From positions 62,001 through 126,000 of the forward strand of contig JAHRWA010000044.1 of NCBI GenBank assembly GCA_019090455.1: DNA of 64,000 bases, read 5' to 3'. Within the stretch, counting starts at the first letter, position 1. Every line of letters begins with the position of its first letter. Source of the stretch: Pseudomonadales bacterium (GTDB lineage: Bacteria; Pseudomonadota; Gammaproteobacteria; Pseudomonadales; DC-out160). This document shows positions 1 to 64,000 of this stretch, in pieces. The notes beneath the pieces were generated by a model that was given only the letters and a program-made list of their open reading frames with translations, was not told the DNA's origin and ran no database searches. A program made the translations under genes and the position numbers.

Positions 1-569
1 ATTAAAGGCATCATTAAAAGGCTTATCACTAAAAGAGTGAGAGTAATGGGCATCGCCAGCTTATAAAACAAATCAATCAAGATTGAGACTGTAAAATCTT
101 CATCCGTCATAACTAAGCCCATCAATGTGTCGAATTCAACAAACGGAATCATTGATAACAGACCGATAAAAAATACGAGAAAGCTGCCAACAGCATACAA
201 ACTACCAATAACAAACAAGTTACCAATATGCGACCTAAAACCCTCGAACAAATCACCCACCTCGAACTCACCTTCCAAGTCAGCCCTCTGAGCCGCAAAG
301 ATAAATCCACCAGTGAATAACGGTCCCATCATCGACGATAAAAAGGAACCGAGAGGCACCATATTAATTGAGACTATGATGACTAGCCAAATAAAGCAGA
401 TTCCAATCCACTTGAACGCTCCCTCTGAAAATAGAGTATAAGCGCGATAGAACCAACTCCAACCTGCGATAGCCTTACAAGTATGTAGTTCTACTAATTC
501 AGGTGTGCTGAGAATCTGTTGCGAAGGCTCGCCATTGTCAGATGTATCACTCGTTTTAATATCATTCAT
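1..569 (-). CDS. BPSS1780-like membrane protein (C-terminus cut by window edge)
   Basis: The frame is open from an ATG at 569 to the left edge, so about 189 residues are visible and the C-terminus is missing. After a short polar N-terminus comes a segment AGWSWFYRAYTLFSEG followed by several hydrophobic helices (IGICFIWLVIIVSINMV, LFVIGSLYAVGSFLVFFIGLL, LAMPITLTLLVISLLMM). The tryptophan-rich entry and the glycine-rich loop GPLFTGGFIFAAQRAD resemble the BPSS1780 family of bacterial inner-membrane proteins, whose function is unknown to me. The family assignment is from memory; that this is a multi-pass membrane protein is clear from the sequence. Confidence 0.7.
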   Translation of the reverse strand, partial: MNDIKTSDTSDNGEPSQQILSTPELVELHTCKAIAGWSWFYRAYTLFSEGAFKWIGICFIWLVIIVSINMVPLGSFLSSMMGPLFTGGFIFAAQRADLEGEFEVGDLFEGFRSHIGNLFVIGSLYAVGSFLVFFIGLLSMIPFVEFDTLMGLVMTDEDFTVSILIDLFYKLAMPITLTLLVISLLMMPL

Positions 570-734
570 TTAAAAACCGCTGCGTTATCTCTCTTCCGTT
601 GATTAAGGTATTTTCCCTATTTATATTCCAGCCTCTATTTACTATCTCACAGTTATTCAATTAACCACTAGACTTCATTTATTTATCCTGGCGACTGGCA
701 TTCAAATTAACGGCGCAATTGAGCCACACTGTGA

Positions 735-3032
735 TCAAAGCTCATCTTGAAAGCAGTTATTCGCGATATTGACTAAGGTCTCCAACACAGACCAGAAATT
801 TTCCATGCCTCCGGGCTCTTCTCCATTGCCAATAAAATAAGCAGCCTCAGCAACAAGATCAATTTCAGCACGCAACTCTTTACTCACTTTTCTATCCAAA
901 GCGCCGCACCATTCCTCTAGCCCTCCACTCAATTTTATGCCTTCAATAAGCCCCTGGCACCAAGCCCTTAACGGTAAATATCGACATCCCTGATCTGCAA
1001 AATCTATCTCACATGGTAAGCTCGGGACAGCATAGAGAACGGTATCCGTTATACAATCATAAAGGTCGAGCATAATCCCTACGATCTGGTCGCGTTGTTT
1101 TTTATTACGATAGTGACACCCTAAGCCGCCAAAAACTGATGGTAACCATACATCCGCTGACACATCTACAGGCGCGCATGCCAAGGCAAAAAACATTCCT
1201 TGAATTTGGTGAACATTTTGAGTTCCCAAAGCTCGGTCCTCGTGCTCCAAAAACAACTCCAGCGCCAACAAATCGTCTTCATCAATGATATGGCTTACGG
1301 ATGAGGGTAACTCGTCATCTTCATCTGCGGGTACAACCACTTCTTCGTTTTTATCATCCCACCACGCTTCACCACGCAACTCCATATAATACTCTAATGT
1401 TTTATTGGCTATCTCCCCCATGATAGGTATCTCTCTCATGGGAACACCCTCATTAAGCTGCCCCGCTACTATCGCGAAGTCCTTCCATATAGGACCGCGT
1501 TTTTTGGCATTACTCTTCGCCCACAGTGCAAGGTGCACAAATCGTGTAAACCACTTCTCTCGACGCCCTTCCATAATAAGATTAGCAGACAAATTAATGG
1601 CTTCGGCTGAACCCACTCCATGATCCGTAAATAAGCCATCCGCAACACGTTCAGCTTCATCATCTTGTTCAAACCAACCTAGAGTAAAATCCTCGCGCCA
1701 ATGCCACTTACTGCTGGTTTCCAGACTCTTCTTAATGGTGCCTTTACCCAGTAATTCAGGGTTTTCTTTCTGCCACTCATGCAACACATACTGATGATTA
1801 AGGGGTTGAGGATGCGGCGCATCTAGACCTAGAAGTTCAAGCCACATTAGCACTTCAGGCGGCACAGCCTGATTTGCTTCCAAATTCAAGGACAGGCCGT
1901 AGGGTAGCATCTCCTGCAAATAGTCCATGGACGTTTCCAAGCAATAAACCTCATCAGACATCCTCAGCAACACTTCATTACAGTCTTCCTTAGAGGATAA
2001 TGGTGTGCACCAAACATCAATCAATCCGTATCGCTCCTTAATCACCGCTCCAATTAATCGGTATTTATCACCCATCCGAAAAAACGAAAGAATGGTCTGT
2101 GCACCTGCTCCATCGATAGAGGAGACCAAATTCTTAATTAATTTTGTCCCTTCCGGAATTTTGGCGGGCATCACTTCCAAACCCGATATTCTCAAGTCTC
2201 TAATAATGCTATCGACTAGTATGCGCTCCTCTTCACAAAGCCAATTACGAATCGTGATTAAACGGCGAAGTCCCAATGATGAGATAAAGGACTGATAGCT
2301 TTCCGTGCAGAGATACCCCAGGATATTGTTACGTACATCTTTGTTCGGGTGCAGCAAAAACAGTAGCGCCGCTTCTCTCGCTTTCTCCTCATCGAAGCAG
2401 AGAAAATTAATGATTAATTCGGTAGCTGCCATCTGAGGGAGGTGCGTCATCTGATTGGCAAACACCTCATAGAACGAAAACTCAGTATCGATCACCTCGT
2501 TTTTTGCCAGATCAAGAAGAGCCTCTTGCATTTCTAATTCATCGATGACATCTACCGCCTCTTCCACTTCAAACCGGTCCGCCATCCACTTTCGGGTAAC
2601 CTCAAGAAACGAATCCGAAGGCCTGTAACCCATATCGGTGATTTGTAGCAACAACCAATGCAATAACTCTTTATCGATATTCTTTTGTTTTAATGCAACC
2701 AGTAGCTTCTGCTCCAACTCTTGCCAGTTTTCTTTCGCTTTTTGCTGACCGTCTCGAATTTGTATCAGCATCTCTTGCAAGGCTGCACTAACAATATGCT
2801 CAAGCGCATCCATGTGATGAGGATCTTCATCAAGAAATTTTGCCTGGCCACCGAAATAAATAAAGGTGTGTACCACTTGCTCTAACACATCAGAATAGGT
2901 GTGATCAGAGTACTCATCCTTAAACTCATACCAGCCCCAAGATCGCCCACCTTCTTTCAAATGACGACCATATTCACCTAACACTTCCATCAACCAACCC
3001 GATTGAATCTTAGCCATTTCTTTGCCCGCCAT
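735..3032 (-). CDS. Large helical protein with C-terminal UPF0149 (YecA/YgfB)-like domain
   Basis: A soluble protein of about 765 residues without signal peptide or membrane segment. Most of it is acidic, Leu/Trp-rich helical sequence, possibly HEAT-like (around residues 200-260: PNKDVRNNILGYL). The last 150 or so residues resemble the UPF0149 family: a helix of the type MFFALACAPVDV followed by W-LPSVFGG, then LPLRAWCQGLIEGI, the order seen in YecA/YgfB proteins. Function unknown. Translation could begin at TTG 3053, ATG 3032 or ATG 3017; no Shine-Dalgarno decides, and I chose the first ATG. UPF0149 proteins are usually about 200 residues, so this would be an unusually large carrier of the domain. 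It stands alone, convergent to nothing, between the membrane protein and the kinase. Confidence 0.6.
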   Translation of the reverse strand: MAGKEMAKIQSGWLMEVLGEYGRHLKEGGRSWGWYEFKDEYSDHTYSDVLEQVVHTFIYFGGQAKFLDEDPHHMDALEHIVSAALQEMLIQIRDGQQKAKENWQELEQKLLVALKQKNIDKELLHWLLLQITDMGYRPSDSFLEVTRKWMADRFEVEEAVDVIDELEMQEALLDLAKNEVIDTEFSFYEVFANQMTHLPQMAATELIINFLCFDEEKAREAALLFLLHPNKDVRNNILGYLCTESYQSFISSLGLRRLITIRNWLCEEERILVDSIIRDLRISGLEVMPAKIPEGTKLIKNLVSSIDGAGAQTILSFFRMGDKYRLIGAVIKERYGLIDVWCTPLSSKEDCNEVLLRMSDEVYCLETSMDYLQEMLPYGLSLNLEANQAVPPEVLMWLELLGLDAPHPQPLNHQYVLHEWQKENPELLGKGTIKKSLETSSKWHWREDFTLGWFEQDDEAERVADGLFTDHGVGSAEAINLSANLIMEGRREKWFTRFVHLALWAKSNAKKRGPIWKDFAIVAGQLNEGVPMREIPIMGEIANKTLEYYMELRGEAWWDDKNEEVVVPADEDDELPSSVSHIIDEDDLLALELFLEHEDRALGTQNVHQIQGMFFALACAPVDVSADVWLPSVFGGLGCHYRNKKQRDQIVGIMLDLYDCITDTVLYAVPSLPCEIDFADQGCRYLPLRAWCQGLIEGIKLSGGLEEWCGALDRKVSKELRAEIDLVAEAAYFIGNGEEPGGMENFWSVLETLVNIANNCFQDEL

Positions 3033-3270
3033 TTTAGATTTTGGCAGCCACAATCATAATGTGATCATTTCGCCTACCGTTTAAGCGCTGCATCCTAACA
3101 TAGCGCCCAACCTCATCAAAGATCTGCTTCGGCACTCCAAGTTAGTCGCAGGTAACCGTTGGCGAACCAGAACGCTGATGCGTCCTCCTTTCTCCTTTAA
3201 ACTCGCCAATGGAATTTATATACTAGTCTGACATTCAAAACACGGACAACACGGACCCAGTAAATAGGCC

Positions 3271-3299
3271 TTACAACTGAGACATAAAAACCGTATAAT
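3271..3299 (+). promoter_or_regulatory. Sigma-70 promoter before the LadS-like kinase
   Basis: TTACAA (3271-3276), a spacer of exactly 17 bases and a perfect TATAAT (3294-3299). It lies about 95 bases before the kinase start in the 340-base gap 3054-3394; I see nothing else in that gap. Confidence 0.6.
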
Positions 3300-3394
3300 C
3301 GGTCTCCCTCACAGCCTGGCATTGGCTGAGTTACATAAGCAACACAAAAACCACTGACTTTAGCCACTGACTTCAATCACCTACTACCAAGCTC

Positions 3395-5884
3395 ATGCGC
3401 CTCTTTTTATTTCTAGGCTTTTCTATTTTACTCAGCATTGAGCTATCAATGCCGACCTCTGCCTATGGTGCAAATAGTGATGCCGGCACCTTCGTGATTA
3501 GAGATGCTCTCATCAAAAGACCTTTAGAACCTTTTATTTCATTCTTAGAAGATCCCTCTCAAAAAGAAACCATCACCTCTATCCAGATGTCTCGCCTTCA
3601 GCAGAGATTTCAACCGCTACCCGATCCCACCATAAACTTCGGATTTAGCTCCTCAGTGTACTGGTTTCATTTTAGCCTCGACCATCAGTCAAACGATATC
3701 AGAACTTTTTTACTGGAAATCGACTACCCCATGGTGGATGAACTGACGGTTCATACCCTTTCACAGACAGGAGAAATGACAGCTCTACATTTGGGCGACA
3801 AATTAGCTTTTGATCACCGGCCCATTCGATTACGCAACTTTGTTATTCCTATTCAACTGCGCCCTTTTGAGAAAAAAGAATTTTATCTGGAAATGAAAAG
3901 TTCAATTAATTTGAGCTTTCCAATTACATTATGGGATTCCATTAGCTATCTTGAAATTCAAAATCAATACCAGTGGAGTATGGGTATTTTTTACGGAATT
4001 GCGTTTGGATTGTTGGTCTATAACCTTTTCCTCTATATCTCCTTAAGAGAAAAAGCATTTCTGTTTTATATTATTCATACGTTCTGCACAATTGGTTTTT
4101 ACTCGGTATTTGATGGATTTAGTTTTCAAATGTTCCCCAAAGCCATCGCTTGGCAAAACATTGCTATCATGGTCTTCTTTTGCGGCTCTTATATATCCGC
4201 TATTCAGTTTGCTCGTTATTATTTAGACATCATCAACAATAACCCCATCATTGATAAAATCAGTCTTACACTCATATCCCTGATCACAATAACGCTCTTT
4301 TCAATTCTAGTTGTACCCACGGGCACCATGTCAAAAATCATTGTCAGTGCCGGCATTATCGTCGTTTCCTATTTAATGATCGTCGGAATCATTCGTTGGA
4401 GGGAAGGAAATCCGCTCGCCAAAGTCTATCTCATCGCCTGGGCTTCCTCGCTATCTACCGCAGGATTAGCCATGTTCTCCGCTCTAGGAATAATTACTGA
4501 TTTCGGTATTTCAGTATGGGCTATGAAATTGGGGTGGGTTGCGGAATTGATGCTTCTGTCTCTCGGGCTAGGGCTACGAATCAATATTCTCAAAGCCGAA
4601 AAAGCCAAAGAGCACCAACAAGCTCTGACGGCAAAGCAGGACAACAAAGCCAAAGGGGAATTTCTTGCACGCATGAGCCATGAAATTCGATCTCCATTAA
4701 GCGGCGTTCTCGGCATGTTAAAACTACTTTCTGATACTGAACTCAACGCAGGGCAAAGACGCTATATAAGTAGTATTGAAATCGCTGGTGATGTGCTTGT
4801 CGAAGTTATTGATGACATATTGAATTATTCCAAAATTGAAGCCGGCAAAGTCTATTTGGAACATATTGAGTTTAACCTCGAACTATTAGTCTCTGATTGT
4901 ACCCAAATTTTTGAATACAAAGCAGTGGAGAAAAATCTGAGTTTAACGGTAAATCTCGATCCAGATATCCCAGCAAAGTTATGGGGTGACCCTGCACGCA
5001 TTCGGCAAATACTCAACAACTTGCTTGCCAATGCGTTTAAGTTTACCCAAGAGGGCTACGTCGTCATTCAGATTAAGCTCATTAACTCACCGACTGACAA
5101 TAATGATAAGGTAAACTTACATTTCGAAGTCGCCGACACCGGCATTGGAATCAGCAAAATAAATCAAGAAAAATTATTCGAGTCCTTTAATCAAGCAAAC
5201 ACCTCGACGACCCGTGAATTCGGAGGTACCGGCCTAGGCCTTACGATATGCAAAGAACTAACCGAACTTATGGGAGGTAAGATTGGTGTCGACAGTATAG
5301 AAGGGCAAAGCTCTTGTTTCTGGTTTCAATTACCTTTAGACACTTCTCCTATCAACGAAATACAAAATCATCCAAATACAGAGAACCCTTCAAACAAAGC
5401 CAACTTCCGCTCGCAATATGATTCTGACCAGCACCCTTTGTCTCCTACCGTTTATTCAAAAGAAGAAAATAACAAACTGCGTGTTCTTGTTGTTGAGGAT
5501 AACGATATCAATTTGAAGGTCATCCTCGGCTTCCTTAACAAATTGAACATTCACCCCGATGTCGCTATGGATGGTCGCGCAGGTATCAACCAATACAAAA
5601 CCGCCACCCCGCCCTATCAACTCATTCTTATGGATTGTGAAATGCCGGTAATAAATGGGTTTGAAGCGACTAAAGTTATTCGCAAGTGGGAAGCAGATCT
5701 CGCGCTACCAAAATGTCGAATCATTGCGTTAAGCGCTCATATTGCCGGTAGTTTTAGTTCTCAGTCTTCTGCGGCTGGTATGGATAGCTATCTTTCAAAA
5801 CCAATAGACTATGCATTATTAGAAGCCTGCATTGTGGAAATCGCATCACAAACCGATATAATTAACGAATACAGCGATCTTTAG
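3395..5884 (+). CDS. LadS-like hybrid histidine kinase (7TMR-DISM sensor, HisKA, HATPase, receiver)
   Basis: An inner-membrane sensor kinase of 829 residues. Order of parts: signal peptide (1-24), periplasmic 7TMR-DISMED2-type beta domain (about 30-180), seven hydrophobic helices (about 190-400), HisKA with the phosphorylated histidine at residue 429 (MSHEIRSP), HATPase with N box (NNLLANAFKF) and G boxes ([20 protein letters not shown]), then a receiver with VVEDNDIN and phospho-acceptor Asp747 (LILMDCEMP) and the switch lysine in SKPID. This is the layout of Pseudomonas LadS, which feeds the Gac/Rsm pathway; RetS has two receivers. Whether it acts on a GacS here cannot be seen, since no gacS/gacA is in the window. 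No Hpt domain is present, so the receiver must pass phosphate elsewhere or act in cis. Confidence 0.85.
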   Translation: MRLFLFLGFSILLSIELSMPTSAYGANSDAGTFVIRDALIKRPLEPFISFLEDPSQKETITSIQMSRLQQRFQPLPDPTINFGFSSSVYWFHFSLDHQSNDIRTFLLEIDYPMVDELTVHTLSQTGEMTALHLGDKLAFDHRPIRLRNFVIPIQLRPFEKKEFYLEMKSSINLSFPITLWDSISYLEIQNQYQWSMGIFYGIAFGLLVYNLFLYISLREKAFLFYIIHTFCTIGFYSVFDGFSFQMFPKAIAWQNIAIMVFFCGSYISAIQFARYYLDIINNNPIIDKISLTLISLITITLFSILVVPTGTMSKIIVSAGIIVVSYLMIVGIIRWREGNPLAKVYLIAWASSLSTAGLAMFSALGIITDFGISVWAMKLGWVAELMLLSLGLGLRINILKAEKAKEHQQALTAKQDNKAKGEFLARMSHEIRSPLSGVLGMLKLLSDTELNAGQRRYISSIEIAGDVLVEVIDDILNYSKIEAGKVYLEHIEFNLELLVSDCTQIFEYKAVEKNLSLTVNLDPDIPAKLWGDPARIRQILNNLLANAFKFTQEGYVVIQIKLINSPTDNNDKVNLHFEVADTGIGISKINQEKLFESFNQANTSTTREFGGTGLGLTICKELTELMGGKIGVDSIEGQSSCFWFQLPLDTSPINEIQNHPNTENPSNKANFRSQYDSDQHPLSPTVYSKEENNKLRVLVVEDNDINLKVILGFLNKLNIHPDVAMDGRAGINQYKTATPPYQLILMDCEMPVINGFEATKVIRKWEADLALPKCRIIALSAHIAGSFSSQSSAAGMDSYLSKPIDYALLEACIVEIASQTDIINEYSDL

Positions 5885-6001
5885 AAAGTACAATAATCGT
5901 TAAAAAGTAAAGCGATATACCCGAAATACAGTATCCAACTACTAGACTTAAACCCGGGTAATCAAGTCTGAAATACAACTCTCTCAATACGGACATTGAC
6001 T

Positions 6002-6727
6002 ATGCCACTCAGTGAAATCGACGAAGTTAATCCGACTAATGCTCGTTCATTACCTACTCTATCTACCACTTCAGCATTTCACCAACAGTACTTCGTATCG
6101 CAACGTTGGTGGCTTGTAACCACGCTCAAGCTTGGTATTTTATTCTCGATAACAGGATATTGTTACTTAAAAATTGTCGCTAACAGCAATATAATAACGC
6201 TAATGAGCTTCAGTTTTATAAGCTTATTTTTATGGGGCGTCATTAGTTTTCGTATATTGAACTTTCCTTATGTTTTGATTTCAGATGAGACGATCAATAT
6301 CAGGAACTTTATAACGGGTCAATTACGTACCCTCGAATGGAGTGATATCAATAGCATTCAGCGTGCCACTAAACTGCTTCATATAAACACTCGGCACAGT
6401 GAAGAAATCCCAGTCAAAAAGAAATTATTACCGAATTCAATGTTTCAGAACATCTATTCGAATATTCGCGACGAATTAAATCAGAGAAAATCAGAAGCCT
6501 ATAAAATAGGACGATACAACGTCACTATTAACGGTTCCGACGCTTATATCAGTTACGATTGCTACGGCTCTATATCAACCATTCCCCAACTCACTCTAGA
6601 TTTAAAAAGAAAAAAACAACAAAAATTAATCAATCGAGTCTATATATGCGTTCATGGAGCACGTAAGCGCCTTGGTTTCCGTATTACCGAAAAAAACCTT
6701 ACCCGGGCACTGAAAGAGGTAGTATAA
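6002..6727 (+). CDS. Membrane protein with two helices and a PH-like domain, unknown function
   Basis: About 241 residues. Two adjacent transmembrane helices (about 40-60 and 65-90) are followed by YVLISDETINIRNF and LEWSDINSIQ, a beta pattern like bacterial PH (bPH2/YdbT-type) domains, then a basic C-terminal part. I prefer ATG 6002 to the TTG six bases upstream. It follows the LadS-like kinase by 117 bases on the same strand and could be cotranscribed. No specific family is recognised. Confidence 0.55.
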   Translation: MPLSEIDEVNPTNARSLPTLSTTSAFHQQYFVSQRWWLVTTLKLGILFSITGYCYLKIVANSNIITLMSFSFISLFLWGVISFRILNFPYVLISDETINIRNFITGQLRTLEWSDINSIQRATKLLHINTRHSEEIPVKKKLLPNSMFQNIYSNIRDELNQRKSEAYKIGRYNVTINGSDAYISYDCYGSISTIPQLTLDLKRKKQQKLINRVYICVHGARKRLGFRITEKNLTRALKEVV

Positions 6728-6766
6728 GAATTTTGAAGAGATGAATTACAGGTGAGAAGATTGGAT

Positions 6767-9499
6767 CTATTGCTTAATACTTAGCTGTTCAATAGACCCC
6801 ATGACCACTTGCAAGTGGTCATCAAAGTCTGAAATAAGCTTATCGAGATCCGTTTCTTTATTCTTTAAGGCAAACTCCAATTTTCGCGCCGCCTCACTCA
6901 ACTCATTCGCCGCTAAATTCCCTGCACTTCCTTTGATAGAATGGGCAAGGCGCTCTGCACTATCCAGGTCTCGCTCATCCAACATCGTCTGAATTTCTGT
7001 GGGCGCGGCGGAAAAACTCTGACTAAACATATGGGCCAATCGCAAGAATAGCTTTTCTCTACCCCCGATTAGCTTGATTGCGTATTCCACATCCATACCC
7101 GGTAATGAGTTGGGTAACGTACTCGCCGATTTGGTCGGTAACTTAGTAAAGTCTGCCTGAGGTTTCTCGACCGCCTGCTTGCCTCCACTCTCTATACGCT
7201 TATCCACTGAGATATATTGATTCATCACTTCAAACAAGTTGCCCACATCGATAGGCTTTGTCACAAAAGCACTCATACCGAATTCAATACTTTTTTCCAT
7301 CTCACCCTTAATCGCATTTGCCGTCATCGCGATCACTATACTGTCCTTTAACTTTTCATCTTTCCTAATTATCTCTATCGCTTCATGCCCCCCCATCACG
7401 GGCATCTGGATATCCATCAGCACGATATCATAATGCGTTTCCGCCATTTTTTGTAAAGCAACCCGACCATTTTCCGCTACATCGGAGGTAATGCCTTGGT
7501 TTTTGAGGATATCTACCGCTAATTCCTGGTTAAAGCTGTTATCGTCCACGACAAGAATATGTACCCCGTGATAACGCCCCAAGCTATCGGCATCGAGTGC
7601 GCTTCGAGTTTCGATTTCTACCGTCAAGCCTAACAATGTACGTTGTATAGCAAGAATTACCTGGCTTTGCTTAACCGGACTTTCGATCCATACGGGATCC
7701 TTTACCTGAGTTAAATCAAGATCACTTCCGGAATCAGAAATGGACTTAGCGATGATGATATATTTATCATCGGATATTAACGCTCCATTTACCATCTTGG
7801 AAAACAAATCTGAATTGTCCTTTCCTGCTCCCACAATTATGGCATCGGTGTTTAAAACGGAATTTTCTTCTGATTGATCGGTGGATTGGCCACTGAATCC
7901 TATCACCTCCATATTATAAGAGCTCATGCATTGGGCAAGAGCAGCTTGTTTCTTTGCATTAGTTTCAATATAACCAATTTTCCGACCGTGAAAATCAACA
8001 TTTTCTAACTCCAAATAATTACCACCTACTTCCAAATCTCGGGACAGTTGGAGAGTACAGAAAAACTCACTACCCTCTCCGATCTCACTTTTAACACCGA
8101 TTTTCCCGCACATCATTTCTACTAGTGTCTTACTAATACTAAGTCCCAAACCCGTTCCGCCGTACTTACGAGTCGTTGATTCATCCGCTTGGGAAAAGGC
8201 AGAAAACAATAAATTGATTTTCTCTTTTTCTATTCCAATCCCACTATCCTTAACGGAGCAACGCAACATAACCTCGCCATCTGAAATGGATTCAAGTTTT
8301 ACCTCCACAACGACATCACCTTGTGCCGTGAATTTTATTGCATTGCTAACTAGATTAATTAAAATCTGTTTAATACGCAGTGTATCGCCCATCAAACTGA
8401 CTGGAATATGAGGATCAACATAGATAACTAATGCTAACCCTTTGTCCGCGATTAAGTCGCTGAACAGGTCGGCGATTAATTCAACTTCATCTCTAATATT
8501 AAATTGGCAAATATCAAATTCTAACTTACCCGCTTCTATTTTCGTAAAATCCAAAATATCATTGATCAATTCAAGTAACGATGAAGCCGACAACTTAATT
8601 TTATTAACATAATTTACTTGCAATGGAGTTAATTCAGTTCGTTCAACTAAACCCGAAAAACCCAATATCGAATTCATTGGAGTTCGCATTTCATGGGACA
8701 TGTTCGCCAAGAACATGCTTTTAGATTCATTCGCTTTTTCTGCTTCTTCTTTCGCTTTTCTCAGTTGTAATTTCGTCTGCGCAAGCTCGGTAACATCAAG
8801 ACCATAAACCTGCACTACAACCGGCACCGACTCTAATACGGGATGAAAATTCCAAACCATTGAGCGATCTTCAAAATAGGATTCTTTGTGCGTCAGTGTC
8901 AGTCCGTTTCGAATACATTCACTGACAATATTTCCCAGATCATCGGGTAGCACCGAGGGTAAACCCTCATCATTAAAACCATAATCCACCATTAAATTTG
9001 TCATTTCAGGATTAGCAAATTCAATACCGCAATTTTCATTCAGCTGTAGAATGGGTGATGGATTAAGCTCAGCAAATAATGCGAGACGTTTAGCTTCAAC
9101 GTTTCCCACACTAGTACCAGAGGTTTCTTGAAAGCTCAGTACGCACGCATTGTCCATCTCTGGGATTGTCGCGAGTACTTTTGTCACATCAACATTGACA
9201 AAGTTACCGGTCCCCGTAATCCACCAAGCTTCCAATGAACATCCCTCTTCCTGACTTTCAAGAAGGTGTGTCATGGGACATTGCTCTTTAGTATGCTGAT
9301 AATCAGCGGCATCCGAACAAAGAAGCGAATGCAAATCTCTCCCTAGTACAGTGGTTTCTTCATGCTCCAGTATTTTTTCCCCGGCAGGATTCAGCGCAAC
9401 GAGGTTTCCTAATTCGTCAACGACGAACAGCCCCAAAGGCCAGCCATGCAAAAGGGCATTACTGTATTTCTTAAACCCTTCACCTAACGCTTTTACCAT
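6767..9499 (-). CDS. Soluble PAS hybrid histidine kinase with receiver and Hpt domains
   Basis: A 910-residue cytoplasmic phosphorelay kinase without membrane segments. Order: PAS (about 10-125), second PAS (about 135-240), a short coiled linker, HisKA with His269 (NMSHEMRTP), HATPase (NLVSNAIKF, DSGIGIE, GGTGLGLSISK), a receiver-like module about 500-620 that lacks the usual DD pair and MP motif, a full receiver with Asp696 (IVLMDIQMP) and KPID, and a C-terminal Hpt with His853 (AHSIKGSAGN). It thus carries a complete His-Asp-His chain and should feed a separate response regulator that is not obvious nearby. Its ATG overlaps the stop of the HD-GYP gene as TAATG, which implies translational coupling and a shared signalling role. 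Confidence 0.85.
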   Translation of the reverse strand: MVKALGEGFKKYSNALLHGWPLGLFVVDELGNLVALNPAGEKILEHEETTVLGRDLHSLLCSDAADYQHTKEQCPMTHLLESQEEGCSLEAWWITGTGNFVNVDVTKVLATIPEMDNACVLSFQETSGTSVGNVEAKRLALFAELNPSPILQLNENCGIEFANPEMTNLMVDYGFNDEGLPSVLPDDLGNIVSECIRNGLTLTHKESYFEDRSMVWNFHPVLESVPVVVQVYGLDVTELAQTKLQLRKAKEEAEKANESKSMFLANMSHEMRTPMNSILGFSGLVERTELTPLQVNYVNKIKLSASSLLELINDILDFTKIEAGKLEFDICQFNIRDEVELIADLFSDLIADKGLALVIYVDPHIPVSLMGDTLRIKQILINLVSNAIKFTAQGDVVVEVKLESISDGEVMLRCSVKDSGIGIEKEKINLLFSAFSQADESTTRKYGGTGLGLSISKTLVEMMCGKIGVKSEIGEGSEFFCTLQLSRDLEVGGNYLELENVDFHGRKIGYIETNAKKQAALAQCMSSYNMEVIGFSGQSTDQSEENSVLNTDAIIVGAGKDNSDLFSKMVNGALISDDKYIIIAKSISDSGSDLDLTQVKDPVWIESPVKQSQVILAIQRTLLGLTVEIETRSALDADSLGRYHGVHILVVDDNSFNQELAVDILKNQGITSDVAENGRVALQKMAETHYDIVLMDIQMPVMGGHEAIEIIRKDEKLKDSIVIAMTANAIKGEMEKSIEFGMSAFVTKPIDVGNLFEVMNQYISVDKRIESGGKQAVEKPQADFTKLPTKSASTLPNSLPGMDVEYAIKLIGGREKLFLRLAHMFSQSFSAAPTEIQTMLDERDLDSAERLAHSIKGSAGNLAANELSEAARKLEFALKNKETDLDKLISDFDDHLQVVMGSIEQLSIKQ

Positions 9500-10812
9500 T
9501 ACGTCCCCCCACTGAGATGTAGTACCCCAGCTGGATCCACTTTTGAATCATGAGGATCGATAACGGTATCAATACTTAACACTACATCTCCACTTTGGCA
9601 CCCCAAATGAATTATCTTGGGGTTAGGCATCACCTGCCCAGTCCTGTCATAGTGAATTTTTACCACAGGTGCTAACGGGTCATCTCGGTTTGTTTCAATG
9701 ACGACCCCTTTCTCTCCACTATTCAACAGTACGCCACTACCCAAAGGATAGACTCCCATTGATTTGGCAAGAACAGCAGTCATTGCCTCATCAAAGAGGC
9801 CGTTCTTCCCTGACCGATAAATTTTCGATACCGCATTCGCTGCGACCATCCCTGGGCTTTCACCAATACCGTGAACAAGCTCATCATACACATCACAGAT
9901 TGTCAGGATTCGAGATAAAGGATTAATATCCTTGAGTATTAGCTTCTGGGGATAACCGGATCCATCACCTAGCTCATGGTGCTGGTGAATGATCAGCCTT
10001 GAAGTATCCGAAACAGCCTCAGTGTCGCCGAGTATTTTTTCCAGTATCGGAATATGTTGGGCTACTAACTTGCTCTCGGCTGATGAGTATTTCTTACCCT
10101 TGGCAAAAAGGTTACTCGGTAATTTTGACCACCCACTATCGTGCAACATAGCGGCCAATGCGAGCGCTTCTGTGTCCGGATCCGATAGTTTAAGCTCTTC
10201 AGCCAACAGCATTGATATGGTAAAAACACCAAACGTATGCGCAGCCAACTTGCCGTCTCTACGACTTTGATGTAACAGGGTTAATAATGCTTGATCATTG
10301 CGCTGCAAACTTTCAATCGTCTTATCGATGATCGGTGACATTGCGTCAACGCAAATCGCCCCTCCTTTTTCTACCTGACGATTAAGGGTATTCACAGCAT
10401 TAACCACCTCATTCTTTATAGAGGTAGCCGCTTTCATTTCCTTTTGAATAGAAACAGGAGCGCTGGGGGAGGCAACTGATGGCAATATAACGGGAATCAC
10501 TTCAGGTTCAACGTCGACAATAGGCGATTTGTCTATTGTCGACTTTGTTTTTTTCTCAGCTACTCTATCAGTCCTTACCGAATCAACGGAAGACGAATCA
10601 ACGGAAGACGAATCAGTCTGCTGAAAATCAATTCCTTTGTCTAAATCGATCAGTACATTTTTAACACCCGCTTTTTTTAATAACTTGATGTCATCGATTT
10701 TGGATATCAGCCTCTTATGCCGAAAGAAGGGGCTTTTGATCCACGAAACATCCAGTTCTGCGATAAACATACCTGTTTTTAGTTCATCGATATTGATTCG
10801 CTTAGTCGTCAT
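9499..10812 (-). CDS. HD-GYP domain protein with N-terminal DUF3391, probable c-di-GMP phosphodiesterase
   Basis: 437 residues. The N-terminus (3-60: IDELKTGMFIAELDVSWIKSPF and the following beta segment) matches DUF3391, commonly joined to HD-GYP domains. A Ser/Asp and Pro-rich linker follows, then the HD domain with HD at 224-225, HH at 278-279 and GDGSGYP at 282-288. HD-GYP enzymes hydrolyse cyclic di-GMP using a bimetal centre. The canonical HDIGK is HDSGW here, so the conserved lysine is a tryptophan (228); the metal-binding HD and the GYP signature remain, and activity is likely but not assured. First gene of a two-gene operon with the hybrid kinase. Confidence 0.85.
   Translation of the reverse strand: MTTKRINIDELKTGMFIAELDVSWIKSPFFRHKRLISKIDDIKLLKKAGVKNVLIDLDKGIDFQQTDSSSVDSSSVDSVRTDRVAEKKTKSTIDKSPIVDVEPEVIPVILPSVASPSAPVSIQKEMKAATSIKNEVVNAVNTLNRQVEKGGAICVDAMSPIIDKTIESLQRNDQALLTLLHQSRRDGKLAAHTFGVFTISMLLAEELKLSDPDTEALALAAMLHDSGWSKLPSNLFAKGKKYSSAESKLVAQHIPILEKILGDTEAVSDTSRLIIHQHHELGDGSGYPQKLILKDINPLSRILTICDVYDELVHGIGESPGMVAANAVSKIYRSGKNGLFDEAMTAVLAKSMGVYPLGSGVLLNSGEKGVVIETNRDDPLAPVVKIHYDRTGQVMPNPKIIHLGCQSGDVVLSIDTVIDPHDSKVDPAGVLHLSGGT
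10580..10615. repeat. 15-bp in-frame tandem repeat in the HD-GYP linker
   Basis: Two full copies and a partial third copy of GAATCAACGGAAGAC, encoding the SSVDS repeats of the linker. The length is a multiple of three, so copy-number change would keep the frame. Confidence 0.8.
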
Positions 10813-10923
10813 GCCTTAACCGTCAATCCCCAATCAAATTAGCCATCGCCAAAGTTCGGTTTCGAATTTAAACTCATTCAACATATAAAATTATAGCCCA
10901 ATGCATTAATAGATCATGGTCAA

Positions 10924-10972
10924 ATTTTATTAACGTCAATCGACTAAACCGTTCAATTGACGTTAATAAAAT
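10924..10972. repeat. 17-bp perfect inverted repeat between the protease and HD-GYP genes
   Basis: ATTTTATTAACGTCAAT (10924-10940) is repeated in reverse complement at 10956-10972, leaving a 15-base loop. It lies downstream of the protease gene and upstream of the HD-GYP start, both on the minus strand. The stem is AT-rich with AT-rich flanks, so it may be a weak terminator of the protease transcript or a binding site; the sequence alone does not decide. Confidence 0.6.
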
Positions 10973-11030
10973 AATTGTAAATCGATTATAAAATTATCAA
11001 TGCACGAACAATCTGCCCATTCGGTAGGTA

Positions 11031-12998
11031 TCAGTTAACGGTGACAAATACCTCTTCACCTGCTAATTCAATGACGTATTGACCGGTATCCTCTGGTGCG
11101 ATCCATTCAATCGAGTAGACTCCATCTCCCATCCACTGATCCGTATTTTCACCATCATCTAACAGAACAAGCTCTTCCACTTGACCACCTTCATAGCTCA
11201 CCCTTGCACTCACCTCTCCAGCCCCGGCGTGGCACACTATATTTAGTACTTCTAGCTTTACGCTACCGGTATTCGCTGATATCTGAAGCTCCGATAGCAT
11301 CGGCAACTGCCGTCTTACTAGATATCGATCAGAGCAAGTCAATGCACCCGCTCCGTTTTGATCTGCTGCGCGAATCATCCGACCCGATAGCGATTTCTCC
11401 GCATACTCAATTCCTGACAAACACTCATGACGGCCACTTTCTTCACGAAAATCGCAAAGTTCGTCCAAACTAACACCCCCAGCCAATATTAAGTTTTTGA
11501 CTTCAACGGCAGATAAGTTTGCATATTTTTCCGCAGATTTGATTAACGCGACAAGACCAACAACCTGCGGTGCTGCGAAGGATGTTCCCATTGCCATAAC
11601 ATAACCCTGTGCAGGAGAGTAGGTTACCGTGGCTACTGCTGGCTTTTCTTCTCCCCTAAATGTCTCTTCCATGTACGTAGGCCAAGTCGATAGGATTCGG
11701 TCGCTACCTGCAAAGATATCCACTGTATAGCGTCCAAAACTGGTGCCACTCCACAGCTCTCCTGTATTAACAATACCAGCAACTGAAATCATATTAGGTA
11801 AGTTAAATGAAGATGGATATAGCGTATGTTTTCTCGTGCCCCCCTTCAGATCATTGTCATCGATACCTTTAAATAGCGCCCTTCCTGTATAGGGATTATT
11901 GACTTCGAGCCCGCCATTACCTGCCCCTGTCACAAAGAGAATCCCTAACTCTGCGTGGCGCTGAATAGCAGCCTTCAATTCATCAGAATCAAAACGATAC
12001 TTTTGCTCAGTGGGAAAAGTGAGCCCACTAAAATAGGTTTGCTTACCACTGGCGTAAGAGTGATTGGTCGCAACAATATTGACACCGGATTCTTTCATGG
12101 CAGCAAAATAATCCATACATTGAATAATCCCATCATGCGTGGGACCAATGGCGCCGAGATTGGGAATTATCACACCGTAGATAGACAATAGTGAAAACGC
12201 CTTACAACTGATGATTGACACTTTTGGGCTCACACCTGATATACCGATGTCATTATCACCCACTGCACCAATAACGCCTGCGGCCATGGTTCCGTGACCG
12301 TGGATATCCAACGGATCTCCCGCTTCCGGATTCGCCTCGCCCGACGCTAAGAACTGAGATACCGTGACGTCGATACCGTAAATATCATCTATGTATCCGT
12401 TGCCGTCGTCATCGACACCCTCTTCCCCATTCAGCTCTGCCTCGTTTCGCCAAAGATTATCGATTAAATCAGGGTGACCGTAATCAACACCGGAATCAAC
12501 AATCCCCACGACAATATCATGACTGCCTTGAGTCACTGCCCAAGCTAGGGACGCATTCATATCAACATCGATCATACCGCTTACTGGATCAGTCTCATCC
12601 GCAACGTTGGTTTGATGTATATATTCGCCCTCATTGTCCAAGGTCCACTGCATTCGTCTCAGTTCAACACTACTAGCCTCTACAACCCCCTCTTCAATAG
12701 CCTCATTTGCAACGATCTCTGACCCACCTGGATCTGACCCTCCTGCATCTGAATAACTCGTTGATTCCACGACGTCCGTAGATGATAAATTTGAACTGCC
12801 TCGGTTAGAGGTAGAATCAGCACCACAACCCAGCAATCCAAATGACAATGCAGGGATGGCAATGGCTTTTAGTGCGAATTGAAACTTTTTCTGATTTGCG
12901 ACTTGGTTTTCTTCGCTAAATATTAAGGCGGGAGCACAAAAACTTTTTTCTCGTACATAACTATTTCTTTCGGGCACACAACTACATCTTACATCCAT
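11031..12998 (-). CDS. Subtilisin-like (S8) serine protease, probable lipoprotein
   Basis: 655 residues. The hydrophobic segment at about 40-57 ends in LLGC (Cys58), a lipobox, so the mature protein is probably lipid-anchored; the about 33 residues before it are unusually long for a lipoprotein signal, but no better start codon is in frame. The catalytic triad is clear: Asp168 (VDSGVDYGHPDL), His235 (HGHGTMAAG) and Ser473 (GTSFAAPQ). A low-complexity Ser/Gly-rich stretch (60-105) follows the lipid site. The C-terminal 75 residues form a beta-sandwich-like domain with an acidic DDGENTD...GDGVYS motif typical of Ca-binding appended domains. It is a single gene and probably digests extracellular protein. 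Confidence 0.88.
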   Translation of the reverse strand: MDVRCSCVPERNSYVREKSFCAPALIFSEENQVANQKKFQFALKAIAIPALSFGLLGCGADSTSNRGSSNLSSTDVVESTSYSDAGGSDPGGSEIVANEAIEEGVVEASSVELRRMQWTLDNEGEYIHQTNVADETDPVSGMIDVDMNASLAWAVTQGSHDIVVGIVDSGVDYGHPDLIDNLWRNEAELNGEEGVDDDGNGYIDDIYGIDVTVSQFLASGEANPEAGDPLDIHGHGTMAAGVIGAVGDNDIGISGVSPKVSIISCKAFSLLSIYGVIIPNLGAIGPTHDGIIQCMDYFAAMKESGVNIVATNHSYASGKQTYFSGLTFPTEQKYRFDSDELKAAIQRHAELGILFVTGAGNGGLEVNNPYTGRALFKGIDDNDLKGGTRKHTLYPSSFNLPNMISVAGIVNTGELWSGTSFGRYTVDIFAGSDRILSTWPTYMEETFRGEEKPAVATVTYSPAQGYVMAMGTSFAAPQVVGLVALIKSAEKYANLSAVEVKNLILAGGVSLDELCDFREESGRHECLSGIEYAEKSLSGRMIRAADQNGAGALTCSDRYLVRRQLPMLSELQISANTGSVKLEVLNIVCHAGAGEVSARVSYEGGQVEELVLLDDGENTDQWMGDGVYSIEWIAPEDTGQYVIELAGEEVFVTVN

Positions 12999-13584
12999 TG
13001 TATATATCTCACTAACATCCTATGTAAAAACTAAATTAGCGGACCCTTCATTACAGTCCGGTCGACTAATACTTCTATTACAACAACTATTTCATTCTCA
13101 GAAATTATTTGAATTTCAAATATGGCTTACATGAAAAATAATATTTTTATTTTCTTTAGGCTGTATTGTATCTACCTCGCGTTTTAACCGTTTGCATGTC
13201 TACTTCGGACATTTTTTACAACAAGTAATTGTTCATCTTGCTTTGCATTACAGGTAAAAGTAGACCGGATCCGTATTTATTTCCTATGGCTAAAATGTCA
13301 ATTTTTTGTAGATTCTAGATGCCTAGCTAATAACCTCTAGAGACAACACTTTATATTTGACACCCGCTAATAAACCCTTTGAAAAATTCAAACAAAAAGG
13401 CAATGGAAGTCTTTGTTTTTGCGAAGCATGAAACATATGAGAACTTACAGCTGCACGATTTAGTCGACTATTGTTTTTTTAAAGTCTTCTGAAAAAGAAA
13501 TGCCTTATAACGAAATATTACATCCAATTATTACGAAATCTTGAGAGACTCAATGCAAAGTAATGTGATTCATAAAGTAGTAGA
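12999..13584. other. 586-base AT-rich intergenic region between divergent genes
   Basis: Separates the protease (minus) from ppnN (plus) and must hold both promoters, but I find no convincing -35/-10 pair. A small odd palindrome ATTTGAATTTCAAAT lies at 13107-13121. No open reading frame with coding character was seen. Confidence 0.5.
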
Positions 13585-15063
13585 ATGATGAGTCGAAATT
13601 GGAAATTGAGAGGTTTTAGGCTCCATATGAAGAAAAATATCGCTATAAAAAAAACGGGCCGTTCCGATTCCAATGATTCAAATTTGGAATCTAGATCTAG
13701 TAAAATCTGCGCCACAATTGCACCCACAGATAATCTTAATATTTTGTCATCCCTAGAAACCGATGCCTTAGTCGCAAAGCGAGGCACTGCTCTATATGAA
13801 ACATTCCGTCGCTGTGCTCTCGCTGTATTGAACTGTGGAAGTTTGGAAGATGACACAAAAAAAGTTTTGGATAATTTTTCTGATTTTGAAATCAATGTCA
13901 TTCAGCAGTCTCGTGGAATAAAATTAGAGCTCATCAATGCCCCCGCTGATGCATTTGTCGACGGCACCATTATTAACGGCATCAAGGAACACCTCTTCGC
14001 TACGCTACGCGATATTGTGTATGTTGACTCCATTTTAAAACAACATGACCACATCAATTGGAATACTCAACAGGGAACCACCGAATCCGTATTTCATTTA
14101 CTTAGGCACGCTAACGTCCTCCGAGCTGGGGAACATCCCAACCTTGTCGTCTGTTGGGGAGGGCATTCCATTTCGAGAAAAGAATATGACTACACCAAAG
14201 AGGTGGGATACCAACTAGGATTACGCGGTCTCAATATAATCACCGGTTGCGGACCCGGTGCGATGAAAGGCCCCATGAAAGGCGCCACTATTTCTCACGC
14301 AAAACAACATTATAAAGAAGGCCGCTATCTTGGTTTAACCGAACCCAGCATTGTTGCATCTGAGCCGCCTAACCCTATCGTCAATGAACTCGTCATATTG
14401 CCAGACATTGAAAAACGGCTAGAAGCATTTGTACGAGTCGGACACGGTATCATTGTTTTTCCTGGAGGTGCCGGTACCGCTGAGGAAATTTTATATTTAC
14501 TGGGCGTTCTATTACACCCTAACAATCAGGACATTCCCTTCCCTCTCGTTTTTACCGCCCCTGCCAGTAGTCGCGAGTATTTCAATCGAATCGATCAATT
14601 TATTCATAACACTCTCGGCGAAACCGCCCAGAAGAAATACCAAATCATCATTGACGACCCGCAAGAAGTCGCTCGCATAATGAAACAAAACATATCTGCA
14701 GTGGGGGATTATCGGCGTGAGCACAAGGACGCCTATTATTTTAATTGGTTACTTGAGATACCAAGAGAGTTTCAAACACCATTTGAACCCACCCATGAGA
14801 ACATGGCCAAACTGGCACTGAATTCCAATATCAGTACGTTTGCTCTAGCCGCCAATTTGAGGAGAGCATTTTCTGGAATTGTGGCAGGAAATGTCAAAGA
14901 AAGTGGATTGCAAGCCATTGCCAAACACGGACCTTACAAAATCAAAGGAGATTCAGCCATCATGGAATGCTTAGATGAATTGCTACGTTCTTTTGTACAA
15001 CAGGGCCGAATGAAGCTAGGTAATGACCATTATACGCCATGTTATCAAGTGGTTAACAAATAG
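13585..15063 (+). CDS. ppnN: Nucleotide 5'-monophosphate nucleosidase PpnN (LOG family)
   Basis: 492 residues. PpnN cleaves purine and pyrimidine nucleoside monophosphates into base and ribose 5-phosphate and, in E. coli, is tuned by (p)ppGpp. The E. coli-like N-terminal block is recognisable (LALAVLNCGSL-type segment, then RGIKLELINAPADAFVDG). The Rossmann-type LOG core has GGHSISRKEYDY, TGCGPGAMKGPMKGA and the signature PGGAGTAEEILYLLG. The C-terminal extension carries ICEGEG-independent sequence such as GPYKIKGDS. ATG 13585 is used, but ATG 13627 is a reasonable alternative because about 40 N-terminal residues are not conserved in the family. It is a single plus-strand gene. Confidence 0.9.
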   Translation: MMSRNWKLRGFRLHMKKNIAIKKTGRSDSNDSNLESRSSKICATIAPTDNLNILSSLETDALVAKRGTALYETFRRCALAVLNCGSLEDDTKKVLDNFSDFEINVIQQSRGIKLELINAPADAFVDGTIINGIKEHLFATLRDIVYVDSILKQHDHINWNTQQGTTESVFHLLRHANVLRAGEHPNLVVCWGGHSISRKEYDYTKEVGYQLGLRGLNIITGCGPGAMKGPMKGATISHAKQHYKEGRYLGLTEPSIVASEPPNPIVNELVILPDIEKRLEAFVRVGHGIIVFPGGAGTAEEILYLLGVLLHPNNQDIPFPLVFTAPASSREYFNRIDQFIHNTLGETAQKKYQIIIDDPQEVARIMKQNISAVGDYRREHKDAYYFNWLLEIPREFQTPFEPTHENMAKLALNSNISTFALAANLRRAFSGIVAGNVKESGLQAIAKHGPYKIKGDSAIMECLDELLRSFVQQGRMKLGNDHYTPCYQVVNK

Positions 15064-15118
15064 CTCGAGGATAATTATCATACAATAAAGACAAAAACTA
15101 ACGCGTATTTATTCTTCC

Positions 15119-15127
15119 TGTTATAAT
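15119..15127 (+). promoter_or_regulatory. Extended -10 promoter element before the KamA-like gene
   Basis: TGTTATAAT is a perfect TATAAT (15122-15127) with the extended TG. No good -35 is seen 16-18 bases upstream, as is usual for extended -10 promoters. It lies about 150 bases before the gene. Confidence 0.45.
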
Positions 15128-15279
15128 CGCCCGCTTACTTCCCGCCACCCTTGAGAAATAGCATTGATACTCGCACATATCTACGTTCAACTGACTGAGT
15201 TTTAATTTAATTTATCCCGTTTTTATTTAAAATAATTTAGTTGAACTTACCGAGCATCAGGGCCGTTAGGAAAACCATA

Positions 15280-16629
15280 GTGAATCAAGCTGTCAAGATA
15301 AAAACACAAACCGCGTTTGAAGTGCGCCCGTTCAAAGTCTACACACATCGACAGATCGATAAGATATCGACGCTACAACATATTTCCAAGGATTTACTTT
15401 TCGAGATGAAAGTCGTCGCAAACGTATTGCCGTTTCGTGTCAACGATTACGTCATTGAGCAGCTGATAGATTGGGACAACATTCCTAATGATCCTATTTT
15501 TCAACTGACATTCCCCCAACGAGAAATGCTAAAGCCTGAAAGCTTTGAGCGCATGGCGAACTTGATGAAGAAGGATGCCTCTCGACAGGATATCCAGAAA
15601 CTCGCCGCTGTATTACAGAGTGAATTAAACCCACACCCTGCCGGACAAATGGATTTAAATGTCCCAGCTCTTGAGGGCGAAACTCTTGCAGGCATGCAGC
15701 ATAAGTACAAAGAAACCGTATTGTTCTTTCCCAGCCAAGGACAGGTCTGCCATTCCTACTGCACATTCTGTTTTCGCTGGGCTCAATTTGTGGGGGATAA
15801 GGAATTACAATTCGCAGCTAAAGAAGCCGATTCGCTGCACGCCTATTTGGCACAACACCAAGAAGTCAGTGACGTTCTATTAACCGGAGGAGATCCTTTG
15901 GTTATGAAGACCCAAAAACTTGATCAATACCTTACAGGTTTTTTGAAGCCCGAATTGGAACATATTCAAACTGTTCGCATTGGAACAAAATCACTTTCCT
16001 TTTGGCCGCAACGATTCGTTAGTGACCCAGATGCAGACGATTTATTGAGATCCATGGAAAAACTAGTGTCTGAGGGTAAGCATGTCGCACTTATGGCTCA
16101 CTATAATCACTGGCAAGAAATGGACACTCCCATCGCACATGAAGCCATAAAACGAATTCGTAATACCGGTGCCCAGATACGCAGTCAAGGGCCTTTGCTT
16201 GCCAATATTAATGATGATGCCGCTGTCTGGCAGCGACTCTGGAACGATCAAGTGAAGCTCGGCATTATTCCTTACTATATGTTTGTCGAGCGAGACACTG
16301 GCGCTAAACGTTATTTCGCTGTCCCTCTTGCGAAGGCTTGGAATATCTATAGAGAAGCGATGCAAAATGTCTCTGGATTAGGAAGGACTGCGAGAGGACC
16401 TTCAATGAGTAGCGGTCCCGGTAAAATTGAAATTCAAGGTATTACCGAAATTAAAGGGGAAAAAGTATTTGTACTTCGCTTTATTCAAGGACGAAACCCT
16501 GACTGGGTACAACGTCCGTTTTTTGCTAAGTTTGACGATAAAGCGACGTGGCTAGATGATCTTCGCCCTGCATTTGGTGAAGAGAAATTCTTTTTCACCG
16601 ATGAATATGAAAAGATGCTGAGAGGCTAG
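15280..16629 (+). CDS. KamA-family radical SAM protein (lysine 2,3-aminomutase-like)
   Basis: About 449 residues from GTG 15280, which has a TAGG at good distance; a TTG at 15241 would add 13 residues. The cluster-binding CxxxCxxC is at residues 157, 161 and 164 (CHSYCTFCFRW), followed by LLTGGDPLVM, the KamA-type SAM-binding region. Lysine 2,3-aminomutases use SAM, PLP and a 4Fe-4S cluster to move an amino group. It is longer than EpmB (about 340 residues), which acts on EF-P, and no EF-P or epmA gene is nearby, so I do not call it EpmB. The substrate could be free lysine, giving the osmolyte precursor beta-lysine, or another amino acid. It is a single gene ended by a terminator hairpin. Confidence 0.75.
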   Translation: MNQAVKIKTQTAFEVRPFKVYTHRQIDKISTLQHISKDLLFEMKVVANVLPFRVNDYVIEQLIDWDNIPNDPIFQLTFPQREMLKPESFERMANLMKKDASRQDIQKLAAVLQSELNPHPAGQMDLNVPALEGETLAGMQHKYKETVLFFPSQGQVCHSYCTFCFRWAQFVGDKELQFAAKEADSLHAYLAQHQEVSDVLLTGGDPLVMKTQKLDQYLTGFLKPELEHIQTVRIGTKSLSFWPQRFVSDPDADDLLRSMEKLVSEGKHVALMAHYNHWQEMDTPIAHEAIKRIRNTGAQIRSQGPLLANINDDAAVWQRLWNDQVKLGIIPYYMFVERDTGAKRYFAVPLAKAWNIYREAMQNVSGLGRTARGPSMSSGPGKIEIQGITEIKGEKVFVLRFIQGRNPDWVQRPFFAKFDDKATWLDDLRPAFGEEKFFFTDEYEKMLRG

Positions 16630-16645
16630 CTAGAATAGGATCACA

Positions 16646-16679
16646 CGAAGGGTTTAGTGAGCTTACATAAAACCCTTCG
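16646..16679 (+). terminator. Intrinsic terminator-like hairpin after the KamA-like gene
   Basis: Perfect 10-bp stem CGAAGGGTTT / AAACCCTTCG with a 14-base loop, 17 bases after the stop codon and followed by AATTTTG. The T-run is short, so termination efficiency is uncertain. Confidence 0.65.
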
Positions 16680-16689
16680 AATTTTGAAC

Positions 16690-17156
16690 TGACTGAATCT
16701 TCGCTCAGCTATCTCAAATGCTGACAGAACTATACATAAACTTACACCCACTTTTAGTTATTGAAGGTATCATCACCATTTGCGGCTATTGCATTCAATT
16801 TCAAACGGCAGCTTAAAGCAATTGTTAATCGTGAATGCTAATTGAATTCACATTACATACCCTAGTCAACTTCATGAATTGCAATTTATCATGTGCTTTT
16901 CCAAGTGACTAATAATCGCATGATTTTTCGTGCTTTTTACGGATAATAATAAAAAGGGATGGTAAGCTAGCCCTTGACGAAACACATCATTTATAATTTT
17001 AGATCAGCTAGATCATCGCAGAAGTTTCGTCAGTACCTTAGAGCTTGCGCTCTCAACAACCAGAAACAACTTAGCTGATTCAAATTACTAGCCCTGATGT
17101 TTCTAGCTTCGCGAGGAAAACCATGAACACTCACTCTGCTGCTTAGGCTCTTTAAC
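16690..17156. other. 467-base intergenic region, nothing recognised
   Basis: AT-rich sequence between the KamA-like gene and the coiled-coil hydrolase-like gene. No RNA gene, repeat or convincing promoter was seen. Confidence 0.4.
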
Positions 17157-18551
17157 ATGAAAATTCTGTTAGTCACATTAGTGACCGTCTTTTGCCTGCA
17201 ATTCTCTCTGCTTTCATACGCTAGCCAATCCCAGAACTGGCAGAGTAAAGATAAAGAAATCCTTTTAGAAAAAACCAATGGCCGCCTAAACCTTGCCAGA
17301 AAAGAAGTGCAAAACGTAAAAGAAAAGATCAACTTCATTTACGCTAATACCGATAAAACTAGAAAAATCATAATGAAAGAGCGCCAATCATTGAAGCGCC
17401 TTATCATATCGGCGAAAAAAGAGAAAAAAAGAAAATCGTACGAAGTTAATACTATCGAAAAAGAGTTGATACGCGCCAGAACCAAGCTCAAATTCAAACT
17501 TAGCAGCAATGACACTTCAACAATTCAAACTGAAGTCATAGAGATCATACAGCGCAAGGATCGTGCTACACGGCGCCTTACCCAGGCAAAGAATAAACTT
17601 AGCCTTTTACAAGCTGAACTCCACAATACCACACTCAATTTGGACCCAAGAATAGTTAGCCTATCTAAAGAAGCACGCAGCCTCAAACCCCACCTTCTCG
17701 CATCGAAAAATAAACTCTATCAACTCAAAAAAACAGTGGAAAAATTAAATGCTGAATTGCTCGCTTCGGAAAATAAACCAGGGATAAAGAACTCCCCTCT
17801 TCCTCCACAAAAAACAAATATCTCAACGCAAGATCATACCTATGTCTACGTTATATCCGGATCAGACGAACCCAATATTGAATCATCACTTCAGCTGAAG
17901 GACTGGGTTGAGTCCTATGGTGCAAAGTATATCGAAGGTCACTGGAACAATCTCTACGGCGGCCCACTATCAAATAACGATTCCAGTTCTAAACAGTTTT
18001 TAGAGCAGTTTGAAACGGAGCTAACAAAACTCCCTTTAAAATCTAAAATCATACTCATTGGCCATGGATTAGGAGGGGGGGCAGTTATCAAAGCAGCAAC
18101 AGGAATTGCTGCTAAGCGTAATCGGAAAATCGACCTACTAGTCGCCATTGATCCCGTTGGCACGGGCAATCTTCGTGCAAATATCGTTTACGAAACAAAG
18201 GATCGAATTTGTTTGACACCAAAAGGCGATAGAGAAACCAATGACAATTATATTAAATGCATAAGGAACGCGAAACCAAGGCTCATTACGCAAAATGTAG
18301 CGCATTTTTATAATCGCTGGCAAAAAGACGCCCAAGCCCCTCTTGATTATTACAAAGAACTAATGCTATCTAATGGTGATGGTAAGCTAACACGAGGTGT
18401 GACCTCTACAGGCAAGTTTAAAATAGCAAGTCTCACTACCAAAGCTAATCAAAAACGTGAATTCTATGATAGAAGCGAAGATGCCCATCGGAAGATACTA
18501 TCCTATGAGGCTAATCATCTACCCAATTTGCTTATTGAACATCTTCGTTAA
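17157..18551 (+). CDS. Exported coiled-coil protein with a serine-less alpha/beta-hydrolase-like domain
   Basis: 464 residues. A signal peptide (1-22, ending SYASQ) is followed by about 180 residues of charged coiled coil, a proline-rich linker (about 210-225) and a C-terminal domain that reads like a lipase/hydrolase: VYVISGSDEPN, then KIILIGHGLGGGAV (297-310), then LLVAIDPVGTGN. In hydrolases the nucleophile elbow is GxSxG; here residue 304 is glycine (GHGLG), so classical serine catalysis should be impossible. I know no named family. The start ATG opens directly on the signal peptide. Followed 26 bases later by another exported protein, with which it probably forms an operon. Confidence 0.65.
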   Translation: MKILLVTLVTVFCLQFSLLSYASQSQNWQSKDKEILLEKTNGRLNLARKEVQNVKEKINFIYANTDKTRKIIMKERQSLKRLIISAKKEKKRKSYEVNTIEKELIRARTKLKFKLSSNDTSTIQTEVIEIIQRKDRATRRLTQAKNKLSLLQAELHNTTLNLDPRIVSLSKEARSLKPHLLASKNKLYQLKKTVEKLNAELLASENKPGIKNSPLPPQKTNISTQDHTYVYVISGSDEPNIESSLQLKDWVESYGAKYIEGHWNNLYGGPLSNNDSSSKQFLEQFETELTKLPLKSKIILIGHGLGGGAVIKAATGIAAKRNRKIDLLVAIDPVGTGNLRANIVYETKDRICLTPKGDRETNDNYIKCIRNAKPRLITQNVAHFYNRWQKDAQAPLDYYKELMLSNGDGKLTRGVTSTGKFKIASLTTKANQKREFYDRSEDAHRKILSYEANHLPNLLIEHLR

Positions 18552-18577
18552 AAATAATAAATCAAACAATTCAGCAG

Positions 18578-19096
18578 ATGCAAATGAATAAGAATTATTT
18601 TTTCTCGACATCATTGTTACTCTGGACCTTTGCTACAAGCCTGGTCTACGCGAGCAATGACAATATTATTCAAATTGATAGAAAAAATGGAGAAGTCCAT
18701 AAAGAGTTTATAAAGTTAATTGAAGATCAGGTGGCTCAGTTACAAGATCGTTCAGGTAGAATTGCACTCGTAGGCGGATCGGGAATTAGAAACTGTACGG
18801 CTAGCCTCTATATCAGTAAACAGACCACCTTCGTATCCCTTAATATTAATTCGCTCGGATATGTCGACGAGTTTTACATAGACCACCCTTCAGAGACATT
18901 TAAGACCATTCTATTTCAAAATCGAATTACAAAAAATGGCAGCACCGCCATAAATGTCGATCATAAAGATGGCGGATATACCGTCAAGCTAGAAAACAAG
19001 ACTCTGGTTATTCAATCGAGAAAGCAAACGTCTAAATCCCCTGCTTGCAGGTTCCCTTTCAGCAGGGCAAGCTATTTTAATGATGAAAGTGAATAA
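18578..19096 (+). CDS. Small exported protein of unknown function
   Basis: 172 residues with an N-terminal signal peptide (about 1-27, YFFSTSLLLWTFATSLVYA). The mature part is mixed alpha/beta with two cysteines (NCTASLYIS and SPACRFPF) that could form a disulphide in the periplasm. Two ATGs two codons apart (18578, 18584) are both possible. It lies 26 bases behind the coiled-coil hydrolase-like gene, so the two products probably act together. No family recognised. Confidence 0.55.
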   Translation: MQMNKNYFFSTSLLLWTFATSLVYASNDNIIQIDRKNGEVHKEFIKLIEDQVAQLQDRSGRIALVGGSGIRNCTASLYISKQTTFVSLNINSLGYVDEFYIDHPSETFKTILFQNRITKNGSTAINVDHKDGGYTVKLENKTLVIQSRKQTSKSPACRFPFSRASYFNDESE

Positions 19097-19334
19097 TCAT
19101 CCTGCACTCGCATCCTCCCTCAATCCACGAGTCACATATCTCACTGCCAACCTAAATTAAGGCCATATATTTCAACTACTTACAGCATAAAACCATAACA
19201 TAAATACCTATAAGCCATTAATGTAGACACTGATTATTGGTGTGTTAGACTCCGCGCGCGCAGGCTCGCCCATATTAAGAAGAAACGAAATCCTTGACCG
19301 ATTTTGATACGAGTTAAACATTTAGGAATCAGGC

Positions 19335-19988
19335 ATGATTAAGACCGGACAACCTTCCCTCCCAGAATTAACCAGAATAGCGTTAGCGTTACTCTGCCTC
19401 CTCACTTCTGGCCTGGGCCAAGCGAACAACGACGAACCCCTATCCATGTCGACAATCGCCATTTCAAAAAAAATTGGCAATTTAACGGCATATGCTGCTG
19501 GCGTGCTAATCGATGAATCACTCGAAGGAACGATAGCCACCCTAGGGTTAGCTGGGAAACTAAATTCGCATTGGTATTGGAGAGCAGAGTATTTCGGGCT
19601 GTTTCTAGAACAAGAAACCAGTAAGACCCATGACAACCGAACTCGAACTGTTCTTAATTATATACATTCTTACAATAGCTGGCGCCTTTCTATTCGGCCA
19701 ATGCTTGAGTACCGAAATAGCGAAACCTTAAATGGCTTTCGTTTTCGACCAGAGTTCGCAATATTCCGCCCTATCACGCTCAATACAACGAAGTTAACGC
19801 CTGCAATGAAGCTTGAGCCATTCTACGAACCCAGAACAGAGCGTCTGACTCTCACACTTGTCACTTTAGGAGCGGACTGGACGATTAATTCAAACTTCAC
19901 ACTTAGCGCTAACTATATTAGAGTTATTTCTCATCAAAAGAGCACAGACCGAGAAGGACCCTCCATCGCCTTAAAAATTCGCCTTTGA
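19335..19988 (+). CDS. Outer-membrane beta-barrel-like protein (possible DUF2490)
   Basis: 217 residues with a signal peptide (about 1-33, ending LGQANN). The rest is alternating beta strands rich in Tyr, Arg and Asn, ending in a hydrophobic SIALKIRL strand, as in small outer-membrane barrels. The stretch WRLSIRPMLEYRNSETLNGFRFRPEFAI and the later KLEPFYEP are like DUF2490 proteins, though PagL-type barrels are an alternative. AGG eight bases before ATG 19335 is a fair ribosome binding site. It is convergent with the glycosyltransferase gene that ends 18 bases away. Confidence 0.55.
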   Translation: MIKTGQPSLPELTRIALALLCLLTSGLGQANNDEPLSMSTIAISKKIGNLTAYAAGVLIDESLEGTIATLGLAGKLNSHWYWRAEYFGLFLEQETSKTHDNRTRTVLNYIHSYNSWRLSIRPMLEYRNSETLNGFRFRPEFAIFRPITLNTTKLTPAMKLEPFYEPRTERLTLTLVTLGADWTINSNFTLSANYIRVISHQKSTDREGPSIALKIRL

Positions 19989-20006
19989 TGATAATCCAAT
20001 ATTTAT

Positions 20007-21125
20007 CTAAGTCTCACCCATTGCTCGCTTAATAAATTGTCGATATTGCGTGCCTAGCTGAGACCAAAAATATTGTTCCACTGAAGGCGCCTTCACTGGG
20101 GTATTCGTAAGCAGCATTTCACTTAATTTTTCTATTTTGCTTGCCAAGAAATCAGCCTCCTTATCAGGCTCATCAATAATGGAGGCGTAAAGAAAATGCT
20201 CATCGTAAATGTCCGGATAGGACAAGCGCTGAGGAACCAATGGCACACACCCGTATGAGGCTGCTTCAAGTACAGAAAGACCCTGAAACTCATGAATCGC
20301 AGTAGATATCACAACATCAGAACTGGCGAGCACTGTTAAGTAGTCTTTCTGACTTTTCAGGAAACCAAAACTTAATAACTTGTCCGAAAACTCTTCCTCA
20401 ATCTGAGAAAACACCTCTGGTTGTTTCCTGAATTGATGCCCTACTATGTGCAACCTAAAGTCTACCTTTCTTTGCGTTAAACCCCTTAAAGCAGAGAGCA
20501 AGCGGTCCGGCCCTTTGTCATACTCCCAGCGATGATTCCAGACCAATACGATTGCGGATGATCCCGTAGTCCTCTTTCGATTCCCTCGGGTTAACACTGG
20601 CTCTTTTATCGGTACCGGCAATACTATGCTCTTTGGCTCTATTGTCGACCTCCAAGCTTGGGGCACAAAATCAGGCAATTTCTTGAATAATTGTTCCGCG
20701 CCGTCGATGAAGCTCTCTTGATTAAAGTGAGAATTAAACACTAACCACTCTGCTGCCATAGCACTGTATAGCGTTACCATTTGAGCCTCCAACAGAGATT
20801 TAGCATATTCTCCAGAAGGATAAACAAATTGGTTTTCATGAAAATACAGTATGCTAGGGCACTTCGACAGATTGGGACACAACCCTTTTAGCGCTGCGAG
20901 ATCGACCATTGATGTACATATCACTAGGTCATAGGACTGCTCTAACTCTTTGGAATAATGCGAGACAAAAGATAGCGCACTACCTCGAATACGCCAGGAA
21001 AAATGGCGAGGAGGTAATGTAACTACGGTCCAATCATATTCTGACAAAAAGGACGTTAAACCGTGAATCCACGCCACGTGGCTTGCCGCAGCATAACCAT
21101 CCAAAAGCAGAATACGTTTCTTCAT
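20007..21125 (-). CDS. Homologue of tRNA-queuosine alpha-mannosyltransferase (DUF3524/GTDC1 type)
   Basis: 372 residues. The N-terminal half has the DUF3524 signature in order: ILLLDGYAAASHVAWIHGL, VVTLPPRHFSWRIRG, LVICTSMVDLAALKGL and YFHENQFVYPSG. The C-terminal half is a GT-B nucleotide-sugar domain (VLVWNHRWEYDKGPDRLL, and the EX7E-like region EFQGLSVLEAASYGCVPLVP). The vertebrate member GTDC1/QTMAN mannosylates queuosine in the anticodon of tRNA-Asp; what bacterial members modify is inferred, not shown. The gene follows the MMPL exporter by only 12 bases on the same strand, so the two are probably cotranscribed, although no functional link is evident. Confidence 0.8.
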   Translation of the reverse strand: MKKRILLLDGYAAASHVAWIHGLTSFLSEYDWTVVTLPPRHFSWRIRGSALSFVSHYSKELEQSYDLVICTSMVDLAALKGLCPNLSKCPSILYFHENQFVYPSGEYAKSLLEAQMVTLYSAMAAEWLVFNSHFNQESFIDGAEQLFKKLPDFVPQAWRSTIEPKSIVLPVPIKEPVLTRGNRKRTTGSSAIVLVWNHRWEYDKGPDRLLSALRGLTQRKVDFRLHIVGHQFRKQPEVFSQIEEEFSDKLLSFGFLKSQKDYLTVLASSDVVISTAIHEFQGLSVLEAASYGCVPLVPQRLSYPDIYDEHFLYASIIDEPDKEADFLASKIEKLSEMLLTNTPVKAPSVEQYFWSQLGTQYRQFIKRAMGET

Positions 21126-21137
21126 TGCAAAATGTGC

Positions 21138-23693
21138 TTAAAACGACACTGTTTTCAATTGCTCATTCTTACCAAGAGGTTGGAACATAATTAACAACTG
21201 AGGCAATAGAGTCAATGAACCCAACAATGCAATAAACATTGCTAAGCTCGTAAACAAACCAAAATAGATAGTAGGATTAAAGTTAGAGAAGCCGAGAATC
21301 GAAAAACCCACGATTATCGTAACGGATGTGTAATACATCGCGCGGCCTATGCTTTGGTGACTGCGAAACATAGCGGCTCCATAATTTCGATCCTTAGGAA
21401 ATTCGACTCGGAATCGATATATGTAATGTATCGTATTATCCACGGCAATTCCGACACTAATAGCAGCAATGGTAATTGTCATCATATCTAACGGAATGCC
21501 AATCCAACCCATCATTCCCAGCACAAAACTCGCTGCAAACAAATTGGGTAAGATGGCAATAAAAGCAATAGAAAGTGATTGAAACAATAACCAAAACATC
21601 AACATCACCCCCACAAACACAACACCCAAAGTCGCAATTTGCGACTTAAATAGGCTCTGTAGCATATTATTGTATAACACCAACATACTCGTAAAACGTA
21701 GTTTATCTTCGTCTACTTCCAATTCATGGACTAAATGATTACGTACTGTATCAATAAATTCCGCTCTTTTTAGGTCTGGATTAGAATCCATGACTCTCAT
21801 GGTAAAGCGGATTTGGCCCGTTTCTTCGTTCAAATACGGATCAAGCAATAGCTCCCTCAACTCTTCAGGAAACAGACTATTCATGAAAGCTAGCTCAAGA
21901 GTACTCAACGGTGCCCCCTTGATACGCTCTGTGACCTGCATTGTCGACGCCACCGAAAGCACTTTACCCGTTTCAGGAAGATCATCTAAATATTGATGAA
22001 TTCGGTTTATACCCTCTACTCTCTCCACCGTAAAAAAAGTACTGTCTGCGTAAACATCTTCTAAACACTCATCATCTACGAAGCAGTCAGCCTCTTCGGC
22101 TTCATATTCATCACTAAAATCATCGATAATATTCGCTTCTGATACTTCCTCTACCACGTCAGGCAGATCAACTGGAACTACCCCGGAAATAATAATATCC
22201 ATCGGCGTAGTGCCGCCGAGCTGTTTATCTATTTCTTTCATTCCCTGATGAATTTCAGTAGATTCTTTAAAGTAATCAATAAACCGATTCTCTACACTCA
22301 ACCGGCTTATGCCAACAAAGCAAAATAGGGTTATCGCCACACACATCAAAACCAGTTTATTCCCATAAGCTTTAGTAAAGTCTGCAAAATACAAACTAAG
22401 CGGTTTCTTATCCCCACCCGTTTCCATAGCCCCTTTGGACCTTTGCAAAATAAGCAATATGCTAGGAAATAGGGTAAAAGCCATAAAAAATGCGATGGCT
22501 ATCCCTATCGACATCATCATGCCAAAGTCGATTACCGGCCGAATACCACTCACTAATAATGAAAAGAATGCGACCATCGTCGTCAATGCGGTGTACAAAC
22601 AAGGCCATATCATTGCTTTCAAGGTATCGCCTACCAACTGTTGCTGGTCTGCATCAGGATTAAGCTTCGCGATTTCGCGATACCTGACCGTTAAATGAAT
22701 AATCATTGAAATAGTGATAATGAGAAGAAGAGAGATAAAATTTGAGGATATTACTGTCACGGGAAATCGTACCATTCCCAAATAACCCGTCATCACCATA
22801 CAGGTAACGACACTACAAAATAATGGCAGGATCACCCATCGAGGCCGACGAAAAATGACAAAAAGAATGACCACTAAGAAGATAACGACACCGCCACCAA
22901 AAACGCGAAGATCGTTTCGTACATATTCAGTCATATCAACAACGATCATAGGCATTCCACCCAGAAAGATCCTAGCATTCTCTTTGTATTGAGCGGTTAT
23001 CTCCCTAATAGCCCGGACATTATCGCGGTGTATCTCTAATTTACGCGCATTTAGGTCTTTCGCCTTGAGACTGACTCTACTTAATTCATTTTTTTCACTT
23101 ATTGTTAAGCGCCCCAATCGACGCTTGTCCCGTAATTCCTCTCGCCGATCAACTAACCTCAGTGCTTCTGGATCGGTATCGAACACAATTTGAATCGCAA
23201 CTGTTTTGGCATCGCGGCTGATTAACATGTCTCGATAAATTGGATTGCTCAAAAGCTCCTTTTTTGCCTCTTCGCGATCAACGCCGGGATCCTCTAAAGT
23301 CACAATGTAATCAGATACCGTGGTCAGCTCCATATCTGGATCATGCAATAATGGTACATTGAGAATCGAATTGACTGCCGTTACACTTTCTAAGGTAAGT
23401 AAATCCTGTTGAAGCGCGGCTAATATGCCAAGAGACTTGTCTGAGAACAGATCCTGATTTGGAGAGTAAGCAACAACTAAAAAATCATCGCTAGAGGGGA
23501 AGTGCTTACGAATCTCACGATAATACCTTAAGTCCTCATCATCCTCTAAGGTGAGTGAATCCGCGGAAGCATCCAGTTCAAAATGAACAATATTACTCGC
23601 AACAACCGCTGACAAGGCAAGCAATATAATAGTGAAAATTCCTGGCCTTTTTAAGACTACATTTAAATACAGGGAAAAAATCCTGTTCCCCAT
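21138..23693 (-). CDS. MMPL/RND-superfamily exporter
   Basis: 851 residues in the RND layout: a first helix (about 17-36), a large periplasmic loop, six helices, a second first-type helix (about 435-455), a second loop with a very acidic insert (about 510-550) and six more helices ending near 840. The fourth-helix-type motif ISVGIAVDNTIHYIYRF in the second half is typical of MMPL-type permeases that move lipids or hydrophobic compounds with proton motive force. Such permeases often sit beside an outer-membrane-lipoprotein-sorting-like protein; here a member of that family is at 40.2-41 kb instead. Partner is the downstream glycosyltransferase by proximity only. Confidence 0.82.
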   Translation of the reverse strand: MGNRIFSLYLNVVLKRPGIFTIILLALSAVVASNIVHFELDASADSLTLEDDEDLRYYREIRKHFPSSDDFLVVAYSPNQDLFSDKSLGILAALQQDLLTLESVTAVNSILNVPLLHDPDMELTTVSDYIVTLEDPGVDREEAKKELLSNPIYRDMLISRDAKTVAIQIVFDTDPEALRLVDRREELRDKRRLGRLTISEKNELSRVSLKAKDLNARKLEIHRDNVRAIREITAQYKENARIFLGGMPMIVVDMTEYVRNDLRVFGGGVVIFLVVILFVIFRRPRWVILPLFCSVVTCMVMTGYLGMVRFPVTVISSNFISLLLIITISMIIHLTVRYREIAKLNPDADQQQLVGDTLKAMIWPCLYTALTTMVAFFSLLVSGIRPVIDFGMMMSIGIAIAFFMAFTLFPSILLILQRSKGAMETGGDKKPLSLYFADFTKAYGNKLVLMCVAITLFCFVGISRLSVENRFIDYFKESTEIHQGMKEIDKQLGGTTPMDIIISGVVPVDLPDVVEEVSEANIIDDFSDEYEAEEADCFVDDECLEDVYADSTFFTVERVEGINRIHQYLDDLPETGKVLSVASTMQVTERIKGAPLSTLELAFMNSLFPEELRELLLDPYLNEETGQIRFTMRVMDSNPDLKRAEFIDTVRNHLVHELEVDEDKLRFTSMLVLYNNMLQSLFKSQIATLGVVFVGVMLMFWLLFQSLSIAFIAILPNLFAASFVLGMMGWIGIPLDMMTITIAAISVGIAVDNTIHYIYRFRVEFPKDRNYGAAMFRSHQSIGRAMYYTSVTIIVGFSILGFSNFNPTIYFGLFTSLAMFIALLGSLTLLPQLLIMFQPLGKNEQLKTVSF

Positions 23694-23838
23694 AGAAACT
23701 CTCCACTATATGAGATGTGTTATTGACGAGATGAGTGCTATTGACGAAATAGTCAATTTAGCTTTATTTGAATCTAATTGCCGGCTTATCTTAGAGGAGG
23801 AAATCCCCAATTGCCAACGCTAATAAAAGGGTGGAACT

Positions 23839-24564
23839 TTACCGACTCGGTATGTGATCGCCTATCAGCGCATGAGTATGTTGAGTTAATTCGTATTCAT
23901 TCATCTCCGAATATTTCTCCGGAGAAATTTCGGGCAAGACTTTAATTAAAATATCATGACGTCCATGAAACTTTAAACTGTGCTTTGGCAATGCGTTGGT
24001 GGTGCCAGTGATAACGATCGGCAATATGGGCACTTGCAACTTCTTCGCCAGGGTAAATGCGCCACTTTTGAATGATTTTAAACTCCCATCAATAGAGCGG
24101 GTTCCTTCCGGGAAAAAATACACAGAACTCCCCTGAAGAAGGTGAGCTTCAGATTCCTTCATCATCTCACCAATGCTACCGCGATCCCCCCTTTTTACTC
24201 CAACATATTTATTTAACTTCATATTCCAGCCAATAAATGGCAATCGAAATATTTCCGCCTTAGAAACCCACTTAAAAGGAAAGAATAAGCCGAATATGAC
24301 CAATATATCGAGTAATGACTGGTGATTTGAAACGACAACATAGGTCTTCTTTTTAATATGCTCCTTGCCTTCGTGCTTGACTCTCCAAGCAGGCATTATC
24401 CACACATAGACAGAAGCCCAGAAACAGGAATAATAATGTAAGATTCGCAATTTACTATCAAACAAGACAGTCATTGCCCATATAACAAGAGCACCTAAAA
24501 AAAAGAAAAAACAGGTAATGACAATAAAGACTAAAAATAACAACCCAATAATTTGTTCAACCAT
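23839..24564 (-). CDS. plsC: 1-acyl-sn-glycerol-3-phosphate acyltransferase (PlsC family)
   Basis: 241 residues with an N-terminal membrane helix (about 4-34) and the acyltransferase motifs NHQSLLD (HX4D, catalytic His and Asp), the central KWVSKAE, FPEGTRS and a proline-containing VPILPIVITGT. The enzyme transfers an acyl chain to lysophosphatidate in phospholipid synthesis at the inner membrane. It is 145 bases upstream of the exporter on the same strand and might share a transcript. Genomes often hold several PlsC paralogues, so this may not be the main one. Confidence 0.88.
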   Translation of the reverse strand: MVEQIIGLLFLVFIVITCFFFFLGALVIWAMTVLFDSKLRILHYYSCFWASVYVWIMPAWRVKHEGKEHIKKKTYVVVSNHQSLLDILVIFGLFFPFKWVSKAEIFRLPFIGWNMKLNKYVGVKRGDRGSIGEMMKESEAHLLQGSSVYFFPEGTRSIDGSLKSFKSGAFTLAKKLQVPILPIVITGTTNALPKHSLKFHGRHDILIKVLPEISPEKYSEMNEYELTQHTHALIGDHIPSR

Positions 24565-24782
24565 TATACAAACCTAGCACATCCACTGACAATAATTTTA
24601 TATTCAAACCCGCATACTCACTTAACATGACATCCATACCACTGCAGCAGGAACAAATTTCATAGATTAACATTCATGGTATTTCACCTAAACGGATAAA
24701 TTCATCCAGACAATTAAGAGTCGCCTTAAAATCTCGTGAATTATAAACGATTCAGGGAATAACAACACGACTCAACAATTAA

Positions 24783-25265
24783 TTAATAAAGAATTTTATC
24801 CTCCTTTTTTTGCCAAAGATTAAAAGCATGCAATGCCTCTTCTCGCATCAGCTGCACAGCTGTTAACTTTCTATCGGCAATGGGTTTCTCGAATTCCTCG
24901 TAAATGAAACGATCATCGAACCCAATTGCCGAGGCATCATTTTTCGTGGTCGCATAATAGAGTGTCGTTATTCCCGACCAATATACCCCTCCCATGCACA
25001 TAGGGCAGGGCTCACAACTTGTGTACAAAACACAACCCGTTAGTTCAAAGTGACCAACATGTTGACACGCTGCTCTAATCGCTGTCATTTCAGCATGAGC
25101 AGTTGGATCATTAAGACTAGAAACCTGATTCCAACCTCTCGATATTATTTCGCCATCTTTTACAATCACCGTCCCGAACGGCCCACCATCTCCAGCTAGC
25201 ATTTTATTGATAGAGAGATCGATCGCCTGCCTCATGAAGACACTATGCTGGTCCCGTTTATTCAT
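24783..25265 (-). CDS. guaD: Guanine deaminase-type nucleoside deaminase (CDA fold)
   Basis: 160 residues, the same length as Bacillus GuaD (about 156) and similar in remembered sequence almost throughout: GGPFGTVIVKDG, NDPTAHAEMTAIR (zinc His57, catalytic Glu59), YTSCEPCPMCMG (zinc Cys87 and Cys90), GFDDRFIYEE near the C-terminus. The reaction is guanine to xanthine and ammonia. The C-terminal extension after the zinc site, absent from TadA, favours GuaD over tRNA adenosine deaminase. It is a single gene with 290 bases of non-coding sequence upstream. Confidence 0.85.
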   Translation of the reverse strand: MNKRDQHSVFMRQAIDLSINKMLAGDGGPFGTVIVKDGEIISRGWNQVSSLNDPTAHAEMTAIRAACQHVGHFELTGCVLYTSCEPCPMCMGGVYWSGITTLYYATTKNDASAIGFDDRFIYEEFEKPIADRKLTAVQLMREEALHAFNLWQKKEDKILY

Positions 25266-25554
25266 CTGACATTCTCAATTCAGTTGCTCTCATTAAAAGG
25301 TCTATTGAAACGCAGTGCTGTCGCTGTTTTTCAAGATAGTTGACGTGACACATTCAATTTTACTGATGTGCTGACTTACCTTTATATCGAGTATTTTTTT
25401 AACAAAGATCCCTTACAATTTGCCTATAATATCCAATACATTACTATGAACTTTTAAATTTTCAGAAATTCAATGACACAAAAAATAGTAGTGGAGTCTA
25501 CAATTATAGAAGTAACTCAACAATTCACCATTAATTTCAATCACTTAAATAATA

Positions 25555-26394
25555 ATGAAAAAGCAGCTTTTAATTCTCGTTATGTGCGTCCTTATGTCCG
25601 GATGCGCAGTCAAATTCATCTACAATCAACTTGATTGGGTAATTCCTTGGCAGATTAGAGATTATATTTCACTGAATGATTCCCAAAAGGACTACCTTGA
25701 CCATCGCCTGACACACCACTTGGCCTGGCATCGACGCACACAGTTACCCGATTATGCTCTATTTTTACGTAAAACCGCGAAACAGATTTCCGATGGGTTA
25801 ACCCGCGATGAATTAGTCCATATCAATTCGCAATTGGAGATATTCGGTCGCACGCTGACCAAACAAATTGCACCCGACGTAGCCCAACTATTTCTCACAT
25901 CAAGTGATACACAGCTGACCAATACCTATCGAAAATTCGAACAAACCAATGCTAAATTTCAGAAAGAGTACATCGATATCTCTGAAGAAAAACTGAGGAA
26001 AAAACGCCTTAAAGAAACACAACACTATCTTGAACGCTGGCTCGGGGGTCTAACACGAGAACAGCAAGACGCATTAAAGGACTGGAGCCAGAAATTCAAA
26101 CCTATCCGACAAAACCTTATGGAAAATAGACTATCGTGGCAAAAAGACTTTCGATCGCTAATGGCAAAAAAATCGGAGCATTCACCCGCCACTAAAGAAA
26201 TTGTCGATCTGTTTTCTCGGCCAGACAAAAACTGGAATTCCGAATACAATGAAAAAATTATTTATAACAAAAACTTACTCGTCACACTTTTCCAAAAAAT
26301 TGATACACTATTAACGAAACGGCAACGGAAAAAATTGAATAAAAAACTAACGTCCCTAGCCAGGGATTTGGAAGAACTGGCAGTACACCCTTAA
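25555..26394 (+). CDS. DUF6279 family lipoprotein
   Basis: 279 residues. The signal ends in a lipobox, LMSGC (Cys about 17), so it is a lipoprotein. What follows, VKFIYNQLDWVIPWQIRDYISLNDSQKDYL, then HLAWHRRTQLPDYALFLR, is the characteristic opening of DUF6279. The rest is charged helix. Function is unknown. The next gene on the same strand starts 62 bases downstream. Confidence 0.82.
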   Translation: MKKQLLILVMCVLMSGCAVKFIYNQLDWVIPWQIRDYISLNDSQKDYLDHRLTHHLAWHRRTQLPDYALFLRKTAKQISDGLTRDELVHINSQLEIFGRTLTKQIAPDVAQLFLTSSDTQLTNTYRKFEQTNAKFQKEYIDISEEKLRKKRLKETQHYLERWLGGLTREQQDALKDWSQKFKPIRQNLMENRLSWQKDFRSLMAKKSEHSPATKEIVDLFSRPDKNWNSEYNEKIIYNKNLLVTLFQKIDTLLTKRQRKKLNKKLTSLARDLEELAVHP

Positions 26395-26456
26395 TCAAAA
26401 TAACAATAGTGGCTATCATTACAATCAAGATTTTTAATAAAACATGAACTCTAACA

Positions 26457-27923
26457 GTGCACAAGTCTAACTTCAGAGTCGTTGAACAATATCTTACGCG
26501 TTATGCTGAAGCTGAAACCCAACTCCTCGAAACCTTCCCTTCGTATCAATACGATCACTGCCTCGTAATACCCGCATTTCGGGAAACATCTCACTATATT
26601 AAACGGCTTTTCAATAGCAACTTCCGTTATCCTAAAACACCAATGCACCTACTAGCCATCCTAGTATTAAATTGTCCTAACGATGCATCGCACTCTGCAA
26701 TCGATAAAACTCAGAAAAATTTAGATTATATTCACAACAAGGGAATATTGCTTTGGCAAAGGGCTCATCTTTTATTATTTGATATTCGATCCTGTACTAG
26801 CGAGAGACCGATCCACGTGCTAGTCGTAAATCGCATCACTCATTCAATACCGAAGAAACAAGGCGTGGGTCTAGCGAGAAAAATTGGTGCGGATATCGCG
26901 TGCTATCTATATCACCACGGCATGTCTCATTCTCCGTGGATACACTCAACCGATGGTGATGCTCAACTTCCAGATGGTTATTTTCAATCTAGCTATTTCC
27001 AAGCTGAGGATCTACCCCATCAAACCAAAAATCAACACAGCGTCGCGGCGGCACTAATATATCCTTTCTCTCACGAAAATTCACAATTGCATTCAAAATG
27101 TTCTCGAACTCACATTTATCATTTGCTCTATGAATGTCATCTATTTCATTACCAGCTAGGACTTCAATACGCTGGCTCGCCTTATGGTTTTCAAACAGTA
27201 GGCAGTACACTTGCCGTTAATACGACACACTATGCCATGGTCAGGGGATTTCCCAAACTCAGTGCAGGTGAAGATTTCTACATGTTAAACAAACTCATCA
27301 AGACATCCCACATAACGAGTTTAACAAGACCCGTTATAAAACTGGAAAGCAGGGATTCCAATCGAAATCCATTCGGGACTGGGCCGTCAGTGAAAGCGCT
27401 ATTACTTAAAAACAAATTACTATCAAGTGGGATTTTTTATGACCCGATGCTGTTTAAATTGTTAAAGAAATTTATTGGTCTCTTTCCGATTTTTAGTACC
27501 GATCGTAACGTAAATTGGCAACAGTCAGTAAAAAGCCACTTGGGTAATAATCAAGAAAGCGATCTTATCATAAGTGCTGCCACTACAATTCAATTTGAAA
27601 AGGCTTTGATACATTCATACCAGCAATTTAGTCAGAAAAAAAAGAAGCCCGAAATAGCAGTTCATTACCATCTTAATGTTTGGTTTGATGGTTTTCGAAC
27701 ATTGAAATGGCTTCACGCCCTGAGAGAAAAAGGTTACAACCAGACACATATCATTAACGCATACAACGAAGAACTATATCCTATCTCCAGCGCTGAGCTA
27801 GGATTGGATGAAATGAAGTTGTGGGACAAGGATGAAGAAAACATTAAAAATCAACTGGAGAAATGGCTTTCAGCCATACGTCATTACCAGTATAAAGAAG
27901 AGCAATTCTACACAATACGTTAG
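26457..27923 (+). CDS. GT2-like glycosyltransferase-fold protein, unknown substrate
   Basis: 488 residues from a GTG start; an ATG 13 bases upstream (26444) is in another frame and opens only an eight-codon reading frame that overlaps the GTG. An early segment YDHCLVIPAFRET is like the first strand of GT-A enzymes; HSTDGDAQLPDGYF contains a DxD-like DGD motif, and SAGEDFYMLNKL is like the ED acceptor motif of GT2 enzymes. No membrane helices or signal peptide are seen. The sugar and acceptor cannot be told. It follows the DUF6279 lipoprotein on the same strand. Confidence 0.6.
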   Translation: MHKSNFRVVEQYLTRYAEAETQLLETFPSYQYDHCLVIPAFRETSHYIKRLFNSNFRYPKTPMHLLAILVLNCPNDASHSAIDKTQKNLDYIHNKGILLWQRAHLLLFDIRSCTSERPIHVLVVNRITHSIPKKQGVGLARKIGADIACYLYHHGMSHSPWIHSTDGDAQLPDGYFQSSYFQAEDLPHQTKNQHSVAAALIYPFSHENSQLHSKCSRTHIYHLLYECHLFHYQLGLQYAGSPYGFQTVGSTLAVNTTHYAMVRGFPKLSAGEDFYMLNKLIKTSHITSLTRPVIKLESRDSNRNPFGTGPSVKALLLKNKLLSSGIFYDPMLFKLLKKFIGLFPIFSTDRNVNWQQSVKSHLGNNQESDLIISAATTIQFEKALIHSYQQFSQKKKKPEIAVHYHLNVWFDGFRTLKWLHALREKGYNQTHIINAYNEELYPISSAELGLDEMKLWDKDEENIKNQLEKWLSAIRHYQYKEEQFYTIR

Positions 27924-27953
27924 ATATACCCACCCATACAGCTAACGGTTACT

Positions 27954-28940
27954 TTAAGGCGCGCTTCGTTGTCCGCCCACCAAGGGAATCAACTTTCCTT
28001 TTTCATAACGACAAGTCCACGTTTCATCACCATCTCGACATTGTCCTAAACCATTTTTTCTATTCTTGGAAAATAGTCCGTAAAACACTTTACCGTCCAC
28101 AGAAGTAAACATCCCCATCCCTTGACGCATGCCATTGAGCCATTTCCCATCATAGCGTGCCCCCCCTTTGGTGACGAAAACACCATCTCCCGATTTATCA
28201 CCCAGCGCCCACTCTCCAATATACACATCGCCATTCGAATACTTTTGTGTCCCTTTTCCACTTTTCAAGCCATTCAACCAGTTACCGATATAGCGGCCAC
28301 CACTAGCATACTTCAACTCTCCTTTCCCATGGCGTTTTCCGTTTTGCCAGCGTCCTTGATAGCGCAGTCCGCTCGAATGAAGTTTGACTCCTTCTCCAGA
28401 TGCTACGCCATTAAGAAACCCGCCTTCGTAGAAGCTACCATCGGAGTATTGGCAGTTTCCCTCTCCCCACATCTGGCCTAACTTAAATCGACCACTACAC
28501 TCAGTCCCATTTGCAAACGTCCTTACTCCATTACCATGCGGCAAATTATCAAGCCAATCTCCTATATACTTCGATCCATTTTCATAATAATGGGTCCCGC
28601 TACCACTTCTATTACTATCAACAAACTCACCTACGTACTTTTCCCCGTTGGTAAAAATTCTGACACCTTTTCCCGTAGGCGTATCTCCAAGCCACTCTCC
28701 AGTATATTTTTCCCCACTCGCCCATATTTTTATGCCTTTACCCGATTTCTCTCCGTTGAACCAATCTCCGACATAACTACTTCCATCATCCTCGGTAAAA
28801 GTCCCCTTACCATGAAATCGCCCGAAATTGTCCCGGTCGCCCACGTAAGTCTCTGCACTAGCTGTACTAATTAGAACAGTAGATAAACCCAAAAAAAGTG
28901 GGTAAGCAAAAACTAATTTAATGTTCTTTAGATTTAACAT
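27954..28940 (-). CDS. Exported MORN-repeat protein
   Basis: 328 residues with a signal peptide (about 1-29, ending STASAE). It then consists of 12 consecutive repeats of 23 residues in perfect register, of the pattern Y-x-G-x-W-x-N-G-x-x-x-G-x-G, such as YVGDWFNGEKSGKG and YIGNWLNGLKSGKG. One copy begins with Cys (CSGRFKLGQMWG) and the last is degenerate. MORN repeats form elongated beta solenoid rods that bind partners or lipids; bacterial function is generally unknown. Convergent with the GT2-like gene. Confidence 0.88.
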   Translation of the reverse strand: MLNLKNIKLVFAYPLFLGLSTVLISTASAETYVGDRDNFGRFHGKGTFTEDDGSSYVGDWFNGEKSGKGIKIWASGEKYTGEWLGDTPTGKGVRIFTNGEKYVGEFVDSNRSGSGTHYYENGSKYIGDWLDNLPHGNGVRTFANGTECSGRFKLGQMWGEGNCQYSDGSFYEGGFLNGVASGEGVKLHSSGLRYQGRWQNGKRHGKGELKYASGGRYIGNWLNGLKSGKGTQKYSNGDVYIGEWALGDKSGDGVFVTKGGARYDGKWLNGMRQGMGMFTSVDGKVFYGLFSKNRKNGLGQCRDGDETWTCRYEKGKLIPLVGGQRSAP

Positions 28941-29378
28941 GGATCCTTAAGTGAAAATAATCTTGCTCAGTACCTGGGTTAATGGGTACGTATATCGAGA
29001 AACCACAAAATTGCCATTTCTCATCAGCTTATTGTATTTCTGATCACATGGAGTACATACTTTATCGCTTCTTTAAAAAGAGGCTAATAAGTCGATGTTT
29101 ACGAAGAAGACGCTTAATCAAAATAAATAAAAGAAGGGACCTAAATAAACTATCATGCCAATCGATACAATCAGGTACAACAATACGGCCACACACTTTC
29201 TTTATCATCCCAAAGACCATCAGATCTAAATGACACTCAGAATTTCGTGCCGTAGCCAAACGACATCAGTCGCTGGGAATATCACCAAGAATGATCTTAT
29301 TCCTAGGCAATTGCAACCACAGTTTAAACGCTACAGCCCAACAGACTGGGCGGTCACAGCTAGTTTAAACCACTTAAT
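28941..29378. other. 438-base intergenic region, nothing recognised
   Basis: Lies between the MORN gene and a small membrane protein. Short overlapping open frames on both strands here have no initiation signals or recognisable sequence. No hairpin terminator of note was seen. Confidence 0.4.
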
Positions 29379-29795
29379 TTAAGTAGATGTTTGAGTTAGT
29401 TGAGCTTTTAAGTTTTTCACTAAGTCTTTCAAATCCGAATTTAACAAACCACAACCAAAGCGCAAGAATATAGCTGCTATCTTTGACACCATCCCGAGTA
29501 AGAAAATCACAATACCATATCCCAAAACTTTAAATATCCGTTCGGGCACTTCAAAATTTCCTTTCGGTGTTTTAATTATTCGGTCCTCAGCACCCGGTAT
29601 TAACTGCTGAATGATAGGATAATTTGCCACGCCATCCACAATCATAAAAACATTGTAAACCACAGCTAACGCCGAAATTATGCCTAGGAGTACCAGCGCC
29701 ACACCAACGATTAGCCTGACCCGAGCCGCTGCATCCAATGGAGTGCAATTTTTTTTATAGTCAACATCACTATCTCGATTGTCACTTTCGTTCAT
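29379..29795 (-). CDS. Small membrane protein with two transmembrane helices, unknown
   Basis: About 138 residues. An acidic N-terminus is followed by two hydrophobic helices (LIVGVALVLLGIISALAVVY and VLGYGIVIFLLGMVSKIAAI) flanking a polar loop. I place the start at 29795 because GGAG stands nine bases before this ATG; an ATG at 29810 without a ribosome binding site would add five residues. No family recognised. Confidence 0.5.
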   Translation of the reverse strand: MNESDNRDSDVDYKKNCTPLDAAARVRLIVGVALVLLGIISALAVVYNVFMIVDGVANYPIIQQLIPGAEDRIIKTPKGNFEVPERIFKVLGYGIVIFLLGMVSKIAAIFLRFGCGLLNSDLKDLVKNLKAQLTQTST

Positions 29796-30008
29796 CAGCA
29801 CTCGCTCCATTAACAGGATATTACCTTTTACACACAGGGGTTATTTCAGTCGTTATAGAACTCACAACGCCGCATGTTTTTTTTGTCGAAGCCGATAATA
29901 ACAGTTCTTGAATTCAACTAGTAAGTGCAACAGGAGAGAAGATGGAAATCACTGACCTTACCGTAAGATCTCGACCGTATTACCCGCTAGATTCGTGGCT
30001 ACGCTTTC

Positions 30009-31517
30009 TTATTTTTCTAAAAACTTATCAAGAACCTGAATAAGCTTGGCTATTTTTACAGGCTTACCAATAACACCACTCATCCCAATCTCTTTAAATA
30101 AAGCCTGATCCTCCTCCATCACGTTGGCCGTTACTGCAATAATAGGGGTATTAGCATTAAGACCATTCCCTTTAAAAACCTCTTTTGCCGCTTCAAGCCC
30201 GCCCATCTTCGGCATTTGTACATCCATCAAAATAATGTCATATTTCGATTTATTCGCTAATTCAATCGCGACACAACCATCAGGCGCAATATCAATTGCG
30301 AGGCCTAATTTTAGAAGCATTTTTTCAATGACGACTTGATTCACTTTGTTGTCCTCGGCAACTAATGCTTTTTTTCGATAATTTCTAACATTGCTAATTT
30401 TAGCATTGCTGACAGAGCCTCTCGTCTTGACACCCACTTCTGGGCATTCACCTCTCAACATAGGCAATGTTAGTGTAAACGTGGAGCCTTTATCTTTCTT
30501 GCTATAAACGTGGATATACCCCCCCATCAATTCAACAAGATTCTTACTAATAGTCAGCCCTAGGCCAGTCCCGCCAAATCGTCTAGTAATCGATTCATCG
30601 GCTTGTGAAAAATTATCAAAAATTCTGTCGATTTCAGGTTCGGACATTCCAATACCCGTATCCGTCACTTCAAATATGAGATTCAGGCGTTCACCTTCGA
30701 TGACATCAAACCCTCCCTCAATAATGACACTGCCTTTTTCAGTGAACTTAATTGCATTGCCAATTATGTTCATTAAAACTTGTCTCAGTCGAGTTGGATC
30801 ACTTTTAACAGATCTAGGCATTCCTTGTTCCAAATCCACGTTCAATTCAATACCTTTTTTAGCAGAAGAGAAACGTAACAACTCACAAACATCTGAAATC
30901 AAATTAATAACGTCAAATTCAACTTCTTCAATAGTGAACTTCCCCGATTCCAATTTTGACACGTCCAAAATGTCATTAATGATCACTAAAAGTGCATCGG
31001 CAGATCGGTGTATCATACTGCAGAGATCATCTTGCTCCTCATTCAGTGAGGTCTCTAACAACAACGCCGACGAACCTAATATCCCATTCATCGGCGTACG
31101 AATTTCATGGCTCATATTGGCGAGAAACTGTGATTTAACATTGCTAGCATTTTCAGCTGATTCTTTTTCGCGAACTAAATCCTTATGCCGGTAGCCCAAC
31201 CGTTTCGCAAGCTGATCTTTTTTCTTGATTTCATCCTCTAGCACTTCAGTATGCTGATCACGTTTCGTTTTTTCGGCCCAACCAAGACTGACAATATCAG
31301 AAAATTGCTCTTCAGCTCTTTGTCGATAGAGTACCCCCAGCACCATTTCAACAGCGTCCAAATAATAATTAACATCCGAAATACTAGAAGCCGTATTTTC
31401 ATCCTCATTGATAAGCTGAATTCCACTTTCATCAAAAATCAATTGCAAAACTTCGGCACTGCACGATTGTTCAATCACGCTGAGGTGGGCTTGCACAAGA
31501 TCAGACCATACCGACAT
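30009..31517 (-). CDS. Soluble hybrid histidine kinase with receiver
   Basis: 502 residues with no membrane segment. N-terminal 85 residues of unknown fold, a coiled coil (about 85-125), HisKA with His137 ([12 protein letters not shown]), HATPase ([27 protein letters not shown]) and a C-terminal receiver with Asp432 ([12 protein letters not shown]) and KPV. Its partner is not evident: no response regulator or Hpt gene is adjacent. The unassigned N-terminus may be the input domain or bind a partner protein. Single gene. Confidence 0.85.
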
Positions 31518-31809
31518 TTTATTGCTACCCTATTTCCTGCGGACATTAGACGGGAATTGAATGCCCTTAACTTACGAATACTTGCCTTCCTTATATAGGT
31601 ATAGCGTATTTCGTAGCCGTTCACATTTCCTGAAATAACTAAACCAACGTGTTTAACTTTTAAATTAAAGTAGATAATGCAGACAATCAACAACTCAACT
31701 AAGTGAAATAAGTCATCGGTCACGACTGAATTAAACATCCAGTTTACTTCGCCAATCAATACAGCTATAACAGCTGTTCCCAATTGTGCGAGAAGGATGT
31801 AATCAGATA

Positions 31810-32697
31810 ATGACTAATAAGAAATCTTCGGAATTCATACCCGGAAAGGTGATTCAATGCACGAAGCACGTGAGAAGAGTCCTGGCGCCCAACCCCAGCA
31901 TGATGACAGGACCAGGAACCAATACTTACATCCTAGGAACGGGCGATATTGCAATCCTCGATCCCGGTCCTAAAAATAAAGCGCACCTAGAGGCGCTTTT
32001 AGAAGCGACGGAAGGTGAGACCGTTCGATTGATCTTGTCCACGCATACACACAATGATCACTCACCCGGCACAGTTCCTCTAGTTGAGGCCCTTCAAAAT
32101 GAGAGAAAGCAAGTTGACCCCATAGAGATCATTGGGCTTCCCGCTTCCCTTCACAATGGCAGTCCACTCAGTTCTCATGATCGAAGTTTTGAACCCACAC
32201 GACTACCAAAGCATGGAGATATTTTCACCCTTAATGGCTTAACTATCGAAGCCATTTGCACCCCAGGCCACGCAAGTAATCATGTCTGTTACTTTCTGCA
32301 GGAAGAGAAACTCTTATTAACTGGCGATCACATCATGGATGGATCCACAGTCGTTATTGCTCCGCCTGACGGTGACATGAAGGCCTACATTGAATCTCTA
32401 GAGCTACTTTACACTTATGACATACAACAATTTGCACCAGCTCACGGCAATCTAATCGATACACCAAAAGAACTCGTCAAAGCGACCATTGCTCACAGAC
32501 TGAAAAGGGAAGCGAAAGTCGTCGCTGCCATGAAATCTAAGCCCAACAGCACCATCAAAGAACTCGTGACCACCGTCTATGACGATACTCCCCCGTTCCT
32601 GCATCCAGTCGCTGAGTTTTCGTTATTAGCACACATCATCAAACTGAAAGCGGATGGAAGAGCGGAGGAAAACAGTGACCGGTGGCAGTTAGTCTAG
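31810..32697 (+). CDS. Metallo-beta-lactamase-fold hydrolase (LACTB2-like)
   Basis: About 295 residues. The metal motif HTHNDHSPG (HxHxDH) is intact, with a further histidine in GHASNHVCYF, aspartate in LLTGDHIMDG and histidine in FAPAHGNL. A C-terminal winged-helix-like segment follows (IKELVTTVYDDTP...LLAHIIKLKADGRAEE), as in LACTB2-type proteins, which are RNases in mitochondria; bacterial members have unsettled substrates. ATG 31810 is preferred, with AGAAGGA upstream; a GTG at 31786 is in frame. Confidence 0.8.
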   Translation: MTNKKSSEFIPGKVIQCTKHVRRVLAPNPSMMTGPGTNTYILGTGDIAILDPGPKNKAHLEALLEATEGETVRLILSTHTHNDHSPGTVPLVEALQNERKQVDPIEIIGLPASLHNGSPLSSHDRSFEPTRLPKHGDIFTLNGLTIEAICTPGHASNHVCYFLQEEKLLLTGDHIMDGSTVVIAPPDGDMKAYIESLELLYTYDIQQFAPAHGNLIDTPKELVKATIAHRLKREAKVVAAMKSKPNSTIKELVTTVYDDTPPFLHPVAEFSLLAHIIKLKADGRAEENSDRWQLV

Positions 32698-32731
32698 AAT
32701 TCAAAACTGCCGCCCATAATCAAATAAAATC

Positions 32732-33577
32732 CTAGGGCCACCACCGATCTGGTAGCCCATTAGTCTGTAACAAAGCGGCAATATCCATACCCATAGCAAT
32801 CGTCACATGCACCCCTACTCCACCCCAAATTGATTTCGAACGTATTGCTAATATTCCCAAAAATAACCCGAAGAATATCGCTCCACTCGCTTCAAGCCAG
32901 GGCTTTGGGAAATGTATCATTAAATAAGGCAAACACATGATAAAGACCGCGCTGGAGCCAAAATAAGGCCTTAAACCATTAACAATAAAACCACGAAAGA
33001 AAAATTCTAAAGAAATAAACTGTATTATATAAATAATTTCCCATCCTAAAAAATCACTCCAGCTTCGATAGGCATATTTGTAAAATGGGTAATGGGATTG
33101 AAAATCAGGACGAAAACTAACAATGGTCAACAACACGAGTATTAGGGAAGCTAATGCAATATACCATTTTAAATGCTGTCTTACCGCACCCACCTGCCAA
33201 CCATACTCTCGTAGAGATTGTTTAAACCCCCACTTCACTATCACCATGGGTATTAATCCATAACCGACTAAATGCACGCTTCCCCACCAGGCATGTTTAT
33301 ATAAAATAAAATAATCTGATTGTTTAAGGGATGTGATTAACGACTTTGGACCCGAACCAAAAACATCTCCCAGCCAAGATAAAGTCGCAAAATAGACAGA
33401 GGAATACTTCAGATAATTCACCAGCAGCAAACACACTGCTGTGGTAAAAAAGATCCATATGATTCTATTCGATCTTGATGAGGCATCTAACTCGGCATTT
33501 TCTTTAACCGACTCTCGATCGATGTCAGCAAGAACATCGTACAGGGGGAGAACGAAACGACGTCCTAAATCTCTCAT
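32732..33577 (-). CDS. CPBP family intramembrane glutamic protease
   Basis: 281 residues with about seven hydrophobic helices. The family motifs are present in order: EFFFRGFIVNGL (motif 1, glutamate and arginine), LMIHFPKPW (motif 2 histidine) and GVGVHVTIAMGMD (motif 3 histidine and Asp). Motif 1 has a single glutamate rather than the usual pair (EExxxR). CPBP proteases cleave within membranes, as in CAAX processing or bacteriocin maturation; its own substrate is unknown. It starts 37 bases behind the patatin gene on the same strand, probably one operon. Confidence 0.8.
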   Translation of the reverse strand: MRDLGRRFVLPLYDVLADIDRESVKENAELDASSRSNRIIWIFFTTAVCLLLVNYLKYSSVYFATLSWLGDVFGSGPKSLITSLKQSDYFILYKHAWWGSVHLVGYGLIPMVIVKWGFKQSLREYGWQVGAVRQHLKWYIALASLILVLLTIVSFRPDFQSHYPFYKYAYRSWSDFLGWEIIYIIQFISLEFFFRGFIVNGLRPYFGSSAVFIMCLPYLMIHFPKPWLEASGAIFFGLFLGILAIRSKSIWGGVGVHVTIAMGMDIAALLQTNGLPDRWWP

Positions 33578-33614
33578 GGGATATCCTTCGGATGACTAAA
33601 AGCCCATTGTATCT

Positions 33615-34781
33615 TCAATCATCAAAAATGAAATCCACAATTTCATTCTTTCTCAACATGGCATCATGATAACCCAAGTCAATCAACTCTCGACAAAATC
33701 CTTTTTCAAAAAGTAAGTAGCTTAAGATCGACGCTCCCGATTGATTCGAGACACCGCTACCTCTCAAAAACAAGCGTACATTTTTCGGGATTTCGTAAAC
33801 ATGTTGAGCTGCAATTTTATCTAAACATTGGCTCGGAGAAACTGTCATGACCCCGATCGGTCTCAATTTAATCCCATTACGCTCTCGCACATTTTCTGGA
33901 ATTAATTCTATAGTGTTATTGATACGTGCTAGTCGCTCAATGTCACCTTCCAAACTATCGAGAAAAGCACTATTCATAACATGACCAACAATTTGCGCCA
34001 TTGAAGGGTACACACTGACTTTTTGGCGTATCTGTGGAGCTGTTCGATTTCCACTAACACCAATGATAAAAACACGATCTGCCCCCAAATGCAGAGCCGA
34101 ACTCACCGGAGCCGTTTGTCGAATAGCACCATCACCAAAAAATTCTCTATTAATTCTGACCGCAGGAAAAATAAGAGGGATGGCGGAAGACGCCATGACA
34201 TGATCAATCGTAATCTCAGTTTTTACACCTAATCGGCGAGATCGCTCCCAATTATGGTAATCGGATTGCCCCTGAAAAAAACTAATCGACTCTCCCGAAG
34301 TATAGCCTGAAGCAGTAATACTAATGGCTCTCAAGAACCCCTGATCTATCGCCTCTTGAATACGGTAAAAAGGAATAGCTCTCTCAACCAATTCTCTCAG
34401 AGGGGTATTGTCGAGCAATGACACAGGGTCATCGCTACCTTTAATCAAACTCGTGATCCACCTACCAGCGTTGCGATAAAACCGTGAAGAATCCGTTCGA
34501 TAAACCTGATCCGACCTGAAATTGGCCCACACGTTCTCAATGCTCTCTACGGCTTCTCGAAAATCAAAAGCATGAGTCGCTATGGCTGCGGCGTTAAAGG
34601 CACCCGCTGAAGTCCCCGTCACTACGCCAAATGGATTCTGCATCTGAGCAGGCAACACTTCCGCTATCGCCCGTAAAACACCTACCTGATAGGCCGCTCG
34701 AGCACCACCTCCCGATAGCACTAAGCCACACTCATGCTGGCTGGCGTTACCCATTGTTTTATTCAAAACTGGATCACCCAT
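33615..34781 (-). CDS. Patatin-like phospholipase
   Basis: 388 residues. The oxyanion loop GGGARAAYQVGVL, the nucleophile elbow GTSAGAFNA and the catalytic Asp in GDGAIRQTAP are all present, so a Ser-Asp dyad lipid acyl hydrolase is expected. No signal peptide is seen, so it is cytoplasmic or exported another way. ATG 34781 is used; ATG ten codons later (MGNASQHECG) is nearer the conserved fold. It is upstream of and close to the CPBP protease. Confidence 0.88.
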   Translation of the reverse strand: MGDPVLNKTMGNASQHECGLVLSGGGARAAYQVGVLRAIAEVLPAQMQNPFGVVTGTSAGAFNAAAIATHAFDFREAVESIENVWANFRSDQVYRTDSSRFYRNAGRWITSLIKGSDDPVSLLDNTPLRELVERAIPFYRIQEAIDQGFLRAISITASGYTSGESISFFQGQSDYHNWERSRRLGVKTEITIDHVMASSAIPLIFPAVRINREFFGDGAIRQTAPVSSALHLGADRVFIIGVSGNRTAPQIRQKVSVYPSMAQIVGHVMNSAFLDSLEGDIERLARINNTIELIPENVRERNGIKLRPIGVMTVSPSQCLDKIAAQHVYEIPKNVRLFLRGSGVSNQSGASILSYLLFEKGFCRELIDLGYHDAMLRKNEIVDFIFDD

Positions 34782-34929
34782 ATAAGAATACAGAGTTCAT
34801 ACGAGTTATTGCTGTAACCATCACTATGCAAACCTGAGTATCGTCATAACGAATTATTTAGCATTATAACTTTGAGCATAGACCATCGAATTTAGAAGGG
34901 GGCGGGGCGAAAGAAAACAGCAGTTTCAA

Positions 34930-35676
34930 CTAATTTAGCTGAGAGATTACCAATTTTAAAAGAGTCAGCACGTTCCCTATACCCTCAGTTAACACACGAT
35001 GGATATCTGTCATTGTGATGGGCTCATGACTGAGACCCGCAGCAGGATTCACAACTATACATACACTCGCATACGCGATACCTAACTCTCTTGCTAGCGC
35101 AGCTTCAGGCATTCCGGTCATACCCACAATATCGCACCCATCCCGCAGAAGCCGCTGCACCTCTGCAGAGGACTCTAATCTAGGCCCTTGAGTACAGGCA
35201 TAGACTCCTGAATTGCTAAACGGAATATCATATTGCTTTGCAGCACTAATTAGTTTAAACCGTAAATCACCATCATAGGGATCAGAGAAATCCACATGTT
35301 GCAATTCAACTTCCGAGGTGTTGTCGTAAAAAGTATGTTCCCGCCCATAAGTGTAATCAATAATTTGATGGGGTATGACTATGTGTTTAGGGGGCATGTC
35401 ACTGGAAATCCCACCCACTGCATTGACTGCTATGATTTTTTTTACATTCAGTTTATGCAAAGCATCTAAATTTGCACGGTAGTTTATTTTATGAGGTGGA
35501 ATGGTGTGAGGCTTTCCATGTCGTGACAAAAATACAACTTCTTCCCCTTCCAGCAACCCTGATTCAATTACTCCCGAAGTCTCTCCATAGACAGTATCTA
35601 CTTTCTCGGTTTTAATATTTTTAAGTCCAACTAACTCGGACAAACCCGTGCCACCGATTATTGCTATCCTGGACAT
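34930..35676 (-). CDS. S-methyl-5'-thioinosine phosphorylase (MTAP/PNP family)
   Basis: About 248 residues. Motifs of the family: IIGGTGLSEL, SRHGKPHTIPPHKINYRANL, AVNAVGGIS, CTQGPRLESSAE and GMTGMPEAALAREL. The residue that reads the purine 6-position is Asn (about 210, CIVVNPAAG) where adenosine-specific MTAPs have Asp, which points to a 6-oxopurine substrate and so to methylthioinosine, as characterised for Pseudomonas PA3004. Product hypoxanthine would be used by the HPRT encoded just upstream. ATG 35676 is preferred to an ATG three codons earlier. Last gene of the run beginning with psrA. Confidence 0.85.
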   Translation of the reverse strand: MSRIAIIGGTGLSELVGLKNIKTEKVDTVYGETSGVIESGLLEGEEVVFLSRHGKPHTIPPHKINYRANLDALHKLNVKKIIAVNAVGGISSDMPPKHIVIPHQIIDYTYGREHTFYDNTSEVELQHVDFSDPYDGDLRFKLISAAKQYDIPFSNSGVYACTQGPRLESSAEVQRLLRDGCDIVGMTGMPEAALARELGIAYASVCIVVNPAAGLSHEPITMTDIHRVLTEGIGNVLTLLKLVISQLN

Positions 35677-35814
35677 CGCTACCATCTCAAATTAAACCAA
35701 TTTTAGTATTCAATAATAAAAGATTAACACCTGTTTTAGTCTATTCACCAGGTCAACATTATCAACAGACCCAATAAATTCAAACAAGCTCAATAGACAT
35801 ATTCTTGTGCAATG

Positions 35815-36369
35815 TCACAAGCCCTTTACAGCAAAGATTCCTGGCGCATTTCTTAAATAACCTTTGTAATCCATACCATACCCAAAAAGGTAACGGTCCT
35901 CGATTTCTAAAGCCGTATAGTCTGCGCTCTCACAGCCTTGCACCTTCCTATCATGTAACTTATTCACCAACACAGCACTACAGACTTCTCGAGCATTTTG
36001 TTTTTGACAAATCCGCGTAATTTCCCTGAGGGTTTCACCTTCATCCAGAATATCATCTACGATAATAACATGACGATCTCGTAGATCTATTGAAGGTTCA
36101 GCCATCCATTTGAGCGTTCCACCTACCACGCCCCCCTCATACCTAGAGACATGCACATAATCCACTTCTAAGGGGAAACGAAGCTGCATCAATAACTTCG
36201 CGGTAAAAATCAATCCACCCGTCATAACGCACACAATAACGGGATTCTTAGTCGACATATTCTCTTCAATCGCTTTAGCTACCTTTGCAATTGCGCGCTC
36301 CACCTGCTCTTCTTCAATCAAGCAATCAGCGGTTGCCCATATTTTCTCAACTTTTTTATTCTCTAACAA
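35815..36369 (-). CDS. hpt: Hypoxanthine-guanine phosphoribosyltransferase
   Basis: 184 residues with the PRPP-binding motif VIIVDDILDEGETL, the flexible-loop region and CVMTGGLIFTAKLL near the N-terminus. It converts hypoxanthine or guanine with PRPP to IMP or GMP. The position between mscS and the methylthioinosine phosphorylase fits a role in recovering hypoxanthine released by the latter. The name hpt covers the function; whether a second HPRT exists elsewhere in the genome is unknown. Confidence 0.87.
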   Translation of the reverse strand: MLENKKVEKIWATADCLIEEEQVERAIAKVAKAIEENMSTKNPVIVCVMTGGLIFTAKLLMQLRFPLEVDYVHVSRYEGGVVGGTLKWMAEPSIDLRDRHVIIVDDILDEGETLREITRICQKQNAREVCSAVLVNKLHDRKVQGCESADYTALEIEDRYLFGYGMDYKGYLRNAPGIFAVKGL

Positions 36370-36401
36370 AACATCTACCCGCTTATCATCTTATGTTTAA
36401 A

Positions 36402-37526
36402 TTAGGTCTCAGTACTCTCAATTTTGCTCACCAAACTTTCTTTGAATTCTTCAACCAAGTGGATGGTAGAAGTGGGGTAAGCCATTTCAGCACCAAGCCC
36501 TTCGACAATTGCCAAGATTTTTAACAGCACATCCTGCTTAACTTCATGGAATTTAATCCAGTCCGTAGTTTTGGTAAAGGTGTAAACAAAAAAATCCAAA
36601 GTCGAAGGTGCACACGAATTAAAATTGACAATCATAGTTTGAGTCGCATCAATTTCCTCATGAGACTTCAGCATATCTTTTACATCGGTGATAATCGTTC
36701 TCATCAGCGCACTATCTTCATAACGTATTCCAATAATTTCGTAGATTCGTCTGTGGCTCATTCTTGAGGGGTTTTCAACAGAAATACTCGCGAACAAGGA
36801 ATTTGGAATGTAAAGCGGACGCTTATCAAAAGTTCTAATTCGGCTAGTTCTCCATCCAATGTGTTCCACCGTTCCTTCTATGTCTCTATCGGGGGAGCGG
36901 ATCCAATCACCCACAGCAAATGGCCTATCCAGATACACCATTAGTCCGCCAAAAAAATTGGCCAATAGATCCTTTGCGGCAAAGCCAATAGCGATGCCAC
37001 CAATACCACCAAAAGCCAATACGCCAGATACGCTATAACCTAGCGATTGAAGTATAACGAGTGCCCCAGTAATAAAAACCGAAGCCCTCAACAGCTTGGC
37101 AAATGCTCCAACTGTTGTATGATCCATCGGTTCACGGGTAGCTCCAGGCATCATTAAATTAATCTCGGCTTCATGTATAAATCGAATAAGAAACCAAGCC
37201 AACAAAATAATAACGGTTACTTGCCTGACTGACGAAATAAACTCAAATGCACCAATAGGCGATATCCTACCGGTCAACTCCGCTGTCAAACTAAGCCCTA
37301 TCATCCAAATAAAAAAGCGTATCGGTCGCCTCGCCGCTTTTAGCAAAGCATCATCCCAAAGGTTTTTTGTTCGTAACAGCTGAATTTCTAAGTGATTTAG
37401 AAATTGTTTTACGATTAAATTAGCGACCAATGTGAGAACAATAATGACGAACACTTGGGTAAGCCAAACATAATCATCCTGCGGTTGAGTTAACCAACTA
37501 ACAATTTTCTCCTGCGTCATATCCAA
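36402..37526 (-). CDS. MscS family mechanosensitive channel
   Basis: 374 residues: four or five membrane helices in the first 170 residues, then the pore helix region FGGIGGIAIGFAAKDLLANFFGGLMVYLDRPF and the MscS beta domain beginning VGDWI, with GTVEHIGWRTSRIRTFDKRPLYIPNS. Members release solutes on hypo-osmotic shock; this one is of medium length, longer than E. coli MscS (286). It starts 25 bases after nagZ, probably one transcript. Confidence 0.88.
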   Translation of the reverse strand: MDMTQEKIVSWLTQPQDDYVWLTQVFVIIVLTLVANLIVKQFLNHLEIQLLRTKNLWDDALLKAARRPIRFFIWMIGLSLTAELTGRISPIGAFEFISSVRQVTVIILLAWFLIRFIHEAEINLMMPGATREPMDHTTVGAFAKLLRASVFITGALVILQSLGYSVSGVLAFGGIGGIAIGFAAKDLLANFFGGLMVYLDRPFAVGDWIRSPDRDIEGTVEHIGWRTSRIRTFDKRPLYIPNSLFASISVENPSRMSHRRIYEIIGIRYEDSALMRTIITDVKDMLKSHEEIDATQTMIVNFNSCAPSTLDFFVYTFTKTTDWIKFHEVKQDVLLKILAIVEGLGAEMAYPTSTIHLVEEFKESLVSKIESTET

Positions 37527-37551
37527 GACTATCCGCCCTTACATTTTTCTC

Positions 37552-38598
37552 TTAGTAGTTAATATTCAACGCAGATGAAATAGCGTCCTGTGCTGCTCCC
37601 CTAGCGGGAGATGACTTAAATTCATCCCAACTCTTCAACGACTCTCCTTGAGGTCGAGCCCGTAATTTCAATAACCGCTGCGCACTCCTTTCCGCTATCG
37701 GTAAGGCCGCATCTAATACTTGTGCCGCTCCTTGTGGATCATTACAGACTAATACCATGTCACACCCAGCAGTTAATGCCGCACGCGCTCTTGAAGGAAA
37801 GTCACCCGCAACGGTCGCCCCTTCCATTGCCAAATCGTCGCTAAAAATCACCCCGTCGAATTGCATTTTTTCTCGCAACACAGACTGCAACCAATAGCGT
37901 GAAAAACCCGCCGGATTGTCATCACACTGAGTATAGATTACGTGGGCTGGCATAACTGCACTCAAACCCAAGCCAAACAATTGTTGGTAAGGCAACAAAT
38001 CTTTCGAATTTATCTCTGAAAAACTCCGCTCATCTCGCGGTATATCCGTGTGAGAATCCCCCGCCACATAACCATGTCCAGGAAAATGTTTTCCAGTAGA
38101 AGCCATGCCCGCTTGAGACATACCCTCGATATACGCGGTACCTAGAGTGATTGTTTGATCTGGGCAGCTGGAAAATGCACGATCACCAATTACGGCACTG
38201 TTTTGATAGTTGAGATCTAACACCGGCGCAAAGCTTAGATCCACTCCCAACGTTATCATTTCCGCTGCCATTAACCAGGCAGCCTTTCTCGCTGTATCGA
38301 TAGCCAATTCAGGATTGTACTGAAATAGCTCACCGATTTTTGCTAAAGCAGGCAATACTGACAAGCCTTCGCGGAATCGCTGAACTCGCCCGCCTTCCTG
38401 ATCTACCGCAATTAATAAAGAAGTGTTGATTCTCCTGATATGTTCAATTAAGGATTGGACCTGATCGGTTGACTCAAAATTTCGGGAGAAAAGAATCACT
38501 CCTCCTACGGAGGGGTGCTGTAAAAGAGACACCTCATCATCCTCGACCACCAGACCTTTAAGATCCAACATCACTGGCCCAATTTTTGTGTTCGCCAT
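37552..38598 (-). CDS. nagZ: Beta-N-acetylhexosaminidase NagZ
   Basis: 348 residues, the usual length for this GH3 enzyme. Motifs: IAVDQEGGRVQRF, KHFPGHGYVAGDSHTDIP (with the catalytic-loop histidine and aspartate) and VIFSDDLAMEGA with the nucleophile Asp. NagZ removes GlcNAc from anhydro-muropeptides in the cytoplasm for cell-wall recycling, which can influence AmpC induction. Its place downstream of psrA and an L,D-transpeptidase and before the phosphorylase matches Pseudomonas PA3006-PA3004. Confidence 0.93.
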   Translation of the reverse strand: MANTKIGPVMLDLKGLVVEDDEVSLLQHPSVGGVILFSRNFESTDQVQSLIEHIRRINTSLLIAVDQEGGRVQRFREGLSVLPALAKIGELFQYNPELAIDTARKAAWLMAAEMITLGVDLSFAPVLDLNYQNSAVIGDRAFSSCPDQTITLGTAYIEGMSQAGMASTGKHFPGHGYVAGDSHTDIPRDERSFSEINSKDLLPYQQLFGLGLSAVMPAHVIYTQCDDNPAGFSRYWLQSVLREKMQFDGVIFSDDLAMEGATVAGDFPSRARAALTAGCDMVLVCNDPQGAAQVLDAALPIAERSAQRLLKLRARPQGESLKSWDEFKSSPARGAAQDAISSALNINY

Positions 38599-38791
38599 TT
38601 CTATCTGGAACCTCTTAGACTCATGATTTATTAGAACCTTAAAATTTATTATATTTTTACGTTTCTTAAATCTAGCAGATTATCGAAAACCTTAGGCGAA
38701 CCATTAAAAGAAACTCATCAGACTCCTTAAGTTTCTTCCCCCTTAGCCTATCTATAATCGAATTTACAAGCTGACCTGAAACACATGCAAT

Positions 38792-39271
38792 TCAATCTGA
38801 AATAATGACGGCACATCCGTGACTAATTCTATTGTACAAATCAATCACCTCCACATTTCTCATGCGTATACAGCCATGTGAGGCGGGAACGCCCATTGGC
38901 TCGCTGTCTGGCGTACCGTGAATATAAATGTAACGTCTCATAGAATCTCGCTGGCCTAACCGATTTATTCCTTTTTCACAGCCACTAAGCCAGATTATGC
39001 GAGTTAACACCCAATCTCGTTTGGGAAACTGCTCCGACAAATCAGCTGTGTATATCTCCCCTGTATATCGACGCCCTACCAAAACAGCGTTGAGAGGCAG
39101 CTCCTCACCTATCATAGCTCGTACAGTATGCCGACCCCGAGGGGTTTGATAGCTACCGTTAGCTTCACCTAAACCGTATTTCGATGTAGAAATAGAATAT
39201 TCTGCGATCTGCTGATTATTTTCTCGTAATAGCAAAGATTGCTTTGATGCTGATATCAAAATCGTTTGCAT
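38792..39271 (-). CDS. L,D-transpeptidase (YkuD) family protein
   Basis: 159 residues with the YkuD motif: YIHGTPDSEPMGVPASHGCIRM (His and catalytic Cys134). No signal peptide is visible: the first residues are already the beta strand of the catalytic domain. Typical members cross-link peptidoglycan in the periplasm, so either the export signal is missing or a cytoplasmic role exists. Its ATG overlaps the psrA stop as TAATG, giving translational coupling, and nagZ follows in the same direction. Confidence 0.85.
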   Translation of the reverse strand: MQTILISASKQSLLLRENNQQIAEYSISTSKYGLGEANGSYQTPRGRHTVRAMIGEELPLNAVLVGRRYTGEIYTADLSEQFPKRDWVLTRIIWLSGCEKGINRLGQRDSMRRYIYIHGTPDSEPMGVPASHGCIRMRNVEVIDLYNRISHGCAVIISD

Positions 39272-39921
39272 TATTTAGCCACACCTCTAAAACCTGCCGC
39301 TAAAAAAGGAACGAGTCGCTCCACCACTTCGTGGACAACAATTGATTTGTCAAAATCTTCCTCGTACATCTCTATTAATGCATCAATACCTGACATTGTA
39401 AAAATAGTAGCGCCGAGAGCAAAATGGGTCGCCCAATAAAAATCCTGGGGGGAGTGAGTCGGACATAACTCTTGCATTATCGCCACGATACGCTGAAAAA
39501 CGACACCATATTTATTATTGATATAGTTTCGAAAATGAGACTGAGCTTGAGTATAAGCCAGCCCTAACAACCTCAAAAAAGTAGCCGATTTACGGACGTC
39601 ATAATCGTTAATTTCAGCAGCTGTATAAACCACTAAACGCAATAGCTCTTCTAGCTCAGGTGATTCAGAGCCGGGTTGAGAATTCCATGACTTTTGTTTT
39701 TCATCAAGCACCTCCAAAATTCGCACTGTAAAGGGATCTAGAAACCGCGCAAAAACTGCCTGAATTAGTGACTCTTTTGAACCAAAATGATAGTTAACTG
39801 CCGCTAGATTGACACCCGCCTTACTGGTAATTTTTCGTAGAGAAGTGTCTCCAAAACCTATTTCTGCAAACAACCGTTCGGCAGCATCTAAGATATTTTC
39901 TACCGTCTCTGATTGCGTCAT
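39271..39921 (-). CDS. psrA: TetR-family regulator PsrA
   Basis: 216 residues. The N-terminal helix-turn-helix (AERLFAEIGFGDTSLRKITSKAGVNLAAVNYHFGSKESLIQAVF in two-part reading) is close to Pseudomonas PsrA, which represses itself and beta-oxidation genes, activates rpoS, and releases DNA on binding long-chain acyl-CoA or fatty acid. Gene order with nagZ and the phosphorylase is as in Pseudomonas. A 64-bp perfect palindrome with an AAACGATCGTTT core lies 28 bases before the start and is the probable self-operator. Confidence 0.88.
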   Translation of the reverse strand: MTQSETVENILDAAERLFAEIGFGDTSLRKITSKAGVNLAAVNYHFGSKESLIQAVFARFLDPFTVRILEVLDEKQKSWNSQPGSESPELEELLRLVVYTAAEINDYDVRKSATFLRLLGLAYTQAQSHFRNYINNKYGVVFQRIVAIMQELCPTHSPQDFYWATHFALGATIFTMSGIDALIEMYEEDFDKSIVVHEVVERLVPFLAAGFRGVAK

Positions 39922-39948
39922 TAATATAAAGTACCCTAAGACAATTGA

Positions 39949-40012
39949 TAATTTTAATAAAAGGTCGCTGTTTTAAACGATCGTTTAAAACAGCGACCTT
40001 TTATTAAAATTA
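39949..40012. promoter_or_regulatory. Perfect 64-bp palindrome at the psrA promoter (candidate PsrA operator)
   Basis: Bases 39949-39980 are the exact reverse complement of 39981-40012; the bases just outside (39948 and 40013) break the symmetry. The centre is TTTAAACGATCGTTTAAA, compatible with the known Pseudomonas PsrA box of the form GAAAC-N4-GTTTC, though the outer bases differ. The arms hold GGTCGCTG/CAGCGACC, flanked by A- and T-runs, so a transcript through it would fold into a very long hairpin. Probably an autoregulatory operator and perhaps a 5'-end stabiliser or attenuator. Confidence 0.8.
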
Positions 40013-40035
40013 CGTTCGATATGAGTAATTGTCAA
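40007..40035 (-). promoter_or_regulatory. Sigma-70 promoter of psrA
   Basis: Read on the minus strand: a perfect TTGACA (40035-40030), a 17-base spacer and TAATTT (40012-40007). The -10 forms the first bases of the 64-bp palindrome, so the start of transcription falls inside it, near 40000, and PsrA binding should block initiation. Confidence 0.65.
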
Positions 40036-40112
40036 GAAATAAGGGGGGACGACTTTGCATACATTACACCCAATGCCATTTATTAACATTTGCAGAGGAG
40101 AGATAAAATTAA

Positions 40113-40138
40113 ATAAAAAAGGACAGCCGTAGCTGCCC
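40113..40138 (-). terminator. Rho-independent terminator after the lipoprotein-sorting-like gene
   Basis: On the minus strand GGGCAGC-TACG-GCTGTCC (one G-U pair in a 7-bp stem with a UACG loop) is followed by TTTTTTATTT. It stands about 40 bases after the stop of the gene at 40176-40958 and isolates psrA from it. Confidence 0.85.
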
Positions 40139-40175
40139 AGATACATTCTTAAACCAATTTAAGCGAAATCGGAAT

Positions 40176-40958
40176 TCACCTAGCGCGCTTTAAACTATTT
40201 TTCGTGAAATCGCTTTCCTTTAGACCAGTAGAGAAAGCCATCTCACTAAAAAGCAACTCTGTACTTTTACCTGTTTGATGGTTTTTCATAGTCATATTTA
40301 AAGGACGCCAAAACTTTTCGCTATACAATTCATACTCACTCATAATTAACGTTTTAAGGAGAGATTTTTTTCGATCATAAAAATCGACTTTCAAGGTACG
40401 ATACTCTGCCTTATCCATCCACGCTACATGCCGCGTATAACCTGAATTTTTATCGACAGGATAACGCTCCATCACGAAGCATTCTTTACCATCAAGCTCC
40501 TCATCTCTTAACCATTTATACCCATACTTTTCGACTTCTTGAGAGCTCAGGTCCTCAAACGCAAACTCACTACCAACGAAGGGTCCGGATTTATTCTTAG
40601 AAGCAATTTTTTTAACGCGCTTTAAGGCGGGTAGATACAACCACTGATCATCTGACCTATCCTTGTGAGAATGCGTTAACAGTGCCGTTCCTTTTTGATC
40701 TCTAGGCGTATCAAAAATCATTAGGCTCAAGTCCCCGTCAGCAGGATTTTCTAGAGCTCTAACTCTTAATCGGCGACGACTTTCATCACCACGTTTATTT
40801 TTCAACACCATTTCCATTGTAGAGATGCTATCAACAAACCCCTCTCCTCGGATATCAGCTTCTTTGGCAATAGCCAATCCCTTCTCTTCAGGAGTCTCAG
40901 CTAGCCCACTTAAAGGAAGTGCAGCAAATATCAAACCCAATACTAATGGCTTTACCAT
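40176..40958 (-). CDS. Outer-membrane lipoprotein-sorting-like periplasmic protein (LolA-like fold)
   Basis: About 260 residues with a signal peptide (MVKPLVLGLIFAALPLSGLA). GGAG six bases before ATG 40958 supports this start over ATG 40970. The mature part has RRLRVRALE, DQWLYLPALKRVKKIASKNKSGPFVGSEFAFEDL and a strand-rich remainder, as in the PF17131-type LolA-like family. Relatives are usually encoded beside an MMPL/RND lipid exporter, with which they are thought to shuttle lipids; here the nearest such exporter is at 21.1-23.7 kb. It is a single gene with its own terminator. Confidence 0.75.
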   Translation of the reverse strand: MVKPLVLGLIFAALPLSGLAETPEEKGLAIAKEADIRGEGFVDSISTMEMVLKNKRGDESRRRLRVRALENPADGDLSLMIFDTPRDQKGTALLTHSHKDRSDDQWLYLPALKRVKKIASKNKSGPFVGSEFAFEDLSSQEVEKYGYKWLRDEELDGKECFVMERYPVDKNSGYTRHVAWMDKAEYRTLKVDFYDRKKSLLKTLIMSEYELYSEKFWRPLNMTMKNHQTGKSTELLFSEMAFSTGLKESDFTKNSLKRAR

Positions 40959-41265
40959 TTCATTCTCCATCTCGTTAATTTACATTTTTTACTGATGACA
41001 ACAATAAATTCAATTTTTTACACGCGAGTAAGCATACATGACATTGAAGAGTCTTGGTATGCAACTTTATTAAGCCCCGGCACAAACAAAATGGACATAC
41101 TACGCACTTAAGTCAAACCACTTACTGCTTATAATACAACACAAATAAAATTGACCTCTGAGGATAAGACCAGAAATCGCACCTAGCTAAAAATTGACGA
41201 GCTAATTACGCTTCCCTTTTATACCTCGCTATTCCTGATTCGAATACCTGACCTCAGTTTAACGG

Positions 41266-41293
41266 TTGCCAATTTTTATAAGCTGTATATAAT
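41266..41293 (+). promoter_or_regulatory. lexA promoter
   Basis: TTGCCA (41266-41271), a 16-base spacer and a perfect TATAAT (41288-41293). The -10 lies inside the LexA box, so repressor binding and polymerase binding exclude each other. The start codon is about 100 bases downstream. The rest of the 436-base gap 40959-41394 shows nothing recognisable. Confidence 0.65.
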
Positions 41294-41298
41294 CACAG
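41283..41298 (+). promoter_or_regulatory. LexA box of lexA
   Basis: CTGTATATAATCACAG is a CTG-N10-CAG SOS box of the gammaproteobacterial type with the preferred TATATAA interior. It overlaps the -10 of the lexA promoter, as expected for self-repression. Confidence 0.9.
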
Positions 41299-41394
41299 CA
41301 TATGTATAAAAAATCAGGTCCTACAAACTATACACTCGACTCGACTTGATTTAAAACACTCGATAACCTTTTTACATATTAGGACATTCTTTAA

Positions 41395-41997
41395 ATGGAA
41401 AAACTAACCCCGCGCCAAAATGAAGTTCTAGAGTTAATCCGAAGTAGCATTGTGGAAACCGGGTACCCCCCTACTCGCATGGAAATCGCTGATGAACTAG
41501 GCTTTCGCTCCCCTAATGCTGCAGAGGAACACCTTCGAGCCTTAGAACGAAAAGGGGCAATAGAGATGGTCCCAGGTGCTTCTCGCGGAATTAGAATTCC
41601 GGACATGCACGAAGGTATACCTATTGTTGGACAGGTTGCCGCGGGGCACCCGATACTCGCGGAAGAAAATATTGAAGAGTACTGCAATATTGCAGACAAC
41701 CTCTTTCACCCACGCGCTCATTACCTGTTACGCGTAAAAGGATTAAGCATGAAAGATATCGGGATAATGGACGGTGACTTGCTGGCTGTTCATAAAACTG
41801 AGCAAGCTCAAAATGGTCAAATTGTGGTAGCAAGGATTGAGGACGAAGTCACCGTTAAGCGTTACAAGAAATCTAGAAACAAAGTATTTTTATTTCCTGA
41901 AAATGAAGGTTTCGAGCCTATCGAAATCAATCTAAAAACTGAAGAACTCACAATTGAAGGGCGTGCTGTAGGCATCATTAGAAATAACGGTCTTTAG
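41395..41997 (+). CDS. lexA: SOS repressor LexA
   Basis: 200 residues, the usual length. The winged-helix DNA-binding domain opens with [15 protein letters not shown] and contains [15 protein letters not shown]. The self-cleavage site is Ala83-Gly84 (QVAAGHPI), with catalytic Ser118 (GLSMKDIG) and Lys155 (TVKRY). RecA filaments trigger cleavage after DNA damage. A LexA box overlaps its promoter, and a nearly identical box precedes imuA at the other end of the window. sulA, which accompanies lexA in Pseudomonas, is not present next to it. Confidence 0.95.
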
Positions 41998-42043
41998 ATA
42001 CATCAAGAGCAATACACTGACATAACATGAAATGAGCACAAAA

Positions 42044-42310
42044 TTAGTGCAGCGTCTCCAATTCTGCTTCTGCAAGAACTTCCTGATCATATATCCGGCT
42101 CACTAATTGCACCCCAGCACCAAGCATCGCACGACCTATGCCTGCTTTGGTATCACCTAAAAACAATTTTGCTTCTTCAGAAAATTGAATTTTCACCAAA
42201 GGCTCGCTGTCATCGTCAATTTTGCGCAAGACTATCTCACCAGTTGGTAATTCCACAATTTCCAAGACTGAAGAAGACATCACATCACTTAACTCTTCTT
42301 TTTTTTCCAT
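42044..42310 (-). CDS. Small conserved protein between lexA and topA, unknown function
   Basis: 88 residues, soluble, acidic. Central part: VLEIVELPTGEIVLRK, SEPLVKIQFSEEAKLFLGD, then a helix IGRAMLGAGVQLVSRIYDQEV. Convergent to lexA and upstream of nothing on its strand until lexA. In Pseudomonas a small hypothetical gene occupies a similar place between sulA and topA, and this is probably its counterpart (from memory). It is not SulA, which is longer and has a RecA-like fold. Confidence 0.65.
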   Translation of the reverse strand: MEKKEELSDVMSSSVLEIVELPTGEIVLRKIDDDSEPLVKIQFSEEAKLFLGDTKAGIGRAMLGAGVQLVSRIYDQEVLAEAELETLH

Positions 42311-42489
42311 GACGCTGAGTCTAACACAGCATCATTATTACCGCTACGGAAGCCAGCGAGGCTCTCTCACAAAGCCGATATACAATACTTCCTTCTTACA
42401 ATAAAATTCGCAAAGGTATTTTTTACTTGATGAACACTCATGTCCCCTTACTGCAAAAAAGGAACACCTCTTCGCATATATCAAAGCGC

Positions 42490-45213
42490 TTAATCTTCTT
42501 GTTTTTTCTTGGAAGCTACCTTCTTCTTCACCACTTTTTTCTTCACTACTTTTTTCTTTGCCGCTTTTTTCTTCACTACCTTTTTCTTTGGTGGAGGAAC
42601 TTCCTCCATCCATTTACTACCTTGATAGTAAGCTCGCCAGCCAGTAGCCTTACCCTCAACTTCAGTCATTACGTACTGTTCTTTTGTCTTACGACTATAT
42701 CGAATAATCGAGACATTTCCTTCAGGGTCTTTCAAAGGTGCTGCAGTCAGATAAACGAACTTGGGATCCAAATCATCCTTTACAGTCAGTATTTCTTCTA
42801 CCTTTGGCGCACGAGTTTCTCGATGCTTAGGAAATTGGCTCGCAGCCAGAAATATTCCCGCCGCTCCATCTCTCAACAAATAAAAATCATCAGTTTTCTC
42901 GCACAGGAGGTGCGGCATAGGTACTGGATCCGCTTTCGGAGGTGCAGCTTCACCGCTACGCAATAGCTTTCTAGTATTGCTGCACTCGTCATTGGTACAA
43001 CCAAAGTATTTGCCAAAACGACCAGACTTAAGCTGCATATCTGACTCGCACTTATCGCACTCGATAAGAGGGCCATCATAGCCTTTTATCTTGAACTGAC
43101 CCTCTTCTATATCAATGCCTATGCAATCTGGACTATTACCACAAACATGTAGCTTGCGTCCTTCATCAATCAGATAATTCTCCATCGCTGTACTGCAAAT
43201 TGAGCATCGACGTTTCGCCATCAGCGCTTCTGTTTCAGCATCCTCTTCACTAGTGCTTTCGACTTCCTCCCCAGAAATTAAATTTATCGTTTTTGTACAA
43301 CGCTCTTTTGGTGGCAATGCATAACCAGAACACCCCAAAAAAACCCCAGTACTGGCAGTACGCAACTGCATATTCCTATGGCAAGTCGGACATTCGATAT
43401 CAGTATCAATGGGATTATTTTCCCGCATGCCTCCATCGGACTTTTGGGCCTCACTTAATCGGCCCTGAAAATCATGATAGAACTCGTTTAATACTTCCTT
43501 CCATTTTGCTTCACCATTTGAGATCTCATCCAAAGAACTCTCCATCCCAGCGGTAAAGTTGTAATCCATCAAATGCGAAAAACACTCAGTTAAGCGATCC
43601 GTTACTATCTCCCCCATTTTCTCGGCAAAGAACCGTCTATTTTCGACTCTTACGTAGCCTCGATCTTGAATAGTAGAAATAATAGCCGCATATGTAGATG
43701 GACGACCTATTCCCTTTTTCTCCAACTCTTTGACTAAGCTTGCTTCAGAATATCGAGCGGGTGGCTTGGTAAAATGCTGCTTAGGATCAAGCTCCACTAA
43801 CTTAAGCCGCTCACCCACTTTGACATCGGGCAATTGTAAATCTTCATCTTTGCCACTCGTCGGTTGTACCCGCAAATGCCCATCAAATACTAAAATTCGG
43901 CCACGAGTTTTTAATTCATAATTCCCCGCTTTTACCGTAATATTAGAACTCAAAAACTCTGCCTGCGTCATTTGGCAAGCAACGAACCGACGCCATATAA
44001 GCTCATAGAGCCGCTCAGCATCTCTATCCATCTTTACCAACTGAGTTGACTTCTTAGCCACATCAGAAGGACGAATCGCCTCATGCGCCTCTTGTGCGCC
44101 TTCTTTGGCACTATAACTAATCGGGTCTTTCGGCAAATAGCGTTTTCCGTAACCATCTAAAATATGTGCCCGACAAGCTTCTACCGCCTCCGAACTCAAA
44201 TTTGTCGAATCCGTTCTCATGTAACTGATATAGCCTGCCTCATACAGCCGCTGAGCAAGCATCATTGTTTTCTTTACACCAAAACTTAGCCTAGTACTGG
44301 CAGCTTGCTGAAGTGTAGAGGTGATAAATGGTGCGGGAGGACGACTTCTAGTGGGCTTATCTTCTCGGTTAAGAACATCAAAATCTGCAACATTGAGTAC
44401 ATCCAACGCTACTTGAGCCTGCGTTTCATTTGCGGGCCTAAATTTGTCGCCATTGCATTTGGCCACCTGCAATCGCAACGGAACTTTAGCTTGAGTAGCT
44501 GTGTCCGCAAATATTTCCCAAAACTCTTCTGGATTAAATGCCCTTATCTCTCTCTCTCGATCCACCAATATGCGGACCGCAACCGATTGCACTCGACCCG
44601 CTGACAACCCTCTCGCGACTTTCGCCCACAGTAGTGGCGAAACCATATATCCCACTACTCTGTCTAAAAACCTTCGTGTTTGTTGCGCGTTAACTCGTCC
44701 AATATCAAGGCTGCCCGGCTCATCAAAAGCCGCACTAATGGCAGACTCGGTTATTTCATTAAAAACCACACGTTTGTAACGACCTTCATCACCACCGATA
44801 ACTTGCTGCAAATGCCAGGCTATCGCCTCACCTTCTCTATCCAAATCCGTTGCGAGATAGATGTGATCGGCATCTTTAGCTAGCTTTTTTAATTCATCTA
44901 CGACTTTCTCTTTTCCCGGTAGAATTTCGTAAGTCGCCTCCCAATCCTGATCCGGATCTATCCCCATCCGTGAAATGAGTGCAGCCTTCGCCTTCTGTTT
45001 TTTATAGGCTGCCTTTTTATCTGGATCCATTTTGCGAGTTTTAGCTGCCTCCTTCGCTCGAGCGACAGGGTCTACTTTTTTTCTTCCCCCCCCACTCACA
45101 GGCAAGTCTCGCACGTGTCCCACACTGGACTTTACGACGAAATCCTTTCCTAAATATTTATTGATTGTTTTCGCCTTCGCAGGTGACTCAACAATAACCA
45201 GTGACTTTCCCAT
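42490..45213 (-). CDS. topA: DNA topoisomerase I
   Basis: About 907 residues. Starts with [22 protein letters not shown], the family start (an in-frame ATG nine codons upstream is less likely). The TOPRIM region has [15 protein letters not shown], the catalytic tyrosine is in [14 protein letters not shown], and three C-terminal zinc-finger-type Cys-4 modules follow (CPTCHRNM..., CSICSTAM..., CDKCESDM...CTNDEC). The enzyme relaxes negative supercoils. A lysine-rich tail of about 30 residues in repeats of KKKVV ends the protein, and may bind DNA electrostatically. Its promoter is at 45264-45292. Confidence 0.95.
42505..42597. repeat. 15-bp-type repeats encoding the lysine-rich TopA tail
   Basis: Imperfect tandem copies of a unit encoding KKKVV or KKKAA, about six units, at the 3' end of topA. 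It is in frame, so slippage would change tail length without truncating the enzyme. Confidence 0.65.
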
Positions 45214-45263
45214 ATAGATTATATTACCACCAAGTTTCATTCTCTATTAATATAAAGGCGACA

Positions 45264-45292
45264 TATATAAGTGCTAGATTTCTTCCGGTCAA
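45264..45292 (-). promoter_or_regulatory. topA promoter
   Basis: On the minus strand: TTGACC (45292-45287), spacer of exactly 17 bases, TATATA (45269-45264). The start codon is 51 bases after the -10. The remaining gap up to 45578 is AT-rich without other recognised elements except the inverted repeat next listed. Confidence 0.6.
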
Positions 45293-45312
45293 GAGAACTT
45301 TTTCTCTTGACC
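45287..45312. repeat. 10-bp inverted repeat overlapping the topA -35
   Basis: GGTCAAGAGA (45287-45296) and its exact reverse complement (45303-45312) with a six-base A/T-rich centre. One arm contains the -35 hexamer of the topA promoter, so a regulator may bind here; it could also be a DNA-topology-sensitive cruciform. Confidence 0.6.
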
Positions 45313-45578
45313 TCATTCTGTTTTTAAGACAATCTTTTTTTACTCGTCAAATTTTTTTAGAAAATAAGTTAGAAGGAATTTGCATTATTAGCCTCTAGTA
45401 CTATGATATTTATAAGTTTTTTTACTTTAAAAATAATATTCCACATATTAGCTATTCCACTAATTTCAGATCAGATAAGCAGCAGTGTGTAATATATTTT
45501 TTTGCCAACGACCTCCGATAAAATGACAACATTATAACCACATTTTATTTACTCTATTTTTTAAAACTTTGGTGATTT

Positions 45579-46241
45579 ATGAGTCCGATAACTGCGCTAG
45601 GTGGACTGATAATCCTAGCCATCGCTGCCATTATTGCCAGCTCCATGGCTAACCAACGGTTTATCGAGGCCAGTGAAAAAACAAGAAATCTAAAAGCCTT
45701 AAAATACCGAGCATTGCAACTGCAAGAAATACTCGAAGGATTAGCCCGCACCACCTGCAATGTGGAGATTCGCCATGCGCTTAGCGAATGCATGCTCGAT
45801 ACCCTTCGCGATATCAAAGACACCGACCCGGAACACCCAGGAATTGATGTCGTTATGGAAGCCGCACGTCAAATAATGTCATTACCTCCAAAATCCTTAG
45901 TTAATAATGATGGGCCTGCGGAAAGTGATGGCGAAATTAAAAAGTTGCAAGGATACATACTTGCCGCAGTAGCGCTCGTCAGGAAGCTACCTGAAATGGG
46001 TCGAATTACTCATGCTGACGCTCAAGGGTGGGCGTCACATTTACACATGCTATATGTTCAAGTGGAAGTCGATGCACATATGATGAAAGGCCACAAAGCT
46101 CTCTCACTTGGCGAGAAAGGGGATGCCTCGACTCATTTTAGAGTTGCACAAACAAAATTAATCCAATCGAAATATCATGGTGAAAATAAAAAACTGGAAA
46201 TAGAAAAGATTGGGGAAATTATTAGAGGAATATTCAACTAA
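45579..46241 (+). CDS. Membrane-anchored helical protein, unknown function
   Basis: 220 residues. One N-terminal helix (about 3-24, ITALGGLIILAIAAIIASSMA) anchors a helical cytoplasmic or periplasmic domain with NLKALKYRALQLQEILEGLA and, later, DAQGWASHLHMLYVQVEVDAHMMKGHKAL. Divergent from topA and before another exported protein of unknown role. No named family is recognised with confidence. Confidence 0.55.
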   Translation: MSPITALGGLIILAIAAIIASSMANQRFIEASEKTRNLKALKYRALQLQEILEGLARTTCNVEIRHALSECMLDTLRDIKDTDPEHPGIDVVMEAARQIMSLPPKSLVNNDGPAESDGEIKKLQGYILAAVALVRKLPEMGRITHADAQGWASHLHMLYVQVEVDAHMMKGHKALSLGEKGDASTHFRVAQTKLIQSKYHGENKKLEIEKIGEIIRGIFN

Positions 46242-46385
46242 AAGCCTGAACCGTAAAACAACCATTTCATGGCAAATGCACACTACTCTATACTGATTAT
46301 TTTTTGTCATACTAAGGTGACGATCCATTTATTGGCTATCATTTTAGGTAGAAACGTAAAATGTAATCAGTAAAGGCATTATGAC

Positions 46386-47285
46386 ATGGATTATTATCCA
46401 ATCCTTTCCCGTAGACCACTCCCTTTTAATCTAGTCAAAATAAGTATGGCCACCTTAACGATAATACTCTTCACATGGCTCCCAATTTTCACTCCAACAA
46501 CTGCTGCTGATACCACATACAAGTCACTAAACTCCAAAGCCCTAACTAATACTCCGCCGGCATCCCTTATCATTGCAGAGCTCCACCTATCTCGCCTACT
46601 ACTACAAAAAATCATAATGAATTACCACCTTTTTTCGGTAAAAGGATCTGATCCAATGTATGACCAAGCGATACAAACGCATATAAAATCATTCGATCTG
46701 CTGACTATATCATTCCCTATCACTCTTACGGATGAAAGCCATACTGCCACTCTAGAATCACTGAGTAATAACTGGAAATCGTTCAATCAACAACTTGCAA
46801 GCAACCGTAAACAGGTAAGAAAAAAAGGATCGGCAAACATACAAACTACAGATGACATGATGGCTAGCGCCGAATTACTCAGAATTGACTTAGTTGATAT
46901 CACGACAGAAGTTGCCATCGCCAATCATCATAGAGTCAAAGGCAGCATTGCAAAAGCTAGGGAACTTACTCTCATCATTCAACAACTCGCCACAGACTAT
47001 GCAGGGCGCTCTTCTTCGTCATTTGGTGTTTCTCACAAAGCACAAGGGATCGACAAACCAATTGATGTTCTAGCTAAAGAGTTTTCTAGCAAGCTGGATA
47101 CACTCGCACTACACAAAGGGAACAATACAGAAATAAAAACGCTGTTCCGAAAAATTCAAACCAAATGGCGCTTTATCGAAAAACCTTTAGAAAACTACAC
47201 AGAAAGCAGTATTCCGTTCTTAATTACACGTTATAGCGAGCACATTATTTCGTCGCTACAAAAAATTGCATCACTTTATCAATAA
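46386..47285 (+). CDS. Exported helical protein, possibly PilJ/NarX-like sensory domain fold
   Basis: 299 residues with an N-terminal hydrophobic segment (about 18-42, ISMATLTIILFTWLPIF) that is either signal peptide or anchor. Two helical halves follow, each with long amphipathic helices. The end IPFLITRYSEHIISSLQKIASLY and ELTLIIQQLATDYAGR recall the PilJ-type N-terminal domains of type IV pilus chemoreceptors, but the similarity is weak and no signalling domain is present. Follows the previous gene by 144 bases on the same strand. Confidence 0.45.
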   Translation: MDYYPILSRRPLPFNLVKISMATLTIILFTWLPIFTPTTAADTTYKSLNSKALTNTPPASLIIAELHLSRLLLQKIIMNYHLFSVKGSDPMYDQAIQTHIKSFDLLTISFPITLTDESHTATLESLSNNWKSFNQQLASNRKQVRKKGSANIQTTDDMMASAELLRIDLVDITTEVAIANHHRVKGSIAKARELTLIIQQLATDYAGRSSSSFGVSHKAQGIDKPIDVLAKEFSSKLDTLALHKGNNTEIKTLFRKIQTKWRFIEKPLENYTESSIPFLITRYSEHIISSLQKIASLYQ

Positions 47286-47309
47286 GAAAAGAAAGAGATC
47301 GGGCGAGCA

Positions 47310-47855
47310 TCAGCTTTTCGTCCCCTTTATATCAGCGACAATAAGCTGAGATAAAGTTTGTAGATATTGCTTTATCTGTTCTACAGAAGTTTCGTCACCC
47401 CTTTCGTGCCAATAAACAGAACAACTTTTATAGCTCAGCTGAATTGCAACAACTCCCAAAGAAGAACCTTTAATCTCTTCAAACAATGCTCTCAGCTCTG
47501 GTATTTTATCGAGTTTATTCCCCGAGACTTCGTGCCATTGCCACTCTTCATTCCCTTTATAAATCCAGCGAAAATAGGTTCCATTGAAGCTGGCAGCATT
47601 ACTACCCCGAAAATCATCGGCACTTAACTGACTATCGTCAAAAGTTAACGTATATCGCACAAACCGATTCGCCTCAATGAGCACATTAGTCTCAGCCCAT
47701 TTAAAACGTTTTACACCTGGACAAGTAACCGACATTCCGGCGGACATTGCTTGAGTTCGTAATTTGGAAATATGACGTTCCCTCGGCGTCGGCCGTAACC
47801 ATAAAATGGGACCTACCATCATGGAAATAACTAACAGAATGATGACGTATTCCAT
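47310..47855 (-). CDS. Membrane-anchored protein of unknown function
   Basis: About 181 residues. One N-terminal helix (MEYVIILLVISMMVGPILWL) then RPTPRERHISKLRTQA and a mixed alpha/beta domain. ATG 47855 is well supported: AGGGTGG lies about five bases before it, whereas the frame open further upstream has no start with a binding site. Convergent with the preceding plus-strand gene, ending 24 bases from it. No family recognised. Confidence 0.6.
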   Translation of the reverse strand: MEYVIILLVISMMVGPILWLRPTPRERHISKLRTQAMSAGMSVTCPGVKRFKWAETNVLIEANRFVRYTLTFDDSQLSADDFRGSNAASFNGTYFRWIYKGNEEWQWHEVSGNKLDKIPELRALFEEIKGSSLGVVAIQLSYKSCSVYWHERGDETSVEQIKQYLQTLSQLIVADIKGTKS

Positions 47856-47968
47856 AGTACCCACCCTATTCCAGAAAATTAGCCCCAATGTCTGCTGCCA
47901 CTTTACAGACAACGATAACTGATACAATATACTTTCAATGTTATCCGATAACTGAGCCGACTTAAGCC

Positions 47969-48181
47969 ATGAAAGATGAAACGTCTAAAAAAAGATCCAG
48001 TATTTTTCAAGCAATACTCAGTGTTTTTGCTGCAGGTGTTGGTATACAAAGTAATAAAAATAGAGAGCAAGATTTTAACGAAGGCAACTTCAAAACTACG
48101 ATTTTTGCTGGATTAATTGGCGTTGTTATTTTCATATCAGTTTTGGTAGCCATCGTTACTCTTGTGTTAGACAAATCCTAA
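47969..48181 (+). CDS. DUF2970 small membrane protein
   Basis: 70 residues. The sequence SIFQAILSVFAAGVGIQSNKNREQDF followed by a single helix (TIFAGLIGVVIFISVLVAIVTLVL) is the DUF2970 pattern. In related bacteria this gene sits inside the cytochrome oxidase operon between ctaG and coxC. Here it lies beyond the SURF1 end of the cluster and on the other strand, and ctaG and coxC follow each other directly. Function unknown, presumably oxidase related. Confidence 0.75.
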   Translation: MKDETSKKRSSIFQAILSVFAAGVGIQSNKNREQDFNEGNFKTTIFAGLIGVVIFISVLVAIVTLVLDKS

Positions 48182-48214
48182 CAGTAAATGGAACAACCCT
48201 GATCTTGCATAATA

Positions 48215-48841
48215 TTAGTGACCTCCGGCTCTAGAAATCAAAGCTTTCAGATCTTTTATGAGTTCTTTATAATTATTTTCAGAGGTGTAATACATCATGA
48301 CAAATCCTGCAGGATCAACCAAATAATACGCAGTACTGTCCGAAATATCTGAAGTAAATTCACTAGAAAAATCAGCCCAATCACTTTCATCAACATTTGC
48401 GATAAGTAATCTAGGGTGCTCTGCTTGAACATCCTTTAGAAATGGGGCACTCAAAGAAGGACCTATATTCAGGTAAATACGCCGCAATGCATTCGCATTT
48501 TTGCCTAACGCAATATGCACCTGCCGAGTTAAATAAAGCCTCTGCTCACATACCTCTTTACATAACCCTCTTTCAGGTAATATAAAACTCCATCGCGCTC
48601 CATTTCGATACTCGAAGAGCTCGCCCTTTACATCCGTCAACTTCAATGTAGATATCTGTTTCGCTGGTCTGACGAGCGTCCCTTTATTCGTTGTCGCTGT
48701 AGGAATACCAACACCCGTCATGAACATTAGCGTCGACAGAGTGACTGTAATGATTGGCAAACCAATTAAAAAAAGAATCGCATATTTACTTTTAGAATTC
48801 TTCTTTGGCGATGATGTTACTTCATTCATGATTGAACCCAT
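48215..48841 (-). CDS. Cytochrome oxidase cluster membrane protein with thioredoxin-like domain
   Basis: 208 residues: one helix (about 20-44) then a soluble domain with LKLTDVKGELFEYRNGARWSFILPE, ERGLCKEVCEQRLYLTRQVHIALGK and AYYLVDPAGFVMMYY. The fold resembles Sco/thioredoxin proteins, with CKEVC in the place of the Sco CxxxC copper site. In Pseudomonas the gene after SURF1 in the oxidase cluster (PA0111 position) has this design. It starts four bases after the SURF1 stop. ATG 48841 is used; ATG 48829 is possible. Probably an assembly factor. Confidence 0.7.
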   Translation of the reverse strand: MGSIMNEVTSSPKKNSKSKYAILFLIGLPIITVTLSTLMFMTGVGIPTATTNKGTLVRPAKQISTLKLTDVKGELFEYRNGARWSFILPERGLCKEVCEQRLYLTRQVHIALGKNANALRRIYLNIGPSLSAPFLKDVQAEHPRLLIANVDESDWADFSSEFTSDISDSTAYYLVDPAGFVMMYYTSENNYKELIKDLKALISRAGGH

Positions 48842-48844
48842 TAA

Positions 48845-49606
48845 TTAGCTAATATTTGCTTGGTTTTTTTTGTTTCTCTTGAAACCAATAAAATTAAATA
48901 GATAAGCCAAGTAGCAGACACCTAAGGTCGCCGCCAGGGCGAACCATTGAAATGCATAGCCTTCATGGCTTTCAGGTTTAAGCCCCCCACCGGCAGGCAA
49001 CCAATGGCGAGATAGCACGCCTTCCACTCCTTCTTCAAGGCGTAATACAAATGGAAAAAGTGGCTTCTCAAAGTCCACTTGTAATTCTTCAAAGTTAATA
49101 AAGGCAACTCGTTTCGGCCAACCTTTATTGTCTTCCGCAGGACCTATCAAATAAGGCGTCTTACTGGGCACAAATACTCTAGCAATCAATTCAAGCTCGC
49201 CATCAATAGGTGCGATCACGGGGTATCGAGTACGGTCCAAACTCCCCTGAATCCACCCTCGACTAATAAAAACTACCAGTCCATTGGAGGACAATCGAAA
49301 AGGCGTCACCACGTCATAACCAAAGGTGGAATGAAAGATTTGGTTATCAATCAAAATATTCTTATCATTAATGTAATCGCCTCGTAGAGCCACTTTTCGA
49401 TAAGACATGTCCACTGAAGACAAATGAATTATGGATTCTATCTCCTGAACTTCCATATTTTGTCTTAACTCGGAAAGCTGCCGAAGATGATGCTTATCGG
49501 CAGCACGATCTAACTGCCAAAAACCTAAGCGCATTAATACGGGAATCATGACAATTGAAAAAAGTGTAATTTTCCAATTTCGTTTAAACACTAATATGAT
49601 TTTCAA
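48845..49606 (-). CDS. SURF1 family cytochrome oxidase assembly protein
   Basis: 253 residues in the SURF1 layout: an N-terminal helix with GFWQLDRAADK, a periplasmic domain with the conserved YRKVALRGDY, ILIDNQIFHSTFGYDVVTPF and VFISRGWIQGSLDRTRYPVI, and a C-terminal helix after HEGYAFQWFALA. SURF1 helps insert heme a into the catalytic subunit. It is followed directly by the thioredoxin-like protein. Confidence 0.9.
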   Translation of the reverse strand: MKIILVFKRNWKITLFSIVMIPVLMRLGFWQLDRAADKHHLRQLSELRQNMEVQEIESIIHLSSVDMSYRKVALRGDYINDKNILIDNQIFHSTFGYDVVTPFRLSSNGLVVFISRGWIQGSLDRTRYPVIAPIDGELELIARVFVPSKTPYLIGPAEDNKGWPKRVAFINFEELQVDFEKPLFPFVLRLEEGVEGVLSRHWLPAGGGLKPESHEGYAFQWFALAATLGVCYLAYLFNFIGFKRNKKNQANIS

Positions 49607-49804
49607 ACTTTTATGCTCGCCATATTAAATAGGATGTAATCCCTTTACTTAGCTAATGAATATACTTCTGATTTAATGTACGATTTCTGGAAAAGGCAAT
49701 GATTTTAATCTAAAGCAAAAACTTCCCCTGCTTTAGGTATTAAAATCACGCTACTACTATTCAGGAGAGCACCGCCTGCTTTCACTGACACAATGAGGTA
49801 AATT

Positions 49805-50095
49805 ATGTGGTTAAAAAGCGCTATCGCTATTACTTTTATACTATTATTTCTCAGCTTAGCTGGTGGCTTTTTCTTTCTAATAAGGGATCAAGGAAAGAGT
49901 AAACGAACCCTTTACTCTTTGGGACTTAGAATAGTTCTAGCGATTATTTTAATTATTTTAATTGGCTACGGCGTTTTATCTGGTGAACTAAAATCTCAAG
50001 CACCTTGGAGCACACAAGCAGTTAATCCTCCGATCATTCAGGATTTACCTCCCCAATCTAATCGCAATCACTCGTCGCCAAAGCCAACTAAGTAG
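49805..50095 (+). CDS. Twin-transmembrane protein (DUF2909)
   Basis: 96 residues with two helices (IAITFILLFLSLAGGFFFLI and LGLRIVLAIILIILIGYGVL) joined by RDQGKSKRTLYS, the DUF2909 pattern, then a proline-rich tail. Opposite in direction to coxC and SURF1 between which it lies, the same arrangement as in related genomes. Role in oxidase assembly is presumed. Confidence 0.82.
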   Translation: MWLKSAIAITFILLFLSLAGGFFFLIRDQGKSKRTLYSLGLRIVLAIILIILIGYGVLSGELKSQAPWSTQAVNPPIIQDLPPQSNRNHSSPKPTK

Positions 50096-50135
50096 TAGTC
50101 ATATCACCATTACATTTCAAGATTTCTGTCTCTGC

Positions 50136-50179
50136 TTCAGCACAAACCATCCTAAAATTTAAGAATGGTTTGTGCTGAA
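50136..50179. terminator. Bidirectional terminator between DUF2909 gene and coxC
   Basis: A perfect 15-bp stem, TTCAGCACAAACCAT and its reverse complement, with a 14-base AT-rich loop, in the 88-base gap between two convergent genes. Flanks are AT-rich; no long T-run, but the stem is strong in both directions. Confidence 0.7.
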
Positions 50180-50183
50180 CAAT

Positions 50184-51119
50184 TTAAAATATATAAACAA
50201 ACAAAAATAACCCTACCCAAACCACGTCAACAAAATGCCAATACCAAGAAGATGCTTCAAACCCGAAGTGATCGTCAGCTGTAAAATCGCCTTTCATCAT
50301 TGAACGCAACCATTGGACCGTTAACATAGTCGCTCCCATGCATACATGGAAACCATGGAAACCTGTCAAGATAAAGAAAGTAGAGCCGTATATTCCTGAC
50401 TCTAGCGTTAGACCTAGCTCCGCATATGCCTCATGATATTCCAACGCTTGGAACCCAACAAAAGCAAATCCCAAAATTAAAGTAATGGCTAACCACAAAT
50501 TAAAACCCGCTTTTTTCCCCGCTTTTAAAGCAGAATGAGCGAAATGTACGGTAACACTCGAGGTTAACAATAAGATGGTATTGATTAGGGGGATACCGTT
50601 CCAATGCATCAACTCTTTGGCACCAACAAATATTCCATTATTGGCAGGGACCTGATTATTAACCCCAATGATTTCTTGTGGTGTGAACTGCATAGGCCAT
50701 GCGTATTGAAAACCACCCCATAAAGCCTGAGTATCTCCCAACTTAGTTCCTTCCCCCCCAAGCCATGGTCCTGCTAAATTTCTGACATAAAATAAAGTGC
50801 CAAAGAAAACAACAAAGAAACAAACTTCTGAAAAAATAAACCATTGTATGCCAAGTACGTAAGAGTGCTTCAATTGAGCTGAAGCCATACCTGCTCGGTT
50901 TTCCACTATAGTAGTTCGAAACCAAGTAAATAAAGCAGCCAAAAATAAAACCAATCCGACAACGGATACAGTCCAACCGACACTGCCGCCCTCCCCAAAG
51001 GTCATACCATTTAAGCCCGCAGCAAATCCGCCAATTAGCAAACCTGACGAGACCGCTGTAAATACCGCTAAAGAACTACTATCTGGTACATAATAGGATT
51101 CATGATCTATAGAAGCCAC
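50184..51119 (-). CDS. coxC: Cytochrome c oxidase subunit III
   Basis: 311 residues, seven helices. Conserved parts are WFIFSEVCFFVVFFGTLFY, the later ALEYHEAYAELGLT and FFILTGFHGFHVCMGA, ending SSWYWHFVDVVWVGLFLFVYIF. Subunit III stabilises proton pumping and oxygen delivery of the aa3-type enzyme. Last gene of coxB-coxA-ctaG-coxC. Confidence 0.93.
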   Translation of the reverse strand: MASIDHESYYVPDSSSLAVFTAVSSGLLIGGFAAGLNGMTFGEGGSVGWTVSVVGLVLFLAALFTWFRTTIVENRAGMASAQLKHSYVLGIQWFIFSEVCFFVVFFGTLFYVRNLAGPWLGGEGTKLGDTQALWGGFQYAWPMQFTPQEIIGVNNQVPANNGIFVGAKELMHWNGIPLINTILLLTSSVTVHFAHSALKAGKKAGFNLWLAITLILGFAFVGFQALEYHEAYAELGLTLESGIYGSTFFILTGFHGFHVCMGATMLTVQWLRSMMKGDFTADDHFGFEASSWYWHFVDVVWVGLFLFVYIF

Positions 51120-51148
51120 TGACGCCTCCCTTATTATTCAATGATTAA

Positions 51149-51706
51149 TTAGTTTAATGATGCAACGGACTCATCTGCCGTCACATCAAACAAAGTATAG
51201 GTTAAGGTAATAGTATGAATACTGTCTGGTATCTCAGCATCCACGACAAACCGTAACCCCATTTCTTCTTCCTTACCTGCTTCCAGCTCCTGCTGATCAA
51301 AACAGAAACATTCGATCTTATGAAAGTATTTTGCAGCATAACCTGGCGTTATGCTTGGCACTGCCTGCGCAGTCATAGCCTTTTCGGTCGGGTTACTAGC
51401 ATAAAAGGAAGTATTGTAATCTTGCCCTGGATGAGCCTTGACACTGGTATGCATGGGCTTAAAGATCCATGGCATCCCATTATTATTCAACGAAATAAAT
51501 TGAATATTGACAGTTCGATCCGAAACAATTACGTCACTATCTTTTTCATAAGCCACCAGATCTACTTTGCCGTTTATACCTGCTAAATCGCAAAGAACAT
51601 CGTACAAAGGAACCAGCAGAAACCCAAAACCGAACATTGCAACAACCAACACAATTAAGTAAGGAATTGTCTTGGTTGTCGATTTTTCAGGTTTCTTTTC
51701 TTGCAT
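51149..51706 (-). CDS. ctaG: Cytochrome c oxidase assembly protein CtaG/Cox11
   Basis: 185 residues with one N-terminal helix (about 15-37) ending LVPLYDVLCDLAGINGK, and the periplasmic copper-binding motif KIECFCFDQQEL (CFCF). Delivers copper to CuB of subunit I. The 34-base gap to coxA and the same strand show operon membership. DUF2970 would normally follow it, but the next gene is coxC. Confidence 0.93.
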   Translation of the reverse strand: MQEKKPEKSTTKTIPYLIVLVVAMFGFGFLLVPLYDVLCDLAGINGKVDLVAYEKDSDVIVSDRTVNIQFISLNNNGMPWIFKPMHTSVKAHPGQDYNTSFYASNPTEKAMTAQAVPSITPGYAAKYFHKIECFCFDQQELEAGKEEEMGLRFVVDAEIPDSIHTITLTYTLFDVTADESVASLN

Positions 51707-51740
51707 GATAGATCTCTTACTAGCCCCTACTCTAATTTTT

Positions 51741-53300
51741 CTATTTTACAGTTGGAGGTGTCGAGAATGTGTGGAATGGTGCTGGACTAGCCAACGTCCA
51801 CTCCAAACCATTAGCACCTTCCCAGGTCTTTTCGTCTGCATTCTCTTTGCCACTGCGTATCGTTTGAATAATGATGTACAACAAGAACAATTGGGCAAAC
51901 CCGTAGATGAAAGAACCAATACTTGACATCATATTGAAATCAGCAAACTGTAATGCATAGTCTGGTGTCCGCCGTGGCATACCCGCTAGCCCTACAAAGT
52001 GCTGTGGAAAGAAAGTGAGATTAAAGCCCACAAAAGCGATCCAAAACTGCGTTTTAGCTAACGTTTCGTTATACATCCTACCTGTCCATTTTGGCAGCCA
52101 ATAATAGACAGCCGCAGTCATACTAAATATCGCCCCAGCTACCATCGTGTAGTGAAAATGTGCGACCACAAAATAAGATTCTTGATAGGCAAAATCAATG
52201 GGAGCAATCGCCAGCATCAAGCCAGTAAACCCACCCAAGGAGAATAGAAAAACGGTTGCAACGCTAAACAGCATCGGCGCTTCAAAGGTTAAAGCACCCC
52301 CGAACATTGTGGCAATCCAGTTAAATACCTTCACACCTGTTGGTATCGCAATAAGCATCGTGGCATACATAAAGTAAAGTTCACCAGCCAACGGCATACC
52401 CGTTGTATACATATGATGCGCCCAAACGATAAAACTTAAGAAGGCAATCGAAGCTGTTGCGTAGACCATTGAGGAATAACCAAACAAAGGCTTTCTAGAA
52501 AACGTCGGTATGATTTCAGAGATAACACCGAAAGCAGGTAAAATGATGATATACACTTCAGGGTGACCAAAAAACCAAAATACATGCTGGAACAAGACAG
52601 GATCACCACCACCCGCAGCGCTAAAAAACGAAGTTCCAAAATGAATATCCATCAGCATCATAGTCACAGCACCCGCTAAAACAGGCATCGCTGCGATAAG
52701 AAGAAATGCCGTAATCGCCCAAGTCCAAACGAACATTGGCATTTTCATATAGGTCATACCTGGTGCTCGCAAATTAATAATGGTAGCTAAGATATTGATT
52801 GACCCCATTATCGAAGACGCTCCCAGAATATGAACTGCAAAGATGAAAAAGGTAGTACTTGGTGGCGCATAGGTCGTAGAAAGTGGCGCGTAGAAAGTCC
52901 AGCCAAATGCAGGTGCACCACCTTCCATGAAAAACGTACTAATCAACAATGTGACAGCTACTGGCAGAAGCCAAAAACTCAAATTATTCATCCTAGGTAA
53001 CGCCATATCTGGTGCACCTATCATCATGGGGATCATCCAGTTTGCTAAGCCTACAAAAGCAGGCATGATGGCTCCAAACACCATCACCAAACCATGCATA
53101 GTCGTCATTTGATTAAAAAACTGCGGGTCGACTAATTGTAAACCTGGCTGAAATAACTCAGCTCGGATCACCATCGCAAAAAAACCACCCACGAAAAACA
53201 TAGCAAAGCTAAACCAAAGATACATAGTTCCTATATCTTTATGGTTTGTCGCAAATAGCCAACGTTTGATGCCCTTGGCAGGACCGTGATGCTCACTCAT
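51741..53300 (-). CDS. coxA: Cytochrome c oxidase subunit I
   Basis: 519 residues with twelve helices. The heme-copper signatures are visible: WFFGHPEVYIIILPAFG (CuB histidine cross-linked to tyrosine), VWAHHMYTTGM (CuB histidine pair) and FVVAHFHYTMVAGA (heme histidines). The H-P-E-V-Y and K-channel region mark a type A aa3 oxidase. It is in the oxidase operon 19 bases after coxB. Confidence 0.96.
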   Translation of the reverse strand: MSEHHGPAKGIKRWLFATNHKDIGTMYLWFSFAMFFVGGFFAMVIRAELFQPGLQLVDPQFFNQMTTMHGLVMVFGAIMPAFVGLANWMIPMMIGAPDMALPRMNNLSFWLLPVAVTLLISTFFMEGGAPAFGWTFYAPLSTTYAPPSTTFFIFAVHILGASSIMGSINILATIINLRAPGMTYMKMPMFVWTWAITAFLLIAAMPVLAGAVTMMLMDIHFGTSFFSAAGGGDPVLFQHVFWFFGHPEVYIIILPAFGVISEIIPTFSRKPLFGYSSMVYATASIAFLSFIVWAHHMYTTGMPLAGELYFMYATMLIAIPTGVKVFNWIATMFGGALTFEAPMLFSVATVFLFSLGGFTGLMLAIAPIDFAYQESYFVVAHFHYTMVAGAIFSMTAAVYYWLPKWTGRMYNETLAKTQFWIAFVGFNLTFFPQHFVGLAGMPRRTPDYALQFADFNMMSSIGSFIYGFAQLFLLYIIIQTIRSGKENADEKTWEGANGLEWTLASPAPFHTFSTPPTVK

Positions 53301-53318
53301 TATTCAATCCTTCTTTGA

Positions 53319-54467
53319 CTATTGATTAAAATTAGTAATATCTGAAGCTTGTACGGAATCACCAGTAGCATTACCCCAAGCATTTCGCTCGTACGTAATG
53401 ATGGCAGCCAGTACATCTGGCTTGAGTTGTGCACCGTATGCAGCCATGGCCGTTCCTGGCGTTCCGTTCACGACGATGTTGATATGCTCATTTACATCAC
53501 CCAAAGCAATCGGGCTGTCTTTTAACGCGGGGAAAACACCTGGAATACCCGCACCGTTTGCCATATGACAAGCTGCGCAGTTTTTCTCGTATAGTGATTG
53601 GCCACTTGCCATCAACTCATCTTTAGACTTAACACTGAGATCGACTTTGGAAGCATTCTTTTTACTCGCTAACCAAACTGCATAATCCTCTTCACTGACG
53701 ACATTGACAACGATAGGCATAAATCCGTGATCCTTACCGCATAGCTCAGCGCACTGACCTCGGTAGGTTCCAATTTCTGTAGGCAAAGTCCATGCTTCAT
53801 TTACAAATCCAGGGATGGCATCTTTCTTCACAGATAATGCAGGTACCCACCATGCGTGAATAACATCAGCAGCAGTTAATAGGAAGCGCGCTTTTTTATT
53901 GACAGGAATAACTAAAGGCTCATCAACCTCTAACAGGTAATTTTCACCTTTGGGTTCTAGGTTATCAATCTGAGCTTGCGGAGTAGACATAATACTCATA
54001 TATGAAAAGTTTTCGCCTCCCTCTTTATCAATATACTCGTATTTCCATTTCCATTGGTAACCGGTGATCATAATATCTAGATCAGCTTCACTCGTATCAT
54101 AAATCTTAATCATAGTTTGAGTGGCCGGTACGACCATGGCGATCAAAATCAAAGTGGGAACAATAGTCCAGGCGATTTCTACTTTTGTGCTTTCATCAAA
54201 GGTAGCAGGCGTTCTTCCGCTAGACTTCCGATGGGCAACCAAGACATAACCCATTATGCCAAAAACCACTACCGCTATAGCAACGCAAATCCATAAGATA
54301 ATCATATGTAGGTCGTAAACTTCTTGACCTAACTCGGTGACACCCGGTGATAAGTTCATTTCCCACCGGTCACCCGGTTTTGCCCACGCACTGGGACTGA
54401 GATAAACCAGCAGAAAACCCGCTAGGCGAAACGTTTGTTTCATTAGCCAATTAATCCTCAAGTACAT
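53319..54467 (-). CDS. coxB: Cytochrome c oxidase subunit II with fused C-terminal cytochrome c
   Basis: 382 residues. Signal peptide (ending PSAWAKPG), two helices (about 55-80, 95-120), the CuA domain with CAELCGKDHGFM and a C-terminal cytochrome c domain with CAACH (YEKNCAACHMANG) and a distal Met. The fusion makes this a caa3-like subunit II. First gene of the operon. ATG 54467 and ATG 54443 are both possible, as both have partial ribosome sites. Confidence 0.93.
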   Translation of the reverse strand: MYLRINWLMKQTFRLAGFLLVYLSPSAWAKPGDRWEMNLSPGVTELGQEVYDLHMIILWICVAIAVVVFGIMGYVLVAHRKSSGRTPATFDESTKVEIAWTIVPTLILIAMVVPATQTMIKIYDTSEADLDIMITGYQWKWKYEYIDKEGGENFSYMSIMSTPQAQIDNLEPKGENYLLEVDEPLVIPVNKKARFLLTAADVIHAWWVPALSVKKDAIPGFVNEAWTLPTEIGTYRGQCAELCGKDHGFMPIVVNVVSEEDYAVWLASKKNASKVDLSVKSKDELMASGQSLYEKNCAACHMANGAGIPGVFPALKDSPIALGDVNEHINIVVNGTPGTAMAAYGAQLKPDVLAAIITYERNAWGNATGDSVQASDITNFNQ

Positions 54468-54904
54468 AGCTTACTCGTCTCCGTAATTTAATTTATTTGA
54501 ATTAACGATATAAAATACTGCCTACATAGGGTCCGCGAATCACGGGAAATTATGTGGCGCCAGCATTTGGATGCTTATCAATCTACTATTGCGATATAAA
54601 AACAAATGGACATGCGAACACCATAGTCTTGATCACCAAAACCTCAAGTGCAGATTAAGCATGGTCCATACTTACCCGCACTACAAACAAGTTTGGTCAC
54701 CTTCAATCATAGCTGATCAAAAAATAGCATGTGCACAATATTTCGGGGGGATTATACCTGAAGGTTTTTTCAAAAACTAGAGCACTATCTGGATATTATG
54801 ATCACTTCTGAGAGATTAACGCAGCCTATTATCAGCAGCTAATTTCAATGAAATTCCAACCTAATATTTTATAAATCTCAACCTCTTTCTTGCTTTTTTT
54901 CAGA
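54468..54904. other. 437-base intergenic region before coxB
   Basis: Must contain the cox operon promoter on the minus strand; no clear -35/-10 pair could be assigned. A 69-codon open frame on the plus strand (54571-54780) looks accidental. Confidence 0.4.
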
Positions 54905-55231
54905 TCAGAAGACACCAATGGTTTTTGCGTATTCTGAAATAATGACGACTACCATAGAGATGGCGATAACAACACACAGACAACCTAATAAAGCGGGCTT
55001 TAGGACTGAGCCAATTGATTGATCATCAGGGTTATTAGCCTTTCGACTGGAATCCTTTCCGTCTAAATAAAGAGAAAGCGCTAAACCTAGGGTATAGCTC
55101 AATACCGCGACAGAAAATAGGCTCGAACCAACGTAAGGACTCCCTAGCTCATCTTGATAAAACAAAGTACTTGCGGCAATTAGCATTCCTAGGTGACCGC
55201 CCCAGATCAGGGTTCTCTCCAATTTATTCAT
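54905..55231 (-). CDS. Small membrane protein near the oxidase operon, unknown
   Basis: 108 residues with three hydrophobic helices (LIWGGHLGMLIAASTLF, LFSVAVLSYTLGLALSLYL, ALLGCLCVVIAISMVVVII) around a polar charged loop. Upstream of coxB on the same strand, but separated by 437 bases. No family recognised. Confidence 0.55.
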   Translation of the reverse strand: MNKLERTLIWGGHLGMLIAASTLFYQDELGSPYVGSSLFSVAVLSYTLGLALSLYLDGKDSSRKANNPDDQSIGSVLKPALLGCLCVVIAISMVVVIISEYAKTIGVF

Positions 55232-55333
55232 GACTATACGACCACCTTTTAATTCAGCATTAGATCAATTGATTCCAGAGACAATGATACTGCCTAGCCT
55301 CAACATCAACAAGACGCAGGTTCCTTGTAGGCA

Positions 55334-55354
55334 ACCACCCGACAACGGGGTGGT
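55334..55354. repeat. Short GC-rich hairpin upstream of the small membrane protein gene
   Basis: ACCACCC and GGGTGGT, a 7-bp stem with a 7-base loop, in the 237-base gap 55232-55468. No T-run follows closely on either strand, so termination is not assured. Confidence 0.4.
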
Positions 55355-55468
55355 GCGCTTGATTTTTGAATGAGGGAATACTGATTTAGAAAACAATTGA
55401 GGTCGGATCAAACTGATCGACGATGAGATTAAATTTATTACTATAAAATCTGGCCTGCCACTTTGAAA

Positions 55469-56185
55469 CTAAAACGAACGAACATTACGGTCATCTTTCA
55501 TCGCCCAACCATCATCTTCACCCATAATCTTTGGTCTCACCTTTTGCAGCTGACTCTCCAAAGAAAAAGAAACACTCGATGACAGATTAAAGAAACTGAG
55601 TAATGCCTTCAGATTCGAGTCACTTTCACACGCAGACTGAATACGCTGCAAAAAAGCCTGATTTAATAGCTGTAGTTGTTGATTAATTCGAATAAGCCCT
55701 TGAAAGTCCCAATCCGGCCTATGACCTTCTCTATAAAGGAAATACTGGCGCAGCAAAAACAAAGATGCCGAACGCGTTATAAAATCTTCTTGGGAAGCAA
55801 AAGGGAGATGATTCTGTGCATTGGGCTTAAGCTTAGCTAATATAGGACAATCGCTGGTTGCCATAATCAAGCCCATCAATGAACGCAAACCTTCCTCTAA
55901 AGGTGCTTCTTTAAAATATTCCCTCTGGGGAGTCATAACGCGTACCTTCGCGTTTTTGATGGCGGGTAACTTCTGAAAGTCTTCCACTACATGCTGCAAA
56001 TCAATTGCAGCGGGGCAATTTTTATATTGTAATTTACTAAGAGGACAGTTACTACATTGCGACCGTTCTAACTTCGTCCAGCTTGATGCTTCACTACGGT
56101 CAACACTAATATCATATTGTCGATCTACATCAATAGCATAATGAAGCTCAACATCATCCATAATAAAGGTATATTCAATATCCAT
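55469..56185 (-). CDS. Soluble protein with an N-terminal four-cysteine motif, unknown
   Basis: 238 residues. The N-terminus (YTFIMDDVELHYAIDVD) is beta-rich; then a cluster SQCSNCPLSKLQYKNCPAAIDL with three cysteines (CxxCx8C), and a fourth in ATSDCPILAKL about 65 residues on. These could bind zinc or iron-sulphur. The rest is helical. A DUF6901-type assignment comes to mind but is unverified. Single gene. Confidence 0.55.
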   Translation of the reverse strand: MDIEYTFIMDDVELHYAIDVDRQYDISVDRSEASSWTKLERSQCSNCPLSKLQYKNCPAAIDLQHVVEDFQKLPAIKNAKVRVMTPQREYFKEAPLEEGLRSLMGLIMATSDCPILAKLKPNAQNHLPFASQEDFITRSASLFLLRQYFLYREGHRPDWDFQGLIRINQQLQLLNQAFLQRIQSACESDSNLKALLSFFNLSSSVSFSLESQLQKVRPKIMGEDDGWAMKDDRNVRSF

Positions 56186-56511
56186 GATATTCCTAGTCCT
56201 TACTGTCTAACTCGAGATACCAATAACAGCATTTTTTGCTACCTTACTATATCTCGTTTCGATTCGACTTCACCACATCGCCCTCTCCTCAGTTTAGCCA
56301 GATTTAGAATTATTAAAATGAATGCCCCATACTATTTAATGCTTTAGCTAAAACCTATTGATCTCGGTTTTTTTCATAAATTAAGCCTCTTCTGAATAAG
56401 CCAAGCTAGCACTACGAAGGGATTGAACTATCCTTTTATTGAAGCATTCCTCTGGCCTTCATTCACTCGTTACCAGACTTACACTTATCATTCACTGAAG
56501 ACGAAAAGATA
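56186..56511. other. 326-base divergent intergenic region, nothing recognised
   Basis: Separates the four-cysteine protein gene (minus) from the next plus-strand gene. Both promoters should be here, but none can be assigned with confidence. Confidence 0.35.
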
Positions 56512-57114
56512 ATGATATCAGGCACCAATAAATTAACGAATCCCGGTTCCGGTGCACACAATCCTGACCTCAGTTGGAGCCAAGTCAAAGAAACCATTTC
56601 TTTAATGTGTTTAGCTATGGCACAGATAGATACCACTTTGACTGACAGCTCTCGATCGGTAGATGATCTCACAGAGTCATTTACCTTTTTAGCTAAAGAT
56701 GCCATGAAACTTTGTGAAATCCATGAAAAGGACGCGGAAGACTCCGTTACTCCTGCACTCCAAGAAACACATAAGATCGCTGCTTCGATGCTAACTCGTA
56801 TTCATGCAGCCATCATCGCTTTTCAGTTTTATGACCGCCTAACACAACGCCTACATCATGTTCGTGGCACTCTCAATGATTTGGGAGAGCTTATTGATAA
56901 TCCAGCCGACCTTTACAATCCCGAAAGGTGGTCTGGATTACAAAATGAAATTCGCTCTTGCTACACGATGGAATGTGAACGTCTTATGTTTGATCGTATT
57001 ATGCAAGGCGATACCATTGAAGAAGCTTTGCAACTATATCATCACCAGTTTACGGAGGAAGATAAGATCAAAGATTCTGACGACGATACTGACGACGATA
57101 TTGAATTATTTTAG
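56512..57114 (+). CDS. Conserved soluble helical protein, unknown
   Basis: 200 residues, all helical, with a conserved-looking core RIHAAIIAFQFYDRLTQRLHHVRGTL, then NPERWSGLQNEIRSCYTMECERLMFDRIMQGDTIEEAL, and an acidic tail of Asp repeats. I recall similar proteins in many gammaproteobacteria annotated only as hypothetical; a CheZ-like four-helix phosphatase fold is imaginable but not shown. Convergent with the ArgJ-like gene, 58 bases apart. Confidence 0.6.
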   Translation: MISGTNKLTNPGSGAHNPDLSWSQVKETISLMCLAMAQIDTTLTDSSRSVDDLTESFTFLAKDAMKLCEIHEKDAEDSVTPALQETHKIAASMLTRIHAAIIAFQFYDRLTQRLHHVRGTLNDLGELIDNPADLYNPERWSGLQNEIRSCYTMECERLMFDRIMQGDTIEEALQLYHHQFTEEDKIKDSDDDTDDDIELF

Positions 57115-57171
57115 GCGACGCGGTGATAGCGCCTCCTACATTCACCCCCAAATAAAGTAGTAAAACTCACC

Positions 57172-58467
57172 TCAAGTCGTGTACTCCGCATTTATTTTAA
57201 TATACCCCTCACTTAAGTCGCATCCCCAAGCTTTTGCAGTATAAACAGGGCTACCAATCTCCACTTCAATATCAACTGTCTTGACCTCTCCCATACGATC
57301 CGTTAATGCCTCTAGATCTATTGGTATTGGATTACCGTATTCAAACACGGTTTGTCCTAAAATCTTTATCAGCAAATCGGCAGGTTGAATTTCAGGTAAC
57401 GTCTCTCGACCAGAGGGCTTACCTATCGCCATTACAATACGCCCCCAATTAGGATCACGGCCATACACTGCCGTTTTAATTAATGGAGAGTTAATAATTT
57501 TTTTCGTGAATAAACGAGCATCCTCATAAGAGGTCGGTAAACTCACTGTCGCCTCAATCACTTGATTAGCCCCTTCAGCCTGCCCCAGAATATCACGTGC
57601 CAGTTTCAAACATAGCGCCGTCAATGCACGCTCAAAATGCTGCAAGCCAACTTCATCGATGGCTTTTTCATTGGTAGAAAAAATCGCAACCGTATCGCTC
57701 GTACTGGTATCACTATCCACTGAGATAGAATTAAAAGTCTTATCCACTGCCCGCTTCAGAATACGATCCAAATCGGCCTTGTCGATTTGCACATCGGTAA
57801 AAAAGTAACTCAGCATAGTCGCCATATTAGGCTCTATCATGCCCGCTCCTTTAGCAAAGCCGCACAACGTAACCCCATCAAATTCAACCGACGCCATCTT
57901 CGCTTGTTTATCCGTAGTCAAAATGGCCTCTGCCGCAAGTTCCAAAGCACACGGCTGTAGTTTTGCTGCAACACCACCAATAGCATTGCTCACAATATCC
58001 ATTGGTAACGGAACACCAATAACGCCTGTGCAGGAGATCAACTGACTCGCCACCGGTACGTCTAGCTCATTCTCCAGTTTCGCTGCCATAGCATCAATAT
58101 CTTGTCGACTCGTAGGCGTAAACACATTGGCGTTTTTACTCACAACGCAAAGCAACTGAATATCGCCATGGCGAGTATTCTCTCGATCAAACCGAATAGC
58201 ATCACCACAACTTAAACTACGGGTATACACAGCCTTACCCAAACCCATTTTATCTAATTTCACTACAGTGAAATCGGACGATCCATTAGCACAAATACCA
58301 ATATGGCCTCCGTACGTTCGAATACCCTGTGGCTGGTGACGAAGATCATTTTCAATCATCACCCTCTCATCAGCATCAAGACGAGCGAAACTAAACTGGT
58401 CCTTTTCAGTACCCGGATCCACAACTTCATTTAGCCATACACCCATATCAGGTAATACCGATTTCAT
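57172..58467 (-). CDS. Divergent ArgJ-family protein (glutamate N-acetyltransferase/ornithine acetyltransferase-like)
   Basis: 431 residues. The C-terminal two thirds match ArgJ: SCTGVIGVPLPMD, KGAGMIEPNMATML with the self-cleavage Ala-Thr pair, GRDPNWGRIVMAIG and the ending EGYIKINAEYTT. The N-terminal third differs: the ArgJ segments AGVFTTN and VVNSGNAN appear only as weak GKAVYTRS and VVSKNAN, and the opening residues are unlike ArgJ. ArgJ makes N-acetylglutamate and recycles acetyl from acetylornithine. This one may be a true but divergent ArgJ or an OAT-like enzyme of another pathway. No arginine gene is adjacent; the divergent neighbour is imuA. Confidence 0.75.
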   Translation of the reverse strand: MKSVLPDMGVWLNEVVDPGTEKDQFSFARLDADERVMIENDLRHQPQGIRTYGGHIGICANGSSDFTVVKLDKMGLGKAVYTRSLSCGDAIRFDRENTRHGDIQLLCVVSKNANVFTPTSRQDIDAMAAKLENELDVPVASQLISCTGVIGVPLPMDIVSNAIGGVAAKLQPCALELAAEAILTTDKQAKMASVEFDGVTLCGFAKGAGMIEPNMATMLSYFFTDVQIDKADLDRILKRAVDKTFNSISVDSDTSTSDTVAIFSTNEKAIDEVGLQHFERALTALCLKLARDILGQAEGANQVIEATVSLPTSYEDARLFTKKIINSPLIKTAVYGRDPNWGRIVMAIGKPSGRETLPEIQPADLLIKILGQTVFEYGNPIPIDLEALTDRMGEVKTVDIEVEIGSPVYTAKAWGCDLSEGYIKINAEYTT

Positions 58468-58604
58468 TGATAACCTCTTAATTCTATTATTGATTCGTAG
58501 ACCAACACAGCCATACCGCTGTCACTTTATTCATAATACCAGTCAAGCCTGCAAGATCCCACACACCACATTGTTTTTCTTTCTCTCTTTACTCCACCCT
58601 ACTA

Positions 58605-58620
58605 CTGTATATAATTACAG
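58605..58620 (+). promoter_or_regulatory. LexA box of the imuA-imuB-dnaE2 cassette
   Basis: CTGTATATAATTACAG differs from the lexA box by one base of 16. It contains a perfect TATAAT (58610-58615) that should be the -10 of the imuA promoter; 45 bases lie between the box and the imuA ATG. Confidence 0.9.
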
Positions 58621-58664
58621 CCTATCGAGCAATCAATAAACTCAGCTACCCGACATACAGAGCA

Positions 58665-59522
58665 ATGAATAAAATAAACTTACACACGCTTCTTCAGCAC
58701 CCTCATCTATGGCGCGCATCTGACACCCCCGCCATACAAGATCATCATTGCAGTACTCACTCGAATAATGGCACCACGAGTAGCGGTTATGCTTTATTTG
58801 ACGAATTGCTCTATCACAATAACACCCAAGGTGGCTGGCCCCACTCCTCTTCCTGTGAATTACTATCCGATCAAACCGGCATAGGAGAGCTGCGCTTTTT
58901 GATGCCCAGCTTAGTACGAGCCAGCAATGAAAATCGCTGGATCACATGGGTTGCTCCACCTTTCATTCCCTATGCACCAGCACTGCATGCACACGGCATT
59001 GATTTAAACAAATTACTTATCATTCACAGTAAGACATTGAAAGACTCCTTATGGGCCACAGAACAATGCCTTCAATCCGGCGCCTGCTCCGCCGTATTGG
59101 CATGGCCGCAAGGAGCTAACTATCAACAGCTAAGACGATTACAGATAGCAGCGAAAGCCGGCAAGAGTAGAGGGATTTTTTTCCGTTCAGCGCAAGCGGC
59201 TAAAGAAGCCTCTCCCGCACCATTACGCATTTGTATCGCACGTAATACCACATTTAGATTAAAAATAATCAAGCGTCCCGGTGGCTGGGCGAGTCAGAGC
59301 ATTCGTATTCCCCTAATAGATGAAGAGGCTCTTACCCAAACCGCAACATTACAAACACCAAGCTTACAGCCTGATGAATCGAAGACCCTTAATTTAGAAA
59401 ACGGTATCGCCACCAATCAACCCCAGAAACAGGCACAGGCACAGGCACAAACTCAACTAAAAAACGACATACCTCTATCAAAAGGAGGCAGTTATGTTGT
59501 GGATGTGTCTTCACTTTCCTAA
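58665..59522 (+). CDS. imuA: Translesion synthesis accessory protein ImuA
   Basis: 285 residues. The core is SulA/RecA-like: GIGELRFLMPSLVRAS, WITWVAPPFIPYAPAL, SGACSAVLAWPQGANYQQLRRLQIAA and RGIFFRSAQAAKEASPAPLRI. The C-terminal region after about 230 is low in complexity (Gln/Ala repeats) and extended relative to the core. ImuA supports ImuB and DnaE2 in SOS-induced mutagenesis, as in Pseudomonas. Its 3' end overlaps imuB by 29 bases. Confidence 0.9.
   Translation: MNKINLHTLLQHPHLWRASDTPAIQDHHCSTHSNNGTTSSGYALFDELLYHNNTQGGWPHSSSCELLSDQTGIGELRFLMPSLVRASNENRWITWVAPPFIPYAPALHAHGIDLNKLLIIHSKTLKDSLWATEQCLQSGACSAVLAWPQGANYQQLRRLQIAAKAGKSRGIFFRSAQAAKEASPAPLRICIARNTTFRLKIIKRPGGWASQSIRIPLIDEEALTQTATLQTPSLQPDESKTLNLENGIATNQPQKQAQAQAQTQLKNDIPLSKGGSYVVDVSSLS
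59430..59447 (+). repeat. 6-bp tandem repeat in imuA
   Basis: Three consecutive copies of CAGGCA, in frame, encoding the QAQAQ stretch of the ImuA tail. Confidence 0.7.
59482..59488 (+). promoter_or_regulatory. Strong ribosome binding site of imuB inside imuA
   Basis: AAGGAGG five bases before ATG 59494. It fixes the imuB start within the imuA coding sequence and explains translation despite the 29-base overlap. Confidence 0.85.
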
Positions 59523-61098
59523 GCTCGCACTAGAAATCTACACTCGCAATCAGGACATTGAAACCCCTTTTGCTATTGAGGAAACACAAAACAATAAACG
59601 TCTTGTATTACTCTGCAATAAACAAGCTGCAGCAGAAGGAATCCAAGCAGGTATCACTCTGCCAACCGCTCACGGCTTATGTGAGCAGCTTATCGTAAAA
59701 GAAAGAAACGACAACCTAGAAAGAAAAACGTTACAGCAAATCGCATCGCATATCAGCCCATTCTCTCCCACCATTACTCTCCAAGCCCCCAATACTATTT
59801 TGTTAGAAATAAGCAGTTGCTTAACATTATTTGGCGGCCTGAAAAATCTCCACGAAAAAATACAAACTCAAATTCAAAAAATAAATTACAGCTTTAAACT
59901 CACCGTGGCCAAAACACCCTTAGCAGCAGAGCTAGCGGCAGAACTGATTGAAGAAAAAAACAAATACCTGATCAACGAAGCCTATCTTAAACAGATTCCC
60001 ATTAGCGCGTTAAATTACAGGCTTCCCAATAGCAACAAACAAAGAGCAGGACAATCGATACAGCGCGACATGAAAACACTACAGCGCCTACAAGGCATGG
60101 GATTTCGTCGTTTGGGCGAATTATTAGCTTTACCCAAACCCGAATTAGGTCGGCGCTTTGGCAAGCCTTTTTTAATTTATCTAGACAAACTCACTGGCGT
60201 CACATTGGATACGCGTGAAACCTTCGAGCTACCCACTTACTTTGAAGATCACATTCATTTCGTGGAGGAGCTCACCGCATTAAACTCCTTACTTTTTCCA
60301 TTAAAACGGTTATTGACTAACATGGAACATTATTTACAACAACGCCAGCAAGCCACTGCATCCATCGTTATTCTTTTGGAAAATAGACTCAACCAAATTA
60401 TATCCATCGATATTGAGTTTGCTGAACCACAGTGTCGCAAGGATAAAATACTACCGCTTATTTACCTCAGGTTTGAAACACTAACACTGTCAGAGCCCAT
60501 TATTACTGTAGGACTTAAGGCCAATCAATTGATGGAACAACAAATCAAAACCAACTCCCTCTTTTCTCAGGACTCATCTGTTTTTTCTAACGAGGAAACC
60601 AACAGTGATAGAGCAAATTTAATTAGTCGACTAACAGCGCGCCTTGGCAATGAACAAGTTAAAAGCCTGATGCTTGCCGAAGATCACAGACCCGAAAGTT
60701 GCTGGTCCTACACATCACCGGCAACCCAAATTGCCTCAAACAACATACATAGAAAAAAAACACATAGAAACAAGGAGGATAAAAACAAAACACAAAAAAA
60801 CAGAAAGAGTGAGCAGGCACAACAACCCAGACCACTTTGGCTACTGCCACAACCACAACAACTCCCCTACCGAAAAGGCCAACTATTTTGGCATGGACCT
60901 CTGGCGTTGTTAAGCGGTCCAGAAAGAATTGATACTGCCTGGTGGGATAACAAACCCGTCAATCGAGACTACTATATTGCCCGACATCATCGAGGTGAGC
61001 TCTTATGGATATTTAAAAAAAGAACACGTACATTAGCGACGACACAAGTACAGAGCCAAGAAAAATCACAGTGGTTTTTACACGGTATCTTTTCATAA
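59494..61098 (+). CDS. imuB: Y-family polymerase-like protein ImuB
   Basis: 534 residues. Opens with LWMCLHFPKLALEIY (where active Y-family enzymes have an Asp) and continues with QAAAEGIQAGITLPTAHGLC, IGAKTPLAAELAAE-type and LQGMGFRRLGELLALPKPELGRRFGK helix-hairpin-helix sequence. ImuB is a non-catalytic polymerase paralogue that links DnaE2 to the clamp. A Lys/Asn/Thr-rich insert (about 423-450, HRKKTHRNKEDKNKTQKN) precedes the conserved C-terminal PLWLLP...WFLHGIFS block. dnaE2 follows after 95 bases. Confidence 0.9.
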   Translation: MLWMCLHFPKLALEIYTRNQDIETPFAIEETQNNKRLVLLCNKQAAAEGIQAGITLPTAHGLCEQLIVKERNDNLERKTLQQIASHISPFSPTITLQAPNTILLEISSCLTLFGGLKNLHEKIQTQIQKINYSFKLTVAKTPLAAELAAELIEEKNKYLINEAYLKQIPISALNYRLPNSNKQRAGQSIQRDMKTLQRLQGMGFRRLGELLALPKPELGRRFGKPFLIYLDKLTGVTLDTRETFELPTYFEDHIHFVEELTALNSLLFPLKRLLTNMEHYLQQRQQATASIVILLENRLNQIISIDIEFAEPQCRKDKILPLIYLRFETLTLSEPIITVGLKANQLMEQQIKTNSLFSQDSSVFSNEETNSDRANLISRLTARLGNEQVKSLMLAEDHRPESCWSYTSPATQIASNNIHRKKTHRNKEDKNKTQKNRKSEQAQQPRPLWLLPQPQQLPYRKGQLFWHGPLALLSGPERIDTAWWDNKPVNRDYYIARHHRGELLWIFKKRTRTLATTQVQSQEKSQWFLHGIFS

Positions 61099-61159
61099 CT
61101 CTCCGTTTATGACACTGACAAATTAACCCCGTCACCCTGCAGATATAGCCTGATAAAAT

Positions 61160-61191
61160 ATGAACTATCTCTACATATGAACTACCCCTAA
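61160..61191 (+). promoter_or_regulatory. Two mini-ORFs in series before dnaE2
   Basis: ATG AAC TAT ... TGA (61160-61180, six codons plus stop) and ATG AAC TAC CCC TAA (61177-61191, four codons plus stop) overlap as ATGA; the second ends two bases before the dnaE2 ATG (61194), which also opens ATGAACTAC. No Shine-Dalgarno stands before any of the three. It may be a duplicated start that allows reinitiation, or accident. Confidence 0.5.
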
Positions 61192-61193
61192 AC

Positions 61194-64000
61194 ATGAACT
61201 ACAGCGAACTACATTGTATTAGCAATTTCAGCTTTTTAACCGGTGCGTCTCATCCCGAAGAGTTATTGCAACAAGCCGCACAGCTTGGTTATAAAGGTAT
61301 CGCTATCACTGACGAATGCTCTTTGGCTGGTGTTGTTCGTGCTCACGTAGTTGCCAAACAATGCAACATTCAACTCATTATTGGCAGTACCTTTAAAACA
61401 GAAGATAGCAACATTCACTTTGCGGCTCTGGCTCCCAACCGTCAAGCCTACGGACAATTATCAAAACTCGTAACCCTCTGTCGTCGCCGTGAAAAAAAAG
61501 GACAATACCGATTCAAACTCAACGATCTGCGACAACAAATTCGTGATTGCCTGCTTATCTGGTTCCCCAATGCGGACTATTTATCACAACGACATTCACT
61601 CCCGTTTTTGAATGATCTCGATCAATTCGTCAAGACAACTCAGAATCGCCTCTGGATTGGTGTTGAGTATTTTTATAGTGACAAGGATACCCAACTCACC
61701 CAAACCGTAAATGATTTACAACAGCGGTATCAACTGCCGCTCATTGCCTGTGGTAATGTCCACATGCACATCGCTGAGCGTAAACCATTGCAAGATATCA
61801 TTACCGCTATTCGCCTAGGCTTAACGGTACAATCTGCGGGTGTGGCATTACACGCTAATCGAGAACGTTATCTGCGACCAATCCATGAGATCATCGCCCT
61901 TTACCCCCCCGCCCTAATCGAAGCGACGCAGCAACTCTGCCAGCAATGCCATTTTTCCCTAGATGAATTACGTTATGAGTACCCAGAAGAACTGGTACCT
62001 CCCCACATCACAGCAACAGAATATTTAAAACAACTCGTAGAACAAGGGATACAAACTCGCTGGCCGCTAGGCCCAAAAAAAGAAACACGCCAACAAATAC
62101 AAAAAGAACTTGGACTGATTCAAAAGCTATCCTATGAATACTACTTCTTAACGGTTCACGATATTGTTCAGTTTGCCAGAAATCAGAACATCCTCTGCCA
62201 AGGACGAGGTTCTGCAGCCAACTCTGTTGTTTGTTTTTGTCTGGGCATCACCGAAGTCGACCCTGAGAAAATCCACTTACTCTTTGAACGTTTTATTTCA
62301 GAGGAGCGCAATGAGCCTCCCGATATTGACGTTGATTTTGAACACAGCCGTCGTGAAGAGGTTATCCAATATATCTACAAACAATACGGCAGAGAAAGAG
62401 CCGCTATTGCCGCCACCGTTATCACCTATCGCCCTCGCAGCGCAATCCGAGACGTAGGCAAAGCCATGGGCTTTGACCCATCCCTTATTGATCACCTCGC
62501 CAAATCCTTGGCTTGGTGGGATAAACGAGAAGAATTAAAAGCACGCTTACAAGAAGCCAGCATTGACATTGACAACCCCATGATACAAATCTTCCGTCAT
62601 CTAATGGAGGAAATCCTAGGCTTTCCACGTCACTTATCGCAGCATGTGGGCGGTTTTATTATTTCTCGTGGACCGTTAGACCAACTTGTTCCCATTGAAA
62701 ATGCCAGCATGCCTGACCGCACGATCATACAGTGGGATAAAAATGACATTGAAGCGCTCGGACTATTAAAAATCGATGTACTCGCTCTCGGCATGCTATC
62801 GGCTATCCATAAAAGCTTTGACTTAATTAAGGCCTACCGCGGAGAACAACTCAGCATGGCAGGCATCACCAATGAAGATCCAAAAGTCTATGACATGCTA
62901 CAGCAAGGCGACAGTATCGGTGTTTTTCAAGTAGAGTCTCGAGCACAAATGGCGATGCTACCGCGATTGCGACCTGCCTGCTTTTATGATTTGGTGATTG
63001 AGGTTGCCATCGTACGACCCGGCCCAATACAAGGCAATATGGTTCACCCGTTTTTAAAACGACGCGCTTACATTAAACAATACGGAACCGAGAAAGTACG
63101 CTACCCCAGCCCCGAAATCCAAAAAGTATTAGAACGGACCTTGGGCATCCCTATTTTTCAAGAACAAGTAATAGAACTCGCGACTGTTGCTGCCGGCTTT
63201 ACTCCTGGAGAAGCGGATCAACTACGCCGCTCAATGGCCAGCTGGCGAAAAAAAGGCGAACTACAACAGCACCAAAACAAATTATCCGCGGGCCTACTGG
63301 AGCGAGGCTACAGCCTTGAATTTGCCCAACGTATTATTGAACAAATCAATGGCTTTGGTGAATACGGTTTTCCTGAATCCCATGCCGCTAGCTTCGCCTT
63401 ACTCGTGTATGTCTCCGCTTGGTTAAAACACTATGAACCTGCCGTCTTTCTTTGTTCACTACTGAACAGCTATCCCATGGGCTTTTATTCCCCTTCGCAA
63501 TTAGTGCAAGATGCAAAGCGACATGGCGTCAAAGTACATCCTATCGATATTCTTACAAGCCAATGGGACCACAGCTTGGAAATCTTGACAGGGGAAACAG
63601 CCTCCGAAGAAATGACCTTCCACAAAACACAGCCCAACGAAAAACGATCCAAAACAACACAGCCAGCAGTACGTTTAGGGCTCCGCTTAATCAAAGGTCT
63701 AAAACAACAAACCGCAGAACGCATCATTAACGCTCGAACAAAAAATGGGATAATTTCCTTAGATCAACTCACACAACAAGCCAAACTCAATCGCCAAGAC
63801 TTAGATTGTTTAGCCCATGCCAACGCTCTGGTCAGTTTATGTGGCCATCGTTTTCAAGCTCGTTGGCAGGTCCAGAGAATCGAAGAACATCGCCCTCTCT
63901 TTGGCAACAATATCATTCAAGAAGAAAACATCATATTGGCCTCTCCTAAAACGGGCGAAGCCGTCTTAGAAGATTACGCCAGTACCGGCCTAACCCTGGG
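61194..64000 (+). CDS. dnaE2: Error-prone DNA polymerase DnaE2 (C-terminus cut by window edge)
   Basis: The frame is open from ATG 61194 to the right edge, 935 codons of a protein usually of about 1,030-1,080. The N-terminal PHP domain starts with NYSELHCISNFSFLTGASHPEELL. The polymerase motifs GRGSAANSVVCFCLGIT and PPDIDVDFEH (catalytic aspartates) and the later GFGEYGFPESHAASFALLVYVSAW are intact. I checked the reading frame at the start, around the polymerase motifs and near the end and found no stop. DnaE2 performs SOS-induced translesion synthesis with ImuA and ImuB. Confidence 0.93.
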   Translation, partial: MNYSELHCISNFSFLTGASHPEELLQQAAQLGYKGIAITDECSLAGVVRAHVVAKQCNIQLIIGSTFKTEDSNIHFAALAPNRQAYGQLSKLVTLCRRREKKGQYRFKLNDLRQQIRDCLLIWFPNADYLSQRHSLPFLNDLDQFVKTTQNRLWIGVEYFYSDKDTQLTQTVNDLQQRYQLPLIACGNVHMHIAERKPLQDIITAIRLGLTVQSAGVALHANRERYLRPIHEIIALYPPALIEATQQLCQQCHFSLDELRYEYPEELVPPHITATEYLKQLVEQGIQTRWPLGPKKETRQQIQKELGLIQKLSYEYYFLTVHDIVQFARNQNILCQGRGSAANSVVCFCLGITEVDPEKIHLLFERFISEERNEPPDIDVDFEHSRREEVIQYIYKQYGRERAAIAATVITYRPRSAIRDVGKAMGFDPSLIDHLAKSLAWWDKREELKARLQEASIDIDNPMIQIFRHLMEEILGFPRHLSQHVGGFIISRGPLDQLVPIENASMPDRTIIQWDKNDIEALGLLKIDVLALGMLSAIHKSFDLIKAYRGEQLSMAGITNEDPKVYDMLQQGDSIGVFQVESRAQMAMLPRLRPACFYDLVIEVAIVRPGPIQGNMVHPFLKRRAYIKQYGTEKVRYPSPEIQKVLERTLGIPIFQEQVIELATVAAGFTPGEADQLRRSMASWRKKGELQQHQNKLSAGLLERGYSLEFAQRIIEQINGFGEYGFPESHAASFALLVYVSAWLKHYEPAVFLCSLLNSYPMGFYSPSQLVQDAKRHGVKVHPIDILTSQWDHSLEILTGETASEEMTFHKTQPNEKRSKTTQPAVRLGLRLIKGLKQQTAERIINARTKNGIISLDQLTQQAKLNRQDLDCLAHANALVSLCGHRFQARWQVQRIEEHRPLFGNNIIQEENIILASPKTGEAVLEDYASTGLTL

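Follow-up and report, generated by a model that had tools for sequence, protein, structure and literature searches.

A perfect 64-bp palindrome around the predicted PsrA auto-operator of a psrA gene in a Pseudomonadales genome

How a regulatory gene comes to be preceded by 64 bp of unbroken symmetry, and how much of that symmetry has a function, were the questions raised by a locus in the analyzed window, a stretch of 64,000 nucleotides from a Pseudomonadales bacterium. Positions 39949-40012 consist of TAATTTTAATAAAAGGTCGCTGTTTTAAACGA followed by its exact reverse complement with a 0-nt spacer, as an earlier note on this DNA had described, and the arms of 32 nt are 100% complementary. The palindrome lies between a TTGACA-N17-TAATTT promoter and a gene for a PsrA-type TetR regulator. 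Based on the base composition, the chance expectation for a palindrome of this size is ∼8e-15 per 64 kb. In the 464 kb of the same genome that were scanned, the runner-up spacerless palindromes had arms of 11 bp, and looped hairpins (loops 3-6), part of which are terminators, had arms of up to 21 bp. A further 7-bp inverted pair (GACAATT at 39940-39946 and AATTGTC at 40028-40034) was seen outside the palindrome; its right copy takes in part of the -35 hexamer, and the pair is possibly due to chance. The features of the locus are collected in Table 1.

Table 1. Features of the psrA upstream region, in positions of the window.
Feature	Position	Strand	Basis or remark
Spacerless perfect palindrome, 64 bp	39949..40012	.	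Two 32-nt arms, 100% complementary; single genome copy
Operator dyad GTTTTAAACGATCGTTTAAAAC, 22 bp, predicted PsrA site	39970..39991	.	AAACN4GTTT common in psrA upstream regions; published motif
12-bp core AAACGATCGTTT of the operator dyad	39975-39986	.	
Part of the palindrome kept as a dyad in G001	39965..39996	.	32 bp, 2 mismatches, 2 double compensatory changes
psrA promoter, -35 hexamer TTGACA	40030..40035	-	Conserved in G001
psrA promoter, -10 hexamer TAATTT	40007..40012	-	3/6 consensus; first six palindrome bases on the - strand
Putative decayed remnant of the -10-overlapping, order-wide operator	40006..40017	-	Upstream-region comparison
Predicted 5'-terminal hairpin of the psrA mRNA	39960..40001	-	19-bp stem, 4-nt loop
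Terminator-like U-rich tract UUUUAUU following the GC-rich base of the stem	39956..39962	-	Score 32.6
psrA-like TetR regulator gene, 216 aa	39271..39921	-	TetR_N + TetR_C_30 domains
Intrinsic terminator of the upstream LolA-like gene	40111..40138	-	Stem-loop 40138-40121 + T tail
LolA-like gene upstream of psrA	40176-40970	-	

Judged from its sequence, the gene downstream of the palindrome is called psrA, the name that the earlier note had given it. The domains of its product agree with this name, and so do its best solved relative, 2fbq (E 3.8e-61), in which the DNA-reading segment TSKAGVNLAAVNYHFGSK is identical, and the gene order psrA-YkuD-nagZ, which is that of Pseudomonas/Alcanivorax. The lexA gene is located near the psrA locus. 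With the NCBIfam PsrA model, whose cut-off is 300 bits, the window protein scored 210; this threshold does not set the protein apart because the PsrA of Pseudomonas linyingensis scores just 218 bits. The stop codon of psrA (39271) overlaps the start of a gene for a YkuD L,D-carboxypeptidase-like protein, and the arrangement suggests that psrA and YkuD form one operon.

A terminator, a repeat element of the REP or MITE kind or an assembly artefact, in each case unrelated to PsrA, is a very improbable explanation of the palindrome. Its perfect symmetry is unusual and it is terminator-like on both strands, as such an explanation would have it, but the LolA-like transcript can end without it, at a separate terminator that the upstream gene has of its own, and the palindrome was ruled out as the terminator of that gene. 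A repeat element was also ruled out, given that a search of the 5.55-Mb genome for the central 36-mer, with up to 3 mismatches allowed, gave one occurrence. The unique flanks, with the promoter on one side and psrA on the other, continue in the window as they do in the same-genus relative G001, unlike those of a fold-back chimera. The matches to Rfam, mainly to eukaryotic microRNA hairpins, were all below the gathering score, and a known RNA family was rejected. Moreover, the core of the palindrome is the operator found order-wide at psrA, as described below.

The psrA promoter runs on the - strand from TTGACA (40035-40030) across 17 bp to TAATTT (40012-40007), with the spacing, and with the -10 formed by the first six bases of the palindrome, as stated in the earlier note. 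The term "near-consensus" that was applied to it there is too strong: the -35 matches the consensus at 6/6 positions and the -10 at only 3/6, and the promoter is absent from the output of a consensus promoter scan. The presence of TTGACA-N17-TATTTT at the equivalent place in G001 supports the predicted promoter. The fusion of the -10 to the palindrome holds in this genome but not in G001, whose -10 is outside the dyad; by this comparison, the fusion is specific to the genome studied here. Transcription would start at ∼39999-40001, and only ∼21 nt per arm would be transcribed, since the palindrome includes the -10 and the bases between it and the start. An alternative promoter, TTATCA-N17-TATATT (39951-39923), was rejected since its start would fall inside the psrA frame.

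For comparison, we sampled the upstream regions of ∼110 psrA genes, drawn from genomes of the order and from named genomes of Alcanivorax and Pseudomonas. AAAC-N4-GTTT was present in 85 of the 89 regions analyzed; 52 of the 89 carried the operator as two sites 13 bp apart, and 57 showed the arrangement TTGAC/T-N10-14-operator. The usual arrangement is TTGACA-N11/12-AAACGTATGTTTCAAAC, with the -10 (TATGTT) inside the operator. For Pseudomonas, the PsrA motif G/CAAAC-N2-4-GTTTG/C has been published (PMC3510223, PMC13104628). In P. fluorescens 2P24, EMSA showed PsrA binding to the psrA upstream sequences GAAACGTATGTTTC and CAAACAAGTGTTTG, and loss of repression of psrA was seen in the mutant (PMC3510223). 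In P. putida, the psrA promoter is covered by PsrA from -18 to +20 (PMC13104628). The palindrome centre, GTTTTAAACGATCGTTTAAAAC, is most likely the PsrA auto-operator of psrA, as predicted from this motif. The earlier note had seen a core resembling a PsrA box inside the palindrome, and its AAAC-N4-GTTT matches the order-wide psrA operator. The window core is flanked by T/A and lacks the published G or C on each half; among 138 sites at psrA promoters of the order, T/A flanks were found at 7 and A/T flanks at 2. Genome-wide, counts of other PsrA-type sites were 8 versus 15 and 6 versus 4 in the reversed control, and no regulon can be read from them because they are not clearly above this control. 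Near one other PsrA-type genomic site, none of the ORFs listed was complete.

The position of the operator differs from the usual one. The usual double site has no counterpart in the window, where there is a single core; counted from a predicted start at ∼40000, this core lies at ∼+14 to +25 and the dyad centre at ∼+20. In the window's genus, the intact dyad is found ∼20 bp further downstream than the usual site. The site overlapping the -10 reads GAACGTAATTTT in the window, AAACGTATTTTC in G001 and AAACGTATGTTT elsewhere, and in this genus it looks decayed. The operator was likewise missing from its usual place in four other psrA genes of the order (L134, L136, L138 and L113); in L134, a similar site lies ∼120 bp before the start. 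Dyads of intermediate size round the operator were observed in L112 (G058; 41 bp), L114 (34 bp) and L164 (41 bp), loops included.

The 64 bp could be read as one long operator, symmetric because several adjacent PsrA dimers bind to it. This is quite improbable: most psrA promoters do have two overlapping sites 13 bp apart, and a palindrome in genome G144 (see below) contains three such sites, but the sequences 13 bp either side of the window core, AAACAGCGACCT, amount to no more than half-sites, and neither AAAC nor GTTT occurs in the outermost 20 bases of either side.

Conservation within the genus was analyzed by comparison with one relative, G001, whose psrA is 88% identical to that of the window. 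The same core, AAACGATCGTTT, was found at the same place. At arm positions 13 and 15, both sides differ between G001 and the window with pairing kept; compensatory changes in both arms, which the earlier note proposed to seek by aligning upstream regions, are thus present as two double changes in the inner 32 bp. Both mismatches of the G001 dyad are G.U-compatible in the psrA mRNA. The earlier note had made its reading depend on conservation beyond the central 18 bases in relatives; in G001 the dyad does extend to 32 bp, but symmetry is not kept beyond 16 bases per side, that is, in the outer 16 bases of each arm. By this comparison, the dyad is conserved over only about half of the 64 bp. Selection for a longer operator or an RNA stem is another possible reason why 32 bp are conserved.

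At the RNA level, the psrA mRNA would open with a strong hairpin, in keeping with the earlier note; the whole leader, taken from the predicted start, folds with -27.5 kcal/mol (z -7.2). The terminator score of the window, calculated with our own script, compares with -36.1 for G001, and the G001 hairpin is weaker (-14.5 kcal/mol for the 32-nt dyad). The leader hairpin was not listed by a pattern scan for terminators, probably because its stem continues into the U tract. In G001, every near-matching pair inside and outside the dyad is G.U in the psrA sense, with no A.C pair among them, which is suggestive of an RNA role, a lead rather than evidence enough; in the other relatives, the wobble bias is too slight to carry weight.

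The stem, its folding energy, the U tract and the G.U pairs of G001 would all be expected if the whole palindrome had been selected as an RNA element containing the operator, either a 5' stabilising hairpin or an attenuator ∼40 nt past the start. This explanation is unlikely. The terminator feature is missing in G001 and the outer arms are not conserved there, most psrA genes of the order carry the short operator only, and a terminator 40 nt past the start would block psrA unless it were weak or regulated, and the alternative structure that such a switch would need was not found. Also doubtful is the idea of a dual role, in which the palindrome serves as PsrA operator in the DNA and as a terminator or stability hairpin at the 5' end of the psrA mRNA. 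If this were true, the same bases would set both repressor occupancy and early termination, and template switching would be a route from an operator to an RNA regulatory hairpin.

The origin of the perfect arms was examined at offsets 12-24 from the operator centre. All 13 positions were symmetric (13/13) in 2 of 91 distinct sites, all others reached at most 7/13, and random centres gave a mean of 3.3 matches at the same offsets. The second, independent case was found in G144, a genome of an unrelated family, where perfect arms of 26 bp with a 2-nt spacer reach almost to the start codon and hold three overlapping AAAC-N4-GTTT sites. The upstream region concerned (L192) consists of GTGCGCTCAAACGTAAGTTTAAAACA, the spacer and a perfect inverted copy; L157 has the same sequence. 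A palindrome of this type is absent from the genus-mates G017 and G090, both of which have the ordinary double operator. Template switching in replication has been described to produce perfect hairpins in one event and to make imperfect ones perfect (PMC8794818). A one-step template switch, i.e., an inverted copy, fits the full-length perfection better than a conserved full-length function would, because long symmetry is rare and all-or-none and because the second case is missing in the genus-mates. The dyad is imperfect in G001 and perfect in the window with unchanged flanks, and G144 stands in the same relation to G017 and G090, which is the pattern that a template switch would leave. In likeness to G001, the leader-side arm gave p ∼0.06 and the promoter-side arm 0.34, with one relative and weak similarity; the window promoter arm compared with the reverse complement of the G001 leader arm gave p ∼0.03, again at weak similarity. 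From these values, the leader arm is, tentatively, the more likely copied arm. The rate of such events is not estimable from the two cases because one of them is the finding itself.

The instability of long palindromes had been taken in the earlier note to mean that the survival of this one implies selection. At 64 bp this argument is weak, because a far longer perfect palindrome of 460 bp has been maintained experimentally in the E. coli chromosome (PMC4245961), and because a recent template switch would account for the perfection without long survival.

The locus is probably best explained as an autoregulatory operator that was displaced downstream and recently made perfect over 64 bp by a template switch. 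The PsrA operator of psrA would have moved from its usual position on the -10 by about two helical turns in the downstream direction, and a shorter, imperfect dyad would have become the perfect 64 bp when a template switch during replication copied one arm onto the other. On this reading, the psrA gene would be repressed by its own product, bound to the central 20-22 bp immediately past the start, and fatty-acid ligands would lift the repression as in Pseudomonas. The outer arms would be mainly a by-product that supplies the strong hairpin at the 5' end of the mRNA, and this hairpin may modulate stability or read-through. What can be read directly is the dyad, the operator core, the promoter, the partial conservation and the second independent case; from these sequences we infer PsrA binding with repression, the position of the start, and the copying of an arm with its direction.

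Compared with the auto-operator of Pseudomonas psrA, the window has the same gene, an AAAC-N4-GTTT dyad, a TTGACA promoter and, in the protein, a DNA-reading segment that is essentially the same. The Pseudomonas operator, however, is usually double and overlaps the -10, whereas the single core of the window lies ∼20 bp downstream, inside a perfect 64-bp palindrome and with T/A rather than G/C flanks. The likeness to template-switch mutations that perfect quasipalindromes lies in the imperfect relative and the perfect, longer window sequence, in the all-or-none distribution and in the second case absent from genus-mates. In contrast to such mutations, the event is deduced here from two or three species rather than observed as a mutation, and in the window it falls on the operator of a regulator and takes in the -10. 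A GC-rich stem base followed by UUUUAUU is shared with intrinsic terminators and attenuators, but the window hairpin, found ∼40 nt past the promoter, has no alternative fold and is not conserved in G001.

The predicted operator is thus of a known type, an ordinary site, by its sequence, in an unusual placement and probably perfected recently; its length and perfection are a curiosity and do not make it a new kind of element. The two cases form a natural pair from unrelated families in which an operator apparently became a long perfect palindrome in one step with its core intact, and a shift of the psrA auto-operator relative to the -10 is shown in one lineage. The part of template switching in the evolution of symmetric operators and of 5' mRNA hairpins is testable by comparison at the genus level.
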